The translations under genes were made by a program, and so were the position numbers. From a virus, in the IMG/VR virus record IMGVR_UViG_3300025889_000130, positions 1 through 59,302 of that record: a stretch of DNA of 59,302 nucleotides; one strand, given 5' to 3'. Shown here piece after piece: positions 1-59,302 of the stretch (position 1 is its first letter; each line of letters begins with the position of its first letter). The notes below the pieces were generated by a model. The model worked only from the letters and a program-made list of their open reading frames with translations. It searched no databases and was not told the origin of the DNA.

Positions 1-2
1 TA

Positions 3-653
3 TCCATTGGTTCTCATCCTGACCAATTTAACGTATTAGCATCAGAAAATCCCAAGTCAGTCAATCAAACAATAACTGAACTAAATTTTCAATCAAGCAT
101 TTTTGATAAGATGGGTTTGCCGCAAGACCTCTCTACCCCGATGAATCTTCATATTAATTGCAGCCCAAAAAACATTCACGGCAAAGTAGACGAAGATTAT
201 TTTACAAAATTAGTCGCAGAAGTAGCAGATAAATTCTACAAAAATCTTATGCGTTGTGATAAAGGAGTAATTAATCGACTTACCTCAGAAAATGAGGATC
301 GTGGTTTCTGGACTGTCAAAAATATTTTACGCTTCAACAAATATATTAAAGAAAAATACAATTTAAATATTCCTATCTGCTATGACCAACTCCACGACAA
401 ATGCAACAATGAAGGTTTAAATAATAATTTATTAAATAATGCAAAATTATGCAAAGCTACATGGCCTGAAGGCGTTACCCCCGTCTTTCATTGGAGCGAA
501 GGCAAGTCAGATAAGCCTCGTTCTCATGCCGATTACGTTGCCGATGGAAATTTTCCATTTGACATAGATGTAATTCAAGAACTTGAAGTAAAAGCCAAGG
601 ACAAAGCCATTGTTAGGCTCAAAGAGCAAATGGCTATGGCAGGAGTTAATTAA
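3..653 (+). CDS. uvdE: UV damage endonuclease (UvdE/UvsE family), 5'-truncated by window edge
   Basis: The open frame runs in from the left edge, so the N-terminus is missing; the ATG at 111 is internal. The visible 216 residues follow the C-terminal two thirds of UvdE TIM-barrel enzymes: HPDQFNVLASENP near the start, a MNLHINCS strand, RLTSENEDRGF (metal-binding Glu region), IPICYDQLHDKCN, and the closing KPRSHADYV block. UvdE enzymes nick DNA 5' of UV photoproducts and other lesions to start alternative excision repair, using divalent metal bound by His/Asp/Glu at the barrel mouth. In a phage this would repair irradiated genomes. Family assignment is confident from these motifs; activity is inferred. 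Confidence 0.8.
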   Translation, partial: SIGSHPDQFNVLASENPKSVNQTITELNFQSSIFDKMGLPQDLSTPMNLHINCSPKNIHGKVDEDYFTKLVAEVADKFYKNLMRCDKGVINRLTSENEDRGFWTVKNILRFNKYIKEKYNLNIPICYDQLHDKCNNEGLNNNLLNNAKLCKATWPEGVTPVFHWSEGKSDKPRSHADYVADGNFPFDIDVIQELEVKAKDKAIVRLKEQMAMAGVN

Positions 654-670
654 TTTTTTTAAAAAAAGAT

Positions 671-698
671 TTGACAGTTTGAAAAATTCCCTCATACT
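671..698 (+). promoter_or_regulatory. Early promoter for gene at 706
   Basis: TTGACA (671-676), 16-bp spacer, CATACT (693-698). Only 7 nt separate the -10 from the ATG at 706, so the expected transcript start falls at or beside the start codon. GGAGGG lies in that gap. Confidence 0.6.
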
Positions 699-705
699 GG
701 AGGGC

Positions 706-948
706 ATGATTAAAACTATAAATGCTTATGACTGGATTGCTGATGTTGACTTGGCAATCGAACGACACAAACAAGGCTTGACTTCTGAAAAAAAGAAAGG
801 CATGATGGTTTATCTTGACAAGAGCACTCCAGTTCTTGTACAATATGCGGATAAAAAATCATTTAACAAAGCAAAATCAGTATCCAAACGAGCAGGTCAA
901 TCTTCCTGTCTTAGAAATGTGCTGGATGCTGGAGGAAGATTACAATAA
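706..948 (+). CDS. Hypothetical protein, 80 aa, behind its own early promoter
   Basis: The start at 706 is chosen because a complete TTGACA-N16-CATACT promoter ends 7 nt upstream; upstream in-frame ATGs would lie inside the promoter. The protein begins MIKTINAYDWIADVDLAIERH and has a Lys-rich centre (SEKKKG) and a C-terminal KRAGQSSCLRN stretch. Function not recognised. Its opening ATGATTAA matches the opening of several genes in the 13-22 kb cassette island, suggesting the same promoter/start module. Confidence 0.55.
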   Translation: MIKTINAYDWIADVDLAIERHKQGLTSEKKKGMMVYLDKSTPVLVQYADKKSFNKAKSVSKRAGQSSCLRNVLDAGGRLQ

Positions 949-969
949 AAAACATTTAATAAAACTACT

Positions 970-1086
970 ATGACAAAATACACATACGACTCATATACGA
1001 TGACATACTGGTTCCAACGGGAGGACGGAGAATGGGACGAAGTTCTGGAAATTCCAGAAAGTGAAAAAAGTGTTGACACACACTAA
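970..1086 (+). CDS. Small hypothetical protein, 38 aa
   Basis: Short frame MTKYTYDSYTMTYWF... with an acidic tail, 21 nt after the previous gene. Its last codons overlap the -35 hexamer of the promoter at 1073, so the 3' end is shared with a regulatory site. No family recognised. Coding status is supported only by compact placement and the residue mix. Confidence 0.4.
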   Translation: MTKYTYDSYTMTYWFQREDGEWDEVLEIPESEKSVDTH

Positions 1087-1134
1087 AAAAATGTCAGACT
1101 GATACACGAAATTGACACTAACACTAATTACTGA
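1073..1134 (+). promoter_or_regulatory. Promoter and leader, first copy (left flank of HNH gene)
   Basis: TTGACA (1073-1078), 16-bp spacer, CAGACT (1095-1100), followed by a leader rich in ACTAACACT and CTGATTA. The same arrangement recurs at 1921-1996 directly before rIIA. This copy points into the antisense strand of the HNH gene, so it now has no downstream plus-strand gene of its own. Confidence 0.55.
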
Positions 1135-1863
1135 TTACTCAAACTTATTACTTTTTGACATATTTTCTTCAGCCCACAATGGTTGCAGGTTAGTATAGTG
1201 ATTAGCTTGCCAAGGATCGTCAGAATGTTTAATGTACCAATCAATAGGTTTTATATGGTCAATATGCCATCCATCAAATCCATGATTTTCCCAAGACATT
1301 CCTTCTTGCCATTGTGACTCTATATGAACTTTAAATTCTTCAAGTGAGCAACCAAGATACTCTAAAGATGTTTTACCCTTTTTTACCCTGACTCTTCGTG
1401 CAATTTTTGCGACACTATTCCTAATAGCACAAGATAATTTAAATAATTCATCCGTGTCATATTTTTTCTTACGATATTCATTATGGCGTAAATAAATTTT
1501 CTCTCTATTGTTTTTTAAGTAATTTCGCCCTTTTGCTTTAACTTTTTCGAGATTTCTTTCGTGCCATCTTTTTTTAATTGCATTAGACTTTTCCCTATTG
1601 TTTTCAGCCCATTCTTGATTTTGTTTGTTTATTTTTTCTTTATTATTAATATAATACTCTTTTTTTGTCTGCTTTGCTCTCTCAGGATTTTCGTCTCTCC
1701 ATTTTTTTGCCCTCGCAAGCTCCACTTCTCTATTTGCTAGAAAATTCGCTTTTCGACAATCTTTACATTGAGGGTACAGGCCATCTTTTCTTTGTTTATC
1801 TTTACCGAATTTATCAAGAGGTTTACTCTCGCCACATTTTGAACATTTTTTACAATTACTCAT
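1135..1863 (-). CDS. HNH endonuclease, probable free-standing homing endonuclease
   Basis: 242 aa. An N-terminal zinc module has C4, C7, C10 and C33-x2-C36; the middle is a very basic, Asn/Lys/Glu-rich helical stretch with repeated N-REK motifs; the C-terminus carries the HNH core HIDH (residues 200-203), then NLQPLW and ENMSKSNK, the usual order for this nuclease fold. Such proteins nick or cut DNA near their own insertion site and spread by homing. It lies on the strand opposite its neighbours and is bracketed by two copies of the rIIA promoter/leader, which fits insertion of a mobile gene. HNH family assignment is confident; homing behaviour is inferred. Confidence 0.8.
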   Translation of the reverse strand: MSNCKKCSKCGESKPLDKFGKDKQRKDGLYPQCKDCRKANFLANREVELARAKKWRDENPERAKQTKKEYYINNKEKINKQNQEWAENNREKSNAIKKRWHERNLEKVKAKGRNYLKNNREKIYLRHNEYRKKKYDTDELFKLSCAIRNSVAKIARRVRVKKGKTSLEYLGCSLEEFKVHIESQWQEGMSWENHGFDGWHIDHIKPIDWYIKHSDDPWQANHYTNLQPLWAEENMSKSNKFE

Positions 1864-1920
1864 ATTTTATATTACACAAAAACAGATGACGTTGGATTTG
1901 TTATTTTTTTTAAAAAAGGG

Positions 1921-1996
1921 TTGACTTGCCCCAAAAAAATGTCAGACTGATACCTGAAAATTAAAACTAACACTAACACTAAAACTGATTACTGAT
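1921..1996 (+). promoter_or_regulatory. rIIA promoter and leader, second copy
   Basis: TTGACT (1921-1926), 16-bp spacer, CAGACT (1943-1948), then a leader with CTAACACTAACACTAAAACTGATTACTGATT running to the ATG at 1998. There is no Shine-Dalgarno-like GGAG in this leader. Confidence 0.65.
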
Positions 1997-1997
1997 T

Positions 1998-4208
1998 ATG
2001 ATCGCTCAACAAAAAACACACACTCTGGTACGTTCTCACGATTTTGAGGAATCTGAATTTGGCATTAATGCTGAAGATGTATCGCACGTAATTCACCTTC
2101 TTAGGAATCAAATTTATTCCAATAAAACTCTGGCAGTCATTAGGGAATATACTACAAATGCTGTTGATGCTCACGTAGAATCTGGCAAGCCAAATTTGCC
2201 CATTCAGGTTACTCTTCCTACAAAATTTGAGCCAACCTTTAAAGTTCGTGACTTTGGTTCAGGCTTGAATCACGAAGAAATTAAAAATCTTTATACTAGA
2301 TACTGTAAATCCACAAAACGTCAATCAAATTCTTTTACTGGTCAGCTAGGTATTGGTTGCAAGGCTGGATTTGCTTATGGAGACAGTTTCGGCATTGTTT
2401 CTTACTGCAATGGTATTAAAAATACATATAATGCCCAAGTTGATGAATCAGCTAAAGGCAAAGTAATTCTTTTAGATTCTTCTCCCACTACCGAGCCTAG
2501 TGGCATGGAAATTATAATTTCAGTAGCAGATTCAGATGTCAATACATTCAGAACTGAATCATTGGAATTATTTAGCTTTTTTAAAGTTAAGCCAGATGTT
2601 AAAAATCTTGGCGAAGATCAAATAAAAGAAAAATCTATTTGTTTGCAAGGTGATTGCTGGACGCTATATAAAGAAGATTTACATTATTCATATGGTCGCA
2701 ATCTTCATGCTACCGCAATTATGGGCAATATTGGTTATCCGATTAATGTCAATAATATTAAAAATTCCCCAAAAGAAATTGAACGGTTGTGCAGTTCTTC
2801 AAATCTTTATGTCGAGTTTGACATTGGAGAACTAAGTATCGCCCCAAGTCGTGAAGCGTTGGAATATACAAAAGCGACCCAAGAAGCAATTATACAAAAA
2901 ATGTTGGAAGTCAAATCCGACCTCGAAAAGATAGCATCAGAAAAACTATCAAGCTCAAGTGATCTTTATGAAGCGAAATGCAATTACTCCATTGTTATAA
3001 ATAGTTTGCCTTGGGACATTCAGTTTGCTTTGAAAAGTTCATTTACTTGGAACGGAATAAAAATTTTAAATCATCAATTCAACAAACCTGATAGTGTATC
3101 TTGGAGATCTCCAGAAGTAACATTAAAAATGTACTCTAAGGAAGAAGATTCAAAAAACCCAGATGGTTTTAGATTAAAAAACTCAATTCAATATAATGTA
3201 AATGCACACAAAACTAATTTAATTGCTATTAATGATTGCGAGTCTTCTCATGGTCTAGCGTTGCGAGCAAGGACTATCTTTAAGCAGAACCCAGGCTTGA
3301 AGAATATTTATGTATATGCTTTCAAAGATGATAGTTGGAAAGAAAAAACATTTAAGTATAATAATTTTGATAAAGTAAGCGACAAGCATCTTGTATATCT
3401 TTCAAATTTTGAAAAATCAAAAACCAATTCTCCTTCAAAGGGAACTGGTAAAGGTAAGGGTTCTCGTCAAAACGTACAACTTTTCGAGTTGAGGAATACT
3501 CATATAAATACTCAAGACGACTGGATTAGCGTAGATGATAACAATTTGCCGAGCGAAGGCATTTATGTTCCAATCTATCGCTTCAAGATTGTCAATAATG
3601 ATTATTCTAGCAGTAATCTGATTTACTTAATGAATGAAATCAAAAAACATAACGGCATGGAAGCTAAAATTTATGGAGTGAGGGCTAAAGATGTCGATAA
3701 GTTAGACAGTTCAAAGTGGATGCACTTCGATACTTGGCTGAATAAAAACATCAAAAAAATTATTACAGTATCAGATTGCAATCAATATGCCAAAGAAAAA
3801 GCTCAAATTGAAATTCAAATGAAAAATGATTTTCTGGAATGTGTAAAATTTACTAATCTAGTATCTTCCGACATCCTAGAAGATAATAACATCATTAAAA
3901 GAATAGTCAATTTTATGCCTACTCGTAATAAAAATGGGCGTTTTGTAAAATTCACTAAATTAGATGATCTGATTTATGCCTTAAAGTTGATTAGTGGCGA
4001 AAAATACAATGATTCTTATATTAAAAATCGTGCCACTATTACTTTAGAACTAACGCCAGAAGAAGCTGAGGAAGGACTAGAGGAATATCCGATTATAAAA
4101 TATCTTAGATTTTGCTCGTGGAATCAATCACAATCGGACTACGTGGACTATATTCAATATATCAACCAAATAGACCAATTAAAAAAATTTAATCAGTCAT
4201 TAGTGTAA
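1998..4208 (+). CDS. rIIA: rIIA-like protein, GHKL ATPase fold
   Basis: 736 aa. The N-terminal domain has the GHKL ATP-binding signature: E50..N54..D57 in REYTTNAVDAH, a DFGSGL box at 85-90, and a glycine-rich GQLGIGCKAGF lid at 115-125. This layout and length match the T4 rIIA group, membrane-associated proteins that affect lysis timing and exclusion by prophages. The C-terminal 450 residues show no motif I recognise. The rIIB-like gene follows after a terminator and a separate promoter, so the pair is adjacent but separately transcribed. The start is fixed by the leader at 1921-1996. Confidence 0.75.
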   Translation: MIAQQKTHTLVRSHDFEESEFGINAEDVSHVIHLLRNQIYSNKTLAVIREYTTNAVDAHVESGKPNLPIQVTLPTKFEPTFKVRDFGSGLNHEEIKNLYTRYCKSTKRQSNSFTGQLGIGCKAGFAYGDSFGIVSYCNGIKNTYNAQVDESAKGKVILLDSSPTTEPSGMEIIISVADSDVNTFRTESLELFSFFKVKPDVKNLGEDQIKEKSICLQGDCWTLYKEDLHYSYGRNLHATAIMGNIGYPINVNNIKNSPKEIERLCSSSNLYVEFDIGELSIAPSREALEYTKATQEAIIQKMLEVKSDLEKIASEKLSSSSDLYEAKCNYSIVINSLPWDIQFALKSSFTWNGIKILNHQFNKPDSVSWRSPEVTLKMYSKEEDSKNPDGFRLKNSIQYNVNAHKTNLIAINDCESSHGLALRARTIFKQNPGLKNIYVYAFKDDSWKEKTFKYNNFDKVSDKHLVYLSNFEKSKTNSPSKGTGKGKGSRQNVQLFELRNTHINTQDDWISVDDNNLPSEGIYVPIYRFKIVNNDYSSSNLIYLMNEIKKHNGMEAKIYGVRAKDVDKLDSSKWMHFDTWLNKNIKKIITVSDCNQYAKEKAQIEIQMKNDFLECVKFTNLVSSDILEDNNIIKRIVNFMPTRNKNGRFVKFTKLDDLIYALKLISGEKYNDSYIKNRATITLELTPEEAEEGLEEYPIIKYLRFCSWNQSQSDYVDYIQYINQIDQLKKFNQSLV

Positions 4209-4216
4209 TCATCAAG

Positions 4217-4255
4217 GTAGTCAGAGGGATAAAACCCTCTGGCTACCACTTTTTT
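4217..4255 (+). terminator. Rho-independent terminator after rIIA
   Basis: Stem GTAGTCAGAGGG / CCCTCTGGCTAC (12 bp, one G-T pair), 6-nt loop, then a six-T run, starting 8 nt after the rIIA stop. Confidence 0.8.
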
Positions 4256-4266
4256 CAAAAAAAGAT

Positions 4267-4295
4267 TTGACAGAACCCGAAAAATCCAATATATT
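4267..4295 (+). promoter_or_regulatory. rIIB promoter
   Basis: TTGACA (4267-4272), 17-bp spacer, TATATT (4290-4295). A 30-nt leader ends in TTAGGAATAAAA before the ATG; AGGA lies 7 nt from the start. Confidence 0.65.
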
Positions 4296-4325
4296 CAAGC
4301 CTTAACAATCAAATTAGGAATAAAA

Positions 4326-5354
4326 ATGAAAAAACTAGCATATAACCTTGGTGAAAATTCAGTCACTATCTTCAATGATGGACAAGTTCGTACTGTTCGT
4401 CGTGAGAATGTAAATTTCCCTCAAGTTCGTCAAGCCTTACTGGATGGAAATTATGATAAAGTTCTTAAACTTATGGATTCCAAAAGTGCCATTGAGGACT
4501 ACACTCTTGGCAATATCGAAATCAAAGATGGCGAAGTCTATTACAATCATTCAAATGGCGAATCAGAAAAACTTCATGGGGTTGTAGTAGATAAGTTGCT
4601 ATCATTAATGAGGGAAGGAATCAAAGATCCATCTCCATTATTTAATTTTATTGAAAGATTGCTAGACAATCCATCAAAACATTCTGTCGAACAGTTGTAT
4701 AATTTTCTTAATTATAAAGAATTGCCTATTGATCCAGATGGGTATGTGATCGCTTACAAAGGTGTTCGTGATGATTATAAAGATAAATACTCTGGAAAAT
4801 TTGATAATAGCGTAGGTCAAGTCCTAGAAATGAAAAGGCGTGATGTAGATGATAACCCAGAAGTGGGTTGTAGTTACGGATTCCATGCGGGGTCGTTCGA
4901 TTATGCCGACTGCTACAGCAATCACGATGGTAGGCTTATGGTTGTGCGTTTTGATCCAAAGGATGCCGTAAGTGTCCCAAATGATTCCCAATTTCAAAAA
5001 TTGCGAGTATGTAAGTATGAAGTAATTGGAGAAATTACTGAAGGTCGCAAGGAATGGGAAAAGCCTGTTTATGTTGACGAAGATTATGACTATGATTCCG
5101 ATTGGGATGAAGATTACGAAGATGAAGATAGTGAAGATTGGGACGATGAAGTCAGCACCAATGTCCTGATCGTGAGGAATTATGTTGAAAATCGCCTTGA
5201 CGAAGGGATTAATCCAACAGTAAAACAAGTTCAATCTCGAATGAAGGGTATTGAAATCTCTACCAAGGAAATCATTGAGATTGTTGAACGCCTTGGATAT
5301 ACAGTCGAAGAGATTAAGGGCAAGAAGAAGAATCGTTCAGAAATTTATTCCTAA
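4326..5354 (+). CDS. rIIB: rIIB-like protein
   Basis: 342 aa. The N-terminal half (FPQVRQALLDGNYDKVLKLMD, then LLDNPSKHSVEQLYNFL, DPDGYVIAYKGVRDDY, and GCSYGFHAGSFDYADCY) follows the rIIB family. Residues about 245-275 form a very acidic Asp/Glu/Tyr/Trp tract, followed by a C-terminal segment resembling a helix-turn-helix (NPTVKQVQSRMKGIEISTKEIIEIVERLGYT). rIIA and rIIB act together at the membrane in T4; here their adjacency supports both names. It has its own promoter upstream and a strong terminator just after the stop. Confidence 0.75.
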   Translation: MKKLAYNLGENSVTIFNDGQVRTVRRENVNFPQVRQALLDGNYDKVLKLMDSKSAIEDYTLGNIEIKDGEVYYNHSNGESEKLHGVVVDKLLSLMREGIKDPSPLFNFIERLLDNPSKHSVEQLYNFLNYKELPIDPDGYVIAYKGVRDDYKDKYSGKFDNSVGQVLEMKRRDVDDNPEVGCSYGFHAGSFDYADCYSNHDGRLMVVRFDPKDAVSVPNDSQFQKLRVCKYEVIGEITEGRKEWEKPVYVDEDYDYDSDWDEDYEDEDSEDWDDEVSTNVLIVRNYVENRLDEGINPTVKQVQSRMKGIEISTKEIIEIVERLGYTVEEIKGKKKNRSEIYS

Positions 5355-5372
5355 ATTGTATGTGTTATTCGA

Positions 5373-5405
5373 GAAGAGGGGGAGAAATCCCCCTCTTCTT
5401 TTTAA
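5373..5405 (+). terminator. Rho-independent terminator after rIIB
   Basis: GAAGAGGGGG / CCCCCTCTTC, a 10-bp perfect stem with a 6-nt loop, followed by a T-rich tract. Confidence 0.85.
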
Positions 5406-5409
5406 TTCA

Positions 5410-5748
5410 ATGATACTTAAAAACATAAAAAGTTATTTATATTACTCTTATTTTCAAGAGGCTCATTTTGTAGCAATAGATAACCTCCCTCCAATTTTGC
5501 CAAAATTATTTGCCATTACGGATAAGGATGAAGTTTTAGTGACAATGCCATACTTTGATTTATTCAAGCAAGATTTTAAAAATATATCTTTCAGTCAAAG
5601 CAGTTTATTCGCCGCCTCAAAAATTAATGATTATATTGAAGTAGAAGATTTAGAAAAAGTTAGCCGCAAAATAAGATTTTTCAAATTGCATAACATGATG
5701 ACAGATAATTATAAAAAGTTTTTAATGAAAGAATATCAAACTTTCTGA
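5410..5748 (+). CDS. Hypothetical protein, 112 aa
   Basis: The frame is open further upstream, through the rIIB end and its terminator, so the ATG at 5410 just after the terminator is taken as the real start. The protein begins MILKNIKSYLYYSYFQEAHFVAID and is mixed alpha/beta with many aromatic residues and a basic C-terminus. No family recognised. Being read directly after a terminator, it may depend on readthrough or on an unseen promoter. Confidence 0.5.
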   Translation: MILKNIKSYLYYSYFQEAHFVAIDNLPPILPKLFAITDKDEVLVTMPYFDLFKQDFKNISFSQSSLFAASKINDYIEVEDLEKVSRKIRFFKLHNMMTDNYKKFLMKEYQTF

Positions 5749-5802
5749 ACCAGAAAGTTGTTTTATCATTGATTATTTTTTAGATTATGGAATAATTGAA
5801 GC

Positions 5803-6978
5803 ATGAAAAAATTACCTACCTTATATAAAAAAGACACAAAAGGCAAAATAAGAGAATGGACAATTTGCGTCCATCAAAATAAATTTTGGACAGAGGGAGG
5901 CATACATGGAATGAAGATGAATATCGCCAAGCCAACTACTTGCGTTGCAAAAAATATTGGATGCAGTAATGAGACATCACCAGAACAACAAGCTGAAGCT
6001 GAAGCTCAAGCAAAATGGGAAAAGAAATTACGTTCGGGGTATTTTACTAATATAAATGACATAGATGATAAAAAATTCTATGAACCAATGTTGGCGCAAA
6101 ATTATAAAGACAGGGTTAATGAAATAAAGTTTCCTGTTTATAGCCAACAAAAATTAGATGGAATCCGTTGTATTATTAGATTAGAAGCAGATGAAGTTGT
6201 AGCCAGGACAAGGAACGGCAAAATCATTGAGCCAATTCCTCACATAATTAATAATTTAAAAAGTTTTTTCCAAGCAAATGAGAGTGCTATCTTGGATGGC
6301 GAACTATATAATCACGAATTAAAAGACAATTTTAACAAAATAACATCTTTGGTCAGGAAGCAAAAACCCGTCAAAACAAAGAATGACGACGAAAAATCAT
6401 TTCAAAAGAAACAAGATAATTGGATAAAATCTTTAGAAGAATCAGAATCTATGATCCAATATTGGATTTATGATTGCCCCAAAATAATGTCAGTCAAAGA
6501 AAGTGTGCCATTTAGCTTGAGGTTTAATACATTAAAAAATCTTTTAAAAGAAAAAGACTGCATTAAGTTTGTGCCAACTGTTGAAATTGATAGCACCAAA
6601 TCATTGAATGCCGTTTATCAAGATTATTTACGTGACGGGTTTGAAGGTCAAATGGTTAGGCTTGATATGCCCTATGAGCAGAAACGCTCCACATCTTTAT
6701 TAAAGCGTAAAGAATTTATTGATGCCGAGTATAAAGTGATTGATATTGAAGAAGGAAATGGCAATAGACAAGGTACAGCCAAAAATTTAGTATTGATTGA
6801 CGGCAAAACAAAAAGACAATTTCATTCAAATATAAAAGGTAATTTTGAATTTTTAAGAGATATATTAGATAATAAAGAAAAATACATTGGCAAAATGGCA
6901 ACAATCAAATTTTTTGAATATACTCCAGATGGAATACCCAGATTTCCATTTGCGATTGGATTCAGAGATTATGAGTAA
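5803..6978 (+). CDS. ATP-dependent DNA ligase
   Basis: 391 aa. An N-terminal segment (about residues 1-85, WTICVHQNKFWTEGGIHGMKM, Glu/Gln-rich helix) resembles the WGR-like extension found on some phage ligases. The nucleotidyltransferase core follows: motif I KLDGIR with the adenylated Lys at 117, motif III ILDGELYNHE, motif IV EGQMVRL, and motif V LLKRKEF. The C-terminal OB-fold part ends GIPRFPFAIGFRD. It seals nicks during phage replication and repair using ATP via a lysyl-AMP intermediate. It fits with the UvdE and glycosylase genes in this window as a repair set. Confidence 0.9.
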   Translation: MKKLPTLYKKDTKGKIREWTICVHQNKFWTEGGIHGMKMNIAKPTTCVAKNIGCSNETSPEQQAEAEAQAKWEKKLRSGYFTNINDIDDKKFYEPMLAQNYKDRVNEIKFPVYSQQKLDGIRCIIRLEADEVVARTRNGKIIEPIPHIINNLKSFFQANESAILDGELYNHELKDNFNKITSLVRKQKPVKTKNDDEKSFQKKQDNWIKSLEESESMIQYWIYDCPKIMSVKESVPFSLRFNTLKNLLKEKDCIKFVPTVEIDSTKSLNAVYQDYLRDGFEGQMVRLDMPYEQKRSTSLLKRKEFIDAEYKVIDIEEGNGNRQGTAKNLVLIDGKTKRQFHSNIKGNFEFLRDILDNKEKYIGKMATIKFFEYTPDGIPRFPFAIGFRDYE

Positions 6979-7060
6979 ATCATTAGCTAATTTAAAATAA
7001 AAAACCCCCCAATAAAAATATAATTACAAAACAATTACCAAATATATTATAAATTAATAA

Positions 7061-7276
7061 ATGAAACAAGAAATGCTAAACCAAAGATATTGTGTCTACG
7101 ATAAGAAGGGAGTCTTTGCTACTTCTTACAATTTAGCCCTTGGAGCCTCCTTAGCCCTTAAATACGCTAAGATTGCCGCTGAAAGCCTAGAAGGAAATTA
7201 TCTCCTTGAGGATTCCAGCGTATCACCCACGACCCTACCTCCAGGCATACTTTCCCAAATGGATACCGATAGCTAA
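7061..7276 (+). CDS. Hypothetical protein, 71 aa
   Basis: Begins MKQEMLNQRYCVYDKKGVFATSYNLALGASLALKYAKIAAESLEGNYLL; an amphipathic Ala/Leu helix in the middle and a Ser/Pro/Thr-rich tail. No family recognised. It stands alone between two AT-rich intergenic stretches; 7277-7521 after it shows no gene. Confidence 0.5.
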   Translation: MKQEMLNQRYCVYDKKGVFATSYNLALGASLALKYAKIAAESLEGNYLLEDSSVSPTTLPPGILSQMDTDS

Positions 7277-7521
7277 AAACATTTCATTTATATATTATAT
7301 CCCATAAAGAACATTATATAAGACAAATACAAAAAGTATATATTATATAATAATATATAAAGTATTAAAATTAAAAATTGATGGTGATTTTTAAGACCAC
7401 CGCTAATTAAATATCTTTTTTTATACGATCAATTCAAAAATTTCAAAAAATAAATCTTTACTTTTGTTTTTTTTCTGATATATTCTTTTATATAACAATC
7501 AAAAAAGGAATAAAAAATCAA

Positions 7522-7806
7522 ATGAATATAAAAATCGGAAACTATCGCATACAAAAAGTAGATGAATTAAATTTGATGGTTGAGAATTACAGGGTTGCGA
7601 ATTTGAGCAAGAATCCATTGATTGCCGCCAAACAATCGCATGAAAAAAAGTGGCATTTTATTGGTTATTATGATAGGTTAGAACTGGCGTTAAATAAAAT
7701 TGTGACGCATAGTTTGATCAATGAAGAGATTGATAGCGCAAATAATTTGATAGAAAAAATTAAAGAATTGCGCCAATCCATAAAAGATGCAATCCCCACA
7801 ACATAA
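7522..7806 (+). CDS. Hypothetical protein, 94 aa
   Basis: MNIKIGNYRIQKVDELNLMVENYRV... beta-rich first half with YIG-like WHFIGYYDRLELAL, then a helical C-terminus (NEEIDSANNLIEKIKELRQSIKDAI). The leader contains AAAGGAATAAAAAATCAA. Overlaps the next gene by 20 nt in another frame. Unknown function; the mid-region resembles small phage proteins tuned to report a per-row site, but I cannot assign a family. Confidence 0.5.
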   Translation: MNIKIGNYRIQKVDELNLMVENYRVANLSKNPLIAAKQSHEKKWHFIGYYDRLELALNKIVTHSLINEEIDSANNLIEKIKELRQSIKDAIPTT

Positions 7807-8137
7807 CGAGCATCTGACTGCTGGCCTGGGCGGTAGTGGTTCTGAAAAGTCCATTGCCGTCCCGCCAGCTAATTCGATAAAATATTTAATAATAACAGTT
7901 TTATTATCAATATCACCATTGATTTGCGCCCTATATTATCAGCAAATAAAATTAAACAAACAAGAAAAAGTATATATTCAATTATTAGAGAAACTTAATA
8001 ATAAAGAAAATTTAACAAAACAAGAAGAGGCAACAATAGAAGAAATAAAAGAGAAATTAAATATAATGCCTCCAAATAAAGCAGAAGTAAAACAAACAAA
8101 TAAAAAAACTTATAAAAAAAGAGCATGGCATAATTAA
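7787..8137 (+). CDS. Single-pass membrane protein with coiled coil, 116 aa
   Basis: A polar, Gly/Ser-rich N-terminus, one hydrophobic span (about residues 31-52, IKYLIITVLLSISPLICALYY), then a long charged helix and a Lys-rich end. Topology resembles an inner-membrane spanin subunit or a small anchoring protein. Lipoprotein-like genes follow about 375 nt downstream, which would suit an i-spanin/o-spanin arrangement, but nothing in the sequence proves this. Translation overlaps the preceding gene. Confidence 0.45.
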   Translation: MQSPQHNEHLTAGLGGSGSEKSIAVPPANSIKYLIITVLLSISPLICALYYQQIKLNKQEKVYIQLLEKLNNKENLTKQEEATIEEIKEKLNIMPPNKAEVKQTNKKTYKKRAWHN

Positions 8138-8176
8138 TTAATTTTAATAAATTTTTAGTAAATTTGGCTGGTTTTT

Positions 8177-8215
8177 ATAAATTTTCACAAATAAACAGTT
8201 TTTTTTGTGAAATTT
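8177..8215 (+). terminator. AT-rich stem-loop, terminator-like
   Basis: AAATTTTCACAAA pairs with TTTGTGAAATTT around a loop that runs into a T8 tract; it lies 40 nt after the preceding stop codon. Confidence 0.4.
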
Positions 8216-8335
8216 GGCTCGCCGCCGCATTTTCAGAATCCTGCTAATAGAGCGGATCTTATATATTTTTTCCTAAGGGCAAATACAAAATATTTTTAAT
8301 AAAATAAAAAGGTTCAAAAATAGCAAAAATAAGAA

Positions 8336-8364
8336 TTGACTTGGCCTACAGTTTTTGCGATAAT
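8336..8364 (+). promoter_or_regulatory. Promoter for the 8376 gene group
   Basis: TTGACT (8336-8341), 17-bp spacer, GATAAT (8359-8364), 11 nt before the ATG at 8376. Confidence 0.6.
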
Positions 8365-8375
8365 ATGCAAATAAT

Positions 8376-8528
8376 ATGACAAAAGAATTAGCCCTAGATC
8401 ATTATCTGCGACATTGGTTCGGCCAATTTACAAAGCAGGAAATAAAAGATTGGGTAGATGGCAAAATAGATATGCTCGAAATATTAGAGAAAAAAGAGAA
8501 GACTGCGAAATATGCAAAATCCAAATAA
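8376..8528 (+). CDS. Small hypothetical protein, 50 aa
   Basis: MTKELALDHYLRHWFGQFTKQEIKD...; helical, charged, ending KKEKTAKYAKSK. First gene after a well-formed promoter and overlaps the following lipoprotein gene by 17 nt, which suggests coupled translation. No family recognised. Confidence 0.5.
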   Translation: MTKELALDHYLRHWFGQFTKQEIKDWVDGKIDMLEILEKKEKTAKYAKSK

Positions 8529-8973
8529 GTTAATTGCACTATTATTTTTATCTGGCTGCGCCACGCCAAATAACAATATTACAGTTGATAATTTAATTGA
8601 ACAAATAAATGAGATAAATAAGCCAATCGTAGTTGAATCAAATAAAACATATTATCAAGCATACGATGTTAATTACCCGAATGTATCACCTGTTTTTCTA
8701 ACAAAGGATGAAGCGGAGCAATATTCAATTGATAATAATTTTACAGATAATGACTATCCAACTGGACACAATTATATTGTGCGCCCCATTCATCACCGAT
8801 ACGAAATTTATTTAAAAAATGATGCATCTAATGATCTACTCTATGAAAGCAATTCATTTGATATTGCCGAAGAATATGTAGATTTTTATAAAGACTCACA
8901 TAGTGATATGTATATCTACGATTTAATTGAACAAAAATATTTAACAAATAAATATGAACTATTTACCAGATAA
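8512..8973 (+). CDS. Predicted lipoprotein, 153 aa
   Basis: Short basic N-region, hydrophobic core and lipobox LSGC with the acylated Cys at 16 (KLIALLFLSGCATP), a signal-peptidase II site. The mature part is polar, Tyr/Asp/Asn-rich, and appears to hold two related YxAYD.../YEIYL... halves. A surface lipoprotein expressed from an early promoter could act in superinfection exclusion or host-envelope modification (inference). Very similar signal sequence to the gene at 11545. Confidence 0.6.
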   Translation: MQNPNKLIALLFLSGCATPNNNITVDNLIEQINEINKPIVVESNKTYYQAYDVNYPNVSPVFLTKDEAEQYSIDNNFTDNDYPTGHNYIVRPIHHRYEIYLKNDASNDLLYESNSFDIAEEYVDFYKDSHSDMYIYDLIEQKYLTNKYELFTR

Positions 8974-9052
8974 AGTATTTTTACTTGGATGTTCTTTTGT
9001 AATAATTATTTTTATACTTCAATCATGCGGAGTATTAGATAGTTTTAAATAA
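8954..9052 (+). CDS. Very small lipoprotein-like peptide, 32 aa
   Basis: MNYLPDKVFLLGCSFVIIIFILQSCGVLDSFK: hydrophobic stretch ending in LQSC, a plausible lipobox with Cys 25. Overlaps the end of the previous lipoprotein gene by 20 nt. Its size suits a minimal outer-membrane peptide; function unknown. Confidence 0.4.
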   Translation: MNYLPDKVFLLGCSFVIIIFILQSCGVLDSFK

Positions 9053-9070
9053 TCAAATAATCAAATAATC

Positions 9071-9325
9071 ATGCCACACTATTTCACAACCCGTAAACAA
9101 ATAATTATTAAAGATGTACCAGAAGACCAAGCCGACTATTATGCTACGGAAGAAGCATTGATTGATTTTGGCAATGGGGTAGAATATAAAGTTTCTAATT
9201 GGGAACATGAAAGTTCTGAACAAAGTTCTTTCCTTCATTGCCTTGAGCTTCTTGAAAAGGCTAGAGCAATTGAAGTTGTAGATACTCGAACAAAAAGCCC
9301 AGTTTTATTTGAAAATTGCAAATAA
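9071..9325 (+). CDS. Hypothetical protein, 84 aa
   Basis: MPHYFTTRKQIIIKDVPEDQADYYATEEALIDFGNGVEYKVSNWEHES...; acidic, soluble, mixed fold. Follows the lipoprotein genes by 18 nt and precedes a structured non-coding stretch. Not recognised. Confidence 0.5.
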   Translation: MPHYFTTRKQIIIKDVPEDQADYYATEEALIDFGNGVEYKVSNWEHESSEQSSFLHCLELLEKARAIEVVDTRTKSPVLFENCK

Positions 9326-9340
9326 TGAGTTTATAATAAG

Positions 9341-9470
9341 TAGTTGTGGTCTTGCTGGACTACACGAAACTAAATTTCGCTGACGAGCGATGACTCAAAT
9401 ATAGTCGCCCTCTTCCTACCTGTCCCCACAAACTCTCCCCACAGGAAGGGGGCGGCTTCTAATTTTTAAA
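9341..9470 (+). ncRNA. Structured intergenic RNA candidate ending in a strong terminator hairpin
   Basis: No gene fits 9326-9472. In order it holds a hairpin TGTGGTC/GACTACA (9345-9364), a hairpin CGAAA/TTTCG (9365-9379), a short GACT/AGTC pairing, and a long stem from GTCGCCCTCTTCC (9404) to GGAAGGGGGCGGC (9456) with a C-rich loop, followed by TTCTAATTTTT. The last stem is a convincing terminator. Whether the upstream hairpins form a functional RNA or only a structured 3' UTR is open. Confidence 0.4.
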
Positions 9471-9472
9471 AA

Positions 9473-9694
9473 ATGAAATACAAAGCAATATTATACCATA
9501 CAAAATTTTTTGACCCAAATAAAGTAATAACTGATGCTCTCTGGGATGGAAGCACAAAACCAGTCACTCAACCAGCAGACGTAGCTTACTTTCCTACAAA
9601 AAGATATAAAATAGCAGAACAATATTTTTTTGAACAAAAGGAATGGAAACAAGATGGCAATTTCCATATTGAATTTGAAGAAGTCGAAGATTAA
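9473..9694 (+). CDS. Hypothetical protein, 73 aa
   Basis: MKYKAILYHTKFFDPNKVITDALWDGSTKPVTQPADVAYFPTKRYKIAEQYFFEQ... ending EFEEVED. Soluble, aromatic-rich. Starts immediately after the terminator-like stem. Converges with the minus-strand gene at 9691, the two stops overlapping by 4 nt. Confidence 0.5.
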   Translation: MKYKAILYHTKFFDPNKVITDALWDGSTKPVTQPADVAYFPTKRYKIAEQYFFEQKEWKQDGNFHIEFEEVED

Positions 9695-9906
9695 CCCAAC
9701 TTACTCAAATAATCTTTTTCTTTTTCTTGTTCTTTTAATTCGTTTATTTTATTTTGCAGTATAATAATTTTATATATTGATTCCTGGCGAGAATTTAATT
9801 CGTCAATTTGTCTTTGTTGTTTTTCCACAACACAATAGGATACAATATTTAATAAAGTTAATGCGCCAAATAAAAGAGTGATGGTCAGCTTTTTGTATTT
9901 GCTCAT
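9691..9906 (-). CDS. Small membrane protein with coiled coil, 71 aa
   Basis: The frame opens further upstream but the ATG at 9906 gives a clean product: MSKYKKLTITLLFGALTLLNIVSYCVV (one membrane span), then a Gln/Glu/Lys-rich helix. Minus strand among plus genes; a TATAATATAATA stretch just upstream could serve as a promoter in either direction. Function unknown. Confidence 0.45.
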   Translation of the reverse strand: MSKYKKLTITLLFGALTLLNIVSYCVVEKQQRQIDELNSRQESIYKIIILQNKINELKEQEKEKDYLSKLG

Positions 9907-9935
9907 ATAATATAATACACATTTTTGTAAGGTTA

Positions 9936-10319
9936 ATGAACCTGCGCCAAATAAACAGATTAATCGATATTGCCCAAGGGATAAGCATTGATAAACAAAT
10001 AAACAAAAGAACAAGGCATTATGCTTTTATATTAAATAAGAATAAAATAATTAGTATTGGAACAAACAGTTTAAAGACTCATCCAAAAGTAATAAAATAT
10101 AATTATCATAAAAATGCTGGCATACATGCTGAGTTGGCGGCAATAATTAAAAGTGGCACTTTATTTCACAAAAATAATAAGATGATTACATTTAGGTTCG
10201 ATAATTCTGGCAACCTTAATATTGGCAAACCCTGTCCTTCCTGCCAAAAATTGATTTCATCGCTAGGCTTTAAAGAGATCTGGTACTCGCAATCTTCAGG
10301 GAATTTTCAAAAATTTTAA
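9936..10319 (+). CDS. Zinc-dependent nucleoside/nucleotide deaminase-like protein
   Basis: 127 aa. Cytidine-deaminase-fold zinc signature: H64-A65-E66 (AGIHAELAAI) and P99-C100-P101-S102-C103. His and the two Cys would bind Zn and Glu66 would shuttle protons. The YAFILNKNKIISIGTNS strand pair before it is typical of the fold. Substrate cannot be read; free nucleotides, tRNA or DNA are possible. It is shorter than classical dCMP deaminases, and no allosteric region is visible. Confidence 0.7.
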   Translation: MNLRQINRLIDIAQGISIDKQINKRTRHYAFILNKNKIISIGTNSLKTHPKVIKYNYHKNAGIHAELAAIIKSGTLFHKNNKMITFRFDNSGNLNIGKPCPSCQKLISSLGFKEIWYSQSSGNFQKF

Positions 10320-10327
10320 AAAAAATC

Positions 10328-10355
10328 TTGACCTCCGTCGATTTTCTGTCATTCT
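10328..10355 (+). promoter_or_regulatory. Early promoter, near-leaderless type
   Basis: TTGACC (10328-10333), 16-bp spacer with TTTTCTGT, CATTCT (10350-10355). The ATG follows after only GGAGTC. Confidence 0.65.
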
Positions 10356-10361
10356 GGAGTC

Positions 10362-10667
10362 ATGAAAAATTACGAAGTTACCATTAATCATGACATTTAC
10401 CACACTTACGTTGTCTCCGCAGAAAGCGTAGATGATGCCGAAGACAAGGCTATGTCTGGAGAGTATGAGTATATCAACTCGATTGAGTGCGACAGTTCGC
10501 ACATTGTCCAATGCGTAGAGTCGGTTGCACCTGCATCTTCCAACATCAAAATGACTAAAGAGCAAATGAACGAAAAAATTCGTGCGATCATCGTTAGTCA
10601 TCTATATAATTCTGAATTAGATGAAAAAAGCGCAGCAGAAGCAAAATTCATTCTTGACAACCTTTAA
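10362..10667 (+). CDS. Hypothetical protein, 101 aa (weak DpnD/PcfM-like N-terminus)
   Basis: MKNYEVTINHDIYHTYVVSAESVDDAEDKAMSGEYEYINSIECDSSHIVQ: strand-strand-helix pattern with VSAESVDDAEDKA, as in small DpnD/PcfM-like domains; the remainder is a helical EQMNEKIRAIIVSHLYNSELDEKSAAEAKFIL tail. The domain likeness is from memory and weak. The start is fixed by the promoter 6 nt upstream. Confidence 0.5.
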   Translation: MKNYEVTINHDIYHTYVVSAESVDDAEDKAMSGEYEYINSIECDSSHIVQCVESVAPASSNIKMTKEQMNEKIRAIIVSHLYNSELDEKSAAEAKFILDNL

Positions 10668-10679
10668 TATATTAATTTA

Positions 10680-10844
10680 ATGAAAATATCTGAATTAGTA
10701 GCTCAACTCATTGAACATCATTGCGAAATAGAAATAGAAGATTTATCTCGCATAGATAATTTAATTGAACAAGAAATTGTAGAAAGCAACTGTAGGCAAG
10801 CCAGGGAAAATTATTATTTAAATACTAATGGAGGATCAAAATAA
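10680..10844 (+). CDS. Small hypothetical protein, 54 aa
   Basis: MKISELVAQLIEHHCEIEIEDLSRIDNLIEQEIVES...; acidic helical peptide, 12 nt after the previous gene, so probably cotranscribed. Its last codons contain the GGAGG that serves the following gene. Not recognised. Confidence 0.45.
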   Translation: MKISELVAQLIEHHCEIEIEDLSRIDNLIEQEIVESNCRQARENYYLNTNGGSK

Positions 10845-10845
10845 C

Positions 10846-11106
10846 ATGAAAATTCCACTTAATATAATTAATCGCATCAAAGACGAGCATCTTTCTAAAA
10901 TAAAAGAAATTGAATCAAATAAACAATTAGATGGAGAGACAGACTTCTGGGAAGACGTACCATTCCAAAATAAAACTTTTGCTTTTAATACAAAAAAATA
11001 CAAAAATACTTGGAAATGTATTGGATTTATTTTAAAAGAAGATTTTGATCCTTGGGGAACCCATGAGATAGAAACACAAGAAATTTTTGAATATAAAACT
11101 GCTTAA
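10846..11106 (+). CDS. Hypothetical protein, 86 aa
   Basis: Two candidate starts exist, 10828 and 10846; GGAGG at 10830-10834 favours 10846 (MKIPLNIINRIKDEHLSKIKEIES...). The protein has a helical N-terminus and a YKNTWKCIGFILKEDFDPWG segment. No family recognised. Lies in a compact run of genes from 10362 to 11510. Confidence 0.5.
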   Translation: MKIPLNIINRIKDEHLSKIKEIESNKQLDGETDFWEDVPFQNKTFAFNTKKYKNTWKCIGFILKEDFDPWGTHEIETQEIFEYKTA

Positions 11107-11108
11107 TA

Positions 11109-11510
11109 ATGAAGACAATCAAAGAAATAGTATCCGAGACCATTGAGTATATTAAGTCAACACCAAAGGCTTACGATACGGAAAAAGGCCAATGTCTATA
11201 CACCAAAATTATTGATGGCAAAAAATGTCATTGTGCAGTCGGGCGTTGTTTGCTGGAAGATTTTCAGCAAGAAGATTGGGAGCATAATGGATTCGGAATC
11301 CAATCTTTTACAAAAGAAAATCCAGAAATGCCACTAGATTCGATTCTAAAAGAAGAATATAGAGGCCATGGTCGTTATTTCTGGGAGGACTTGCAAGACC
11401 TTCACGATGATGTAGATAACTTATACTTCGAGGAAAATGAGCAGGGAGGTCGGGATTTGACTAAAAAAGGCCACATCTATGCGGAGTCAATTAATCTCGA
11501 ATATTCTTGA
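11109..11510 (+). CDS. Hypothetical protein, 133 aa
   Basis: MKTIKEIVSETIEYIKSTPKAYDTEKGQCLYTKIIDGKKCHCAVGRCL... with a CxCxxGxC-like patch at about residues 40-47 (CHCAVGRC) and a later FWEDLQDLHDDVDNLY segment. Two-nucleotide gap to the previous gene indicates one transcript. The motif C-A-V-G-R-C resembles a short family of phage proteins of unknown role; I cannot name it. Confidence 0.55.
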   Translation: MKTIKEIVSETIEYIKSTPKAYDTEKGQCLYTKIIDGKKCHCAVGRCLLEDFQQEDWEHNGFGIQSFTKENPEMPLDSILKEEYRGHGRYFWEDLQDLHDDVDNLYFEENEQGGRDLTKKGHIYAESINLEYS

Positions 11511-11535
11511 CTCCAAATAAATAATGTGGTAATAT
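11507..11535 (+). promoter_or_regulatory. Promoter for the 11545 lipoprotein gene
   Basis: TTGACT (11507-11512) overlaps the preceding stop codon; 17-bp spacer; TAATAT (11530-11535); ATG 9 nt on. Confidence 0.6.
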
Positions 11536-11544
11536 ATACCAATA

Positions 11545-11787
11545 ATGAAATACTTAATAATGTTACTTTTTCTATCAGGGTGCGCCACAAATAATGTGGC
11601 CCGAATTAATCAATTGCAAATAAATAATAATAAAATAACCCAGGACGATGTTGGTTACAATGATCTGCACCATCGACTCAAAGCTGAAGAGTTGGGCATC
11701 TCATACGTTGACTACCTCCATCTTGTCAACAATAACAAATTGTCAGTACAGCAATCTTATTTTAAATTGAGGCATACAAACAATTAA
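11545..11787 (+). CDS. Predicted small lipoprotein, 80 aa
   Basis: MKYLIMLLFLSGCATNN: a short signal with lipobox LSGC, acylated Cys 13, almost the same core as the lipoprotein at 8512. The mature peptide is polar and ends KLSVQQSYFKLRHTNN. Size fits an outer-membrane spanin-type or exclusion lipoprotein; neither is proven. Own promoter directly upstream. Confidence 0.55.
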   Translation: MKYLIMLLFLSGCATNNVARINQLQINNNKITQDDVGYNDLHHRLKAEELGISYVDYLHLVNNNKLSVQQSYFKLRHTNN

Positions 11788-11794
11788 AAAGTCC

Positions 11795-11822
11795 TTGACC
11801 AAATCTAAAAATTGGTCATACT
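11795..11822 (+). promoter_or_regulatory. Early promoter, near-leaderless type
   Basis: TTGACC (11795-11800), 16-bp spacer, CATACT (11817-11822), then TACAGC and ATG at 11829. Confidence 0.65.
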
Positions 11823-11828
11823 TACAGC

Positions 11829-12059
11829 ATGAATAATAAAGAAATGATTGAAATCAAACTTGGACAAACCGCTGCTGAAGTTGCCAATCTTATTGATGAA
11901 TACTTCGACCATCTTAATGAAAGCGAATTTATCAAAGAGAGCATTCAATGGGCTAGAATTTCAATGGAATTTCACATTACTCGAAACGAGCTTGAAAAAG
12001 CACTTTACGAAACAAGAAAATGTCGGGATACAATTCTCGAATACATTATGGATGTGTAA
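11829..12059 (+). CDS. Hypothetical protein, 76 aa
   Basis: MNNKEMIEIKLGQTAAEVANLIDEYFDHLNESEFIKESIQWARISMEFHITRNELEKALYETRK...; fully helical and acidic. Start set by the promoter 6 nt upstream. An overlapping frame from 11848 is discarded because it lacks a promoter-linked start and has a less natural composition. Confidence 0.55.
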   Translation: MNNKEMIEIKLGQTAAEVANLIDEYFDHLNESEFIKESIQWARISMEFHITRNELEKALYETRKCRDTILEYIMDV

Positions 12060-12067
12060 AATAATAT

Positions 12068-12265
12068 GTGTCCTTTCGCCCTACATTTGACCAAATAAAA
12101 AATTTAATACAAATATCTAAAGTAGGAAATCGTTACGAAATAGATTTTATAGGAGGACAATGTATAAGTGGCAAGAATTTCTTTTATATATCAGATCAAA
12201 TAAGATTAAGATTTGATTTAGAAATAACACCACTACAATTAAAAAAAATATTTGAGGACAAATGA
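12068..12265 (+). CDS. Hypothetical protein, 65 aa, GTG start
   Basis: MSFRPTFDQIKNLIQISKVGNRYEIDFIGGQCISGKNFFYISDQIRLRFDLEITPLQLKKIFEDK, from a GTG start. The TGA stop ends at the base before the first nucleotide of tRNA-Leu, so the gene and tRNA share one transcript and the tRNA 5' end must be freed by processing. Function unknown. Confidence 0.4.
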   Translation: MSFRPTFDQIKNLIQISKVGNRYEIDFIGGQCISGKNFFYISDQIRLRFDLEITPLQLKKIFEDK

Positions 12266-12352
12266 GTCGAGGTGTCCAAATCGGTAAAGGAACAAGTCTT
12301 AAAAACTTGCGCTCGAAAGAGCTTACGGGTTCGAGTCCCGTTCTCGACACCA
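12266..12352 (+). tRNA. tRNA-Leu (anticodon TAA)
   Basis: Acceptor GTCGAGG pairs with TCTCGAC; anticodon stem CAAGT/ACTTG with loop CTTAAAA gives anticodon TAA (reads UUA); a long class-II variable arm (CGCTCGAAAGAGC) confirms Leu; T-arm ACGGG-TTCGAGT-CCCGT; CCA is encoded. UUA is a favoured codon in this AT-rich genome. Confidence 0.95.
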
Positions 12353-12353
12353 T

Positions 12354-12968
12354 TTAACTTTTTCTCCTACAATAACTATCAGTTTGACTATGGCAGTTAG
12401 GGCATAAGAACCTTAAGTTTTCCAATCGGTTATCAAAATTATCCCCATTAATATGATCCAAGTGCAAAGAAAGTTTTTTGTTGTTCCATTCTGTTATTCC
12501 GCAAGATTCACACTTGTATGTCTTTAAGTTATATTTAAGAATTTTCTTTTTTAAGTTGCCTGTGCCTAATAAACCATTTTTAACAAAAGCTTCTTCAATA
12601 GGTATCTCATTAGCCTTAGCTGTTAAGTGAGCGCCTTTGCCATGAGCTTTCCCAGCAAAATGACCAGTATCAATATCAAGCTCTTTAATCCTTGCATGAA
12701 AAGTTCTATAATTCCCCCCAGATGGATGAACGCCGAACTTCTTTAATGCTTCTCTAATTGAATTGCTATTTTTAACAATCTCAATAAATTCTTTGTCACT
12801 AATTTTAAAATTTTTATTTCGTCCTTTTAATTTTGATTTATTAACTTTACCATGATACCAATCACGAACAGTCGTCCTTGGCACATTAATCATCTTGGAT
12901 ATCTCAGTAACAGTATAGCCTTGATTCTTTAACTTAATAACTTTATTGTATAATTCTTCTTTTGCCAT
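12354..12968 (-). CDS. HNH endonuclease with N-terminal helix-turn-helix
   Basis: 204 aa. Residues 15-40 (YTVTEISKMINVPRTTVRDWYHGK) form a helix-turn-helix for DNA recognition. A central segment (SIREALKKFGVHPSGGNYRTFHARIKEL) repeats a similar helical DNA-binding pattern. The C-terminal zinc-HNH domain has C153-x2-C156, HLDH (169-172), N in GDNFDNRLENL, and C189-x2-C192. Its stop codon is one base from the CCA end of tRNA-Leu and its start is just before a tRNA remnant, the typical position of a mobile homing endonuclease in a phage tRNA cluster. Confidence 0.85.
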   Translation of the reverse strand: MAKEELYNKVIKLKNQGYTVTEISKMINVPRTTVRDWYHGKVNKSKLKGRNKNFKISDKEFIEIVKNSNSIREALKKFGVHPSGGNYRTFHARIKELDIDTGHFAGKAHGKGAHLTAKANEIPIEEAFVKNGLLGTGNLKKKILKYNLKTYKCESCGITEWNNKKLSLHLDHINGDNFDNRLENLRFLCPNCHSQTDSYCRRKS

Positions 12969-12980
12969 ATAAATATATAC

Positions 12981-13008
12981 ACTTAGATGGCGGAATTGGG
13001 AGACGCAA
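12981..13008 (+). pseudogene. Truncated tRNA-Leu-like 5' fragment
   Basis: CTTAGATGGCGGAATTGGGA followed by GACGC matches the acceptor-5' and D-arm part of bacterial tRNA-Leu genes (pattern GATGGCGGAATTGG-AGACGC), but no anticodon arm follows; the intact CAT-anticodon tRNA starts 5 nt later. It reads as a relic left when part of a tRNA gene was deleted. Confidence 0.55.
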
Positions 13009-13012
13009 ATAA

Positions 13013-13090
13013 GGACCGTTAGCTCAATTTGGTTAGAGCAGCATTCTCATAAAGTGCGGGTTGAGAGTTCGAGCCTCTCACGGTCCACCA
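13013..13090 (+). tRNA. tRNA with CAT anticodon (Met or lysidine-modified Ile)
   Basis: Acceptor GGACCGT/ACGGTCC, D-arm AGCTCAATTTGGTTAGAGC, anticodon stem GCATT/AGTGC with loop CTCATAA (anticodon CAT), T-arm TGAGAG-TTCGAGC-CTCTCA, encoded CCA. CAT can be Met or Ile-AUA after lysidine modification; the sequence alone does not decide. First pair G-C means it is not an initiator with mismatched end. Confidence 0.93.
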
Positions 13091-13222
13091 TTTTTACCAC
13101 CATCAAATAAACAAATAATCAAATAAATAAATAATACAGTATAGTATAAGATATATGATAAGAAAAACATAAGAAAATATATTAATTAAAAATGTTTTTA
13201 AAAAATTAAGACCAATAGCGTT

Positions 13223-13255
13223 TTGGCACGCTGGCCGCTGCCCGCCCCGTGCCAA
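13223..13255 (+). repeat. 33-nt GC-rich hairpin repeat, copy 1
   Basis: Arms TTGGCACG and CGTGCCAA (8-bp perfect stem) enclose a 17-nt loop CTGGCCGCTGCCCGCCC. First of 15 copies between here and 27.3 kb. Confidence 0.9.
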
Positions 13256-13295
13256 TCTGCAAGAAAAAAGTTTTTTGATTTTTTGGCAAAAAGAG

Positions 13296-13323
13296 TTGAC
13301 TTCACCGCCATTTTCCCCATTAT
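13296..13323 (+). promoter_or_regulatory. Early promoter, near-leaderless type
   Basis: TTGACT (13296-13301), N16, CATTAT (13318-13323); ATG at 13331 after 7 nt. Confidence 0.65.
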
Positions 13324-13330
13324 GGAATAC

Positions 13331-13729
13331 ATGATTAACCAACCTTACCTTTCCTTCCCAGCCCAAATTCAACGGGGCAATCTATCTAACGTCTTCCTGC
13401 CAAACAAGCCGTTCAACGTGTATATCGTTCGCGCCCGCTACGACAACCGAGATGCATTCGTTGGCTGCTCCTATTCTCCTGTGGCTCGCTGCAAAACTCT
13501 GGGTTACGCCATTTTGAAGGCAAAAGAATTGGCTGAAAAGCTGTATGACGATTACAATGAAATCGACATGGATGACCCGCACATCGAAATCCGCTTCCAC
13601 CCTGACCACAAATTTCCTGTTAGTAAATCTCAGAAAAAGCGTGAAATGTGGGCTGGAGCTGTTGTTTCGGGCAGCGGCAAAGTTAGCCTTATCCCTCCAA
13701 TGTCAGGAGACGAAGGAATCCCATTTTAA
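13331..13729 (+). CDS. Hypothetical protein, 132 aa
   Basis: The frame is open back through the hairpin repeat and promoter; the ATG at 13331, which opens ATGATTAAC like its neighbours, is the functional start. Product MINQPYLSFPAQIQRGNLSNVFLPNKPFNVYIVRARYDNRDAFVGCSYS... has a YIVRARYDNRDAFVGC strand and an alternating Ala/Leu helix (YAILKAKELAEKLYDDY). Function unknown. GC content and codon choice are higher than in the left arm, as in the next few cassettes. Confidence 0.6.
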   Translation: MINQPYLSFPAQIQRGNLSNVFLPNKPFNVYIVRARYDNRDAFVGCSYSPVARCKTLGYAILKAKELAEKLYDDYNEIDMDDPHIEIRFHPDHKFPVSKSQKKREMWAGAVVSGSGKVSLIPPMSGDEGIPF

Positions 13730-13765
13730 CCCAAACCAAAAACCATTACGTATTCGGAGGATAAC

Positions 13766-14017
13766 ATGAAAACATTATTAACAATTATTACAAATTCTGG
13801 TTACATGACCCATGACCAACTCAAAGAAGTGAAGGAGGCATTTCCGAATATGCAAGTCGTTCTCCTTTGGGGGCAGAGGGCAAGGCAAATGGTTGCGGTG
13901 AAGTATGCAGAGGGGATGATAGCGGAAGGTGAAGAGGAGGGTGACTACATTCGCTCAGTCTTCTTTGATGTCGCCACATATGACAAGCTTGTCGATGTCT
14001 TCAACATCTGCGGCTAA
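13766..14017 (+). CDS. Hypothetical protein, 83 aa
   Basis: Strong Shine-Dalgarno GGAGG 7 nt before the ATG. MKTLLTIITNSGYMTHDQLKEVKEAFPNMQVVLLWGQRARQMVAVKYAEGM..., small alpha/beta protein. 36 nt after the previous gene, no promoter between, so second gene of that cassette. Followed by a perfect palindrome. Confidence 0.6.
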   Translation: MKTLLTIITNSGYMTHDQLKEVKEAFPNMQVVLLWGQRARQMVAVKYAEGMIAEGEEEGDYIRSVFFDVATYDKLVDVFNICG

Positions 14018-14020
14018 TGG

Positions 14021-14040
14021 ATTGGGGAATATTCCCCAAT
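14021..14040 (+). repeat. Palindrome TTGGGGAATATTCCCCAA, copy 1
   Basis: 20-bp perfect palindrome including flanking A/T, 3 nt after a stop codon. In RNA it folds as a TTGGGG/CCCCAA stem with a 6-nt loop. Six copies exist in the window, all beside gene ends. Confidence 0.85.
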
Positions 14041-14054
14041 CTTCCCGTAGTGTT

Positions 14055-14087
14055 TTGGCACGCTGCCCGCTGCCCGCCCCGTGCCAA
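14055..14087 (+). repeat. 33-nt hairpin repeat, copy 2
   Basis: Same 8-bp arms as copy 1; loop CTGCCCGCTGCCCGCCC. Confidence 0.9.
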
Positions 14088-14128
14088 TTTGCAAGAAAAA
14101 AGTTTTTTGATTTTTTGCGAAAAAGTTG

Positions 14129-14156
14129 TTGACCTAAAAGGATTTTCTGTCATTAT
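14129..14156 (+). promoter_or_regulatory. Early promoter for GP88-like gene 1
   Basis: TTGACC (14129-14134), N16 with TTTTCTGT, CATTAT (14151-14156); TGGAGC then ATG at 14163. Confidence 0.65.
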
Positions 14157-14162
14157 TGGAGC

Positions 14163-14936
14163 ATGATTAACTTACTAAGCGACCCTTCAAAGATGCCCTG
14201 CAAGGGCTTTAACATTCCAGCAATGAAATTCTGCCCCGCTGCCAAGCTGGTCATGAACCTCTACAAAAAAGCGAAAAAAGAGTTGTCAAAGCTCATTTGC
14301 TCTTCGTGCTATGCTTGTAAGGGGATGTATTTGTTCCCCAACGTTCGGGACTCGTTGCAAAAAAAGGCTGAATTTGTCTTGCAATCTATTCGGGAAGACA
14401 ACGGGGACACGTTTGTCAAAGAGATGTGCGACCAAATTGAAAAAGCTTACTTCAAGAAAGGCGAAAAGAAAAAGCTGAAGAATCTAGACACGAATCTTTT
14501 TCGAGTCCATGATTCAGGCGACCTTTTCAACCCTGCCTATATTGATTGCTGGGTTAGGATTGCGAAGAATTTTCCAACCATTAACTTCTGGGTTCCAACT
14601 CGCGAACACGTTCGGGAAGAACAACTTCCCCACCTGCGCAAACTTGCGGAACTTCCCAATGTTGTTGTTCGCCCTTCCGCATTGGAACTGGATGAACCTG
14701 CGCCACAAGTCGAAGGCCTCGACGGAGGCACCGCAGTTTATACCGATGAAGCCAAGGCCAAGGCCGATGGACACATGATTTGCCCCGCCACCATTCACGC
14801 CCATCGCCTGGGAAGGAAGGGTTGGAAGGCACTGCCACAAAAGGAGCGAGCAAGGTTGGCGAGTTGTGCTGGTAACAACTGCACTGCCTGCTTTCTTAAA
14901 TGTTCAAAAAAACCAAAAGCCTATATGGCTCATTAA
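14163..14936 (+). CDS. GP88-like Cys-rich phage protein, copy 1
   Basis: 257 aa. Resembles the phage 'gene product 88' family: FRVHDSGDLFNPAYIDCWVRIAKNFP (113-138), FWVPTRE (142-148), VVVRPSALELDEP, and a C-terminal Cys cluster C235, C240, C243, C247. A second cluster, C46-x2-C49-x2-C52, follows C24, suggesting Zn or Fe-S binding. The biochemical role of the family is not established to my knowledge. A near copy sits at 22217, and both are followed by the same hydrophobic micro-ORF and the same hairpin. GP88 naming is from memory of the motif. Confidence 0.65.
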   Translation: MINLLSDPSKMPCKGFNIPAMKFCPAAKLVMNLYKKAKKELSKLICSSCYACKGMYLFPNVRDSLQKKAEFVLQSIREDNGDTFVKEMCDQIEKAYFKKGEKKKLKNLDTNLFRVHDSGDLFNPAYIDCWVRIAKNFPTINFWVPTREHVREEQLPHLRKLAELPNVVVRPSALELDEPAPQVEGLDGGTAVYTDEAKAKADGHMICPATIHAHRLGRKGWKALPQKERARLASCAGNNCTACFLKCSKKPKAYMAH

Positions 14937-14948
14937 AAAAGAATACAA

Positions 14949-15002
14949 ATGCTACTAGGAGTCCTACTTATATGTTTTATCATAGGAGCCTCTTTTCTTT
15001 AG
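14949..15002 (+). CDS. 17-codon hydrophobic micropeptide, copy 1
   Basis: MLLGVLLICFIIGASFL, one membrane-length hydrophobic peptide starting 12 nt after the GP88-like stop. The second copy at 23003 reads MLSGILLICFIIGATFL: four codon positions change the protein only conservatively (V/I, S/T, L/S) and one is silent (GGA/GGT), with frame, start and stop kept. That pattern argues for real translation. It may insert in the inner membrane; partner could be the Cys-rich protein. Confidence 0.5.
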   Translation: MLLGVLLICFIIGASFL

Positions 15003-15026
15003 GCTCTACGGTTCGCGTGCTAATTT

Positions 15027-15059
15027 TTGGCACGCTAGCCGCTGCCCGCCCCGTGCCAA
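15027..15059 (+). repeat. 33-nt hairpin repeat, copy 3
   Basis: Arms intact; loop begins CTAGCCGCTG, the same variant as copy 9 after the second GP88-like gene. Confidence 0.9.
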
Positions 15060-15098
15060 CCTTACCGAGAAAAAACTTTCATTATCTTTCAAAAAGCA

Positions 15099-15126
15099 TT
15101 GACATTAACAATTTTTTCTACATCAT
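15099..15126 (+). promoter_or_regulatory. Early promoter, near-leaderless type
   Basis: TTGACA (15099-15104), N16, CATCAT (15121-15126); ATG at 15134. Confidence 0.5.
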
Positions 15127-15133
15127 TAAACCC

Positions 15134-15466
15134 ATGATTAAAATTCAAAATTTAGAGTTCCGCCGAACCAAAACCCTTCACGACAATCCAAAAATTTACT
15201 GGGAAATTGTCAAATGGGATAAAATGAAATTAGATGGTGAGGAAAAGGAGTATTGTTTCAGCCTCGCCATTTGGGATAAGAATGATGAGGGTTGGGAACT
15301 TCGTTTTGTTGGTTCAAGGCCATTTGAACTTGACGGCATGGGAATTTTTTGGGAACTTGCCACCTTTGGACAAAAGTATTTAGATGCACTTTTTGATTTG
15401 ACAGAATCTTATCCTAATGTAGAATATGGCAATTATTATCAAGACAAGGTAAAAAATGAAAAATAA
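15134..15466 (+). CDS. Hypothetical protein, 110 aa
   Basis: Start taken at the promoter-linked ATG (ATGATTAAA); longer in-frame extensions run through the hairpin and are not credible. MIKIQNLEFRRTKTLHDNPKIYWEIVKWDKMKLDGEEKEYCFSLAIWDKNDEGWELRFVGSRPFELD...: beta-rich with WD/GWELRF repeats, likely a small beta-sheet protein. Overlaps the next gene by 11 nt. Confidence 0.6.
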   Translation: MIKIQNLEFRRTKTLHDNPKIYWEIVKWDKMKLDGEEKEYCFSLAIWDKNDEGWELRFVGSRPFELDGMGIFWELATFGQKYLDALFDLTESYPNVEYGNYYQDKVKNEK

Positions 15467-15677
15467 TTTTTATAGAGCAGTTGATAGAGATGGCAAGATG
15501 CCTGTCTTATGTAGCAAGGAATATGATATTCCAGAAACACATCCTTATTTTGTAAGATACAAAAACAACAAACCTGTTTCTTATCGTGGTACAGAAGAAA
15601 TTATATTTGAAAATGGAAAAGTTTATGATTATTCAATCAATGAATTTATTTATCCTGACAACTTATTAAAAGAATAA
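15456..15677 (+). CDS. Hypothetical protein, 73 aa
   Basis: MKNNFYRAVDRDGKMPVLCSKEYDIPETHPYFVRYKNNKPVSYRGTEEIIFENGKVYDYSINEF...; beta-rich. Translationally coupled to the preceding gene by overlap. Not recognised. Confidence 0.5.
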   Translation: MKNNFYRAVDRDGKMPVLCSKEYDIPETHPYFVRYKNNKPVSYRGTEEIIFENGKVYDYSINEFIYPDNLLKE

Positions 15678-15678
15678 A

Positions 15679-15837
15679 ATGACAATACAAGAAATTGAAA
15701 AAGATGTCCCACCTCATGTTGATGGGAAAAATCGTCGACAACTAATTGATCACCTTTTGGATGAAATGAACTCTGACGGGATGGCAAAACTTCTTGCTCT
15801 TGGCAAGCTGAAAATTCTTTGCCCAAAAAGAAAATAG
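15679..15837 (+). CDS. Small hypothetical protein, 52 aa
   Basis: MTIQEIEKDVPPHVDGKNRRQLIDHLLDEMNSDGMAKLLALGKLKILCPKRK. One nucleotide after the previous stop. Helical, basic C-terminus; unknown. Third gene of this cassette; the next promoter begins inside the gap right after it. Confidence 0.45.
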   Translation: MTIQEIEKDVPPHVDGKNRRQLIDHLLDEMNSDGMAKLLALGKLKILCPKRK

Positions 15838-15840
15838 TTG

Positions 15841-15868
15841 TTGACAAAACATTAAAAATTAACATACT
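15841..15868 (+). promoter_or_regulatory. Early promoter, near-leaderless type
   Basis: TTGACA (15841-15846), N16, CATACT (15863-15868); ACAAACC then ATG at 15876. No hairpin repeat precedes it. Confidence 0.65.
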
Positions 15869-15875
15869 ACAAACC

Positions 15876-16106
15876 ATGAAACGCATATTCAAACTACCAG
15901 TATCTTGGACATCAATCGGAACAATGGAGATAAATGCTTCCAGCCTAGAAGAGGCTATTGCAATAGCAGAGGACGAACTTACGGGGCTTCCAGAAGATAG
16001 CGAATATCTAGAAGGGTCATTTGAAGTAAATGTTGATCTTATCGACGAAGTGAAAGCGGCGGTAGGAGAAGAAAACTTAGCCAACAATGCGATATTAAAC
16101 ATTTGA
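15876..16106 (+). CDS. Hypothetical protein, 76 aa
   Basis: MKRIFKLPVSWTSIGTMEINASSLEEAIAIAEDELTGLPEDSEYLEGSFEVNVDLIDEVKA...: strand, then an Ala/Glu helix, then strand, a pattern shared by many small phage proteins with a SLEEAIAIAED motif. Function unknown. Start set by promoter. Confidence 0.55.
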   Translation: MKRIFKLPVSWTSIGTMEINASSLEEAIAIAEDELTGLPEDSEYLEGSFEVNVDLIDEVKAAVGEENLANNAILNI

Positions 16107-16130
16107 CAAAAACATAAAAATCAACAAACT
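16103..16130 (+). promoter_or_regulatory. Early promoter for 16139 gene
   Basis: TTGACA (16103-16108) overlaps the preceding stop codon; N16; CAAACT (16125-16130); ATG 8 nt on. Confidence 0.55.
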
Positions 16131-16138
16131 AATAGACT

Positions 16139-16366
16139 ATGAACATTATCAAAAAAATCACTGACTTCTTCACCCCTAAGATGAACCTTGTTTATCAAAG
16201 CAAAAATGGAGACATTGACCTATACAAAGTTAATGCTTTTCATTACAAAAACAAGTTCGGCAACAAAAAGCTCCGCAAGGAAAACATTGGCATCCGCACT
16301 TGGTGTTACAACCGCAAAGGGTATCGTTCTTTTAGGTACGAGGGTATTCTTAGCTTGTCTAAATAA
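16139..16366 (+). CDS. Hypothetical basic protein, 75 aa
   Basis: MNIIKKITDFFTPKMNLVYQSKNGDIDLYKVNAFHYKNKFGNKKLRKENIGIRTWCYNRKGYRSFRYEGILSLSK: strongly basic second half with aromatic residues, could bind nucleic acid (inference). Followed by a strong terminator. Confidence 0.55.
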   Translation: MNIIKKITDFFTPKMNLVYQSKNGDIDLYKVNAFHYKNKFGNKKLRKENIGIRTWCYNRKGYRSFRYEGILSLSK

Positions 16367-16388
16367 TTTTGTTCGGTTATTCATGTTG

Positions 16389-16431
16389 CCCCGTTGAGAG
16401 CTTGTTGACTTGGTTCTCAACGGGGTTTTTT
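16389..16431 (+). terminator. Rho-independent terminator
   Basis: CCCCGTTGAGA / TCTCAACGGGG, 11-bp perfect stem, then six T. It abuts hairpin repeat copy 4. Confidence 0.9.
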
Positions 16432-16462
16432 GGCACGCCAGCGGCTGCCCGCCCCGTGCCAA
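16430..16462 (+). repeat. 33-nt hairpin repeat, copy 4
   Basis: Consensus form: loop CCAGCGGCTGCCCGCCC, which itself can pair GCGG/CCGC. Confidence 0.9.
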
Positions 16463-16502
16463 TTTTTATCGTAAAAAATTTTTAATTTTCTGCAAAATTA
16501 AC

Positions 16503-16530
16503 TTGACCGCACGAAAAAAATCGCCATACT
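16503..16530 (+). promoter_or_regulatory. Early promoter, near-leaderless type
   Basis: TTGACC (16503-16508), N16, CATACT (16525-16530); ATG at 16538. Confidence 0.65.
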
Positions 16531-16537
16531 AGTAAGT

Positions 16538-16654
16538 ATGAAAATTAAGGTAAGAATTAAACATGGGATTTGGACGAAGTCCCGCCCACATAAAGTTAAG
16601 AAAAATCTTCTCCCAAGGGAACAAAAACACAAAAAAAGATTTGACACTGAGTAA
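16538..16654 (+). CDS. Small very basic peptide, 38 aa
   Basis: MKIKVRIKHGIWTKSRPHKVKKNLLPREQKHKKRFDTE: about one third Lys/Arg. Promoter-linked start. May bind nucleic acid or an acidic host target; no family recognised. The next promoter's -35 lies inside its last codons. Confidence 0.45.
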   Translation: MKIKVRIKHGIWTKSRPHKVKKNLLPREQKHKKRFDTE

Positions 16655-16668
16655 AAAATCTATTTAAT
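16641..16668 (+). promoter_or_regulatory. Promoter for DUF932-like gene
   Basis: TTGACA (16641-16646), N16, TTTAAT (16663-16668); 35-nt leader with GATTATTAACC before ATG 16704. Confidence 0.5.
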
Positions 16669-16703
16669 TAAACCTGATTATTAACCTAAAAACTGATAAA
16701 GCT

Positions 16704-17474
16704 ATGAAAACACTAAACATTGACATCTGCGGTTCTGACCGCACCCAAGCCACCCTCGAAGAAGTTTATGCGGTTCAAACGCCACAAAAGACCGATACAT
16801 GGACTCCTATCAGTCACAAGCTACTCATTGAGCAAACCAAAGAAAAGCTGGATGCAAACGGCTTTAACATCATTGCCGAAAATCACAATCTTGCCCGATT
16901 TGGCCAGCGTTATTTTGGCCTCATGCAGGTGCAAGATCGCAACGCTCCTGAAAATCCAGATCGTGCGACTGTGATTGGTTTGCGTAATGGGCATGACAAG
17001 TGCTTTCCTGCTGGTATTATGGCAGGGGATGCCCCATTTGTATGCAGCAACCTTGTTTTCAACAACGAAATCGTCATCGCTCGCCGCCATACGAAAAACA
17101 TCGACAATGAAAACATCGCTGGCAACATTTTCCACAAAGTTGCTAACGCCATCGGCCAACTTCGGGAATCCTGGCAAAGTCAGGAAAAGAGGGTAAACGC
17201 TTACAAAAGCTATGACCTCAGTTCCAATAGTGAGGCCAATGATTTAATCATTAAGGCATATCAAAATGGTGCTTGCTCCAAAACTCAGATCGCTGACATC
17301 GTGGATCAATGGAACACCCCGAATCACAACGAGTTCCTTGACCGCAACCTCTATTCTCTATACAATTCCTTTTCGGAAGTCTGGAAAGGAAACCTGGGAC
17401 TGCTCCCGAATCGTTCTACCCAACTCCACGCCTTGTTCGACGGCGTAGCTGAAGCCGAACTGGTCGAGGCATAA
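16704..17474 (+). CDS. DUF932-like phage/plasmid protein
   Basis: 256 aa. TWTPISHKLLIEQTKEKLDANGFNII, then RYFGLMQVQ, GLRNGHDKCFPAGIMAGDAPFVCSNLVFNNE, and a long helical tail with FLDRNLYSLYNSFSEVWKG match the pattern of DUF932 proteins carried by phages and plasmids. The NG.DK...AG.....VCSN core is the most characteristic part. Function of the family is not established. Codon usage is richer in GC than the left arm. Ends before a GC stem and hairpin repeat. Confidence 0.6.
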   Translation: MKTLNIDICGSDRTQATLEEVYAVQTPQKTDTWTPISHKLLIEQTKEKLDANGFNIIAENHNLARFGQRYFGLMQVQDRNAPENPDRATVIGLRNGHDKCFPAGIMAGDAPFVCSNLVFNNEIVIARRHTKNIDNENIAGNIFHKVANAIGQLRESWQSQEKRVNAYKSYDLSSNSEANDLIIKAYQNGACSKTQIADIVDQWNTPNHNEFLDRNLYSLYNSFSEVWKGNLGLLPNRSTQLHALFDGVAEAELVEA

Positions 17475-17485
17475 AGTACCCCTAA

Positions 17486-17524
17486 TAGCCCCCGCCAAGG
17501 AAAAGGCCACCCTTGGCGGGGCTA
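17486..17524 (+). terminator. GC stem-loop after DUF932-like gene
   Basis: TAGCCCCCGCCAAGG pairs with CCTTGGCGGGGCTA (one bulged C), but no T-run follows; hairpin repeat copy 5 comes next. Confidence 0.6.
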
Positions 17525-17528
17525 AAAA

Positions 17529-17561
17529 TTGGCACGCCAGCGGCTGCCCGCCCCGTGCCAA
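17529..17561 (+). repeat. 33-nt hairpin repeat, copy 5
   Basis: Consensus sequence, loop CCAGCGGCTGCCCGCCC. Confidence 0.9.
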
Positions 17562-17600
17562 CTTTACCACAAAAAAAATTTATTTTTTTTTGCAAAAAGC

Positions 17601-17628
17601 TTGACTTGACCCGATTTTCTGTCATTCT
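17601..17628 (+). promoter_or_regulatory. Early promoter for glycosylase-like gene
   Basis: TTGACT (17601-17606), N16 with TTTTCTGT, CATTCT (17623-17628); ATG at 17636. Confidence 0.65.
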
Positions 17629-17635
17629 ATAAAGC

Positions 17636-18205
17636 ATGATTAACCCATCTAACATAACTAAGTATCAACGTAACGATTATTGCTTACAGGAATTCTTGTT
17701 GTTCTGTATTTGCGTAACTGGAAAAAGGAGTGCAATTGAAAGCGTCAAGCTCGATGCCTTTCTTGATGACAACTTGTTTCCCATACCATTGAAACCTTTT
17801 CAGTTTATTAGGTTTCTCGACTCAATCGGTAAACTTGAGAGTCAACTGCAAAAGCATAGGATCTCACCCTATTCCCAAAGGCTCAAAAGTTTTCGTGCAG
17901 TTACTAAGCTAACAAATCTTGAACGAGTTGAAATAGAGGACTTGGTAACTATCCCAGGTATAGGACTAAAGACGGCAAGATTCTTTTTGTCTCACTCAAG
18001 AAAGAACTTTGATGAACCCGTCCTTGACACTCACATTTTGCGTTATTTAAGGAACAATGGGCATAACGCACCAAAGTCCACCCCACAAAACCCTGAGATA
18101 TACGCAAGGTTTGCCAAAATATTTAAAAATATTGCTAATAAGGCTAATAAGTCCGTCACCAAGCTTGACCTCGAAATCTGGAGGGAGTACAGCGGCTCAA
18201 CTTAA
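17636..18205 (+). CDS. HhH-GPD-type DNA base-excision glycosylase-like protein
   Basis: 189 aa. The helix-hairpin-helix DNA-binding motif LVTIPGIGLKTARFFL (103-118) is followed by LDTHILRYLR with Asp131 in the place of the catalytic Asp of the endonuclease III/MutY/AlkA superfamily (V/L-D-T-H). No catalytic Lys in the hairpin and no C-terminal 4Fe-4S cysteines, so it would be a monofunctional, cluster-free member, and it is shorter than Nth. With UvdE and ligase it suggests phage-encoded DNA repair or, alternatively, processing of modified bases. Superfamily call is good; substrate unknown. Confidence 0.7.
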   Translation: MINPSNITKYQRNDYCLQEFLLFCICVTGKRSAIESVKLDAFLDDNLFPIPLKPFQFIRFLDSIGKLESQLQKHRISPYSQRLKSFRAVTKLTNLERVEIEDLVTIPGIGLKTARFFLSHSRKNFDEPVLDTHILRYLRNNGHNAPKSTPQNPEIYARFAKIFKNIANKANKSVTKLDLEIWREYSGST

Positions 18206-18210
18206 GTGAG

Positions 18211-18255
18211 TTGGGGAATATTCCCCAATCGCAGGAGTTGGGGAATATTCCCCAA
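18211..18255 (+). repeat. Tandem pair of TTGGGGAATATTCCCCAA palindromes, copies 2 and 3
   Basis: Copies at 18211-18228 and 18238-18255, 27 bp apart start to start, just after a stop codon. The intervening bases are TCGCAGGAG. Confidence 0.85.
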
Positions 18256-18278
18256 TCAAAGTTTTTTAATTATTTTGG

Positions 18279-18306
18279 TTGACTTGAGCTAATTTTCTGT
18301 CATTCT
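18279..18306 (+). promoter_or_regulatory. Early promoter, near-leaderless type
   Basis: TTGACT (18279-18284), N16, CATTCT (18301-18306); GTAAAGC then ATG at 18314. Preceded by palindromes, not by the GC hairpin. Confidence 0.65.
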
Positions 18307-18313
18307 GTAAAGC

Positions 18314-18727
18314 ATGATTAACTTATTACCCGCAGAGAAGCGAAAAGACCCAAGGTATCTTATCAATCACCTTAAGCCAGTAAAGGTTTACCGCAACCTT
18401 CACAAAAATTGTTATTCAGTTCAGCAAGATGGTTTAGTCAAAGGCCATTTCAAAGAATTAGCTATAAAAAACCCAAAGTTCCTAGTTCAAAGTATTGGCA
18501 GGGAACGAGTTCGCAGAACGCAATCCAAGAATGTCCATGCGTTTGTCATTGGTTACTTGGAAGACTTTGTTGGGCTTCGGGCAATAGCGGGAGAGTGTGT
18601 GACTTATAACCCCTATAAAAATGATTCATTCGTTTATCGGGACACTGGCAATCCAGTCAACAAAAGTAAGTATGCAGACTTTTTTTTCTCGACAGAGGGG
18701 AAAGCCATTGTTAAAGTAGAACGATAA
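18314..18727 (+). CDS. Conserved-looking hypothetical protein, 137 aa
   Basis: MINLLPAEKRKDPRYLINHLKPVKVYRNLHKNCYSVQQDGLVKGHFKELAIKNPKFLVQSIGRERVRRTQSKNVHAFVIGYLEDF...: the VYRNLHKNCYSVQ..GLV.GH and NVHAFV.G signatures recall a small family of unknown function seen in phages and bacteria (recollection, unverified). The first five codons equal those of the two GP88-like genes although the proteins are otherwise unrelated. Confidence 0.6.
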   Translation: MINLLPAEKRKDPRYLINHLKPVKVYRNLHKNCYSVQQDGLVKGHFKELAIKNPKFLVQSIGRERVRRTQSKNVHAFVIGYLEDFVGLRAIAGECVTYNPYKNDSFVYRDTGNPVNKSKYADFFFSTEGKAIVKVER

Positions 18728-18728
18728 A

Positions 18729-18920
18729 ATGAAATTTGATTATCCCAGACCACTTGAATTTTTCCACCCTGATTATGATGTCGCCTGTGGAGGCACAGAA
18801 GTACCAATGGTTAGCAAAGCAGGCACAGTGCTTTACGTGTGGAATAAGATAGACAAAGAATATGAATACTATCACTTTGAACATGATAGATTCTATCGAG
18901 AGTACGAAATTGAAATCTAA
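18729..18920 (+). CDS. Small hypothetical protein, 63 aa
   Basis: MKFDYPRPLEFFHPDYDVACGGTEVPMVSKAGTVLYVWNKIDKEYEYYHFEHDRFYREYEIEI; aromatic and acidic. One nucleotide after the preceding stop, cotranscribed. Not recognised. Confidence 0.5.
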   Translation: MKFDYPRPLEFFHPDYDVACGGTEVPMVSKAGTVLYVWNKIDKEYEYYHFEHDRFYREYEIEI

Positions 18921-18931
18921 TATCAAACAAC

Positions 18932-19198
18932 ATGGAAAAATCATCACTCATTAACCTTATCTGCAAAAAAGACCACCTTGGAACCATGCTTCCGATTTCT
19001 AACGAGCCAGAATTTGATTCTGATACTGGAGAATGGGATTTGTGGTTTGCCTATGAAGACTTGCAAGACCCTGACCGCAATGACGATATGACTCATATTG
19101 GTTTTTCGTCCAAGCAAGCCGCTGAAAATTGCATTGGCGAACTTGTTACAATGCGTGGACAAAAAAGTCTCCAACTTGAAAAAGAGCTGTCTCTATAA
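18932..19198 (+). CDS. Hypothetical protein, 88 aa
   Basis: MEKSSLINLICKKDHLGTMLPISNEPEFDSDTGEWDLWFAYEDLQDPDRNDDMTHIGFSSKQAAENCIGEL...; acidic, with a SSKQAAE helix typical of small phage strand-helix folds. Follows the previous gene by 11 nt. Confidence 0.5.
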   Translation: MEKSSLINLICKKDHLGTMLPISNEPEFDSDTGEWDLWFAYEDLQDPDRNDDMTHIGFSSKQAAENCIGELVTMRGQKSLQLEKELSL

Positions 19199-19216
19199 CA
19201 ATAATTAAGAATCAAA

Positions 19217-19402
19217 ATGACTATCAAACTATTAGAAGATATTAAAGTTCTCCCGTATTACGAACTATTCAAAGCTGGCAATTACAAGGCGCACCTTGCT
19301 GTGAATCAACCCAACTGGCAAGAAGAGGGCTTAGTCTTTATTAGTAATGGAGCAACAGACTTGCTTCTTTCCAAGGATGATTATCAAATTGTTTCAAAAT
19401 AA
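19217..19402 (+). CDS. Small hypothetical protein, 61 aa
   Basis: MTIKLLEDIKVLPYYELFKAGNYKAHLAVNQPNWQEEGLVFISNGATDLLLSKDDYQIVSK; all-beta pattern resembling an SH3-like barrel of about 60 residues. Same operon as its neighbours. Function unknown. Confidence 0.5.
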   Translation: MTIKLLEDIKVLPYYELFKAGNYKAHLAVNQPNWQEEGLVFISNGATDLLLSKDDYQIVSK

Positions 19403-19423
19403 AAATAATAACCAAAAATAAAA

Positions 19424-19600
19424 ATGATTGTTGAAAAAGTAGTATATGGCTATATCGTCCAACGCTTTAAAGAGGACGGTGAATTTATTGAGCAAGATAA
19501 CTTTGTGGCCGATGGAGACGTCGCCTACGAAGACGAAGATGGAAATCCGCTGGATCATCTCGATCTTTGCAAATATTATCATACTTTTGATGTCAAATAA
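19424..19600 (+). CDS. Small acidic protein, 58 aa
   Basis: MIVEKVVYGYIVQRFKEDGEFIEQDNFVADGDVAYEDEDGNPLDHLDLCKYYHTFDVK; strands then acidic loop. Last gene of the 18314 operon, 21 nt behind its neighbour. A terminator follows within 50 nt. Confidence 0.5.
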   Translation: MIVEKVVYGYIVQRFKEDGEFIEQDNFVADGDVAYEDEDGNPLDHLDLCKYYHTFDVK

Positions 19601-19649
19601 CCAAATAATAAATAATTAAATAACAAATAACTTTCGTTAGGTTAATCTG

Positions 19650-19688
19650 CCCCGTCGAGGTTTATGATGATCCTCGGCGGGGCTTTTT
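19650..19688 (+). terminator. Rho-independent terminator
   Basis: CCCCGTCGAGG / CCTCGGCGGGG (one G-T pair), 11-nt loop, then CTTTTT, merging into the hairpin repeat. Confidence 0.85.
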
Positions 19689-19719
19689 GGCACGCCAGCG
19701 GCTGCCCGCCCCGTGCCAA
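19687..19719 (+). repeat. 33-nt hairpin repeat, copy 6
   Basis: Consensus sequence; its leading TT is the end of the terminator T-run. Confidence 0.9.
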
Positions 19720-19788
19720 CTTATATTTGCTAGCAAAAGTATTACAAAAGCTGCCCCCCTAAAAAAACACTTTTTCGCAAAAAAAAGT

Positions 19789-19853
19789 TTGACCACGAGC
19801 TTTTTTCTGTCAAACTAGGGGGACATTAAGATTAACCTGAACGAAAGAAAATT
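19789..19853 (+). promoter_or_regulatory. Early promoter with conserved leader
   Basis: TTGACC (19789-19794), N16, CAAACT (19811-19816), then leader GGGGGACATTAAGATTAACC and GAACGAAAGAAAATT before ATG 19854. First of the long-leader class. Confidence 0.7.
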
Positions 19854-20033
19854 ATGTTATCAGTAAAACGCCACCCGAATCTTGACAACTGGTTTGAAGT
19901 CCGCATATTTGGAGAACTCATTGACCAATTTACGTCTGCCGTAAAAGCCATCCAGTTTGCTGAGAAAATTAAGAAAAAAGAAAGGTTTGATATTGTCCAT
20001 ATTGACCTGAAGCGTCAAGATGAAGAAAATTGA
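19854..20033 (+). CDS. Small RHPNLDNW-family protein, 59 aa, copy 1
   Basis: MLSVKRHPNLDNWFEVRIFGELIDQFTSAVKAIQFAEKIKKKERFDIVHIDLKRQDEEN: strand, strand, helix, strand. Paralogues at 25002 (very close) and 25725 (diverged) share RHxNLDNW and the SAVKAI..A helix. The shape resembles small modulators that bind a host protein, but the target is unknown. Confidence 0.6.
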   Translation: MLSVKRHPNLDNWFEVRIFGELIDQFTSAVKAIQFAEKIKKKERFDIVHIDLKRQDEEN

Positions 20034-20061
20034 ATCATAATTATTAAAATTGAAAAAACAG

Positions 20062-20403
20062 ATGACCACTATATACCAGCACACACCTCACTACACTATT
20101 ACCCCTTATTACGTTTACGCCGACATCGCAATCCAGGATGTAAAAAACAGGCTCGCCGCCGCAGAAATTCAAATTAGTGTAAGTGAACAACAAAACAGAA
20201 TTGACAACCCGATTGGCACAGGTCCTGGCGGGCGTGTAAGGTTGGGCGATGATATGCTCCCTTCAACTTACCTTATCAGCGTCAGAGATGAAGATGCAGA
20301 AAAAGCTCGGCGGATTCTTGTACATAATTTTGATTCTTTTTCAAGAGATAGGATTGTAAAAATTCTTGCTACTGATACAAAAAAAGATGAAAATTTGTTT
20401 TGA
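20062..20403 (+). CDS. DUF2007-like small protein, 113 aa
   Basis: ATG at 20062 preferred over the upstream TTG. MTTIYQHTPHYTITPYYVYADIAIQDVKNRLAAAEIQISVSEQ...LPSTYLISVRDEDAEKARRILVHNF: the order helix with LAAAEI, loop, then YLISVRDEDAEKARRIL is the ferredoxin-like arrangement of DUF2007 'putative signal transducing' proteins. The resemblance is by eye. 28 nt after the preceding gene and likely cotranscribed. Confidence 0.5.
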   Translation: MTTIYQHTPHYTITPYYVYADIAIQDVKNRLAAAEIQISVSEQQNRIDNPIGTGPGGRVRLGDDMLPSTYLISVRDEDAEKARRILVHNFDSFSRDRIVKILATDTKKDENLF

Positions 20404-20427
20404 CAATTTAAAGTAATTAACCAGAAT
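20400..20427 (+). promoter_or_regulatory. Promoter for 20457 gene
   Basis: TTGACA (20400-20405) overlaps the preceding stop; N16; CAGAAT (20422-20427); leader contains ATTAACCTGAAC. Confidence 0.45.
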
Positions 20428-20456
20428 AAAACGCATTAACCTGAACTAAGAAAAAA

Positions 20457-20726
20457 ATGAATCAAGATTACGACTACCTTCAACTCCACCATGATGATTT
20501 CGGCCTTGTCGTAAAGGGCTATAAAGAGGATGGTTACCCGTCCCACTCCGTGCTTGCAGGGCAAACCCGCATTGACTATCTGAACACTTTCGACACTGAA
20601 GAGGAAGCTATTAAGGCGTACCCAGAACTCGCCCCAAAAGGCGAAACGCAATGGGGTTCGACCTGGGCGGACGCTCAGATTAAGGACGTTTCTTGGCTTC
20701 CTGATAGACCAGATTTGAGTTTGTAA
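20457..20726 (+). CDS. Hypothetical protein, 89 aa
   Basis: MNQDYDYLQLHHDDFGLVVKGYKEDGYPSHSVLAGQTRIDYLNTFDTEEEAIKAYPELAPKGETQWGSTWADAQIKDVSWLPDRPDLSL. The FDTEEEAIKAYP helix and Trp/Pro-rich end are typical of small phage proteins related to cyanobacterial and phage DUFs; not assigned. Two GC stem-loops follow. Confidence 0.55.
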   Translation: MNQDYDYLQLHHDDFGLVVKGYKEDGYPSHSVLAGQTRIDYLNTFDTEEEAIKAYPELAPKGETQWGSTWADAQIKDVSWLPDRPDLSL

Positions 20727-20738
20727 TGGGTTGATCTG

Positions 20739-20862
20739 CCTCGCCAGGGTTTGTGGTTATCCCCTGGCGGGGCTTCACTTTTCGCTTGTGGGCGGGAATA
20801 GGCTGATTACTGCGTAGCGGGGTCGGCCTCTCCGCTTACGGGCGGGGAGGGCTTCTTTATTT
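20739..20862 (+). terminator. Double terminator block, copy 1
   Basis: First stem CCTCGCCAGGG / CCCTGGCGGGG (20739-20772), second stem CCTCTCCGC / GCGGGGAGG (20827-20850) followed by GCTTCTTTATTTT. The whole block plus the next hairpin recurs at 21984-22139 with few changes. Confidence 0.8.
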
Positions 20863-20894
20863 TGGCACGCCAGCGGCTGCCCGCCCCGTGCCAA
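20862..20894 (+). repeat. 33-nt hairpin repeat, copy 7
   Basis: Consensus sequence. Confidence 0.9.
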
Positions 20895-20964
20895 CTCATA
20901 TTTGATAGCAAAAGTATTACAAAAGCTTCCCCAAAAAAAAAATCACTTTTTTGCAAAAAAAGCA

Positions 20965-20992
20965 TTGACCAAAGAAGAAATTTCCCCATACT
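20965..20992 (+). promoter_or_regulatory. Early promoter with leader
   Basis: TTGACC (20965-20970), N16, CATACT (20987-20992); leader with CTAAAGATTAACCTAATT to ATG 21032. Confidence 0.65.
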
Positions 20993-21031
20993 TATTTTTA
21001 TAACCTAAAGATTAACCTAATTAAAAAAACT

Positions 21032-21280
21032 ATGAAACACCTCTCACAAGCTCTCTCAGAACTCGGACTCTCACAAAATTGGTTCGATGAATTGAAATCG
21101 GAAGTTGAATCGGACAAAACATTTTCTGAAAATGGATTGCTTACCACTACAAGAGAAGATGTCGAAGATGAGTTTGTCCAACTCGATGTCCGTCTTGAAA
21201 AAATTGATGACAATGACGAAAGTTTTGTTGACATGGATGCAGTTTCTTCTACAATGGCAAACGTATTTAACCAAAATTAA
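21032..21280 (+). CDS. Hypothetical acidic protein, 82 aa
   Basis: MKHLSQALSELGLSQNWFDELKSEVESDKTFSENGLLTTTREDVEDEFVQLDVRLEKIDDNDESFVDMDAVSSTMANVFNQN; helical, strongly acidic. First gene of a five-gene run ending at 21971. Unknown. Confidence 0.55.
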   Translation: MKHLSQALSELGLSQNWFDELKSEVESDKTFSENGLLTTTREDVEDEFVQLDVRLEKIDDNDESFVDMDAVSSTMANVFNQN

Positions 21281-21282
21281 AA

Positions 21283-21438
21283 ATGACAATCGAAACCCTC
21301 AATCTTATTATCGACCAAAACGCTGACGCTGCCCTTGCTGGCGACGAATCCGCAATTTACAACATACAATGGGCTGAAGAGCAGTTGACAAAATTGGCTT
21401 TCCTTAAAGTTCGTGAACTAGACCAAAAACAAAAATGA
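21283..21438 (+). CDS. Small helical protein, 51 aa, tandem paralogue A
   Basis: MTIETLNLIIDQNADAALAGDESAIYNIQWAEEQLTKLAFLKVRELDQKQK. Directly followed, with ATGA overlap, by a related gene at 21435 (LESINLIFKQNSADAIAGNESAFSKIELAAEQLIEL). Tandem duplication within one operon; function unknown. Confidence 0.55.
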   Translation: MTIETLNLIIDQNADAALAGDESAIYNIQWAEEQLTKLAFLKVRELDQKQK

Positions 21439-21638
21439 GTAGACTTGAATCCATAAATCTTATTTTTAAGCAAAATAGTGCGGATGCTATTGCTGGAAAT
21501 GAATCCGCCTTTTCTAAAATCGAATTGGCTGCAGAGCAGTTGATAGAGTTAGGCCGTTTGAATAAATTAGCATGTCGGCATTTTAGAGAGTGTGCTCAAA
21601 TTAAAGCGGGAATATTTAAAAGCGATTTAGAAAAATGA
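21435..21638 (+). CDS. Small helical protein, 67 aa, tandem paralogue B
   Basis: MSRLESINLIFKQNSADAIAGNESAFSKIELAAEQLIELGRLNKLACRHFRECAQIKAGIFKSDLEK. Aligns with paralogue A over its first 45 residues and adds a C-terminal segment with two Cys. ATGA overlaps at both ends indicate tight coupling. Confidence 0.55.
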   Translation: MSRLESINLIFKQNSADAIAGNESAFSKIELAAEQLIELGRLNKLACRHFRECAQIKAGIFKSDLEK

Positions 21639-21802
21639 ATATACTACAAAACATATTACTTGCTATTATCTTTGGCAATTTTGTTGTTGCCGCCGTGATG
21701 GTATTACTTTACATTCAATTTAGCATTGAGGATAAAAAAATGAAAAAAGAACTGGAAGAAATGTATGATGAGTATTATGGGCAAGATAAAAAATCTAATT
21801 AA
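21635..21802 (+). CDS. Small single-span membrane protein, 55 aa
   Basis: MNILQNILLAIIFGNFVVAAVMVLLYIQFS is one transmembrane segment, followed by a charged cytoplasmic-type tail (IEDKKMKKELEEMYDEYYGQDKKSN). ATGA overlap with the previous gene. Could be an early inner-membrane protein; role unknown. Confidence 0.55.
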   Translation: MNILQNILLAIIFGNFVVAAVMVLLYIQFSIEDKKMKKELEEMYDEYYGQDKKSN

Positions 21803-21815
21803 GAAGGAGAATAAA

Positions 21816-21971
21816 ATGAATCATTTAGTTATTATTGATAAGAAGACTTATTTTGAATATAGGCTTGGGAATCATTGTGGCAGTATGCCGAAGGCGCATT
21901 ACCCACAAGTTCAAGACGTTGTAAGTTATTTGAATAATTATTATTCTTTTGACACTCATGAGGTAATCTAA
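21816..21971 (+). CDS. Small hypothetical protein, 51 aa
   Basis: The ATG at 21816 has AAGGAG 6 nt upstream, so it is preferred over in-frame ATGs at 21765 and 21777. MNHLVIIDKKTYFEYRLGNHCGSMPKAHYPQVQDVVSYLNNYYSFDTHEVI. Unknown; closes the operon before a double terminator. Confidence 0.5.
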   Translation: MNHLVIIDKKTYFEYRLGNHCGSMPKAHYPQVQDVVSYLNNYYSFDTHEVI

Positions 21972-21983
21972 TAGGTTAATCTG

Positions 21984-22106
21984 CCCCGCCAGGGTTTGTG
22001 GTTATCCCCTGGCGGGGCTTCACTTTTCGCTTGTGGGCGGGAATAGGCTGATTACTGCGTAGCGGGGTCGGCCTCTCCGCTTACGGGCGGAGAGGGCTTC
22101 TTTATT
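21984..22106 (+). terminator. Double terminator block, copy 2
   Basis: CCCCGCCAGGG / CCCTGGCGGGG (21984-22017) and CCTCTCCGC / GCGGAGAGG (22072-22095, perfect here) then GCTTCTTTATTTT. Confidence 0.85.
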
Positions 22107-22139
22107 TTGGCACGCCAGCGGCTGCCCGCCCCGTGCCAA
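22107..22139 (+). repeat. 33-nt hairpin repeat, copy 8
   Basis: Consensus sequence. Confidence 0.9.
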
Positions 22140-22181
22140 CTTTACCGCAAAAAAAAAATCACTTTTTCACAAAAAAAGGTA

Positions 22182-22209
22182 TTGACTGCATAGCTTTTTC
22201 TGTCATACT
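22182..22209 (+). promoter_or_regulatory. Early promoter for GP88-like gene 2
   Basis: TTGACT (22182-22187), N16, CATACT (22204-22209); GTAGGGC then ATG at 22217. Confidence 0.65.
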
Positions 22210-22216
22210 GTAGGGC

Positions 22217-22990
22217 ATGATTAACCTACTGAGCAACCCATCCAAAATGCCCTGCAAGGGCTTTAACATTCCAGCAATGAAGTTCTGTCCAGCCGCCAAG
22301 TTAGTGATGAACCTCTGGAAAAAAGCATCCAAGGAACTTTCTAAGCTCATTTGTTCCTCTTGTTATGCTTGCAAGGGTATGTACCTTTTCCCCAGTGTTC
22401 GGGATTCTTTACAAAGTAAAGCTGATTTTCTCTTAAAATCTCTACGTGAAAACAACGGCGATGAATTTGTGGCGGAAATGTCCAAGCAAATTCAGTCCGC
22501 CTATTTTAAGAAGGGCGAAAAGAAAAAACTAAAGAATTGCGACACCAATTTTTTTCGTGTCCATGATTCGGGCGATTTATTCAACCCTGCATATATTGAT
22601 TGCTGGGTTAGGATTGCGAAGAATTTCCCAACCATTAACTTTTGGGTTCCAACCCGTGAACACGTTCGGGAGGAACAACTTCCCCACCTACGCAAACTTG
22701 CGGAACTTTCAAATGTTGTTGTCCGCCCTTCCGCATTGGAATTGGACGAACCTGCGCCACAAGTCGAAGGTCTTGACGGAGGCACAGCAGTTTATACCGA
22801 TGAAGCCAAGGCCAAGGCCGATGGACACATGATTTGCCCCGCCACCATCCACGCCCATCGCCTGGGAAGGAAGGGTTGGAAGGCACTGCCACAAAAGGAG
22901 CGAGCAAGGTTGGCGAGTTGTGCTGGTAACAACTGTACTGCCTGCTTTCTTAAATGTTCAAAAAAACCAAAAGCCTATATGGCTCATTAA
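22217..22990 (+). CDS. GP88-like Cys-rich phage protein, copy 2
   Basis: 257 aa, same length as the copy at 14163 with no indels. Residues about 113-257 are almost identical (few differences, such as P/S at 165), while residues 33-112 differ at many positions. The Cys clusters (C46, C49, C52 and C235, C240, C243, C247) and HDSGDLFNP are conserved. The sharp change in identity suggests the 3' half was homogenised by gene conversion or recently copied. Downstream micro-ORF and hairpin are shared too. Confidence 0.65.
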   Translation: MINLLSNPSKMPCKGFNIPAMKFCPAAKLVMNLWKKASKELSKLICSSCYACKGMYLFPSVRDSLQSKADFLLKSLRENNGDEFVAEMSKQIQSAYFKKGEKKKLKNCDTNFFRVHDSGDLFNPAYIDCWVRIAKNFPTINFWVPTREHVREEQLPHLRKLAELSNVVVRPSALELDEPAPQVEGLDGGTAVYTDEAKAKADGHMICPATIHAHRLGRKGWKALPQKERARLASCAGNNCTACFLKCSKKPKAYMAH

Positions 22991-23002
22991 AAAAGAATAC
23001 AA

Positions 23003-23056
23003 ATGCTATCAGGAATCCTACTTATATGTTTTATCATAGGTGCCACCTTTCTTTAG
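23003..23056 (+). CDS. 17-codon hydrophobic micropeptide, copy 2
   Basis: MLSGILLICFIIGATFL, 12 nt after the GP88-like stop, as in copy 1. The GAGCC/GGCTC hairpin that could explain the DNA of copy 1 (about 14985-15006) is not preserved here, whereas the reading frame is, which favours coding over RNA structure. Confidence 0.5.
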   Translation: MLSGILLICFIIGATFL

Positions 23057-23080
23057 TTCCTACGGTTCGCGTGCTAATTT

Positions 23081-23113
23081 TTGGCACGCTAGCCGCTGCC
23101 CGCCCCGTGCCAA
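23081..23113 (+). repeat. 33-nt hairpin repeat, copy 9
   Basis: Loop variant starting CTAGCCGCTG, as in copy 3. Confidence 0.9.
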
Positions 23114-23164
23114 CTTTACCGAGAAAAAAAAATCACTTTTTTGCGTTTTTTTGCAAAAAAGGGG

Positions 23165-23229
23165 TTGACCTCACGCTTTTTTTTGTCATACTAGGGGAAC
23201 ATTAAGATTAACCCTAACAAAAGAAAACC
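23165..23229 (+). promoter_or_regulatory. Early promoter with conserved leader
   Basis: TTGACC (23165-23170), N16, CATACT (23187-23192); leader AGGGGAACATTAAGATTAAC then CCTAACAAAAGAAAACC. Confidence 0.7.
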
Positions 23230-23382
23230 ATGACAGAACAGCAAATCCAATACGAACTGACTTTAATTGATTGGCTTAACGCTCGCCTTGAAAAGTGTCT
23301 GCAAATGGACATGGATAACAGGAATGAGCTTATCAAGCTCAGTCAAGAATTAAAGGCAAAGTTCGTCGAAACCGAAGATTAA
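23230..23382 (+). CDS. Small helical protein, 50 aa
   Basis: MTEQQIQYELTLIDWLNARLEKCLQMDMDNRNELIKLSQELKAKFVETED: two amphipathic helices, likely a helical hairpin or coiled-coil dimer. Single gene of its cassette. Unknown target. Confidence 0.5.
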   Translation: MTEQQIQYELTLIDWLNARLEKCLQMDMDNRNELIKLSQELKAKFVETED

Positions 23383-23410
23383 AAAAAATCACTTTTTTGC
23401 AAAAAAGATA

Positions 23411-23438
23411 TTGACCGCAAGCGAATTTTCCCCATACT
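23411..23438 (+). promoter_or_regulatory. Early promoter
   Basis: TTGACC (23411-23416), N16, CATACT (23433-23438); leader ends CCTCAAGATTAACC directly before ATG 23464, with no GAAAGAAAA tail. Confidence 0.65.
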
Positions 23439-23463
23439 TACTTTTATAACCTCAAGATTAACC

Positions 23464-23712
23464 ATGACCATTCAAACACTAGCACACGCTGATTCCCTTG
23501 AACGCCTTTCTTTTTCTGATTTGAATTGGGAAGAATATGAAGCCTGCAAGGCTGGCCTTATTTACTACGAAGGCTTGCGGGACTACTTAGAAGCAAACTG
23601 CCCAGAAAACAAGGAAAAGATTTTGGACATCGAAGACACCATTTCAGCCCATTATACTGTCCTTGCTGACATCGTAGGCGGGGCAAAGGTAAATTATGAA
23701 TCTATTATCTAA
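23464..23712 (+). CDS. Hypothetical protein, 82 aa
   Basis: MTIQTLAHADSLERLSFSDLNWEEYEACKAGLIYYEGLRDYLEANCPENKEKILDIEDTISAHYTVLADIVGGAKVNYESII; helical, acidic. Shares a start pattern (MxIQTLA) with the gene at 24201. Unknown. Confidence 0.55.
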   Translation: MTIQTLAHADSLERLSFSDLNWEEYEACKAGLIYYEGLRDYLEANCPENKEKILDIEDTISAHYTVLADIVGGAKVNYESII

Positions 23713-23876
23713 TGAGCTTAGAAAAATCAATTAAACATAAAAAAGAATATCGCAAGCCTTATTACAAATCAGGAAAATTCGACAAGACTTGTCGCCCAGG
23801 AGGTTCTTGCCCATATTGCAAATCAAATAGAAAACATAAACACAAAAAACAAAAGCTAATTTATAATTATGAATAA
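23712..23876 (+). CDS. Small basic Cys-containing protein, 54 aa
   Basis: MSLEKSIKHKKEYRKPYYKSGKFDKTCRPGGSCPYCKSNRKHKHKKQKLIYNYE: Cys 28, 34, 37 plus His residues could form a small zinc site; about 40% basic. Start overlaps the previous stop (TAATG). Possibly nucleic-acid binding. Confidence 0.5.
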   Translation: MSLEKSIKHKKEYRKPYYKSGKFDKTCRPGGSCPYCKSNRKHKHKKQKLIYNYE

Positions 23877-24006
23877 ATTATCAACACAACTAAATAAGTT
23901 TATTGCTAATAATAAAAAAAAGATTGCTCTTCATTATAAAGAAGCAAGGCGAAATACAATGACAGTCGAAGGTATGCTGTTTGCAAGTAAAGTAAATAAA
24001 AAATAA
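23869..24006 (+). CDS. Small basic protein, 45 aa
   Basis: MNKLSTQLNKFIANNKKKIALHYKEARRNTMTVEGMLFASKVNKK; helical, basic, overlapping the previous gene by 8 nt. Unknown. A terminator follows 19 nt later. Confidence 0.45.
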   Translation: MNKLSTQLNKFIANNKKKIALHYKEARRNTMTVEGMLFASKVNKK

Positions 24007-24024
24007 TTTCTTATGGTTAATCTG

Positions 24025-24064
24025 CCCCGTCGAGGTTGATGGTGATCCTCGGCGGGGTTTTTTT
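24025..24064 (+). terminator. Rho-independent terminator
   Basis: CCCCGTCGAGG / CCTCGGCGGGG, 11-nt loop, then seven T leading into hairpin copy 10. Confidence 0.88.
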
Positions 24065-24095
24065 GGCACGCCACGGGCTGCCCGCCCCGTGCCAA
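24063..24095 (+). repeat. 33-nt hairpin repeat, copy 10
   Basis: Loop variant CCACGGGCTGCCCGCCC; identical to copy 11. Confidence 0.9.
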
Positions 24096-24135
24096 CTTTA
24101 CCGCAAAAAAAAATTTATTTTTTTTCAAAAAAGTG

Positions 24136-24200
24136 TTGACCGAACGTTTTTTTCTGTCAAACTAGGGGAAGATTAAGATTAACCATAACGAAAGAAAAAG
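24136..24200 (+). promoter_or_regulatory. Early promoter with conserved leader
   Basis: TTGACC (24136-24141), N16, CAAACT (24158-24163). The stretch from the hairpin to the leader is base-for-base repeated at 24537-24660. Confidence 0.7.
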
Positions 24201-24332
24201 ATGAACATCCAAACCCTCGCCCAACTCTCCACTCAAGAACTTGCTATCCTGAACGGGTGGCATGATGACCAAGCCATGACTGGCAATGAAATTGACCAAA
24301 TGGTCGAGCAATTCCAAAAGGAGGACAAGTAA
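24201..24332 (+). CDS. Small hypothetical protein, 43 aa
   Basis: MNIQTLAQLSTQELAILNGWHDDQAMTGNEIDQMVEQFQKEDK; helical. Its end supplies the GGAGG of the next gene and overlaps it (TAATG). Confidence 0.5.
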   Translation: MNIQTLAQLSTQELAILNGWHDDQAMTGNEIDQMVEQFQKEDK

Positions 24333-24526
24333 TGAAAGTCATTAGGACAATCAAAGTTGAAGGCATCAGCGGACACGGGAAAAACAGAATCCGTGAGCAT
24401 GGAACCGATTGGGACGTTCTGGCCGAAAGCGGTGAAAAAATGTTAATAGTGCCAAGCGGCCAAGACATCAGCGGCTGGTGGCGATGGATATTGAAACGTC
24501 AAGACCCACATTTTCGACAGGTGTAA
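24332..24526 (+). CDS. Hypothetical protein, 64 aa
   Basis: MKVIRTIKVEGISGHGKNRIREHGTDWDVLAESGEKMLIVPSGQDISGWWRWILKRQDPHFRQV. Strong GGAGG 8 nt upstream. Beta-rich with SGWWRWI segment and basic residues; may bind DNA. Unknown. Confidence 0.55.
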   Translation: MKVIRTIKVEGISGHGKNRIREHGTDWDVLAESGEKMLIVPSGQDISGWWRWILKRQDPHFRQV

Positions 24527-24536
24527 GTTTTGCTAA

Positions 24537-24569
24537 TTGGCACGCCACGGGCTGCCCGCCCCGTGCCAA
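24537..24569 (+). repeat. 33-nt hairpin repeat, copy 11
   Basis: Identical to copy 10. Confidence 0.9.
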
Positions 24570-24609
24570 CTTTACCGCAAAAAAAAATTTATTTTTTTTC
24601 AAAAAAGTG

Positions 24610-24675
24610 TTGACCGAACGTTTTTTTCTGTCAAACTAGGGGAAGATTAAGATTAACCCAAACCAAAAAACCACT
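24610..24675 (+). promoter_or_regulatory. Early promoter with conserved leader
   Basis: TTGACC (24610-24615), N16, CAAACT (24632-24637); leader tail is CCCAAACCAAAAAACCACT rather than CGAAAGAAAA. Confidence 0.7.
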
Positions 24676-24909
24676 ATGACAAACCTTATCAAAGCTATCG
24701 TTCTCGCCGCTCCTGTTTCTTACCCTTACTCTATTGGGCAAGAAACAAGTTTTATCCTTTCAAATGCTGATTACAAAGTTGGCCAAGAAATTTCTTTCAA
24801 CAACGGCTTATCAATCAAAGTAACCGAGCTTCCAGTCATTGATGAGCAAGCCTACGAAGCAATGAAGTCTCGCCACATTGAAATTTCCCACCGCAACGGC
24901 GTAGAATAA
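24676..24909 (+). CDS. SHRNGVE-tail family protein, 77 aa, copy 1
   Basis: MTNLIKAIVLAAPVSYPYSIGQETSFILSNADYKVGQEISFNNGLSIKVTELPVIDEQAYEAMKSRHIEISHRNGVE. Small beta domain plus C-terminal helix; the last third matches the gene at 27446 (EYEALKAREIEKSHRNGVE). Both genes end at the same AAAAAAATCACTTTTTCGC tract, so the 3' boundary of the cassette is conserved. Confidence 0.55.
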   Translation: MTNLIKAIVLAAPVSYPYSIGQETSFILSNADYKVGQEISFNNGLSIKVTELPVIDEQAYEAMKSRHIEISHRNGVE

Positions 24910-24936
24910 AAAAATCACTTTTTCGCAAAAAAAGAG

Positions 24937-25001
24937 TTGACCGAACGTTTTTTTCTGTCAAGCTAGGGGAAGATTAAGATTAACCCAAACGAAAGAAAAC
25001 C
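24937..25001 (+). promoter_or_regulatory. Early promoter with conserved leader
   Basis: TTGACC (24937-24942), N16, CAAGCT (24959-24964). No GC hairpin precedes it, only the A/T stem. Confidence 0.65.
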
Positions 25002-25181
25002 ATGCTATCAGTAGAACGCCACCCAAACCTTGACAACTGGTTCGAAGTCCGTGCATTTGGAAAAATGCTCGACCAATTCACATCTGCCGTCAGAGCTATA
25101 CAATTCGCAAAGAAAATACAAAAACAAAAGAAAATTGATAGCATTTATATTAACATTAAGCGTGAATATGATGAAGATTGA
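25002..25181 (+). CDS. RHPNLDNW-family protein, 59 aa, copy 2
   Basis: MLSVERHPNLDNWFEVRAFGKMLDQFTSAVRAIQFAKKIQKQKKIDSIYINIKREYDED; about two thirds identical to the gene at 19854, same length. Overlaps the next gene by 14 nt. Confidence 0.6.
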   Translation: MLSVERHPNLDNWFEVRAFGKMLDQFTSAVRAIQFAKKIQKQKKIDSIYINIKREYDED

Positions 25182-25374
25182 ATCGCCCTTTGTCCTTACT
25201 TCTTTGAACGAATACAATATCATTCTAAGAAAAGATAATCCATTTTATAAGCCAACAGGAAGGGATTTAATTCTGAGTATTGATGCAGTATTAGCAAACG
25301 AAGATAGATTGGAAGAAATTACTGATCAACTAGGCTTGCCAGAAAGTCAAGCAGTTTTTTTATTGCATGACTGA
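25168..25374 (+). CDS. Hypothetical protein, 68 aa
   Basis: Start at 25168 (MMKIESPFVLTSLNEYNIILRKDNPFYKPTGRDLILSIDAVLANEDRLEEITDQLGLPESQAVFLLHD); the longer open frame upstream is antisense-free shadow of the RHPNLDNW gene. C-terminal LANEDRLEEITDQLGLPESQAVFLL resembles a small helical DNA-binding or protein-binding fold. The first 24 nt reappear as a relic near 26312. Confidence 0.5.
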   Translation: MMKIESPFVLTSLNEYNIILRKDNPFYKPTGRDLILSIDAVLANEDRLEEITDQLGLPESQAVFLLHD

Positions 25375-25380
25375 CAAAAG

Positions 25381-25413
25381 CTGGCACGCCAGCGGCTGCC
25401 CGCCCCGTGCCAA
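25381..25413 (+). repeat. 33-nt hairpin repeat, copy 12
   Basis: Consensus loop; the left arm begins CTGGCACG, so the outermost pair is lost. Confidence 0.88.
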
Positions 25414-25453
25414 TTTTACCACAAAAAAAAATTTATTTTTTTTACAAAAAGGG

Positions 25454-25519
25454 TTGACCTCACGCTTTTTTTTGTCATACTGGGGGAAGATTAAGATTAA
25501 CCCTAACGAAAGAAAAAAG
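25454..25519 (+). promoter_or_regulatory. Early promoter with conserved leader
   Basis: TTGACC (25454-25459), N16, CATACT (25476-25481); leader GGGGGAAGATTAAGATTAAC then CCTAACGAAAGAAAAAAG. Confidence 0.7.
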
Positions 25520-25666
25520 ATGACCTTCGTTCAAAATCTCCAACTCAAAATTCGCCTCCAGAACAGCATTGCTAAAAGCAAGGCCGCCCTCGAAGAGATT
25601 AAGGCCGACATAGAGGCACAAAAGGCAGAGATAGCTCGCCTCAAAAAAATTCTCTCTGATATGTAA
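25520..25666 (+). CDS. MT(F/L)VQ coiled-coil protein, 48 aa, copy 1
   Basis: MTFVQNLQLKIRLQNSIAKSKAALEEIKADIEAQKAEIARLKKILSDM: one continuous amphipathic helix with heptad spacing. Paralogues at 26882 (same length, nearly identical) and 28669 (11 residues shorter). Likely oligomerises; target unknown. Confidence 0.6.
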   Translation: MTFVQNLQLKIRLQNSIAKSKAALEEIKADIEAQKAEIARLKKILSDM

Positions 25667-25672
25667 AAAGAT

Positions 25673-25700
25673 TTGACGTTTACATAAATTTCCACATTCT
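25673..25700 (+). promoter_or_regulatory. Early promoter
   Basis: TTGACG (25673-25678), N16 with AAATTTCCA, CATTCT (25695-25700); same variant as at 27035. Confidence 0.55.
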
Positions 25701-25724
25701 CATATGTATAACCTGATATTGAAA

Positions 25725-25925
25725 ATGATTACTATCAAACGCCACTCGAACCTCGACAACTGGATTAACCTTGCCATTAACGGCAAAGTTTTCAAGCAAC
25801 TGAATTCCCGCTCGAAAGCGGTTAAGATTGCTCACGCTATGGGCAAAATTAAGGGATTGAAGGTGCTTGACCTTGACGTTGGGGAAAGGCATCATGATGG
25901 CAAAACTATTTCAGTAAAATCATAA
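25725..25925 (+). CDS. RHxNLDNW-family protein, 66 aa, diverged copy 3
   Basis: MITIKRHSNLDNWINLAINGKVFKQLNSRSKAVKIAHAMGKIKGLKVLDLDVGERHHDGKTISVKS. Retains RHSNLDNW, the GK strand and SKAVKIA helix of the other copies but has a longer C-terminus. Start at 25725 rather than 25704, because 25704 lies only 3 nt past the -10. Confidence 0.55.
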   Translation: MITIKRHSNLDNWINLAINGKVFKQLNSRSKAVKIAHAMGKIKGLKVLDLDVGERHHDGKTISVKS

Positions 25926-25961
25926 ACCTCACAAACGTAGTACATGGAATGGAGTAAAATC

Positions 25962-26150
25962 ATGAATTTGAATCACGAACAAATTGCTTTTTTGCGAGAA
26001 ACCCTAGAAAAGAGAAAGGGTGGCGAATTGTACGCCAAGGAAACTCAAGACCCTATGTATGAGGCTTACCAGGAAGGGGTGATTGAAGAAATTGACGAAT
26101 TGCTCGACATTCTTGGGCCCCGCTCGACTGTTATCGTCACCCAGGGATAA
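25962..26150 (+). CDS. Hypothetical protein, 62 aa
   Basis: Starts at 25944 and 25962 are both possible; GGAG lies 8 nt before 25962. MNLNHEQIAFLRETLEKRKGGELYAKETQDPMYEAYQEGVIEEIDELLDILGPRSTVIVTQG, helical and acidic. Its stop codon touches a palindrome copy. Confidence 0.5.
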   Translation: MNLNHEQIAFLRETLEKRKGGELYAKETQDPMYEAYQEGVIEEIDELLDILGPRSTVIVTQG

Positions 26151-26168
26151 TTGGGGAATATTCCCCAA
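26151..26168 (+). repeat. Palindrome TTGGGGAATATTCCCCAA, copy 4
   Basis: Begins at the base after a TAA stop and is followed directly by a gene relic. Confidence 0.85.
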
Positions 26169-26335
26169 CCCGCCAAGCCACCCAAGCCAAGCTCCAAACT
26201 TTGCTTTCTGATAAAGACGAACTCGACATCGAGTTCGCCCTCAAGGATAGCATCATGAACCGCGCCATGATTAGCAGTCGTGTTCGTAAAATGAAACGTC
26301 AAGGCGATGAAGATTGAATCGCCCTTTGTACTCTG
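26169..26335 (+). pseudogene. 5'-truncated remnant of a two-gene cassette
   Basis: An open frame without a usable start runs RQATQAKLQTLLSDKDELDI...VRKMKRQGDED and stops at about 26317. It ends like the RHPNLDNW genes (KRQDEEN, KREYDED), and the next 24 nt (GATGAAGATTGAATCGCCCT..) equal the start of the gene at 25168 before being cut by a terminator. It reads as leftovers of a 25002-25374-type cassette joined to other DNA. Confidence 0.45.
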
Positions 26336-26376
26336 CCCCGTCGAGGTTTTTGAATTTTCTCGACGGGGCTTTTTTT
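26336..26376 (+). terminator. Rho-independent terminator
   Basis: CCCCGTCGAG / CTCGACGGGG, 10-bp perfect stem, then CTTTTTTT. Confidence 0.88.
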
Positions 26377-26407
26377 GGCACGCCAGCGGCTGCCCGCCCC
26401 GTGCCAA
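26375..26407 (+). repeat. 33-nt hairpin repeat, copy 13
   Basis: Consensus sequence, fused to the terminator T-run. Confidence 0.9.
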
Positions 26408-26446
26408 CTTTACCGAGAAAAAAATTTATTTTTTTTCAAAAAAGAG

Positions 26447-26512
26447 TTGACCGCATGCTTTTTTCTGTCAAACTAGGAGAAGATTAAGATTAACCATAAC
26501 GAAAAAACCACT
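26447..26512 (+). promoter_or_regulatory. Early promoter with conserved leader
   Basis: TTGACC (26447-26452), N16, CAAACT (26469-26474); leader AGGAGAAGATTAAGATTAAC. Confidence 0.7.
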
Positions 26513-26701
26513 ATGAAAAACGAAACAATCGAAAACCCACAAACCGAATCCGAATTCATGGCAGACTGCATGGAGGATTTGGTTTACTACGAAGAACTAT
26601 TAGCTCATGCGGGAAAGAATGGCTCTGATAACAACATGAGCGTCGAACACATCGAGGCGGCGATTGCCGATTTGAAATTTGTAATGGGCATTAACTATTA
26701 G
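26513..26701 (+). CDS. Hypothetical acidic protein, 62 aa
   Basis: MKNETIENPQTESEFMADCMEDLVYYEELLAHAGKNGSDNNMSVEHIEAAIADLKFVMGINY; helical, with an overall strong negative charge, as in several cassette proteins. Unknown. Confidence 0.5.
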   Translation: MKNETIENPQTESEFMADCMEDLVYYEELLAHAGKNGSDNNMSVEHIEAAIADLKFVMGINY

Positions 26702-26731
26702 ATTAGCTTTTTCGCAAAAAAGTTTTGCTAA

Positions 26732-26764
26732 TTGGCACGGGGCGGGCAGCCGCTGGCGTGCCAA
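26732..26764 (-). repeat. 33-nt hairpin repeat, copy 14, loop inverted
   Basis: Arms TTGGCACG and CGTGCCAA are as elsewhere, but the 17-nt loop reads GGGCGGGCAGCCGCTGG, the exact reverse complement of the consensus loop. Flanking DNA on both sides keeps the normal orientation (TTTGCTAA before, CTTTACCGAG after). Confidence 0.92.
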
Positions 26765-26815
26765 CTTTACCGAGAAAAAAAAATCACTTTTTTGCATTTT
26801 TTCGCAAAAAAGGGG

Positions 26816-26881
26816 TTGACCTCACGCTTTTTTCTGTCAAACTAGGGGAAGATTAAGATTAACCCTAACGAAAGAAAAAAG
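26816..26881 (+). promoter_or_regulatory. Early promoter with conserved leader
   Basis: TTGACC (26816-26821), N16, CAAACT (26838-26843). Confidence 0.7.
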
Positions 26882-27028
26882 ATGACCCTCGTCCAAAAGC
26901 TCCAACTCAAGATTCGCCTCCAGAACAGCATTGCCAAAAGTAAGGCCGCTCTTGAAGAGATTAAGGCAGAAATGGAGGCACAAAAGGCAGAGATAGCCTA
27001 CCTCAAAAAAATTCTCTCTGATATGTAA
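26882..27028 (+). CDS. MT(F/L)VQ coiled-coil protein, 48 aa, copy 2
   Basis: MTLVQKLQLKIRLQNSIAKSKAALEEIKAEMEAQKAEIAYLKKILSDM; differs from the copy at 25520 at only a handful of residues. Downstream DNA to the next -35 is also shared with that copy, so the pair arose by duplication of gene plus 3' flank. Confidence 0.6.
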   Translation: MTLVQKLQLKIRLQNSIAKSKAALEEIKAEMEAQKAEIAYLKKILSDM

Positions 27029-27034
27029 AAAAAT

Positions 27035-27062
27035 TTGACATTTGCCTAAATTTCCACATTCT
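27035..27062 (+). promoter_or_regulatory. Early promoter
   Basis: TTGACA (27035-27040), N16, CATTCT (27057-27062). Confidence 0.6.
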
Positions 27063-27090
27063 CATTGATATAACCTTAACCATAACCATT

Positions 27091-27270
27091 ATGAAAATCG
27101 AAAAACACGACGTAATTATCTACAAAGAAAAAATCTATCATGTCATCCAAGCCGATGCTGAAAATCTTATCGGTCGCCTTTACCGCACAAACAAACAATT
27201 CATAATTCCAACTTCTCAAGCTAAGAAGCACCCTTTCTTCCCTAACGGATTAACCTTCCTTAAACATTAA
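27091..27270 (+). CDS. Small hypothetical protein, 59 aa
   Basis: MKIEKHDVIIYKEKIYHVIQADAENLIGRLYRTNKQFIIPTSQAKKHPFFPNGLTFLKH; beta-rich, SH3-barrel-like with a basic end. Located where the other coiled-coil cassette carries an RHxNLDNW gene, so the second slot of the duplicated module was exchanged. Confidence 0.5.
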   Translation: MKIEKHDVIIYKEKIYHVIQADAENLIGRLYRTNKQFIIPTSQAKKHPFFPNGLTFLKH

Positions 27271-27295
27271 CTTTTTCGCAAAAAAGTTTTGCTAA

Positions 27296-27328
27296 TTGGC
27301 ACGCCAGCGGCTGCCCGCCCCGTGCCAA
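27296..27328 (+). repeat. 33-nt hairpin repeat, copy 15
   Basis: Consensus sequence; preceded by TTTTCGCAAAAAAGTTTTGCTAA exactly as copy 14, but with the loop in normal orientation. Confidence 0.9.
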
Positions 27329-27379
27329 CTTTACCGAGAAAAAAAAATTACTTTTTTGCGTTTTTTTGCAAAAAAGGGG

Positions 27380-27445
27380 TTGACCTCACGCTTTTTTTTT
27401 CCATACTAGGGGAAGATTAAGATTAACCCAAACGAAAGAAAAAAG
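27380..27445 (+). promoter_or_regulatory. Early promoter with conserved leader
   Basis: TTGACC (27380-27385), N16, CATACT (27402-27407). Confidence 0.7.
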
Positions 27446-34491: not shown

Positions 34492-34699
34492 GAAAACTAA
34501 GAAAATTTACAAATGCCTACCTGGGTTTATTAATATACTTAAAGACTGGAGGTTTATTGTAGGAGATGGATCACACGAGAAGCATCAAAACATGAAAGAC
34601 TATGATATCTATATTGCTAAAGAAGAATTATGGATAGACCTAATATATGCATATCAAGAAGGCTTCCTTGAGCCTAGCGAGTTAAGGAGTTGGTTATGA
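34469..34699 (+). CDS. Hypothetical protein, 76 aa
   Basis: ATG at 34469 taken as start (the frame extends further up inside the nuclease gene). MELEVKHKKTKKIYKCLPGFINILKDWRFIVGDGSHEKHQNMKDYDIYIAKEELWIDLIYAYQEGFLEPSELRSWL. Ends with AAGGAG that serves the terminase start and overlaps it by ATGA. Unknown. Confidence 0.5.
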   Translation: MELEVKHKKTKKIYKCLPGFINILKDWRFIVGDGSHEKHQNMKDYDIYIAKEELWIDLIYAYQEGFLEPSELRSWL

Positions 34700-36576
34700 G
34701 CTGGGAGGTTGGCGTACAAAAATATCAAAAAAATGATGCAAACGAGAGAATTGCAGCAGAGCAGGGGTTTATTGGAGAAAAGAAAGCGAAACTCCTTCTT
34801 TATGAATTTTTAAGAGAAAATACTACATTTGCAGTAGATCTTTTGAGTGGAGTAAAATTATTTCCATTTCAACATATGAGCATTAAAGCTATGATGGAGA
34901 CAGATTACTTTTTAGGCGTGTGGTCACGGGGTATGTCGAAATCGTTCACGACTGCTATTTTTGCATTTTTAGATGCTATTTTAAACCAAGGTGTCGAAAT
35001 AGGAATCCTATCTAAGTCATTTAGACAGGCTAAAATGATTTTTAGAAAAATTGAAGATATTGCTGCCAAACCCGAAGCTAAATACTTAGCTCAATGTATA
35101 ACTCGCAAATCTAAACAGAACGATCAATGGACATTGGAATTCGGCCAAAGTAAAATTCATGCATTACCTCTCGGAGATGGAGAAAAGCTTCGGGGTTTTC
35201 GTTTTCATAGAATTATTATTGATGAATTCTTACTCATGCCTGAAAGAGTATATAATGAGGTTATCGTACCTTTCTTATCTGTTGTGCAAAATCCAACTCA
35301 ACGAGAAGATGTATACAAATTAGAGTCACAGCTTATAGATCAAGGCAAAATGAAAGAAGAAGATAGGCATAAATGGCCAAACAATAAACTGATAGCATTA
35401 TCTTCTGCTTCCTATAAGTTTGAATATATGTATAAATTATATCAAGAATTTGAGAATTTAATTCATGGATATATAAAAGAAGAAGAAAATCCATATGGTG
35501 AAAATGCGAGAAGGGTAATTATGCATTTTTCTTATGATTGTGCGCCCAAAGCTCTTTATGATCAAAATTTAATTAATCAAGCTAAAGCTTCCATGAGTCA
35601 ATCTCAGTTTGATAGAGAGTTTGGCGCAGTATTCACTGATGATAGTTCTGGTTATTTCAAGACATCTACCATGGTCAAATGCACTGTAGCAGATGGAGAT
35701 ACTCCAAGTGTTGAAATCGCTGGAGACCCTAATGCAAAATATATTTTAGCTTTTGACCCTAGTTGGGCAGAGACGGAAAGTAGTGATGATTTTGCTATGC
35801 AGGTTTTAAAACTAAGCGATTCAAATGATAGATCTATTTTAGTACATAGTTATGCTTTAGCTGGCTCCAAACTAAAGGATCATATAAATTATTTTCATTA
35901 TTTATTAAATAGTTTTAATATCGTAGCTATAGTAGGTGACTATAATGGTGGGGTGCAATTTATAAATTCAGTAAACGAAAGTCAGTTATTTAAAGAAAGT
36001 AAAATTAAAATTGAAACAATTGACACAAAGTTTGATGATATGACAAAATACAATGAATCATTAGTTGATGCCAAAAAACAATATCAACAAGGTAAAATTT
36101 GTTATTTAAGAACCCCATCTTCAAATTGGATTAGGCAAGCAAATGAAATGCTGCAAAAAAACTTTGATCATAAAAAATTATGGTTTGCGTCCAGGGCTAT
36201 TAATGATGAATATCACTTGCAAAGAAAAAAAAGAATCCCAATCAATGATATAAAATATTTAACTGAAAAAGCTGATTCTAATGCTGTTATTATGGATAAG
36301 GACGCCAAAATGATAGATTTCCTTGAGCATCAACATGATATGATGAACCTAACAAAAGCAGAGTGCGCTTTAATTCAAATCAAAACCTCTCCACAAGGAA
36401 CCCAAACTTTTGACTTGCCCGATAATTTAAAAAGACAAACTGGGCCAAATAAACCAAGAAAAGACTCGTATTCAGCTTTAGTCTTAGGTAATTGGATGGT
36501 ACAGGTTTATTACGACATGATGTCTGCGGAATCAAAACCTATATATTCTGGATTCACCCCAATGTTTATTAGATAG
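34696..36576 (+). CDS. terL: Terminase large subunit
   Basis: 626 aa from the ATG at 34696, which has AAGGAG 7 nt upstream and overlaps the previous stop; a TTG at 34690 is less likely. ATPase domain: FPFQ motif, Walker A-like WSRGMSKSF (76-84), Walker B IIIDEF (173-178). Nuclease domain: LAFDPSW with D354 and VGDYNGG with D415, the RNase H-like metal ligands. It packages DNA into proheads through the portal and cuts concatemers. Confidence 0.92.
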   Translation: MSWEVGVQKYQKNDANERIAAEQGFIGEKKAKLLLYEFLRENTTFAVDLLSGVKLFPFQHMSIKAMMETDYFLGVWSRGMSKSFTTAIFAFLDAILNQGVEIGILSKSFRQAKMIFRKIEDIAAKPEAKYLAQCITRKSKQNDQWTLEFGQSKIHALPLGDGEKLRGFRFHRIIIDEFLLMPERVYNEVIVPFLSVVQNPTQREDVYKLESQLIDQGKMKEEDRHKWPNNKLIALSSASYKFEYMYKLYQEFENLIHGYIKEEENPYGENARRVIMHFSYDCAPKALYDQNLINQAKASMSQSQFDREFGAVFTDDSSGYFKTSTMVKCTVADGDTPSVEIAGDPNAKYILAFDPSWAETESSDDFAMQVLKLSDSNDRSILVHSYALAGSKLKDHINYFHYLLNSFNIVAIVGDYNGGVQFINSVNESQLFKESKIKIETIDTKFDDMTKYNESLVDAKKQYQQGKICYLRTPSSNWIRQANEMLQKNFDHKKLWFASRAINDEYHLQRKKRIPINDIKYLTEKADSNAVIMDKDAKMIDFLEHQHDMMNLTKAECALIQIKTSPQGTQTFDLPDNLKRQTGPNKPRKDSYSALVLGNWMVQVYYDMMSAESKPIYSGFTPMFIR

Positions 36577-36580
36577 TATT

Positions 36581-36697
36581 ATGTCTGCACAAGAAGTTAT
36601 ATATCAACTCAGAAGAGAGATTGCCGAAAAAGATTTATTAATTCAAAATTTGAAAAAGCAAATTGAATCAATAAAAAATCAAAAAGCTAAAAAGTAA
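36581..36697 (+). CDS. Small coiled-coil protein, 38 aa
   Basis: MSAQEVIYQLRREIAEKDLLIQNLKKQIESIKNQKAKK: one heptad-like helix with a basic tail, 4 nt after the terminase stop. An AT-only inverted repeat (AAAAGTT...AACTTTT, 36702-36730) follows and may act as a weak terminator. Unknown. Confidence 0.45.
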   Translation: MSAQEVIYQLRREIAEKDLLIQNLKKQIESIKNQKAKK

Positions 36698-36737
36698 ATA
36701 AAAGTTGAAAAGTTAACTTTTAACTTTTAAAAAAGTC

Positions 36738-36751
36738 GTGTATAATACTAT
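36738..36751 (+). promoter_or_regulatory. Late-type promoter element before portal gene
   Basis: GTGTATAATACTAT directly precedes the ATG at 36752; no RBS-like purine run lies between. Confidence 0.45.
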
Positions 36752-38755
36752 ATGGCAAGAAAATATATTAAGCGATCAGATTATTGGGACAAATTTAATA
36801 AAGCAAGCGAAAAGAAGTCTTTGGAAGATTTGTATGATGCAAACCAAAACTGGGAACCGTCATTTGAAGGTTCGGCGTATTACACAAGTAAGGCTGCAAA
36901 ATATAATCGAAATACTATCGGCGGCTTAAATACAACTAGTAGGCAGAATGCAGCTGGAAGTAGACCAATTTTAGATAAATATATAAATATAGCAGAAGGA
37001 TCTTTGCCATATAATTATAGAGACGCTGGATACGTGGATATCCAAGATGCTATACAGCTGTGCCAAAAAGCTTATGCAAATGTCGCTATATTTAGAAATA
37101 CTATTGATGTAATGTCTGAATTTTCAAATTCTAATATTTATCTTGAAGGGGGCAATGAGAAAGTTAATAAATTTGTTTATAAATGGTTAGAAAAGATTAA
37201 AATTTGGCAAATCAAAGATCAGTACTTTCGTGAATATTATAGAAGCGGTAATATTTTTATATATAGGATAGATGGTAAGTATTCCCATGAAGATATTAAA
37301 AAAATGCAAACCATATATGGAGCAAATAATAAATATATAGACAGCGGTAAAATTCCCATTATGTATACGTTTTTAAATCCATATGATATAATCGCAAAAA
37401 GAGCATTAAGCTTTAGTAAATCTGGAGGTAGTTATGGAAACTATGCTAAAATCCTATCAGAATATGAAATAGAATCATTGAGAGATCCTAAGACTGATTA
37501 TGATAAAGAGGTTTTTGATGCCTTGGAGCCAGAGATTAAAAAAAGAATTAAAAATAACGGCTGGACTCAGGACGGGATTACAATTAGCCTTGATGCAAAA
37601 AGATTAATATATTCTTTTTATAAAAAACAAGACTACGAACCATTTGCCATGCCTTTTGGCTTCCCTATACTTGATGATTTAAATTGGAAGATAGAATTAA
37701 AGAAGATTGATCAAGCGATAGTTAAAACTGTTGAGAATGTAATATTATTGATTACAATGGGTTCTGAGCCAGACAAGGGTGGAATTAATCCCAATAACCT
37801 AAAGGCTATGCAGAATTTATTTCAAAATGAGAGCATAGGAAGGGTTTTAGTTTCTGATTATACTACAAAAGCTGATTTTGTGATGCCAGATTTAAATAAA
37901 GTTCTTGGCTCTGAAAAATATAAGGTGGTTAATGAAGATATTAAAGAAGCTTTGCAAAATGTTATCGTTGGGCATGAAAGGTATAATAATACAGAGGTTA
38001 AAGCAAGAATATTTTTAGAAAGGTTAAAAGAGTCTCGAAATGCTTTTTTAAATGATTTTCTTCAACCGCAAATCAAATTATTATGTGAATCTTTAGGTTT
38101 TAGAGAGTATCCTATTGCTTCTTTTGAAAATATTGATCTCAAGGATGAGTCTCAATTCCAGAGAGTAACTACTAGATTAATGGAGTTAGGCATCTTAACC
38201 CCAGAACAGGGAATCAATGCAATAGAGACGGGAGTTTTCCCAAGCAAAGAAGATATGCCCAAAAGCCAGCAAATCTACAAACAACAAAGAGAAGAAGGGT
38301 TTTATAATCCTTTGGTAGGTGGAGTGCCAATGGTAACTCCACCAGAAGGAGAATTAGAAAAAGTTAATTTAAATAATAAAACTCCAGAATCTCCAGGTAG
38401 ACCTAACGGAACAAAAGGTATCAAGCAAGGCATTGCTAAACAAACCTATAGTAGAAAAAATTTACAAAAAACTATTAAAGATGTAGAAAGTTTTAGATCG
38501 TTTATTGAAGCGGAAATTAAAAATAAATTTAACATTAAAAGGCTTAATAAGCAAAAAAAACAACTAATTGATGTATTATGCGAAAATATTGTCATCGCAT
38601 CTAATCAAGACAACTGGCAAGAGCGGGCAAAGGAGTGTATAAAAGATTTTGACAAAATCGAAAAGCTTTCTGTAATTCCTGAAATAAATGAAATAGCCGC
38701 CCACCACCAAGTTAAGCTTTATGAAGCTTCATTATTGTATCACAGTAATAAATAG
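36752..38755 (+). CDS. Portal protein
   Basis: 667 aa, the expected size and position after terminase. Features of large-phage portals: AYANVAIFRNTIDVMSEF near residue 110, PIMYTFLNPYDI, a wing/stem region LDDLNWKIELKKIDQAIVKTVENVILLITMGS, then QNVIVGHERYNNTEVKARIFLERL. C-terminal 150 residues are charged and helical. Twelve copies should form the DNA channel at one capsid vertex. Confidence 0.82.
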   Translation: MARKYIKRSDYWDKFNKASEKKSLEDLYDANQNWEPSFEGSAYYTSKAAKYNRNTIGGLNTTSRQNAAGSRPILDKYINIAEGSLPYNYRDAGYVDIQDAIQLCQKAYANVAIFRNTIDVMSEFSNSNIYLEGGNEKVNKFVYKWLEKIKIWQIKDQYFREYYRSGNIFIYRIDGKYSHEDIKKMQTIYGANNKYIDSGKIPIMYTFLNPYDIIAKRALSFSKSGGSYGNYAKILSEYEIESLRDPKTDYDKEVFDALEPEIKKRIKNNGWTQDGITISLDAKRLIYSFYKKQDYEPFAMPFGFPILDDLNWKIELKKIDQAIVKTVENVILLITMGSEPDKGGINPNNLKAMQNLFQNESIGRVLVSDYTTKADFVMPDLNKVLGSEKYKVVNEDIKEALQNVIVGHERYNNTEVKARIFLERLKESRNAFLNDFLQPQIKLLCESLGFREYPIASFENIDLKDESQFQRVTTRLMELGILTPEQGINAIETGVFPSKEDMPKSQQIYKQQREEGFYNPLVGGVPMVTPPEGELEKVNLNNKTPESPGRPNGTKGIKQGIAKQTYSRKNLQKTIKDVESFRSFIEAEIKNKFNIKRLNKQKKQLIDVLCENIVIASNQDNWQERAKECIKDFDKIEKLSVIPEINEIAAHHQVKLYEASLLYHSNK

Positions 38756-38773
38756 GAATTTTTATATTTTTTT

Positions 38774-38788
38774 GTGTAAAAGTGATAT
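38774..38788 (+). promoter_or_regulatory. Late-type promoter element before protease gene
   Basis: GTGTAAAAGTGATAT immediately before ATG 38789, preceded by a T-rich tract. Confidence 0.45.
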
Positions 38789-40336
38789 ATGAAGGATTTT
38801 AAATATAAAACTAGTTTTTCTAGTGAAATTTTAAGCTGTTCTGTTTTGGAGTCTAATAAATGGGATTCGTGGAATATTACAAAGGCATCTTTAGATTCCT
38901 TAAAGTCTATTATGCCTAAATCTATTGATCTTGATAAAAATATTGATTTATTGGGTGTTGCGTTTAACGCCGCTGTGGTTAATAAATTTAATAAAAATGG
39001 AGATGGGATTAGTACAGAAACAGCGTTAGCTATAAAAGATTATTTCATTAATAAACCTACAAACATGGAGCACGACCGACAAAAAGTCGTTGGACATATT
39101 GTGGGAAGTTCTTTTAGTAAATTTGGAGATAATGAATTATTAACCGAAGAACAAATAGAATCAGAAAATAAACCTTTTAATATTGCATTGGCAGCTGTAG
39201 TATACAAAACAGTAAATCCAGGTTTTGCCGCAGCTCTGGAAATGTCTCAAACAGAAGATTTTGAAGAGACCATATCAGCAAGCTGGGAAATAGGATTTAA
39301 TGATTATGTTATCGCATTAGGTAGTACAGATTTACAAGAAGCCAAAATCATTTCAGATAAAGAAGAAATGAAGTCTTTTGAAGAATATTTGATATCTAAC
39401 GGAGGTGATGGTAAGACACGAGATGGACAAAGAGTTTGCCGACTTGTTGTTGGTGAAGTTTATCCATTAGGAATCGGTTTTACCATTAACCCTGCAGCAG
39501 AAGTCAATGGAGTAGCGATCATTGATAAGAATGATAATTCTGATATTGATGAAGAAAAAATTAATAAAAATATTTCCCATTTAAACAAATTGAATGTAAA
39601 CAAGCAAAAAACCAAATCTAAATTAATTATGGAAAACAAAGAACTTATTCAACAACTAGAAGAAATTTTAGACAATAAGCTTTCTAAAAAAGAATATGCT
39701 CAAGAAACTATTGCTAGTCTTGCAAAAGTTATTTCTGAGGCCATCAAGGAGAAAAGCGATAATTATGTCGAAGAAAGAAAATCAATAGAAGAAGAAAAAG
39801 CCCGCATTGCAGAAGCCGAAGAAAAACTAAAATCTTCCGTTCAAGAAATGGAAGAAAAGCTTGCTTTGGCAGAAGAGCAACTGCAGTCTCTTCAGGCTGA
39901 AAAGCAAGAAAGGGAAGCTAAAGCTATTTTTAATTCTAGGATGTCTGAAATTGATGAAATTTACGAACTGAATGATTCAGATCGTCAAATCATCGCCTCA
40001 GAACTTTCTGAACTTGATCAATCGGAAGCTGGGTATCAAGCTTTTAAGAAAAAATTAGAAGCTTTGTTGGGACCAAAGGCCAAGGCATTTATTAAAGAAC
40101 AGGAAGCTATGATGAATCAACGTATTGAAGAAGAAGTAGCCAAAGCTTTAAAAATGAGTAACGCTGAAGAAGTCACGGCAGAGCAAATTAGTCGATCTAC
40201 TGAAGAACTATTAAATAATGCTGAAGTAGATGAAGAATCTGTACCAAATAATAATGCGCAAGCATCTCAGGAGGGCGGGTTATCAAATCAATTTAAATCG
40301 ATTTTTAATCGAGATAATGTTAACATTAAATATTAA
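38789..40336 (+). CDS. Prohead protease fused to scaffold
   Basis: 515 aa. Residues 1-260 carry a protease-like module: KFNKNGDGIS, TNMEHDRQKVVGHIVGS (candidate catalytic His 95) and ETISASWEIGF (candidate Ser 163 or 165), as in herpes-type prohead proteases. Residues 280-500 form a long acidic coiled coil typical of scaffolds. An in-frame ATG at 39629 (MENKELIQQLEEIL, residue 281) opens exactly at the scaffold part and could give a scaffold-only product. Expected to shape the prohead and then be degraded. Confidence 0.7.
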   Translation: MKDFKYKTSFSSEILSCSVLESNKWDSWNITKASLDSLKSIMPKSIDLDKNIDLLGVAFNAAVVNKFNKNGDGISTETALAIKDYFINKPTNMEHDRQKVVGHIVGSSFSKFGDNELLTEEQIESENKPFNIALAAVVYKTVNPGFAAALEMSQTEDFEETISASWEIGFNDYVIALGSTDLQEAKIISDKEEMKSFEEYLISNGGDGKTRDGQRVCRLVVGEVYPLGIGFTINPAAEVNGVAIIDKNDNSDIDEEKINKNISHLNKLNVNKQKTKSKLIMENKELIQQLEEILDNKLSKKEYAQETIASLAKVISEAIKEKSDNYVEERKSIEEEKARIAEAEEKLKSSVQEMEEKLALAEEQLQSLQAEKQEREAKAIFNSRMSEIDEIYELNDSDRQIIASELSELDQSEAGYQAFKKKLEALLGPKAKAFIKEQEAMMNQRIEEEVAKALKMSNAEEVTAEQISRSTEELLNNAEVDEESVPNNNAQASQEGGLSNQFKSIFNRDNVNIKY

Positions 40337-40342
40337 TTAATT

Positions 40343-41044
40343 ATGGCAATTAGAATACTACCATTCAGACAGTATGCCGAACAGGATGTTGTAAATATCT
40401 ATGCACTTAAAGGTACTGATGTCAATGACAATTTAGCTACCAAAGGTAATGGAGATGCAGGCGTTTTTGTATCGGTTTCTAACGGTAAACTTGATGACGG
40501 GCCAGTTACTTATGCTTCAAGTAGCTACCTTGGCAAAACAGATTACCCTTACGTTGGAAGAGATTATTATCCTTCTGTTCAGCTTCGTGCAGGCGCTGCC
40601 TCCACAGGCGACAAAGTATTAGGAATGACTCTTAATCAAACCGCTCTTAAAGACGAAAACGGCGAAAAGCTTCTTTATTACCCACAAAAAGCTTTAGAGA
40701 ATCAAACCGTTCTTTCTGGCCAATCCGTTCCTATTTTAACTCGCGGGATTGTAACCCTTAATGGTTCTGCAGGCGGAGACTTCGGAAATAATGCTTACGT
40801 TAATGACTCTAACTGGGCCATTGGTAACGTTGCAATTATTTCTCCAAATAATGATGGCCGTCTTAGCGGTGTCGCTCCTACATCTGACCGTTTACGTGAG
40901 TATATCGGTTATGCAGGAGGCCAAGACGGGATTGGAGTTATTCTCGCTACAGGATCAAGAGTAGCTGGTTCTACCGCAGATCAATTTGCTGGTTCTGCAG
41001 GTACTACAGGAGCTTATTCAATCGTCAAAATTGACTGTAATTAA
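40343..41044 (+). CDS. Capsid-associated protein, probable decoration or stabilisation protein
   Basis: 233 aa between scaffold and major capsid. Gly/Ser/Asn-rich, all-beta look: MAIRILPFRQYAEQDVVNIYALKGTDVNDNLATKGNGDAGVFVSVSNG... The DVVNIYAL start and position resemble head decoration or head-fibre proteins encoded before the capsid gene. Not proven. Confidence 0.55.
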   Translation: MAIRILPFRQYAEQDVVNIYALKGTDVNDNLATKGNGDAGVFVSVSNGKLDDGPVTYASSSYLGKTDYPYVGRDYYPSVQLRAGAASTGDKVLGMTLNQTALKDENGEKLLYYPQKALENQTVLSGQSVPILTRGIVTLNGSAGGDFGNNAYVNDSNWAIGNVAIISPNNDGRLSGVAPTSDRLREYIGYAGGQDGIGVILATGSRVAGSTADQFAGSAGTTGAYSIVKIDCN

Positions 41045-41062
41045 TAGAAGGAGTTTATTAAA

Positions 41063-42151
41063 ATGACAATTACATTAAAAAGAACAGAAGAACAACTTGA
41101 GCTTCTTAAAGCCATGGCTTCTCGTGATCGTAGTATAGCTTATGAAGCTCAAGCTGCGCTTGGCTCCTTTATGGGTCCTATTCTTGCGGAAGTTATTAAT
41201 AATGCCCCAACTCTAAGTAATTTATTTACTACATTGAGTTTTAACCCTGATGATAATCCAAGCATTCCTCTTGATCTCTACTACGATATCACCGCTGAAG
41301 ATTATATTACAGTTTACTCCCAATCAATGCCTGGAGGCCTTCCTACTAACCATGTCTCTCCAACAGCTAGCGAACTTAAATTCACTACTTACAATCTTGA
41401 CAGTGCTGTAAGTTTTGATAAGCGCTACGCTGCTAAAAGTAGACTTGATGTTGTAGGTAAAACCTTCACTCGTATTGCTCAGGAAATACTACTAAAACAA
41501 GAGCGCACTTCTGCGAATCTTATTCTTGGAACATTAGCTGATAATAGCGGAAACTTATTAACTTCTAAAATCGCTGGTAGATTTCTTCTTGCGGATCTTA
41601 ACGCTCTTATCACTAAATCTAAAAGAGTTAATGATTCTTGGTCTGGAGGTACTCCAGCTAACAAAAGAAGCGGAATCACCGATCTCTTAGTTAGTCCTGA
41701 AATCATTGAAGAAGTTCGTGGAATGGCTTACAATCCAATTAACAGCAAAACCGCTGATGGCACTGTACCAGCTGCTGGTTCTGATGCTTGGGTTGCCGCT
41801 CCAGATGACATTCGTCGTGGACTGTTTAATGATTCTGGCGAAATGACCTCATTCTTTGGGGTAAATTTAATGGAAGTTTATCAACTAGGTCCTTTAGCTG
41901 ATGGCAACCAATTTACCAAAATCTTCAATGGCCTAAATGCAATGTCACGTAGTGATTTGGTATTAGGCCTTGACCTTAGCCGCGATTCCCTTTTTAAAGG
42001 GGTCGTTCTTGATTCTGAAAGTGGTGCAGAGTTTACTCTGACTGCCGATGATCAATACAGCATTCGCCAGCAAAAAATTGGTTATTATGGTTCTATCGAA
42101 GAAGGTAGAATGGTTCTTGATAAAAGAGCAATCTTCGGTATAGAAGTTTAA
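41063..42151 (+). CDS. Major capsid protein
   Basis: 362 aa. AGGAG about 10 nt upstream. Helical N-arm with MASRDRSIAYEAQAALGSFMGPILAEVINNAPTLSNLF, then DLYYDITAEDYITVYSQSMPGGLPTNHV and a C-terminal GVVLDSESGAEFTLTADDQYSIRQQKIGYYGSIEEGRMVLDKRAIFGIEV, the pattern of HK97-fold capsid proteins with a spine helix and P-domain. Optimised Ala/Leu codons and a strong terminator after the stop fit a highly expressed gene. Confidence 0.82.
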   Translation: MTITLKRTEEQLELLKAMASRDRSIAYEAQAALGSFMGPILAEVINNAPTLSNLFTTLSFNPDDNPSIPLDLYYDITAEDYITVYSQSMPGGLPTNHVSPTASELKFTTYNLDSAVSFDKRYAAKSRLDVVGKTFTRIAQEILLKQERTSANLILGTLADNSGNLLTSKIAGRFLLADLNALITKSKRVNDSWSGGTPANKRSGITDLLVSPEIIEEVRGMAYNPINSKTADGTVPAAGSDAWVAAPDDIRRGLFNDSGEMTSFFGVNLMEVYQLGPLADGNQFTKIFNGLNAMSRSDLVLGLDLSRDSLFKGVVLDSESGAEFTLTADDQYSIRQQKIGYYGSIEEGRMVLDKRAIFGIEV

Positions 42152-42173
42152 AATATTCATATATTAATAATAG

Positions 42174-42204
42174 AGCCGTCTCCCTGCTGGGAGGCGGCTT
42201 TTTA
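42174..42204 (+). terminator. Rho-independent terminator after capsid gene
   Basis: AGCCGTCTCCC / GGGAGGCGGCT with TGCT loop (two G-T pairs), then TTTTT. Confidence 0.88.
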
Positions 42205-42226
42205 TTTTCTATAGGCTTGAAATTTT

Positions 42227-42248
42227 GTGTACTAAATTTTATTATTAT
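42227..42248 (+). promoter_or_regulatory. Late-type promoter element after capsid terminator
   Basis: TTTTGTGTACTAAATTTTAT; GTGTA starts at 42227, 59 nt from the next ATG, so here a real leader would exist (ends AAAGGATGAAAGGTTAAAATT). Confidence 0.4.
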
Positions 42249-42285
42249 ATACTTTATTTAAATTAAAGGATGAAAGGTTAAAATT

Positions 42286-42687
42286 ATGGAACAAAAAAAT
42301 AAACAAGGTCGGGGAAGACCACAAAAAAATCAAAAAAAGCTTGAAAAATTACATCAAGCTCATGGAATGGATGAAAGAATTAAAAAAGCAAAAGAGCTTG
42401 AAGATTTGATTGGCTTGTCTACAATCAATCCATACGGAACAAGTATCGCTTCTGAATTTGAAGCAAGATTAAACGAAATGGCTTTGGTAGATATGCAAGA
42501 AATGGCAGTAAGAGCTGGAGTTTTTCCTAATGGCAATAAAACTTCTTTAAAATCAAAATTAATAAAAGGTTTTAATGAATACAATAGGGGTAGCGTTTTA
42601 ATGAATGCGCCACAACCTATTAAGCTTAATAACAAAGATAGGAAAGCTACAGAAGAGGCTCTTCGTTTAATGCGAGAAGGACTTTAA
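42286..42687 (+). CDS. Hypothetical head-region protein with AT-hook-like start and SAP-like motif, 133 aa
   Basis: N-terminal KQGRGRPQKNQKK is an AT-hook-like basic patch; residues 65-92 (LVDMQEMAVRAGVFPNGNKTSLKSKLIKGF) look like a SAP/LEM-type helix-extended loop-helix. Helical, ends LRLMREGL. Could bind DNA at the head-neck or be a scaffold accessory. TAA of this gene adjoins the next ATG. Confidence 0.55.
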   Translation: MEQKNKQGRGRPQKNQKKLEKLHQAHGMDERIKKAKELEDLIGLSTINPYGTSIASEFEARLNEMALVDMQEMAVRAGVFPNGNKTSLKSKLIKGFNEYNRGSVLMNAPQPIKLNNKDRKATEEALRLMREGL

Positions 42688-43212
42688 ATGAATGATATTG
42701 GAAATCTAGCAACAAGTATTTGGGACAACGAGTTTGGCGATGAAACAGGCGCTCTTCATCGTACTTCTGAAATATCCTCAATTTCTGGATGGTTATCTGC
42801 AAATGTAGGACAACTAAATAATTACATATATACTTCATTTAGTGGAGCTTCAGACGGGCAAATGTATCCAGTTGGTAAGTTTCAATTAGAAGAACAAAAT
42901 ATTTTTTCGCAGATATACTTAAGTCATTATTATAAAAAACAATCCAGAAATGCCTTAAGAGGAATTGATGGAAGTTTAAATAATGATATTGATTGGATTA
43001 GATTACAAGAAGGAGACAGTTTAATTGTTAGAAGCAATAAAACAGATGTATCAAAAATCTATCGCGACCTGGGTAAAGAGTCGGATGAAAAACTAAAAAA
43101 TTTAGTATATTATTATAACCTTTATCAGTCAAAGCCCAGACAGGTAGCGGGAAGAGATGGAGATTTTGAAATATCTGGAAAATACTCAAGGTCATTCCCT
43201 TATTATAGATAA
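42688..43212 (+). CDS. Head-tail connector candidate 1, 174 aa
   Basis: MNDIGNLATSIWDNEFGDETGALHRTSEISSISGWLSANVGQLNNYIYTSFSG...; helical adaptor-like N-terminus, then EQNIFSQIYLSHYYKKQSRNALRG. First gene after the capsid block in the place usually held by the head-completion adaptor. Naming is positional. Confidence 0.5.
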   Translation: MNDIGNLATSIWDNEFGDETGALHRTSEISSISGWLSANVGQLNNYIYTSFSGASDGQMYPVGKFQLEEQNIFSQIYLSHYYKKQSRNALRGIDGSLNNDIDWIRLQEGDSLIVRSNKTDVSKIYRDLGKESDEKLKNLVYYYNLYQSKPRQVAGRDGDFEISGKYSRSFPYYR

Positions 43213-43218
43213 TTTATC

Positions 43219-43665
43219 ATGTCTTCTTTACTGAATAATAATCAAAAAAATCAATTAGAAGATGTATTTACCCATGTTCATGATACCTTTGCTAGAGATA
43301 TCACTATATATACCGTAAAAAAACAAATATTCGTAGCAACCAATCAGACATATAATGCCTTGTATTCTAGAATCAAGGACGCGACCATAGAAAAAAAAGA
43401 GGTTACTTCTACTACAGTCAAGGCTAGAGTGCAATATATCAGCAAGCAATATATAGAATCAGAATATGGACTACAAGCACAGACTAACCTGCCAATATCT
43501 GCAGGAGAATTAAGAATCAAACTTGATGAAACTGGTTATACGTCTTTTAAGTTTGCAAATAGAATTGAAATTGATGGAACGGTTTGGTCAATAAAAACAG
43601 ATGCTTCAAGAATAGGATTATTTAGTCCAAAATTTTATACTTTGTTTTTAGAAAGGGCTAACTAG
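43219..43665 (+). CDS. Head-tail connector candidate 2 (stopper-like), 148 aa
   Basis: Short helix, then FARDITIYTVKKQIFVATNQTYNALYSRI and a long beta-rich body ending FSPKFYTLFLERAN. Beta-barrel character and position suggest a head-closure or stopper protein. Start 6 nt after the previous stop. Naming is positional. Confidence 0.5.
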   Translation: MSSLLNNNQKNQLEDVFTHVHDTFARDITIYTVKKQIFVATNQTYNALYSRIKDATIEKKEVTSTTVKARVQYISKQYIESEYGLQAQTNLPISAGELRIKLDETGYTSFKFANRIEIDGTVWSIKTDASRIGLFSPKFYTLFLERAN

Positions 43666-44249
43666 TGATCATTAATAATCTAAAACTAAAACGTACATTA
43701 GCGCAGCAAGTTCCTTCTGTTATTAAAAGAAGAATATTTAATGATTTAGAAAAACAGTTCGAACAAGCAAAGGCAAAATTATTAAAAGATTTTGAAAATC
43801 ATGCTGTAACTAGAGAATTAAATGAAAAAAATGGAGCCTCTAATATAAGCAATACTTTAGGAGGAGAAGGAAACTTATATTCATTTATTGGATTTAGTGG
43901 AGAAGATGCTTTATCTCAATTAAGGGATTTATTAGAAAATGGAATTAAAATTATAAGCAGAAGAACCGATCCAGGTAATTTATCTTTTTCTATAAAAATT
44001 TCTATACCTAATGAAAATTCAATATCCGCCGCAACCCCAATGCCTTGGGCTCCAGGAATGAGTTGGGCAGAAGGAATTGAAAAAGGCATATCTGGTCTAG
44101 GTAATTATTTAAATAAAAAAACTAGCTCTAGCAGATCTGGGAGTGGCATACAAATAGATTTTAATATTAGAAATCAAACCTTTTCAGGTGTCCCATATTT
44201 AACAAAAATACTTGAAGATTTTATCAGAGAACTAGGCAAACTAAAATGA
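43665..44249 (+). CDS. Tail-completion (neck) protein candidate, 194 aa, GTG start
   Basis: Starts GTG inside the preceding TAG. Helical N-terminus (LAQQVPSVIKRRIFNDLEKQFEQAKAKLLKDFENHAVTRELNE) followed by FIGFSGEDALSQLRDLLENG, a pattern I associate with neck/tail-completion proteins, then beta-rich IPMPWAPGMSWAEGIEKGISGLG. ATGA overlap with the next gene. Confidence 0.5.
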   Translation: MIINNLKLKRTLAQQVPSVIKRRIFNDLEKQFEQAKAKLLKDFENHAVTRELNEKNGASNISNTLGGEGNLYSFIGFSGEDALSQLRDLLENGIKIISRRTDPGNLSFSIKISIPNENSISAATPMPWAPGMSWAEGIEKGISGLGNYLNKKTSSSRSGSGIQIDFNIRNQTFSGVPYLTKILEDFIRELGKLK

Positions 44250-45118
44250 AAGTACAATTTGATCATGAATTACAGTCAAGTTTCTACCTTTGGTTTGATG
44301 ACAGGGTAACCAGGATGATGTCTGGTATAAAACCAGAAGTAGGAATGTCTTTTGGTTATTACGAAGATACAAATGATATCCCAAGCTCTTTAGATGGATA
44401 TTACGCACCCTATCGCCAGCTGCTATCGAATGGTGAAGATGTACCAAGCGGAGTTTATATTAATAATGTTTTATATAATCAAGATACAACAACTGCAGGT
44501 CAATATTTATTGATTGATCATAATCAAGGAAGGGTAATTTTAGATCCGAATTATTATGGATCAAACTTAAATGTGAGTGGAAATTTTTCTACAAAAGATT
44601 TTAATATTTATATGACTAATGAAACAGAAGAAGAGTTATTAATTGAAAATACTTTTATATTAGCTTCTGATAGTAAAACCCAATTGGAAAAAGCTGGGGA
44701 ATTAAATATTGATCATTATGTTATACCAGCGGCTTTCATAACTATGTCACGATCAGAAAATAAACCTTTTGCGATGGGAGGCTTGGATCAAACTTTATAT
44801 AATATTAGAACAGTAGTAATTGCTGATAGTAACTATGGATTAGATGCTATGCTTTCTCATTTTAGAGATACGCAAAATTTAACTGTACCATTAGTGCCAT
44901 ATGAAAATTTTCCTTTTGGAGAATATTTTCACATTAAAGAACCTCCTTATACTTATACTGGTTTAGTTAACACTAAGAAGCCAGATATTTGGATACAAAA
45001 AGTAAAAACATCGAAACTTTATGATAGAAATAGTGTACTAAACTTAAGTAAAGGCGCAAAAGTTGGATTTATTGATTTTGAATTAAATATTGTAAGATCA
45101 ACAAAAGTTTGTTCTTGA
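44246..45118 (+). CDS. Tail-terminator-region protein, 290 aa
   Basis: MKVQFDHELQSSFYLWFDDRVTRMMSGIKPEVGMSFGYYEDTNDIPSSLDGYYAPYRQLLSNGEDVPSGVYINNVLY...: aromatic beta-rich protein. Mid-part FITMSRSENKPFAMGGLDQTLYNIRTVVIADSNYGLDAMLSHFRD is helical and resembles tail terminator folds. Function by position only. Confidence 0.45.
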   Translation: MKVQFDHELQSSFYLWFDDRVTRMMSGIKPEVGMSFGYYEDTNDIPSSLDGYYAPYRQLLSNGEDVPSGVYINNVLYNQDTTTAGQYLLIDHNQGRVILDPNYYGSNLNVSGNFSTKDFNIYMTNETEEELLIENTFILASDSKTQLEKAGELNIDHYVIPAAFITMSRSENKPFAMGGLDQTLYNIRTVVIADSNYGLDAMLSHFRDTQNLTVPLVPYENFPFGEYFHIKEPPYTYTGLVNTKKPDIWIQKVKTSKLYDRNSVLNLSKGAKVGFIDFELNIVRSTKVCS

Positions 45119-45210
45119 TTTATTATTTAATAAAAAATTTCCTTTTTTGTGTTTGTAGATGTATATGATAGTAAAATTAATTTAAATTAACCTTAAAATT
45201 ATAATATATT

Positions 45211-46461
45211 ATGGCAAGAAATAGAGTTATTTATCAGAGCGAAGCGTTATTCGTTGGCCCAAAAGCTGGAGGCGAACATACCGCTCATAATGAACTCCAT
45301 AGAGTTCAAAATATTAGCCACGACATGAGTGCTACACGGACCGATATTTTTGAATTTGGACGTTTGGCTGCTTTAGACAAAGTGATGATCGAGGCACCTA
45401 CCGTATCTTTAGACTTTGGTTATTTATTAACCAATGGTGAAAATGAAAAAAATATTGGATTAGTTGTCGAGCAACAAACTGCTGGTTATGTTGGTGGGAA
45501 TTACATGGGAAGCGATACTCTTCCTAATGCTACTAGCGGTATTATAGCAAACCCTGGTGCCGATAACGATGAAAAGAATTATTATGTTGTTACTGTCCCC
45601 GAAGGATTGGACGCTGACGACGATGATAGTTATTCCTCAAGCACTAATAATTTCAATTCACGCTCAATTGTTGGTTTTGGTAATGGGGTACTTAGTAATT
45701 ATAGCATTAACGGTGCTGTTGGTGATTTTGCTTCTGCAAGCGTAAGTATCGAAGCGTTTAACATTTCATTTATTTCTGGACAAGACGCAGCTGTTTCTGC
45801 TGCTTGGGTTAGTGGAGACGCAATCCCAACGATCAAAAAAGGTACTAACGGTCTACAGGCTGGTACTTTTGCTTTGCCTGCTCCAAGCACTGGTCAACAA
45901 AATGTATTTGCAATTCGTCCTGGAGATATTATTCTTGATTTTGATGTTACTGATTCTAGTGCTGCTTTTAGTGAATTAAGTGTTGGTGGCGCAATTCTTC
46001 CTAGCCAAGATCCAGATACCACCCAAGAGGGCGCAGCCGCTCCTGAACCAATGCATCTTCAAAACTTTAGTATTGAAATGCCATTAGCTCGCACGGCTTT
46101 AAATCGCTTGGGCAGTACATTTCCATACTATCGCGCTATTGACTTCCCACTAAATGTAACATTAAACTGCAGTGCTTTGCTTGCAGATGTAAGCACTGGT
46201 AGTCTTGTAGATATTATGTGTAATGATGCCAAGCGCACTATTGAAGTTGCGTTACGTAACCCTTGTTCAGCTAATGTTGCTGATGGACTTGGTGACATAC
46301 AATCACGTTTTAGATTAAAAAATGCTCAATTAGTTTCTCAAAACTTCTCTGCCAGTATTGGTGATAATAAAACTGTAGACCTTTCTTTCGAGGCTACGGT
46401 TGGTGGTCCAAGTGATTTAAATAATGGATTATTTATTTCTGGTACTGCTAATAATAGCTAA
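45211..46461 (+). CDS. Tail-tube-like protein 1, probable major tail protein
   Basis: 416 aa, acidic, beta-rich, with codon use like the capsid gene and its own terminator, as expected for an abundant virion protein. MARNRVIYQSEALFVGPKAGGEHTAHNELHRVQNISHDMSATRTDIFEFG..., later IRPGDIILDFDVTDSS and FSIEMPLARTALNRLGSTFPYYRAIDFPLNVTLNCS. The second half aligns with the genes at 46580 and, more weakly, 52695, so the three are a family of tube-like proteins. Confidence 0.65.
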   Translation: MARNRVIYQSEALFVGPKAGGEHTAHNELHRVQNISHDMSATRTDIFEFGRLAALDKVMIEAPTVSLDFGYLLTNGENEKNIGLVVEQQTAGYVGGNYMGSDTLPNATSGIIANPGADNDEKNYYVVTVPEGLDADDDDSYSSSTNNFNSRSIVGFGNGVLSNYSINGAVGDFASASVSIEAFNISFISGQDAAVSAAWVSGDAIPTIKKGTNGLQAGTFALPAPSTGQQNVFAIRPGDIILDFDVTDSSAAFSELSVGGAILPSQDPDTTQEGAAAPEPMHLQNFSIEMPLARTALNRLGSTFPYYRAIDFPLNVTLNCSALLADVSTGSLVDIMCNDAKRTIEVALRNPCSANVADGLGDIQSRFRLKNAQLVSQNFSASIGDNKTVDLSFEATVGGPSDLNNGLFISGTANNS

Positions 46462-46504
46462 TAATATATCACCATTTTAATCTTTAAATTAGATTAAAAT
46501 ATTT

Positions 46505-46532
46505 AAAGCCCCCGACTTCGGGGGCTTTTTAT
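46505..46532 (+). terminator. Rho-independent terminator after tail-tube-like gene
   Basis: AAAGCCCCCGA / TCGGGGGCTTT with a 2-nt core loop extended by T-run TTTTT. Confidence 0.9.
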
Positions 46533-46564
46533 TTTAAATACAACACATTTTTAATTAATATAAT

Positions 46565-46579
46565 GTGTAATACATATTT
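46565..46579 (+). promoter_or_regulatory. Late-type promoter element
   Basis: GTGTAATACATATTT directly before ATG 46580, very like the element at 30013. Confidence 0.45.
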
Positions 46580-47494
46580 ATGGGTTACTTTAGGAATAAT
46601 TATGGAGACCAAGATATTTATATATCTGGTCAAAAATTAAGGGGTGTACAATCTACGGATGCATCTTTTAGTATTCCTTTTGAGCCTATTAAAGTAGCAG
46701 GGGTTGGCTATTTAGATAATACAATAAATTCCAATCTAGAAGGGTCTGTTAGTGTTAATAGGTATGTTGTCTCTAATGAAGATCCAATTACTGGATTTTT
46801 TACACAGCCAATATCTGGGCATTTGCGATATGGGACTGGAAATAACCCTCTTATTTTTTCTTTTCATAGAGGTCAAATAAATTCTTATTCTTCTTCGTGT
46901 AGTGTAGGCGGAGTCCCAGAGCTAAATTTTGAAATATCAGCTTATGGTAATATTGGATCTGGTGTTTCTACAGGAATTGAGCAGCCTAATAATGAAACTA
47001 TTGCAATAGCCAGACCAGGGGATATTATTTTTGAAGGAGTTTCTGGGCAGTCTACAAACAGGATACAATCTTACAATTATGAAATATCAGTACCAAGAAC
47101 TCCTATTTATGTTTTAGGATCGGGATTTGAGCCAGCTTACTTTAATATAGATTATCCAATCGAAATTAATTTAAGTTTTGATATGGATGTGGACGATTTG
47201 CAGTCGGAAGATATGCATGACCTAGTATGCAACCAGCCAAAGAACGACATCTCTATTACATTAAGCGGGTGCAATCTTAATAATTTTTTAAGAAAATTTA
47301 TCTTACCTAATCCTATTTTTTTAGGTGTGGATTATAGTAGTTCTATTGATAATGATTTATCGGCTACTATAAGATATAAGTCATATATTAATAATATAAA
47401 TGATATTGCTCCTTTAATTGGAGGAGGACAAATATTTATTGATGTTAATGTGGTTGGAGGTGGAACGGTTCAATTTGTAGAGTTTTTTGATTAA
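46580..47494 (+). CDS. Tail-tube-like protein 2, 304 aa
   Basis: IAIARPGDIIFEGV..., then YNYEISVPRTPIYVLGSGFEPAYFNIDYPIEINLSFDMDVDDLQ...MHDLVCNQPKNDISITLSG aligns with the 45211 protein (PGDII, I..P......LGS.F, DYP, C..A/Q). Likely a minor tube, tail-tip hub or baseplate component with the tube fold. TAATG overlap to the next, mucin-like gene. Confidence 0.55.
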   Translation: MGYFRNNYGDQDIYISGQKLRGVQSTDASFSIPFEPIKVAGVGYLDNTINSNLEGSVSVNRYVVSNEDPITGFFTQPISGHLRYGTGNNPLIFSFHRGQINSYSSSCSVGGVPELNFEISAYGNIGSGVSTGIEQPNNETIAIARPGDIIFEGVSGQSTNRIQSYNYEISVPRTPIYVLGSGFEPAYFNIDYPIEINLSFDMDVDDLQSEDMHDLVCNQPKNDISITLSGCNLNNFLRKFILPNPIFLGVDYSSSIDNDLSATIRYKSYINNINDIAPLIGGGQIFIDVNVVGGGTVQFVEFFD

Positions 47495-50052
47495 TGGCTA
47501 GATATACAATACCATATGGTAAGAACGCCAAATTTAGAATTACTCCTGATCCTGGGAATAAGATTAGTAGTATTATTTTAAATGGTCAAGATTACTCTTT
47601 TAAAATAAATCCTCCAAGCACATCAGCAATGGATTTCATTGTTTATAGTGCTAGTTTTAATCAAGTATTAGAAGTAACTTTTACAGAACATGTAACTACA
47701 ACTGCAAGTCCGACTACAACCTCGGGCCCTACTACAACTGTATCGCCAGCTATCACTACCACTACATCTGCTCCAATTACAGATGGTATTTGTATTGAAA
47801 ATGTATCTAACGGAGTTCCAAATGGAACTTATCAAAAATCCAGCGAATTATTTTCAGAAAAATCGTATTGGTATAATAACAGCTTATCAACAACATATTA
47901 TGTTTTATGGTCAAATGAGCATTCTCAATGGGTCATTACAAATATTTTAAGCGATTCTGGTTGGATTTATTATGGGCCAAGTTCCACTCATCCTTGGCAA
48001 GGAAATTGGGATATACCAATTATTAGTCAAGAAGAATGTCCTACCACAGCAGTTCCGACCACTACAGCGGTTCCGACCACTACATCGGTTCCAACGACAA
48101 CAGAGGTTCCGACAACAACAGCGGTTCCAACGACAACAGCGGTTCCAACGACAACAGCGGTTCCGACAACAACAGCGGTTCCGACAACAACAGCGGTTCC
48201 GACAACAACAGCGGTTCCAACGACAACAGCGGTTCCAACGACAACAGCGGTTCCGACAACAACAGCGGTTCCAACGACAACAGCGGTTCCAACGACAACA
48301 GCGGTTCCAACGACAACAGCGGTTCCGACGACAACAGCGGTTCCGACGACAACAGCGGTTCCAACGACAACAGCGGTTCCGACAACAACAGCGGTTCCGA
48401 CGACAACGGCGGCTCCTAGCCATTTATGTATTTATTATGTATATAATAGCGGAACGCAGACACTTACTGGTACATTAACTTCTACTGGCTTTGTTAATGG
48501 GAAGGTATATTATGAAGTAACTACTTGGCCTTTATCAGGAGATAATCCTTACATGTATTGGAGTTCAATAAATAGCAAATGGTATATAGCCAGCAGCACA
48601 AATCCATCAGATGTAGACTATGAAGAATATGCAGAAATAAGTAGTGCTAACCCTTATGGAAACTGGACTATTAGTACTGGGGATATAAATAGCATTAATA
48701 CTTATGAAGGAATTTGTGCCACAGCGGCTCCAACAACTACAGCTGTTCCGACGACTACCACAGTAGTTCCGACTACTACTACAGTAGTTCCGACGACTAC
48801 AGCGGTTCCAGGAACTACAGCTGTTCCGACGACTACCACAGTAGTTCCGACTACTACTACAGTAGTTCCGACGACTACAGCGGTTCCAGGAACTACAGCA
48901 ACACCAGTCTATCCTTGTGTTTCTGGTGGAAATTCAAACGCAAACGGAACTTATAATCCTGATGGTACTTATAATGGGAAAACCTATTGGTATAATGGTA
49001 GTTACTATATTTATTGGGCTGGCGGCGGTAATTATTGGTATATTGCCGATTCTCTAGGTTCTGGAACTCCATATGATAGTAGCGCTTATGATTTTGATCC
49101 ATGGAACAATAGTTGGGGTTTCATCAGTGTAGATGAAAACTGCCCAACAACTACAGCAACTCCGACGACAACAACAGCAATTCCGACAACAACAGCAGCT
49201 CCGACAACAGTAGCTCCGATAACAACAGCAGCTCCGACAACTACACCAGCTCCGACGACAACTACTACAGCGGCTCCAACAGAAATTGCAGAGAGATTAT
49301 GTGTAAGATATTCGAGCATTGATTATTTTAGCAAATCTATTCTTTGCGAGGAAGGAGAAGATAATATTTCGAATGGAGTTTACTGGGCTATGCTTGGCGC
49401 AGAGGGACTTTATGAATTGGTAAGAGACAATGAATTGAATATTATATACTATAATGGTAAGCCTTATTACCAAAGGTACATGTATCCATATGAAAAATGT
49501 AGCCCTTGCAAATATGAAAAAACTACTCCTTCAGGCACTGCCACTACCATTATACCAGGACCAACTATCAATCCTAACAATGATCCAAATTGTCCGTATT
49601 CAACTGCAACTCCTGGCCCAACTGCAACTCCTGGACCAACTACAACTCCTGGACCAACTACAACTGCGGGTCCGACAACCACAGTAGCTCCATGTGACTT
49701 ATATATTTATTATGAAAATGGTTTGTGGAATATAGCTCCAGTACTTGGAAATCTCGCGAGTTTTGGCGATACTGTATATTCAGATGATTCTTATTATAAA
49801 TCATACAATCCAGGACTTCCAGCTTCGGAAGATTATCCTTGGCTTGTAGGTATGGGAGAAACAAGTTTATATAATCAGTATACCATAATTGCAGATACTC
49901 AAAATGACTGGAATGATTGCGTGGGCGAGGTAGAGTATGTAGAATCAATACAAGGAGGTTTGGATTGTGTCGAGTGCGAGCCACCAACGACCACGCCAAC
50001 TCCAACCACATCAACTCCAATAATTACACCAACAACTACATCAACCCCATAA
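47494..50052 (+). CDS. Large tail protein with Cys-bounded aromatic modules and Thr/Pro linkers
   Basis: 852 aa. A short beta-rich N-domain (1-65, YTIPYGKNAKFRITPDPGNKISSIILNG) is followed by five modules of about 60-100 residues that start and end with Cys and are rich in Tyr/Trp (pattern NGK.YWYNG.YYIYW...WYIAD...DPW..W), separated by Thr/Pro linkers: about 20 tandem AVPTTT units, then TTVVPTTT, TTAAPTTV and TATPGPT versions. Linkers of this kind are extended and, in other systems, O-glycosylated. Probably a surface-exposed tail fibre or adhesin. No chaperone or enzymatic domain seen. Confidence 0.6.
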   Translation: MARYTIPYGKNAKFRITPDPGNKISSIILNGQDYSFKINPPSTSAMDFIVYSASFNQVLEVTFTEHVTTTASPTTTSGPTTTVSPAITTTTSAPITDGICIENVSNGVPNGTYQKSSELFSEKSYWYNNSLSTTYYVLWSNEHSQWVITNILSDSGWIYYGPSSTHPWQGNWDIPIISQEECPTTAVPTTTAVPTTTSVPTTTEVPTTTAVPTTTAVPTTTAVPTTTAVPTTTAVPTTTAVPTTTAVPTTTAVPTTTAVPTTTAVPTTTAVPTTTAVPTTTAVPTTTAVPTTTAVPTTTAVPTTTAAPSHLCIYYVYNSGTQTLTGTLTSTGFVNGKVYYEVTTWPLSGDNPYMYWSSINSKWYIASSTNPSDVDYEEYAEISSANPYGNWTISTGDINSINTYEGICATAAPTTTAVPTTTTVVPTTTTVVPTTTAVPGTTAVPTTTTVVPTTTTVVPTTTAVPGTTATPVYPCVSGGNSNANGTYNPDGTYNGKTYWYNGSYYIYWAGGGNYWYIADSLGSGTPYDSSAYDFDPWNNSWGFISVDENCPTTTATPTTTTAIPTTTAAPTTVAPITTAAPTTTPAPTTTTTAAPTEIAERLCVRYSSIDYFSKSILCEEGEDNISNGVYWAMLGAEGLYELVRDNELNIIYYNGKPYYQRYMYPYEKCSPCKYEKTTPSGTATTIIPGPTINPNNDPNCPYSTATPGPTATPGPTTTPGPTTTAGPTTTVAPCDLYIYYENGLWNIAPVLGNLASFGDTVYSDDSYYKSYNPGLPASEDYPWLVGMGETSLYNQYTIIADTQNDWNDCVGEVEYVESIQGGLDCVECEPPTTTPTPTTSTPIITPTTTSTP
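48050..48412 (+). repeat. 18-bp tandem array encoding AVPTTT, about 20 units
   Basis: Unit GCGGTTCC(G/A)AC(A/G)ACAACA. Units differ mainly at the third positions of Pro and Thr codons, so recent expansion from several unit types is likely. The array is read in one frame; the antisense and shifted open frames here are artefacts of the repeat. Confidence 0.9.
48742..48897 (+). repeat. Perfect tandem duplication of a 78-bp unit
   Basis: 48742-48819 and 48820-48897 are identical, each encoding AVPTTTTVVPTTTTVVPTTT plus AVPGTT. Perfect identity over 78 bp including wobble bases implies a very recent event. Confidence 0.88.
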
Positions 50053-50093
50053 CATTTTTTAGATTTTACAAAAAGAAATATTTAACATAAATT

Positions 50094-52673
50094 ATGAAAA
50101 TCCCTTATACAGTATGGGCAGAAGTAAATGGAAGATTTCGACACCCATTTGCCTCAGATGTTGGAAGATTCCAAGAATATGTTGAAGAAAGCTATAAAAG
50201 ACCATTAATATCTGGGTCTGAACCTCACAGAAGTCGATGGAATCCTAATAATTGTATATATTATGGACTAGGAGAGCCAAGAAGTAATATTGGAGATAAA
50301 TTATTTTTTAATGAAAATAAGGGGTGCTGGCAGTTTGAGGGCAAATTTTACGAAAGCCATGGATATAAAGAGATTTATACAGGAGAACCTGATTGTGATA
50401 TTTTTGGAAAATATTGGTTAGATAAAACTGAAACAGATGCACAACACGATAACCCAGAAGCATTTTATGAATATGATAATCATTATCCTTGTAAGTTTGC
50501 AACAATATCTAAATGTTCACAAGCTGAGGTGCCTGAAGATAAATTTGTAATTTGTAGTATAGCTGGCTGTGATTGCAGTTATGATGATGTCTCAGTTGAG
50601 TGCAAAGCTAATGCTTGGCCAGTTTCAATGTCATTTACTGGGGCATCTTTTCTAAATAATACTACTAGTGTATCTACTGGTACTTATTCTGTAAATAAAG
50701 ATTATGAAACAAGGTTTACAATAGGAGATTCTTTTACTGGAGATTGTGAGACTATCAGTGCTTGTAATAATTGGTCTGGAGAATGTGATGTTGTGCAGTG
50801 TTGTTCATGGACTGGGAAAGCTACTATTAATCACGGCACAGGAGCTCCCCCATGGCTTGATATTTCTATACGATTTAAATCTCATAAAATTTCTGATTAT
50901 CATGATAGAGGCGATCAGTTTCCTTCCGATAATCCAGTATCTAAATATATTCCAAGTCGATTTGGTTGGGAATGGAGTATTTTTGGTGTCGAAGAAATTG
51001 ACACTCCCCCAGATGGTGTAATTTTCTTTACTGGAAGTAAAAATATTTGGCAATGCCCAGACGTTGAAGAATCTAATGACCCACTTACAGAATATCAAGG
51101 ATGTGGCTTTTATGGTAAGAATACCAGCTTAGTATACGCGGCGCAGGTTGATGATGGTGGTGGAGTTGTGAATTTTTACAGTCTTAAACTAACACTAGGA
51201 GGCGAGGGCATGCCTAAGATAGAAAACTGCTGTTATGATGTAGATGGGCGGGATATAGAAGGATTTGGTGCGGTTGATGAAGCTGGTCGGCCATGTACTG
51301 ACAATAGAAAATATGCAGATAGTATTTATTATAATAAGGCTGCCATGGCTACATTTTGCCAAGTAGGATTAATGGGGCCGAGCGATATTAATGAAGCGGG
51401 AACGTATTGGGCTATTTCAAATATATTAGGATCTAATAGTCCAGATGATTATAGTACAGAAGATGGAGATCCGTGGAGCCCTAATACTTGGACCTGTATA
51501 AGTGTTGAGGAACATGCCTGTGCAACAACAACAACGAACCCATTAGCAACAACATTAGCCCCAACAACAGTAACGGCAACAACGACAGTGGGTCCATGTT
51601 TTGGGGTTTCTGATATTTGTGTTACTGATGCAAAAGAAGTAAATATGCTTGGAACATATGTATGTCAAGGAATTTATAATGGTAAAAATTATTGGTATAA
51701 TGGCCAGTATTATATTTATTGGATTACCCTGCCAACTACAACTACAACCGCATCACCAACCACAACTACAACTGCGGGACCAACTCCAATTCCTGGACCA
51801 ACTACAACTGCGGGACCGACCCCAACTCCTGGACCAACTACAACTCCTGGACCAACTACAACTGCGGGACCAACTACGACTATAGAACCAACTACAACTG
51901 CGGGACCAACTACGACTATAAGACCAACCGTGGCCCCAGAGACACCTATATGTTTTTATGATGCAACTTCATTAGTTGTAACGTTATATAAAGTTGAAAA
52001 CTCCTATGGAGAAGATTATTTAATTAACAATAAACCATTTTGGATGGGGTATAATCCAATCAACAGGATTTCATATGTACTTTATTATAATGAGCTTGAC
52101 TATTGGGTATTAAGAGACGGACTAACAATAAGTAATACTACTTATGCAATTTCTGACGATACGGGTATTTCCCATCCTATAGCTGTAAGCAGTTGGAGTT
52201 CAACTGAATTTAATGATCCAGACTTACAAAACGGTCCGTGTCCTACCTATCCTCCAGTAACTACTACAGTTGCTCCAACAACCACACCAGCTCCAACAAC
52301 CACACCAGCTCCAACAACCACACCAGCTCCAACAACCACACCAGCTCCAACAACTACAGCAGCTCCAACAACTACAGCTACTCCAACGACCACTACAGCT
52401 GGGCCATTCGGAACTACTGATGTAGACTTGTGTGTCGATTATAATGGTGGTGGTAGTGAAACGTATGAAGTTTATTCTACTCATAATGGTAAAAATTTAT
52501 GGAGGGGATCAGTCTTGACTACTAGATATTTATATTGGTCAAATACTAATAATAGATGGCAAATTGGAACAGGCACTACTGATTATAGTTTCGGATATTC
52601 ACAATCATATCAATTTGATGAGCCATGGAATGTTACTTGGACTAGCGTTTCTGTTTCTGAGGGATCTTGCTAA
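50094..52673 (+). CDS. Second large tail protein with aromatic modules and Thr/Pro linkers
   Basis: 859 aa. The first 480 residues are unlike the upstream protein: MKIPYTVWAEVNGRFRHPFASDVGRFQEYVEESYKRP, many Cys pairs and WNPNNCIYYGLGEP...YFNENKGCWQFEGKFYESHGYKEIYTGEPDC, perhaps a receptor-facing domain. Then come the same Cys-bounded Tyr/Trp modules (three, the first cut short after YYIYW) joined by TTAGPT, TPGPTTT and TTPAPTTT linkers. Probably assembled on the same tail structure as the 47494 product. Confidence 0.55.
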   Translation: MKIPYTVWAEVNGRFRHPFASDVGRFQEYVEESYKRPLISGSEPHRSRWNPNNCIYYGLGEPRSNIGDKLFFNENKGCWQFEGKFYESHGYKEIYTGEPDCDIFGKYWLDKTETDAQHDNPEAFYEYDNHYPCKFATISKCSQAEVPEDKFVICSIAGCDCSYDDVSVECKANAWPVSMSFTGASFLNNTTSVSTGTYSVNKDYETRFTIGDSFTGDCETISACNNWSGECDVVQCCSWTGKATINHGTGAPPWLDISIRFKSHKISDYHDRGDQFPSDNPVSKYIPSRFGWEWSIFGVEEIDTPPDGVIFFTGSKNIWQCPDVEESNDPLTEYQGCGFYGKNTSLVYAAQVDDGGGVVNFYSLKLTLGGEGMPKIENCCYDVDGRDIEGFGAVDEAGRPCTDNRKYADSIYYNKAAMATFCQVGLMGPSDINEAGTYWAISNILGSNSPDDYSTEDGDPWSPNTWTCISVEEHACATTTTNPLATTLAPTTVTATTTVGPCFGVSDICVTDAKEVNMLGTYVCQGIYNGKNYWYNGQYYIYWITLPTTTTTASPTTTTTAGPTPIPGPTTTAGPTPTPGPTTTPGPTTTAGPTTTIEPTTTAGPTTTIRPTVAPETPICFYDATSLVVTLYKVENSYGEDYLINNKPFWMGYNPINRISYVLYYNELDYWVLRDGLTISNTTYAISDDTGISHPIAVSSWSSTEFNDPDLQNGPCPTYPPVTTTVAPTTTPAPTTTPAPTTTPAPTTTPAPTTTAAPTTTATPTTTTAGPFGTTDVDLCVDYNGGGSETYEVYSTHNGKNLWRGSVLTTRYLYWSNTNNRWQIGTGTTDYSFGYSQSYQFDEPWNVTWTSVSVSEGSC
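51735..51930 (+). repeat. Thr/Pro/Gly linker array with 18-bp periodicity
   Basis: Units such as ACTCCTGGACCAACTACA and ACTGCGGGACCAACTACA (T-P-G-P-T-T and T-A-G-P-T-T). It replaces the second half of an aromatic module. Confidence 0.8.
52256..52400 (+). repeat. Thr/Pro linker array, 18-bp units
   Basis: Four identical CCAGCTCCAACAACCACA units in a row (PAPTTT), then diverged AAPTTT and ATPTTT units. Confidence 0.85.
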
Positions 52674-52694
52674 TAACTAAAATTATAATTTATC

Positions 52695-53543
52695 ATGCCA
52701 ACAAAGTTTGAAAACTGTCCAATAATATTGAAACCTCAAGTCAAAATCACTGACTCATTTGAGGATATTTTTATTATGGCTAATTCTATTACGATAAATG
52801 ACCAATTACCTATTGCGCAGATTCGAAGGTTAGGTAGAGAAGGCGCTTATGCTGGAAGAGCAGAATCTCCTGTACAAGGTCAGCTGTCTATAGATTTTGT
52901 ATATGGAGAAATGTCTGTATTTGTAGATGGAGTAAAAATTTACAGTCCATCAAAATCTTGGTTTGATAATTTAACTGGAAAAGTGGAATATATTGATGCG
53001 TTTATAGGTCCATATCAATTTTCCAGCGGACTATTAACAGATTTTTCTTTTTCTTCTGAGCCTAATTCAATAGTTAATACAAGTATTGGCTTTGTATTTT
53101 ATAATTCTGAGTTGTCAAAATTAGATTCCCCAGTTATTGAACAACAATATTTTTCTGGAGTTGGACATGGGGTTTATTCTAGTGGAGACTTTTCAGATCC
53201 AACGATTGGGTCAAATCAAAACTCGTTTTCGTTTTCTTATAATCTTTCCCAAGGATTTGAACCCGTCAGATATGCTGGTCAAGTTTCTCCTGCGATTATA
53301 AAAAGAACCGATGGAGAGATTACATTTAACATACAGGGAGATGATTTAGCTAATGGATTAACCACATCCCCAGATTCCTTATGCAAGGATAGAATTAATG
53401 AAGCTAATTTTTTTATCACTGGATTATGTAATAACAATTTTGGTGATAAATATACAGTAAAGGGATACATTCAAGATAGGGAAATTTCAATTGTCGAAGG
53501 AGATATAGTTAGGGGTAGTCTAAAAATAATAGATTATTTTTAA
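52695..53543 (+). CDS. Tail-tube-like protein 3, 282 aa
   Basis: MPTKFENCPIILKPQVKITDSFEDIFIMANSITINDQLPIAQIRRLGREGAYAGRAESPVQGQLSIDFVYGEMSVFVDG... then ISSEPNSIVNTSIGFVFYNSE and FSFSYNLSQGFEPVRYAGQVSPAIIKRTDGEITFNIQGDDL. Beta-sandwich character and layout resemble the other two tube-like proteins. Could be a distal tail or hub protein. Confidence 0.5.
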   Translation: MPTKFENCPIILKPQVKITDSFEDIFIMANSITINDQLPIAQIRRLGREGAYAGRAESPVQGQLSIDFVYGEMSVFVDGVKIYSPSKSWFDNLTGKVEYIDAFIGPYQFSSGLLTDFSFSSEPNSIVNTSIGFVFYNSELSKLDSPVIEQQYFSGVGHGVYSSGDFSDPTIGSNQNSFSFSYNLSQGFEPVRYAGQVSPAIIKRTDGEITFNIQGDDLANGLTTSPDSLCKDRINEANFFITGLCNNNFGDKYTVKGYIQDREISIVEGDIVRGSLKIIDYF

Positions 53544-53562
53544 TAAAATATTATAATATGAT

Positions 53563-53859
53563 ATGGATATAAAACCAAAAGACGTATTGGTTTTTCAGGT
53601 TAAAAGGGACTTCATAAATTTATACAAAAGTTTTCTTTTTATACTTGAGGATATAGAGAAAGAACATCAAATCGCATTCAGTAAAATAAAAAGACAGTTA
53701 CCTCAATTTAAAGATGCAATAGAATGCGCAGATTACTTAGATGAATCAAAAATGGAATATCTAAGAAAAAAGGTTTTAGATTTAGGAAATGGTTCTATCC
53801 GTCATTTAATAAATGAATTGGAAAAATATGATATTGATTTTAATATAAAAATTAATTAA
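53563..53859 (+). CDS. Small tail-region protein, 98 aa
   Basis: MDIKPKDVLVFQVKRDFINLYKSFLFILEDIEKEHQIAFSKIKRQLPQFKDAIECADYLDESKMEYLRKKVLDLGNGSIRHLINELEKYDIDFNIKIN; all-helical. Lies before the tail chaperone pair; unknown. Confidence 0.5.
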   Translation: MDIKPKDVLVFQVKRDFINLYKSFLFILEDIEKEHQIAFSKIKRQLPQFKDAIECADYLDESKMEYLRKKVLDLGNGSIRHLINELEKYDIDFNIKIN

Positions 53860-53877
53860 GGTTAAAAGGATATAAAA

Positions 53878-54750
53878 ATGGCAAAAAAAGAATTATATAG
53901 TTTCACGATTGAAATTGAACAAGAGACTGAAAAAGAAATTCAAGTCGAAAAAGAAGTTGAGGTCGAAAAAGAAGTTGAAGTTGAAAAGCGTAGAAAAAAC
54001 AAACAAACCAACAAGTTTGAATCTTATGTTACAACTCAAATTAAAAAAGTAAAAGAAAAACAGATTGTCTCAGAAATACGAACAGAGATTAAAAAAATTC
54101 CAGTAAAAATTTCAATCAAGAAGCCGACAAGATCTCAACTGGAGGACGGTGATATGTTTTATAGCGTATGGCTAAACAAATTTATTAAAATGGGATTACT
54201 AACTAGATCCATGCTTGCGAAACAACATGTTGATCTCGGTGGTACTTTAAATGAAGAAGAAAAGCAGAAATATGCACAGCTATATGTAAAGCTTTATGAG
54301 AAACAGATGACCGTGCAAAAGCTTGGTATTCTCTCTGAGACAGAAATGACTAATGATCAAAAGGAAAGATTAAATAATGCAGTCTATGAGCTTGGCGTTA
54401 TTAGAAAAGAATTAACCGATTTCGAAACTGTGCAGGCAGCAATGTTTGAACATACAGCTGATATTAAAGCTAGAAATAAAACTATTACTTGGTATCTCAT
54501 GCATCTAGCTCAGTATCAAATTGGAGATGAAGATTCCAGCGAAGTTCAAAACATGTTTCAAGGAAAAGAATTTGAAGATAAATATGCTTCTTACCAACAA
54601 AAAGATGAAGATGAAGATGAAATTTATATGAAAAGCATTGATCGATTAAGCTCTATTGTTACTATCTGGTATATGAGTGGCGTTCAAAAGCAAGAAGATT
54701 TCGATTCTTTATTAGAGCAAGTTGAAGAAGAATCAATGGTTTATGTCTAA
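53878..54750 (+). CDS. Tail-assembly chaperone candidate 1, 290 aa
   Basis: AAAGGATATAAAA before the ATG. N-terminal repeated EVEKEVEVEKE block (residues 20-40), then a helical body: IKKPTRSQLEDGDMFYSVWLNKFIKMGLLTRSMLAKQ. The second gene before the tape measure, the usual chaperone slot. SLLEQVEEESMVYV end overlaps the next gene by 8 nt. Family assignment rests on position and on the general likeness to T4-type and long-tail assembly chaperones. Confidence 0.55.
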   Translation: MAKKELYSFTIEIEQETEKEIQVEKEVEVEKEVEVEKRRKNKQTNKFESYVTTQIKKVKEKQIVSEIRTEIKKIPVKISIKKPTRSQLEDGDMFYSVWLNKFIKMGLLTRSMLAKQHVDLGGTLNEEEKQKYAQLYVKLYEKQMTVQKLGILSETEMTNDQKERLNNAVYELGVIRKELTDFETVQAAMFEHTADIKARNKTITWYLMHLAQYQIGDEDSSEVQNMFQGKEFEDKYASYQQKDEDEDEIYMKSIDRLSSIVTIWYMSGVQKQEDFDSLLEQVEEESMVYV

Positions 54751-55750
54751 CCCTACAGAGCTTGAGCTTAGGAAAATTTTCCTAAGCATAGCGCAGGGAT
54801 ATAGTACTTCGATTTATGAATCAAAAACTGTATTTATTAAACATTTTAATTTATTTGACCAACAAAAATTAGATGACGCTTATGAAATAAAGCTTCAAAA
54901 ATTAATTAAGCAGGGCATTCAAACAAAGGAAGAATTGTTACAAGAATTAATTGAGCAAGGAAAATGGTCCGCAGAAAAAGAAAGCGAAATCCAAAATAAA
55001 GAAAACTTTCTTAAAAACTTAATAAAAACAAAAGAATCTTTGATTCTCCCATCTCAAATTGAGCAGCTAAAAGATAAAATAGAAAAAGAAAAAAAAGTTA
55101 TTGAAGAGCTTCGGGAAGAAAAAACTTCATTATTATCTAATAGCGCCGAATCTTTTGCAGGCAGATATCTCAATGATGAGAACGTATTTAATTCTTTTTT
55201 TAGTGACGGCCAATTAAAAAACACATTATTCACAAGAGAAGAATTTGATGAATTGGATCGAAAGGAGATCTATTCATTAGTAAGAATATATAACAAAGAG
55301 CTTGGTTCTATTTCTTTAAGTAATATAAAACATCTTGCTTTAAGTGGTTTATTTTCTAATTATTTTAACGTTAGCGAAGAATCTCCTTATAAAATATTTG
55401 ATAAAAAACCTTTAGATCTAACTTTTTATCAGTTAAATTTAATTACTTATTGTAAGATATTTAAATCTATTTTTAAGAATATACCTGATATTCCAGATGA
55501 TATTCGAGACAATCCTGATGAATTATTAGAGCTTATAGGTTCTAGCAAGAAAACGAAAGAAAAAATAGAAAAAATCAAAAAAGCAGCGCAGTCAGGCAAA
55601 CAATCTAGAGCTCAAAGTATTGTAGGGGCAACTAAAAAAGACCTTGAAAAAATAGGAGGAGAAAATTCTTCCGTAATGAGCCCACAGCAGTTTTTAAAAA
55701 GTAAAGGTAAAACTTCTTTTTCATTGTTAGATGGCGATTTTAATGTGTAA
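54743..55750 (+). CDS. Tail-assembly chaperone candidate 2, 335 aa
   Basis: ATG at 54743 preferred to the TTG at 54722. MSNPTELELRKIFLSIAQGYSTSIYESKTVFIKHFNLFDQQKLDDAYEIKLQKLIKQGIQTKEELLQEL...: helical, with a coiled coil at about 90-140 and a basic Ser/Lys tail ending SFSLLDGDFNV. Overlaps the upstream gene in the +1 frame relative to it. Confidence 0.5.
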   Translation: MSNPTELELRKIFLSIAQGYSTSIYESKTVFIKHFNLFDQQKLDDAYEIKLQKLIKQGIQTKEELLQELIEQGKWSAEKESEIQNKENFLKNLIKTKESLILPSQIEQLKDKIEKEKKVIEELREEKTSLLSNSAESFAGRYLNDENVFNSFFSDGQLKNTLFTREEFDELDRKEIYSLVRIYNKELGSISLSNIKHLALSGLFSNYFNVSEESPYKIFDKKPLDLTFYQLNLITYCKIFKSIFKNIPDIPDDIRDNPDELLELIGSSKKTKEKIEKIKKAAQSGKQSRAQSIVGATKKDLEKIGGENSSVMSPQQFLKSKGKTSFSLLDGDFNV

Positions 55751-55761
55751 CTACTTTCAAG

Positions 55762-58700
55762 ATGGCTGTTCAAGGAGATATAGGTTTAAGAGTAAGAGCG
55801 ATTGGATTGCAAGAAGATATTGCTCGACAAGCTAATGCTGCACAAAGAACATTAAATAGAACTAGGATTAATTTATCTCTTGATGATCGTTCCTTCCGTC
55901 AACCCCTTGGACGCATTACTGGTGACATGTCGGAGTTTCAAAAGTCTTTGGATGCCTCTACCGCCCGTGTTTTTGCTTTTGGAGCTACAGTTAGTATTAT
56001 TAATGGAATTGCAGACGGTTTCCGTGCGACAGTTGACGCCGTTATTCAAGTTGAAAAAGCTTTGGCAGATATTAATGTTGTAATGGGACTGAGTGCCGAA
56101 GGACTTCAATCTTTTTCTGACAGATTATTTGAGGTTGCTAAAAATACCAGTCAAACTTTTGAAACTGTTGCAAATGCCGCTGTAGAACTTGCAAGACAAG
56201 GATTGGGAGCAGAAGAAACTTTACGTAGGGTTAATGATGCCTTGATATTAACTAGACTTTCAGGTTTAGAGTCAGCCAGAGCAGTAGAAGCTTTAACTGC
56301 CGTAGTTAATGGATTTAGTAAAGCGGGACTAAATACTTCAGATATTATTAATAGGCTTGCAAATGTTGATGCAGCCTTTGCGGTTAGTTCTAAAGATCTT
56401 GCAGACGCCCTTGCTCGTTCTGGAGCGACAGCTCAAGATGCTGGAGTAAGCTTTAATGAACTTTTAGCGGTTATTACCTCCGTCCAGCAACAGACAGCTA
56501 GAGGAGGTGCTGTAATAGGAAATGCATTCAAAAGTATATTTACTAGGCTACAAAGAAGTGGAGTTAGGGAAGCATTAGAAGAAATTGGTGTAGCAACAAC
56601 TGATTCTTTTGGTAATTTTAGGTCTGCTATTGATATACTTAAAGATTATGCAAAAGTTTATGATACTTTAGCTGACGCGCAGCAAGCTTATACCGCAGAA
56701 CAAATTGCTGGAGTATACCAAATCAATAACCTTAGGGCGTTAATTTCTGATTTGAATAAAGAGTTTTCTATATATGGACAAGCATTAAGCCAAGCGGCAA
56801 ATACTACAGATGAAGCTGTTCGAAGAAATGAAGAATTAAATAAGACATTTGCTGCTATGGCAGTTCAGGCTGGACAAAGTTTAACTCAATTGGCTCAAGC
56901 TTTTGGAGAGTTAAGTCTAGAACCTGCAATGGAAAAGGTTTTAGGAATAATACAGACGGTTGTTGACTCAATGAATTCTATGCTTGGAGAAGGAGATGGA
57001 GACAGTTTAATGTCAAAATTTTTCAAAGGAATGGGGCATTTTATTTCTGGCCCAGGACTAGCTTTAGTATCAGCAGCTTTCGGCAAATTATTTATGGTTG
57101 TCGTTAAGCATGGTATGGAAGCACTCAAGGAAATGTTTAAGATATCAAGCGAAGCTCAAAGACAGAAAGCTTTGCAAGAGTCGATTTTAAATATTTTAAT
57201 GAAGGATGAACAGGCTTATAGAAAAATTACTTCTGCCGCTGGAGATCAAAATCGTCAAGCTCAAATACTTTTAGGGATTATTAGGCAAATAAATTCTGAA
57301 TATGCAACTCAGCAACAATTAATTAGTAGCTTAGCAAGATCTCCCGCTCTTCGTGGGATAACTCCTGGACGGCAAGGTTTTACTGGTGTTCGACCACAAA
57401 CAGGAACTTCAGCAGGGGGTTTCAACCCAGAACAGAAAAAAACTTTCGCAGAGGGAGCAATTCCTGAGATTGAAGCATCTGTTAATGCTGGATACGTAAA
57501 CACAGTTCAGCCTCAACAAGTTAGGCAAATGAATATTCCTCAAGTTGGGAATATTATGTATAATACTCAAGAAAGAGTAGTAAAGATGCCTAACGTGGCG
57601 CAACCATTTATTGTGCCCCCAACTTCTTCTAAAGCCTACCCAGGTTATGCTAATACAGTTAAAGAGAATTTTGGAGAAAAAATGGGCAATATGGTGCTTG
57701 GGAGAGCATTTACTCCAGCTCAACGATCTTTTGCCGAAGACTTAAATCCGACTGCTAAATATAATTCAATTATAGAAAAACAATCAGCCAAAGGTTTAGT
57801 GCCGAATTATGCAGCTAGAATGATTGGAAGTCGAAAAGATTTTGATGACTTGGGATTAGGGATTGGTAGCAGCATGTCTTTCGAGCGATCTGTTGATAAG
57901 AATTATCAAGAATTTATTAAGGCGAATAACTTAAATCAACCTCGCACATCTAAAGAAATGTCTATCGTTGAGGGTGGCAATAGCATAAGACTAAACCAAG
58001 ATATTGCAAAAATATTAAAAAGTGGAGGGAAAAATCCAGATTTACAATGGGATGGATCAAATTTTAAATCAGGTTATAAATATGAGTTTGATTACGGCGG
58101 AAAAACTATAATTGCTACTGGAAAAGAATTTAAAGAGCTTTTTTCAAAATCAGAAAGTGGAAAATATTCAATGCGAAAGGAGAGTGGGCTCGCAAAAGTA
58201 GCGCATGATCCAAGCGTCCCACAGGTTCATAAAATAAATGAAGATGTATCAATGTTAGTACCTCTTCCAATGGGCAACGCCGCCACTCAGGAAAATGTTA
58301 TTATAAGTGGCCAAGAATTACTAAAAACAATTAGCTTAACGGAAGTTGGTAAATTGGGCTTGGTTCCGAAAGGTGAAAACGCAAAAGAAACTGCAGCAAA
58401 ATTAAAAAACAATTTAATCAATGATACTTTTCAAGTTGGATTTAAAACATCTGGCATACAAGAATTTGATGATAATGTAACCTTAAGGGATGCGATAGAT
58501 AGAGATATGAGTAATGCCATATCGGGCATAATAAAAAATAACGCAAATAAAGTTTTAGGAAGTAAGTCTAGTACATTCAAACTTAATACTGCTGATATAG
58601 ATGCGAGGGCCAAGAGTTTAGTGCAACAAAATTCTTCACTTGCTGGATTCTTATTTGAGGAAGTTATTACGTCAGCTATTAATAAATCTTCTGCTTTTGA

Positions 58701-59302
58701 TGAGAAGGATCAATACAGAAGATGGGATTTTAATGCTGGGGACAAGCCAGCATTAAATGAAATTTTTGATAGGGCTGTTGGAGAATTGTCTGACGCAAAA
58801 AGAACTCCAAGCCCATTGGCTAAAGTTTCAATTGGTAAAAAAAGTCTTTTTGCTACTCCACAAGGAAATCGAATTTTACGAAAAGCAGTTAATTCAGCAA
58901 ATGGATTTAGCCCAGATCCTGTAAGTTTTGGCGGAGAAAAGCAATTAAATAAAAATATTAAAAATGCCGCAGAAGGCTTGGTTCCAAATTTTGCAGGGAG
59001 AAGCAATGGGTTTACTAGGTATATAAATTACAACAAATATAAAGGAAGGGAGAGCGTAAGAGCGAGTACATTAACCTCTGCACAAAGGGGTGAGAATGCA
59101 TACAACGATTTTATTAAAACGGGCCGTATTTCTGATGTGATGAATATACCTCATGTGGTTGCCCACGCAGTAAAGGGAACGGGAGGAGGGTGGTCTGCCC
59201 TAAAAAAGGATTCAGAATCATTGCGTCGTTTAAAAGAGTTCGATTCTAAGAATCCTGGGTACTTAACTTTTAGCGAAATAACCGAGGGTAATTTGCAGAA
59301 TA
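55762..59302 (+). CDS. Tape measure protein with embedded nuclease-like region, 3'-truncated by window edge
   Basis: Open for 1180 codons to the window end. Residues 50-330 match the TP901-type tail tape measure core (VFAFGATVSIINGIADGF, LADINVVMGLS, FETVANAAVELARQG, ARGGAVIGNAFKSIFTRL). One hydrophobic span lies near 425-445. After about residue 520 the protein changes: GLVPNYA at 678-684 and GLVPNFA at 1072-1078 bracket about 390 residues that include LAGFLFEEVI (F965-E967), RRWDF (D989) and ELSDAKRT (D1011, K1013), a PD-(D/E)XK-like set. The tape measure sets tail length and may enter the cell; embedded enzyme is inference. Confidence 0.8.
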   Translation, partial: MAVQGDIGLRVRAIGLQEDIARQANAAQRTLNRTRINLSLDDRSFRQPLGRITGDMSEFQKSLDASTARVFAFGATVSIINGIADGFRATVDAVIQVEKALADINVVMGLSAEGLQSFSDRLFEVAKNTSQTFETVANAAVELARQGLGAEETLRRVNDALILTRLSGLESARAVEALTAVVNGFSKAGLNTSDIINRLANVDAAFAVSSKDLADALARSGATAQDAGVSFNELLAVITSVQQQTARGGAVIGNAFKSIFTRLQRSGVREALEEIGVATTDSFGNFRSAIDILKDYAKVYDTLADAQQAYTAEQIAGVYQINNLRALISDLNKEFSIYGQALSQAANTTDEAVRRNEELNKTFAAMAVQAGQSLTQLAQAFGELSLEPAMEKVLGIIQTVVDSMNSMLGEGDGDSLMSKFFKGMGHFISGPGLALVSAAFGKLFMVVVKHGMEALKEMFKISSEAQRQKALQESILNILMKDEQAYRKITSAAGDQNRQAQILLGIIRQINSEYATQQQLISSLARSPALRGITPGRQGFTGVRPQTGTSAGGFNPEQKKTFAEGAIPEIEASVNAGYVNTVQPQQVRQMNIPQVGNIMYNTQERVVKMPNVAQPFIVPPTSSKAYPGYANTVKENFGEKMGNMVLGRAFTPAQRSFAEDLNPTAKYNSIIEKQSAKGLVPNYAARMIGSRKDFDDLGLGIGSSMSFERSVDKNYQEFIKANNLNQPRTSKEMSIVEGGNSIRLNQDIAKILKSGGKNPDLQWDGSNFKSGYKYEFDYGGKTIIATGKEFKELFSKSESGKYSMRKESGLAKVAHDPSVPQVHKINEDVSMLVPLPMGNAATQENVIISGQELLKTISLTEVGKLGLVPKGENAKETAAKLKNNLINDTFQVGFKTSGIQEFDDNVTLRDAIDRDMSNAISGIIKNNANKVLGSKSSTFKLNTADIDARAKSLVQQNSSLAGFLFEEVITSAINKSSAFDEKDQYRRWDFNAGDKPALNEIFDRAVGELSDAKRTPSPLAKVSIGKKSLFATPQGNRILRKAVNSANGFSPDPVSFGGEKQLNKNIKNAAEGLVPNFAGRSNGFTRYINYNKYKGRESVRASTLTSAQRGENAYNDFIKTGRISDVMNIPHVVAHAVKGTGGGWSALKKDSESLRRLKEFDSKNPGYLTFSEITEGNLQN

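Follow-up and report, generated by a model that had tools for sequence, protein, structure and literature searches.

Tape-measure proteins (TMPs) of phage tails are usually viewed as rulers and channel formers. Here, we ask what the TMP encoded in the window (the whole stretch of 59,302 nucleotides analyzed, IMG/VR virus record IMGVR_UViG_3300025889_000130) carries beyond its core, where the original prediction placed a PD-(D/E)XK-like nuclease between two copies of a short motif. We confirm the presence of a motif-framed nuclease-like segment in this TMP. With a probability of roughly 55%, we suggest that this segment is an exchangeable cargo cassette that would be delivered by the TMP and would cut nucleic acid early in infection.

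A motif-framed segment in a TP901-type TMP

The features of the TMP gene are as follows:

55762..59301, plus strand, TMP gene, 1,180 amino acids, without a stop codon, running off the end of the contig and window
55765..57198, plus strand, TP901-type tape-measure core, residues 2-479, with PF10145 at 56137-56712
57793..57813, plus strand, first border motif, GLVPNYA, residues 678-684
57814..58974, plus strand, inter-motif segment, residues 685-1071
58531..58887, plus strand, nuclease-like cassette, profile match at residues 924-1042 (E 2.1e-26, the window being one of the profile seeds)
58645..58659, plus strand, G962-F-L-F-E966, predicted helix bearing the first acidic residue
58726..58728, plus strand, D989 (within WDF), invariant in 148/148 aligned copies
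58792..58800, plus strand, D1011-A-K1013, the (D/E)xK site, conserved in the alignment
58840..58842, plus strand, K1027 in the next helix, K or Q in relatives
58975..58995, plus strand, second border motif, GLVPNFA, residues 1072-1078
58996..59301, plus strand, start of a further inter-motif domain, ending with the contig

The match to PF10145 (residues 126-317; E 1.3e-29; 103.9 bits against a curated cut-off of 33.2) places the protein among the TP901-type TMPs and bears out the claim of a normal TP901 core. The two border motifs lie exactly where they had been reported and, within the window, the motif is found in the TMP gene only. The N-terminal part of the inter-motif segment is poorly conserved, with 11% identity at residues 685-800 to the nearest relative, L002. 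In the portion of the cut protein that is available, we recognized one cassette; the further domain said to follow the second motif does begin there and is truncated where the contig ends, and searches with this partial domain found no family.

TP901-type TMPs (PF10145; phrog_4211) resemble the window protein through the core, which is matched by profile, and for the cultured phages in our collection the likeness is limited to this core (below 30% identity among the matches listed); none of the annotated or cultured phages in the collection matches the window insert.

Conservation of the putative active site

All strings cited in the original prediction, i.e., FEE at 965-967, RRWDF with D989, and ELSDAKRT with D1011 and K1013, are at the residues given. 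The order of E, D and (D/E)xK that it proposed is real; however, the conserved glutamate is specifically E966, which lies in G962-x-x-F-E966, and K1027 is an additional conserved position beyond the residues that had been named. The window cassette thus has E, D and (D/E)xK in the order that characterizes the PD-(D/E)XK superfamily and, as judged from sequence, these residues are a PD-(D/E)XK-type signature.

The prediction hinged on conservation of these residues, and they are conserved in alignments of both 46 and 148 sequences. In the 46-sequence alignment, whose 45 other members are 14-42% identical to the window, G, D and K are invariant, while F, E and the last K are conserved in at least 90%. 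In the 148-row alignment, G and D are present in 100%, the first glutamate is E or D (95/5%), the third site is D or E (71/29%) in (D/E)xK, the K of (D/E)xK is invariant in the 146 rows reaching that position, and the last site is K or Q (88/12%). The alternation of D and E at the third site is the behavior expected of a metal-binding carboxylate.

For the cassette profile, the regex seeds L041, L043 and L114 were removed before building. This first profile matched 58 ORFs, of which 27 were non-seeds. Overall, 140 of 2500 ORFs contain the cassette and all 140 contain the border motif; the core was also detected in 102 of the 124 non-redundant cassette ORFs. Among 111 non-redundant TMPs from motif-selected virus contigs that have the core and at least 600 amino acids beyond it, 94 carry the same cassette, a figure that holds for the motif-bearing class, as most loci were picked for the motif. 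Reversed and shuffled TMPs reached best E values of only 0.054 and 0.17, respectively; these far worse scores, together with the occurrence in 94/111 TMPs, argue that the window cassette is not due to chance. Conversely, 19 loci were retrieved by the cassette sequence alone, and in 19/19 the motif is in the same ORF; 11 of them are independent, having no 100-mer in common with earlier loci, and 11/11 carry the motif in the TMP. Two TMPs without the window-type cassette have alternative nuclease-like cassettes (G-x-x-Y-E..VDAxD..FFExK).

After iteration, the profile no longer detected L097, a match of the first version, and it missed L199, in which the site is present by eye. A search with a single cassette returned its own contig only, and in a close-relative search with the window insert, four stretches fit a pattern and none was confirmed. 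A pattern scan of genome_contigs gave 24 stretches, close to the ∼15 expected by chance (our own estimate rather than a computed value); four of the 24 (L125, L131, L141 and L146, all short MAG contigs) resemble such TMPs.

Fold and family searches

Two AlphaFold models of the cassette (mean pLDDT 77.6 and 83.1) are helical with short or little strand near the site, unlike the textbook alpha-beta-beta-beta-alpha-beta core. Searches with both models using Foldseek and VIA-align had no nuclease among the matches listed, an absence that in the case of VIA-align excludes nothing. The Foldseek matches (hemoglobins, CelTOS, and septin and Rab GTPases; all E >0.07) look like noise.

MutH and Mrr have GxxxE/GxxFE, D and (D/E)xK in this order, and the cassette shares this residue order without a significant profile or fold match to them. 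With hhalign, none of the comparisons of the cassette to Mrr, MutH, UPF0102 and NERD was significant, and MutH, a true member included as a positive control, failed as well; the glutamate stretch of the cassette was aligned in the comparison with PD-(D/E)XK families. Comparisons between cassette types by hhalign were uninformative. Searches of Pfam, PHROGs, PADLOC and PDB sequences with the cassette found no family and only isolated weak matches, among them one of the PADLOC REase_II model to 1 of 119 members (E 0.0048). The best PDB profile matches were lectins, through the GxxFE stretch (E 1.3e-4 for the whole sequence and 0.036 per stretch); we set a lectin identity aside because the match spans GxxFE to D only, each stretch has E of at least 0.036, and these lectins are beta-propellers.

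These searches bear on the possibility that the conserved site is part of a different fold, i.e., another metal- or nucleotide-dependent enzyme or a binding domain rather than a nuclease. The lack of a nuclease match by fold or profile and the helical models with short strands would fit such a domain. However, the order E, D, (D/E)xK and K/Q, the D/E alternation and the spacings of 18-37 residues form a nuclease signature, we know of no other enzyme family with this order and such spacings, and the single weak REase_II match also points toward a nuclease. We therefore consider a different fold unlikely.

Exchange of segments between motifs

In 35 TMP pairs with 80-90% core identity, the cassettes have a median identity of 34%, compared to a baseline of 28% in 300 unrelated pairs, while the 60 amino acids following the core are 73% identical. 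In the pair L202/L168, an identity of 88% stops at residue 641 by a motif and restarts at 887 by the next motif. Sequence similarity often breaks off at the upstream motif, with upstream breakpoints within 15 amino acids of a motif in 12/22 pairs versus 11.5% for random positions; downstream, 0/2 usable pairs, the only two available, broke at a motif.

The motifs also bracket other enzymes. One related TMP has a complete CCA-adding enzyme between two motifs (PolyA_pol, 4e-19; an RNA-binding domain; tRNA_NucTran2_2, 1.7e-7), a second has PolyA_pol between the motifs at 1207 and 1965, a third has a GNAT domain above the cut-off between the motifs at 997 and 1379, and a P-loop domain is also found between motifs in related TMPs. 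Thus, other TMPs contain the same cassette and further enzymes bracketed by VPNFA motifs, and the idea that the motifs mark domain borders holds, with the breakpoints supporting the upstream border only.

The cassette might instead act inside the virion, by processing or holding DNA ends, in tail assembly or in channel opening, and not as a delivered effector. It is near-universal in the class (94/111), and it lies at a similar place across TMPs, not far C-terminal of the core, as would be the case for a core function. Yet very divergent cassettes replace each other between near-identical cores, and CCA-adding, GNAT and P-loop domains, which tail assembly would not need, lie between the same motifs; we regard a virion role as distinctly unlikely.

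The border motif

The motif has the consensus A-x-G-[FYL]-[IV]-P-N-F-A, also written A-[AS]-x-G-[FY]-[IV]-P-N-F-A, and was counted 541 times in 184 non-redundant ORFs, compared to 0 in shuffles (the loci being chosen for at least one motif). In 15 virus records, 86/86 matches lie in one short one-strand TMP cluster per record. Conservation is one-sided, covering approximately ten residues through the last Ala and none beyond, and the last position of the motif is variable (S, T, N, V and others).

Homing endonucleases and introns are known to target TMP genes; in phage ICP1, a homing-endonuclease sequence lies inside the TMP locus and an intron splits the gene (PMC10448857). A homing or intein-type endonuclease spreading into the TMP gene would also result in swapping. 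While both loci contain nuclease-like sequence, the window TMP, in contrast to the ICP1 gene, is a single continuous reading frame without splice signals: in 532 motif contexts, there is no conserved Cys/Ser/Thr after the motif or His-Asn before it. Moreover, the cassette occurs in most members rather than sporadically, and non-nuclease enzymes occupy the same borders. Homing is accordingly highly improbable.

For the motif itself, we give slightly less than even odds to the reading that GxVPNFA serves as a structural linker, or as a site where a tail protein or chaperone docks, with the domains staying joined; this would be compatible with a delivered cassette. The confinement of the motif to the TMP in the 15 virus records and the variable last position are in line with such a role, while the one-sided conservation resembles that of a cleavage site recognized from its N-terminal side, although this is not decisive.

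Discussion

Our preferred reading is that of a delivered nuclease-like cassette. We infer catalysis, delivery, a nucleic acid target and a function of the motif as a release or docking site. According to this model, the TMP core (residues 2-479) and the distal tape would do the ordinary tail job, and the short motifs between them would separate domains swapped among phages. The commonest of these would be the cassette of the window, with a putative site of the metal-dependent nuclease type (E966, D989, D1011-x-K1013 and K1027). As a segment of the TMP, it would be loaded into the tail lumen, exit the tail together with the TMP upon infection and, alongside other delivered enzymes, cut nucleic acid in either the envelope or the cytoplasm. 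As the original prediction proposed, such a nuclease might act against host DNA or competitors, or it might shield the incoming DNA.

More tentatively, we speculate that the motif is a code dividing interchangeable TMP enzymes. These would thread through the tail, reach the host either ahead of the DNA or together with it, and be separated by cleavage at the code. The predicted cargo would be a PD-(D/E)XK-like nuclease in the majority of TMPs, with CCA-adding enzymes, acetyltransferases and P-loop proteins elsewhere, and nuclease alleles might be exchanged like polymorphic toxins against hosts or rival phages.

Two known systems are similar in part. Polyvalent proteins, described by Iyer et al. 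2017 (PMC5512222) for phages and conjugative elements, have many effector domains per long polypeptide, including GNAT, Pol-beta-type nucleotidyltransferase and nuclease domains, and are thought to be injected with DNA, with release by processing proposed. Relatives of the window TMP likewise hold at least two distinct effector domains in one long chain (the nuclease-like cassette and a CCA-adding enzyme). Here, however, a TMP is the carrier (no word beginning with "tape" occurs in that paper), a short repeated motif forms the borders, and the main PD-(D/E)XK-like family is unmatched in Pfam. Tme, a TMP-related effector carried by a contractile injection system of Streptomyces, combines TMP homology and a working endonuclease domain in one chain of a tail-like particle; the activity was demonstrated for Tme in PMC11126660. 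The single EndA-type (DRGH) domain of Tme is C-terminal and belongs to a bacterial system, whereas the nuclease-like domain described here is internal, of another type, exchangeable and encoded by phages; the 1,180 amino acids available of the window TMP, whose far end is cut, contain no DRGH. Literature searches restricted to open-access PMC articles turned up no description of TMPs carrying such cassettes, nor of a VPNFA motif in phages.

Altogether, the sequence evidence for an exchangeable segment framed by a motif, in the TMPs of a large set of phages that have not been cultured, suggests that this tail protein also carries enzymes, which may be delivered into the bacterium. If exchangeable enzymes are present in many TMPs, infection would begin with every virion bringing weapons or repair tools into the cell, and such cargo could be traced through the border motif. 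The role of the ejected tape measure, a long-standing question, thereby becomes directly testable.

Nuclease-like cassette of the window tape-measure protein and its nearest relative

The window is an IMG/VR virus record of 59,302 bases. The tape-measure protein (TMP) is encoded by the last gene of the window and is open at the contig end. Its core matches many PHROG tape-measure families, with phrog_4211 as the top match (E 3e-52). The original prediction placed a PD-(D/E)XK-like region between two GLVPN(Y/F)A motifs of this protein, and we confirmed the observation, in that the strings GLVPNYA, GLVPNFA, FEE, RRWDF and ELSDAKRT all lie at the stated positions. E966 is the conserved glutamate, and the set also includes K1027.

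Features of the window TMP
55762-59301, + strand, TMP gene, 1180 residues
residues 126-317, PF10145 match within the core (E 1.3e-29)
residues 678-684 and 1072-1078, border motifs GLVPNYA and GLVPNFA
residues 962-1027, cassette site (G962-x-x-F-E966, D989, D1011-x-K1013, K1027)

Two proteins upstream of the TMP (47494-50052 and 50094-52673) contain long VPTTTA/PTTT repeat runs between small similar domains.

The closest relative, the TMP of locus L002 (at least 3024 residues, likewise open), is 64% identical in its best segment (query residues 4-665) and has the same order of elements (GLVPNYA, FEDIV..RTWDF..SDAKR, GLVPNFA), followed by GLVPNLA, GVVPNFA, GIIPNFA and GIVPNYA. Identity between the two proteins is 53% over residues 961-1020, which hold the site, 11% over 685-800 and 33% over 801-923. 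The L002 TMP also has a divergent second cassette copy (L002:13333-14103; HRLELKST).

Occurrence of the cassette

The virus collection was scanned twice by pattern (at least 120 stretches each); with small additions this gave, among the matches listed, 234 sources including the window and 2500 ORFs of 100 aa or longer, of which at least 226 bear the motif and 173 bear it at least twice. A first profile, built from 31 seeds chosen by regular expression (34 minus 3 doubtful ones, the window among them), matched 58 of 114 ORFs; 27 of these were non-seeds, with E-values as low as 3.6e-26, while the best control values were 0.054 (reversed) and 0.17 (shuffled). On the larger set, an iterated profile matched at least 140 ORFs, every one motif-bearing, and had no match among reversed ORFs. 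Among the matches listed, removal of redundancy at 80% identity left 184 ORFs, 124 with the cassette (two copies in eight of them), and the cassette is present in 94 of the 111 non-redundant ORFs that have a core followed by 600 or more residues; because loci were ascertained by motif, these counts describe a motif-selected class. Of the 17 ORFs without a match, visual inspection reveals the site in L097 and L199; a different E..D..ExK cassette is present in L040 and L120. The strict motif is on both flanks of 88 of the 124 cassettes, a count made with many ORFs cut and under a strict motif rule.

We also searched from the cassette alone, using the patterns IFEAAVN and [AS]QKPFDF of one close subfamily (at least 600 candidate stretches). 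At least 19 loci were confirmed among the matches listed, and in 19/19 the ORF bears GxVPN or GxIPN motifs, the final letter often being S, T, V or N, not A. A TMP core is present in 17; the contig start truncates the other two. Of the 19 loci, 11 have no 100-mer in common with the earlier loci.

Conserved site and predicted fold

In 148 aligned cassettes, the site reads G (100%), F (93%), E (95%; D 5%), D (100%), D or E (71% and 29%), x, K (100%, among the 146 rows that have a residue there) and, in the following helix, K (88%) or Q (12%), percentages that lean high because the profile selects for such residues. Spacing is 18-34 from E to D, 18-37 from D to (D/E) and mostly 14 from K to K/Q. 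Conservation is the same in a set of 46 sequences, the others being 14-42% identical to the window.

Models were predicted for window residues 800-1077 (46 sequences; pLDDT 77.6, above 90 over most of the site; pTM 0.64) and for L110 (119 sequences; pLDDT 83.1; pTM 0.74). Both models place E within a helix; D and (D/E)xK then sit on short strands or next to them, and the helix after these carries K/Q. Foldseek gave nothing at E ≤ 0.001 against the PDB (both models) or viral models (window model), and VIA-align gave no Z ≥ 5. Comparison with Mrr, MutH, UPF0102 and NERD profiles was not significant, a test of low power because MutH likewise fails against its own superfamily. The predicted PD-(D/E)XK-like nature of the segment is partly supported: motif and conservation, not fold, support the cassette as a putative member of this superfamily.

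Exchange of cassettes between TMPs

In 35 TMP pairs with 80-90% core identity, the best cassette identity has a median of 34% (below 35% in 18 pairs). For comparison, cassette identity is 28% in 300 unrelated pairs, and the 60 residues that follow the core are 73% identical. In the 19 pairs whose cores are at least 90% identical, cassette identity is 92%. L202 and L168 are 88% identical to residue 641 (L168 motif at 633), then have no detectable identity, and are 70% identical from 887 (motif at 893); L184 and L223 break similarly. Downstream, 23 of 37 such pairs recover a stretch with 45% identity or more. In 12 of 22 pairs, the upstream breakpoint is no more than 15 residues from a motif, versus 11.5% at random, and downstream breakpoints at a motif number 0 (2 usable pairs); as the pairs derive from 26 TMPs with shared members, the counts are not independent.

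Border motif and other cargo

The consensus from 532 contexts is A(73%)-x-G-[FY]-[IV]-P-N-F-A, in which the regular expression fixed G, P, N and the final A; information is near zero past the last residue. Each of 15 virus records (54.7-178 kb) has its matches (86 in total) confined to one strand and to a single short cluster, and a reversed control pattern has 0 matches. Therefore, the motif is a TMP-specific code in these records. It is not a general maturation site there.

Among the matches listed, the 184 ORFs hold 357 inter-motif segments, 92 with the nuclease-like cassette. Another 264 (at least 40 aa) form 72 clusters, the biggest of which (108) centers on a short NPxG..DEP module; this 70-aa module (EAIxREx.AGV..NPxGLxVANRRDEP) lies within a late motif pair, e.g., residues 1183-1252 of the L196 ORF. 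A cluster of 19 segments (e.g., L255:3943-4413) carries a Walker-A motif (P-loop, GPxGSGKST-like) with a weak Pfam AAA match (0.0081) and is possibly a kinase or NTPase. The L116 TMP has a GNAT domain between motifs 997 and 1379 (22.1 bits, above the cut-off of 20.7), and the L384 TMP has PolyA_pol at 1241-1368, flanked by motifs 1207 and 1965.

The 80-kb virus record G200 (L381, L382, L385) has a TMP frame of 10,566 aa (14090-45787, - strand), about 40% of the record. Gordonia phage TMP genes of about 10 kb are called "among the longest" (PMC4982279).

Features of the 10,566-aa TMP
7-481, core (first piece)
777-855, nuclease-like cassette (first piece)
1230, 1347 and 1530, motifs (first piece)
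1576-1701, PolyA_pol (E 4.1e-19)
1730-1787, its RNA-binding domain

A tRNA_NucTran2_2 match (E 1.7e-7) opens the next piece, ahead of its first motif. From summed piece lengths, these matches read as a single CCA-adding enzyme flanked by motifs 1530 and 2053.

Two more E..D..ExK cassette types, both with no Pfam match, occur in similar TMPs (alignment A6: L063, L015, L033; alignment A5: L120, L040, L026). Separately, L050, L076, L096, L043 and L114 encode a family of large proteins (about 1830 aa) without a TMP core. This family has a single GFVPNFA (residue 1629-1632) and a metallopeptidase-like HEYxHS motif, and it resembles a polyvalent protein.

Proposed function

TMPs fill the tail tube and exit at infection. 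Most probably, the cassette would be carried along inside the TMP, would be set free or exposed, and would then cut nucleic acid. The closest tested case is Tme, a TMP-related endonuclease effector (PMC11126660). The closest idea to cassette-bearing TMPs is that of polyvalent proteins, and the word "tape" has no occurrence in the available portion of PMC5512222.

Within the limits set by ascertainment by motif, a predicted fold and a basis in sequence, the finding exceeds the window and points to an exchangeable cargo region in the TMPs of an uncultured phage group. Arms races yield this pattern of fast exchange with a constant active site.
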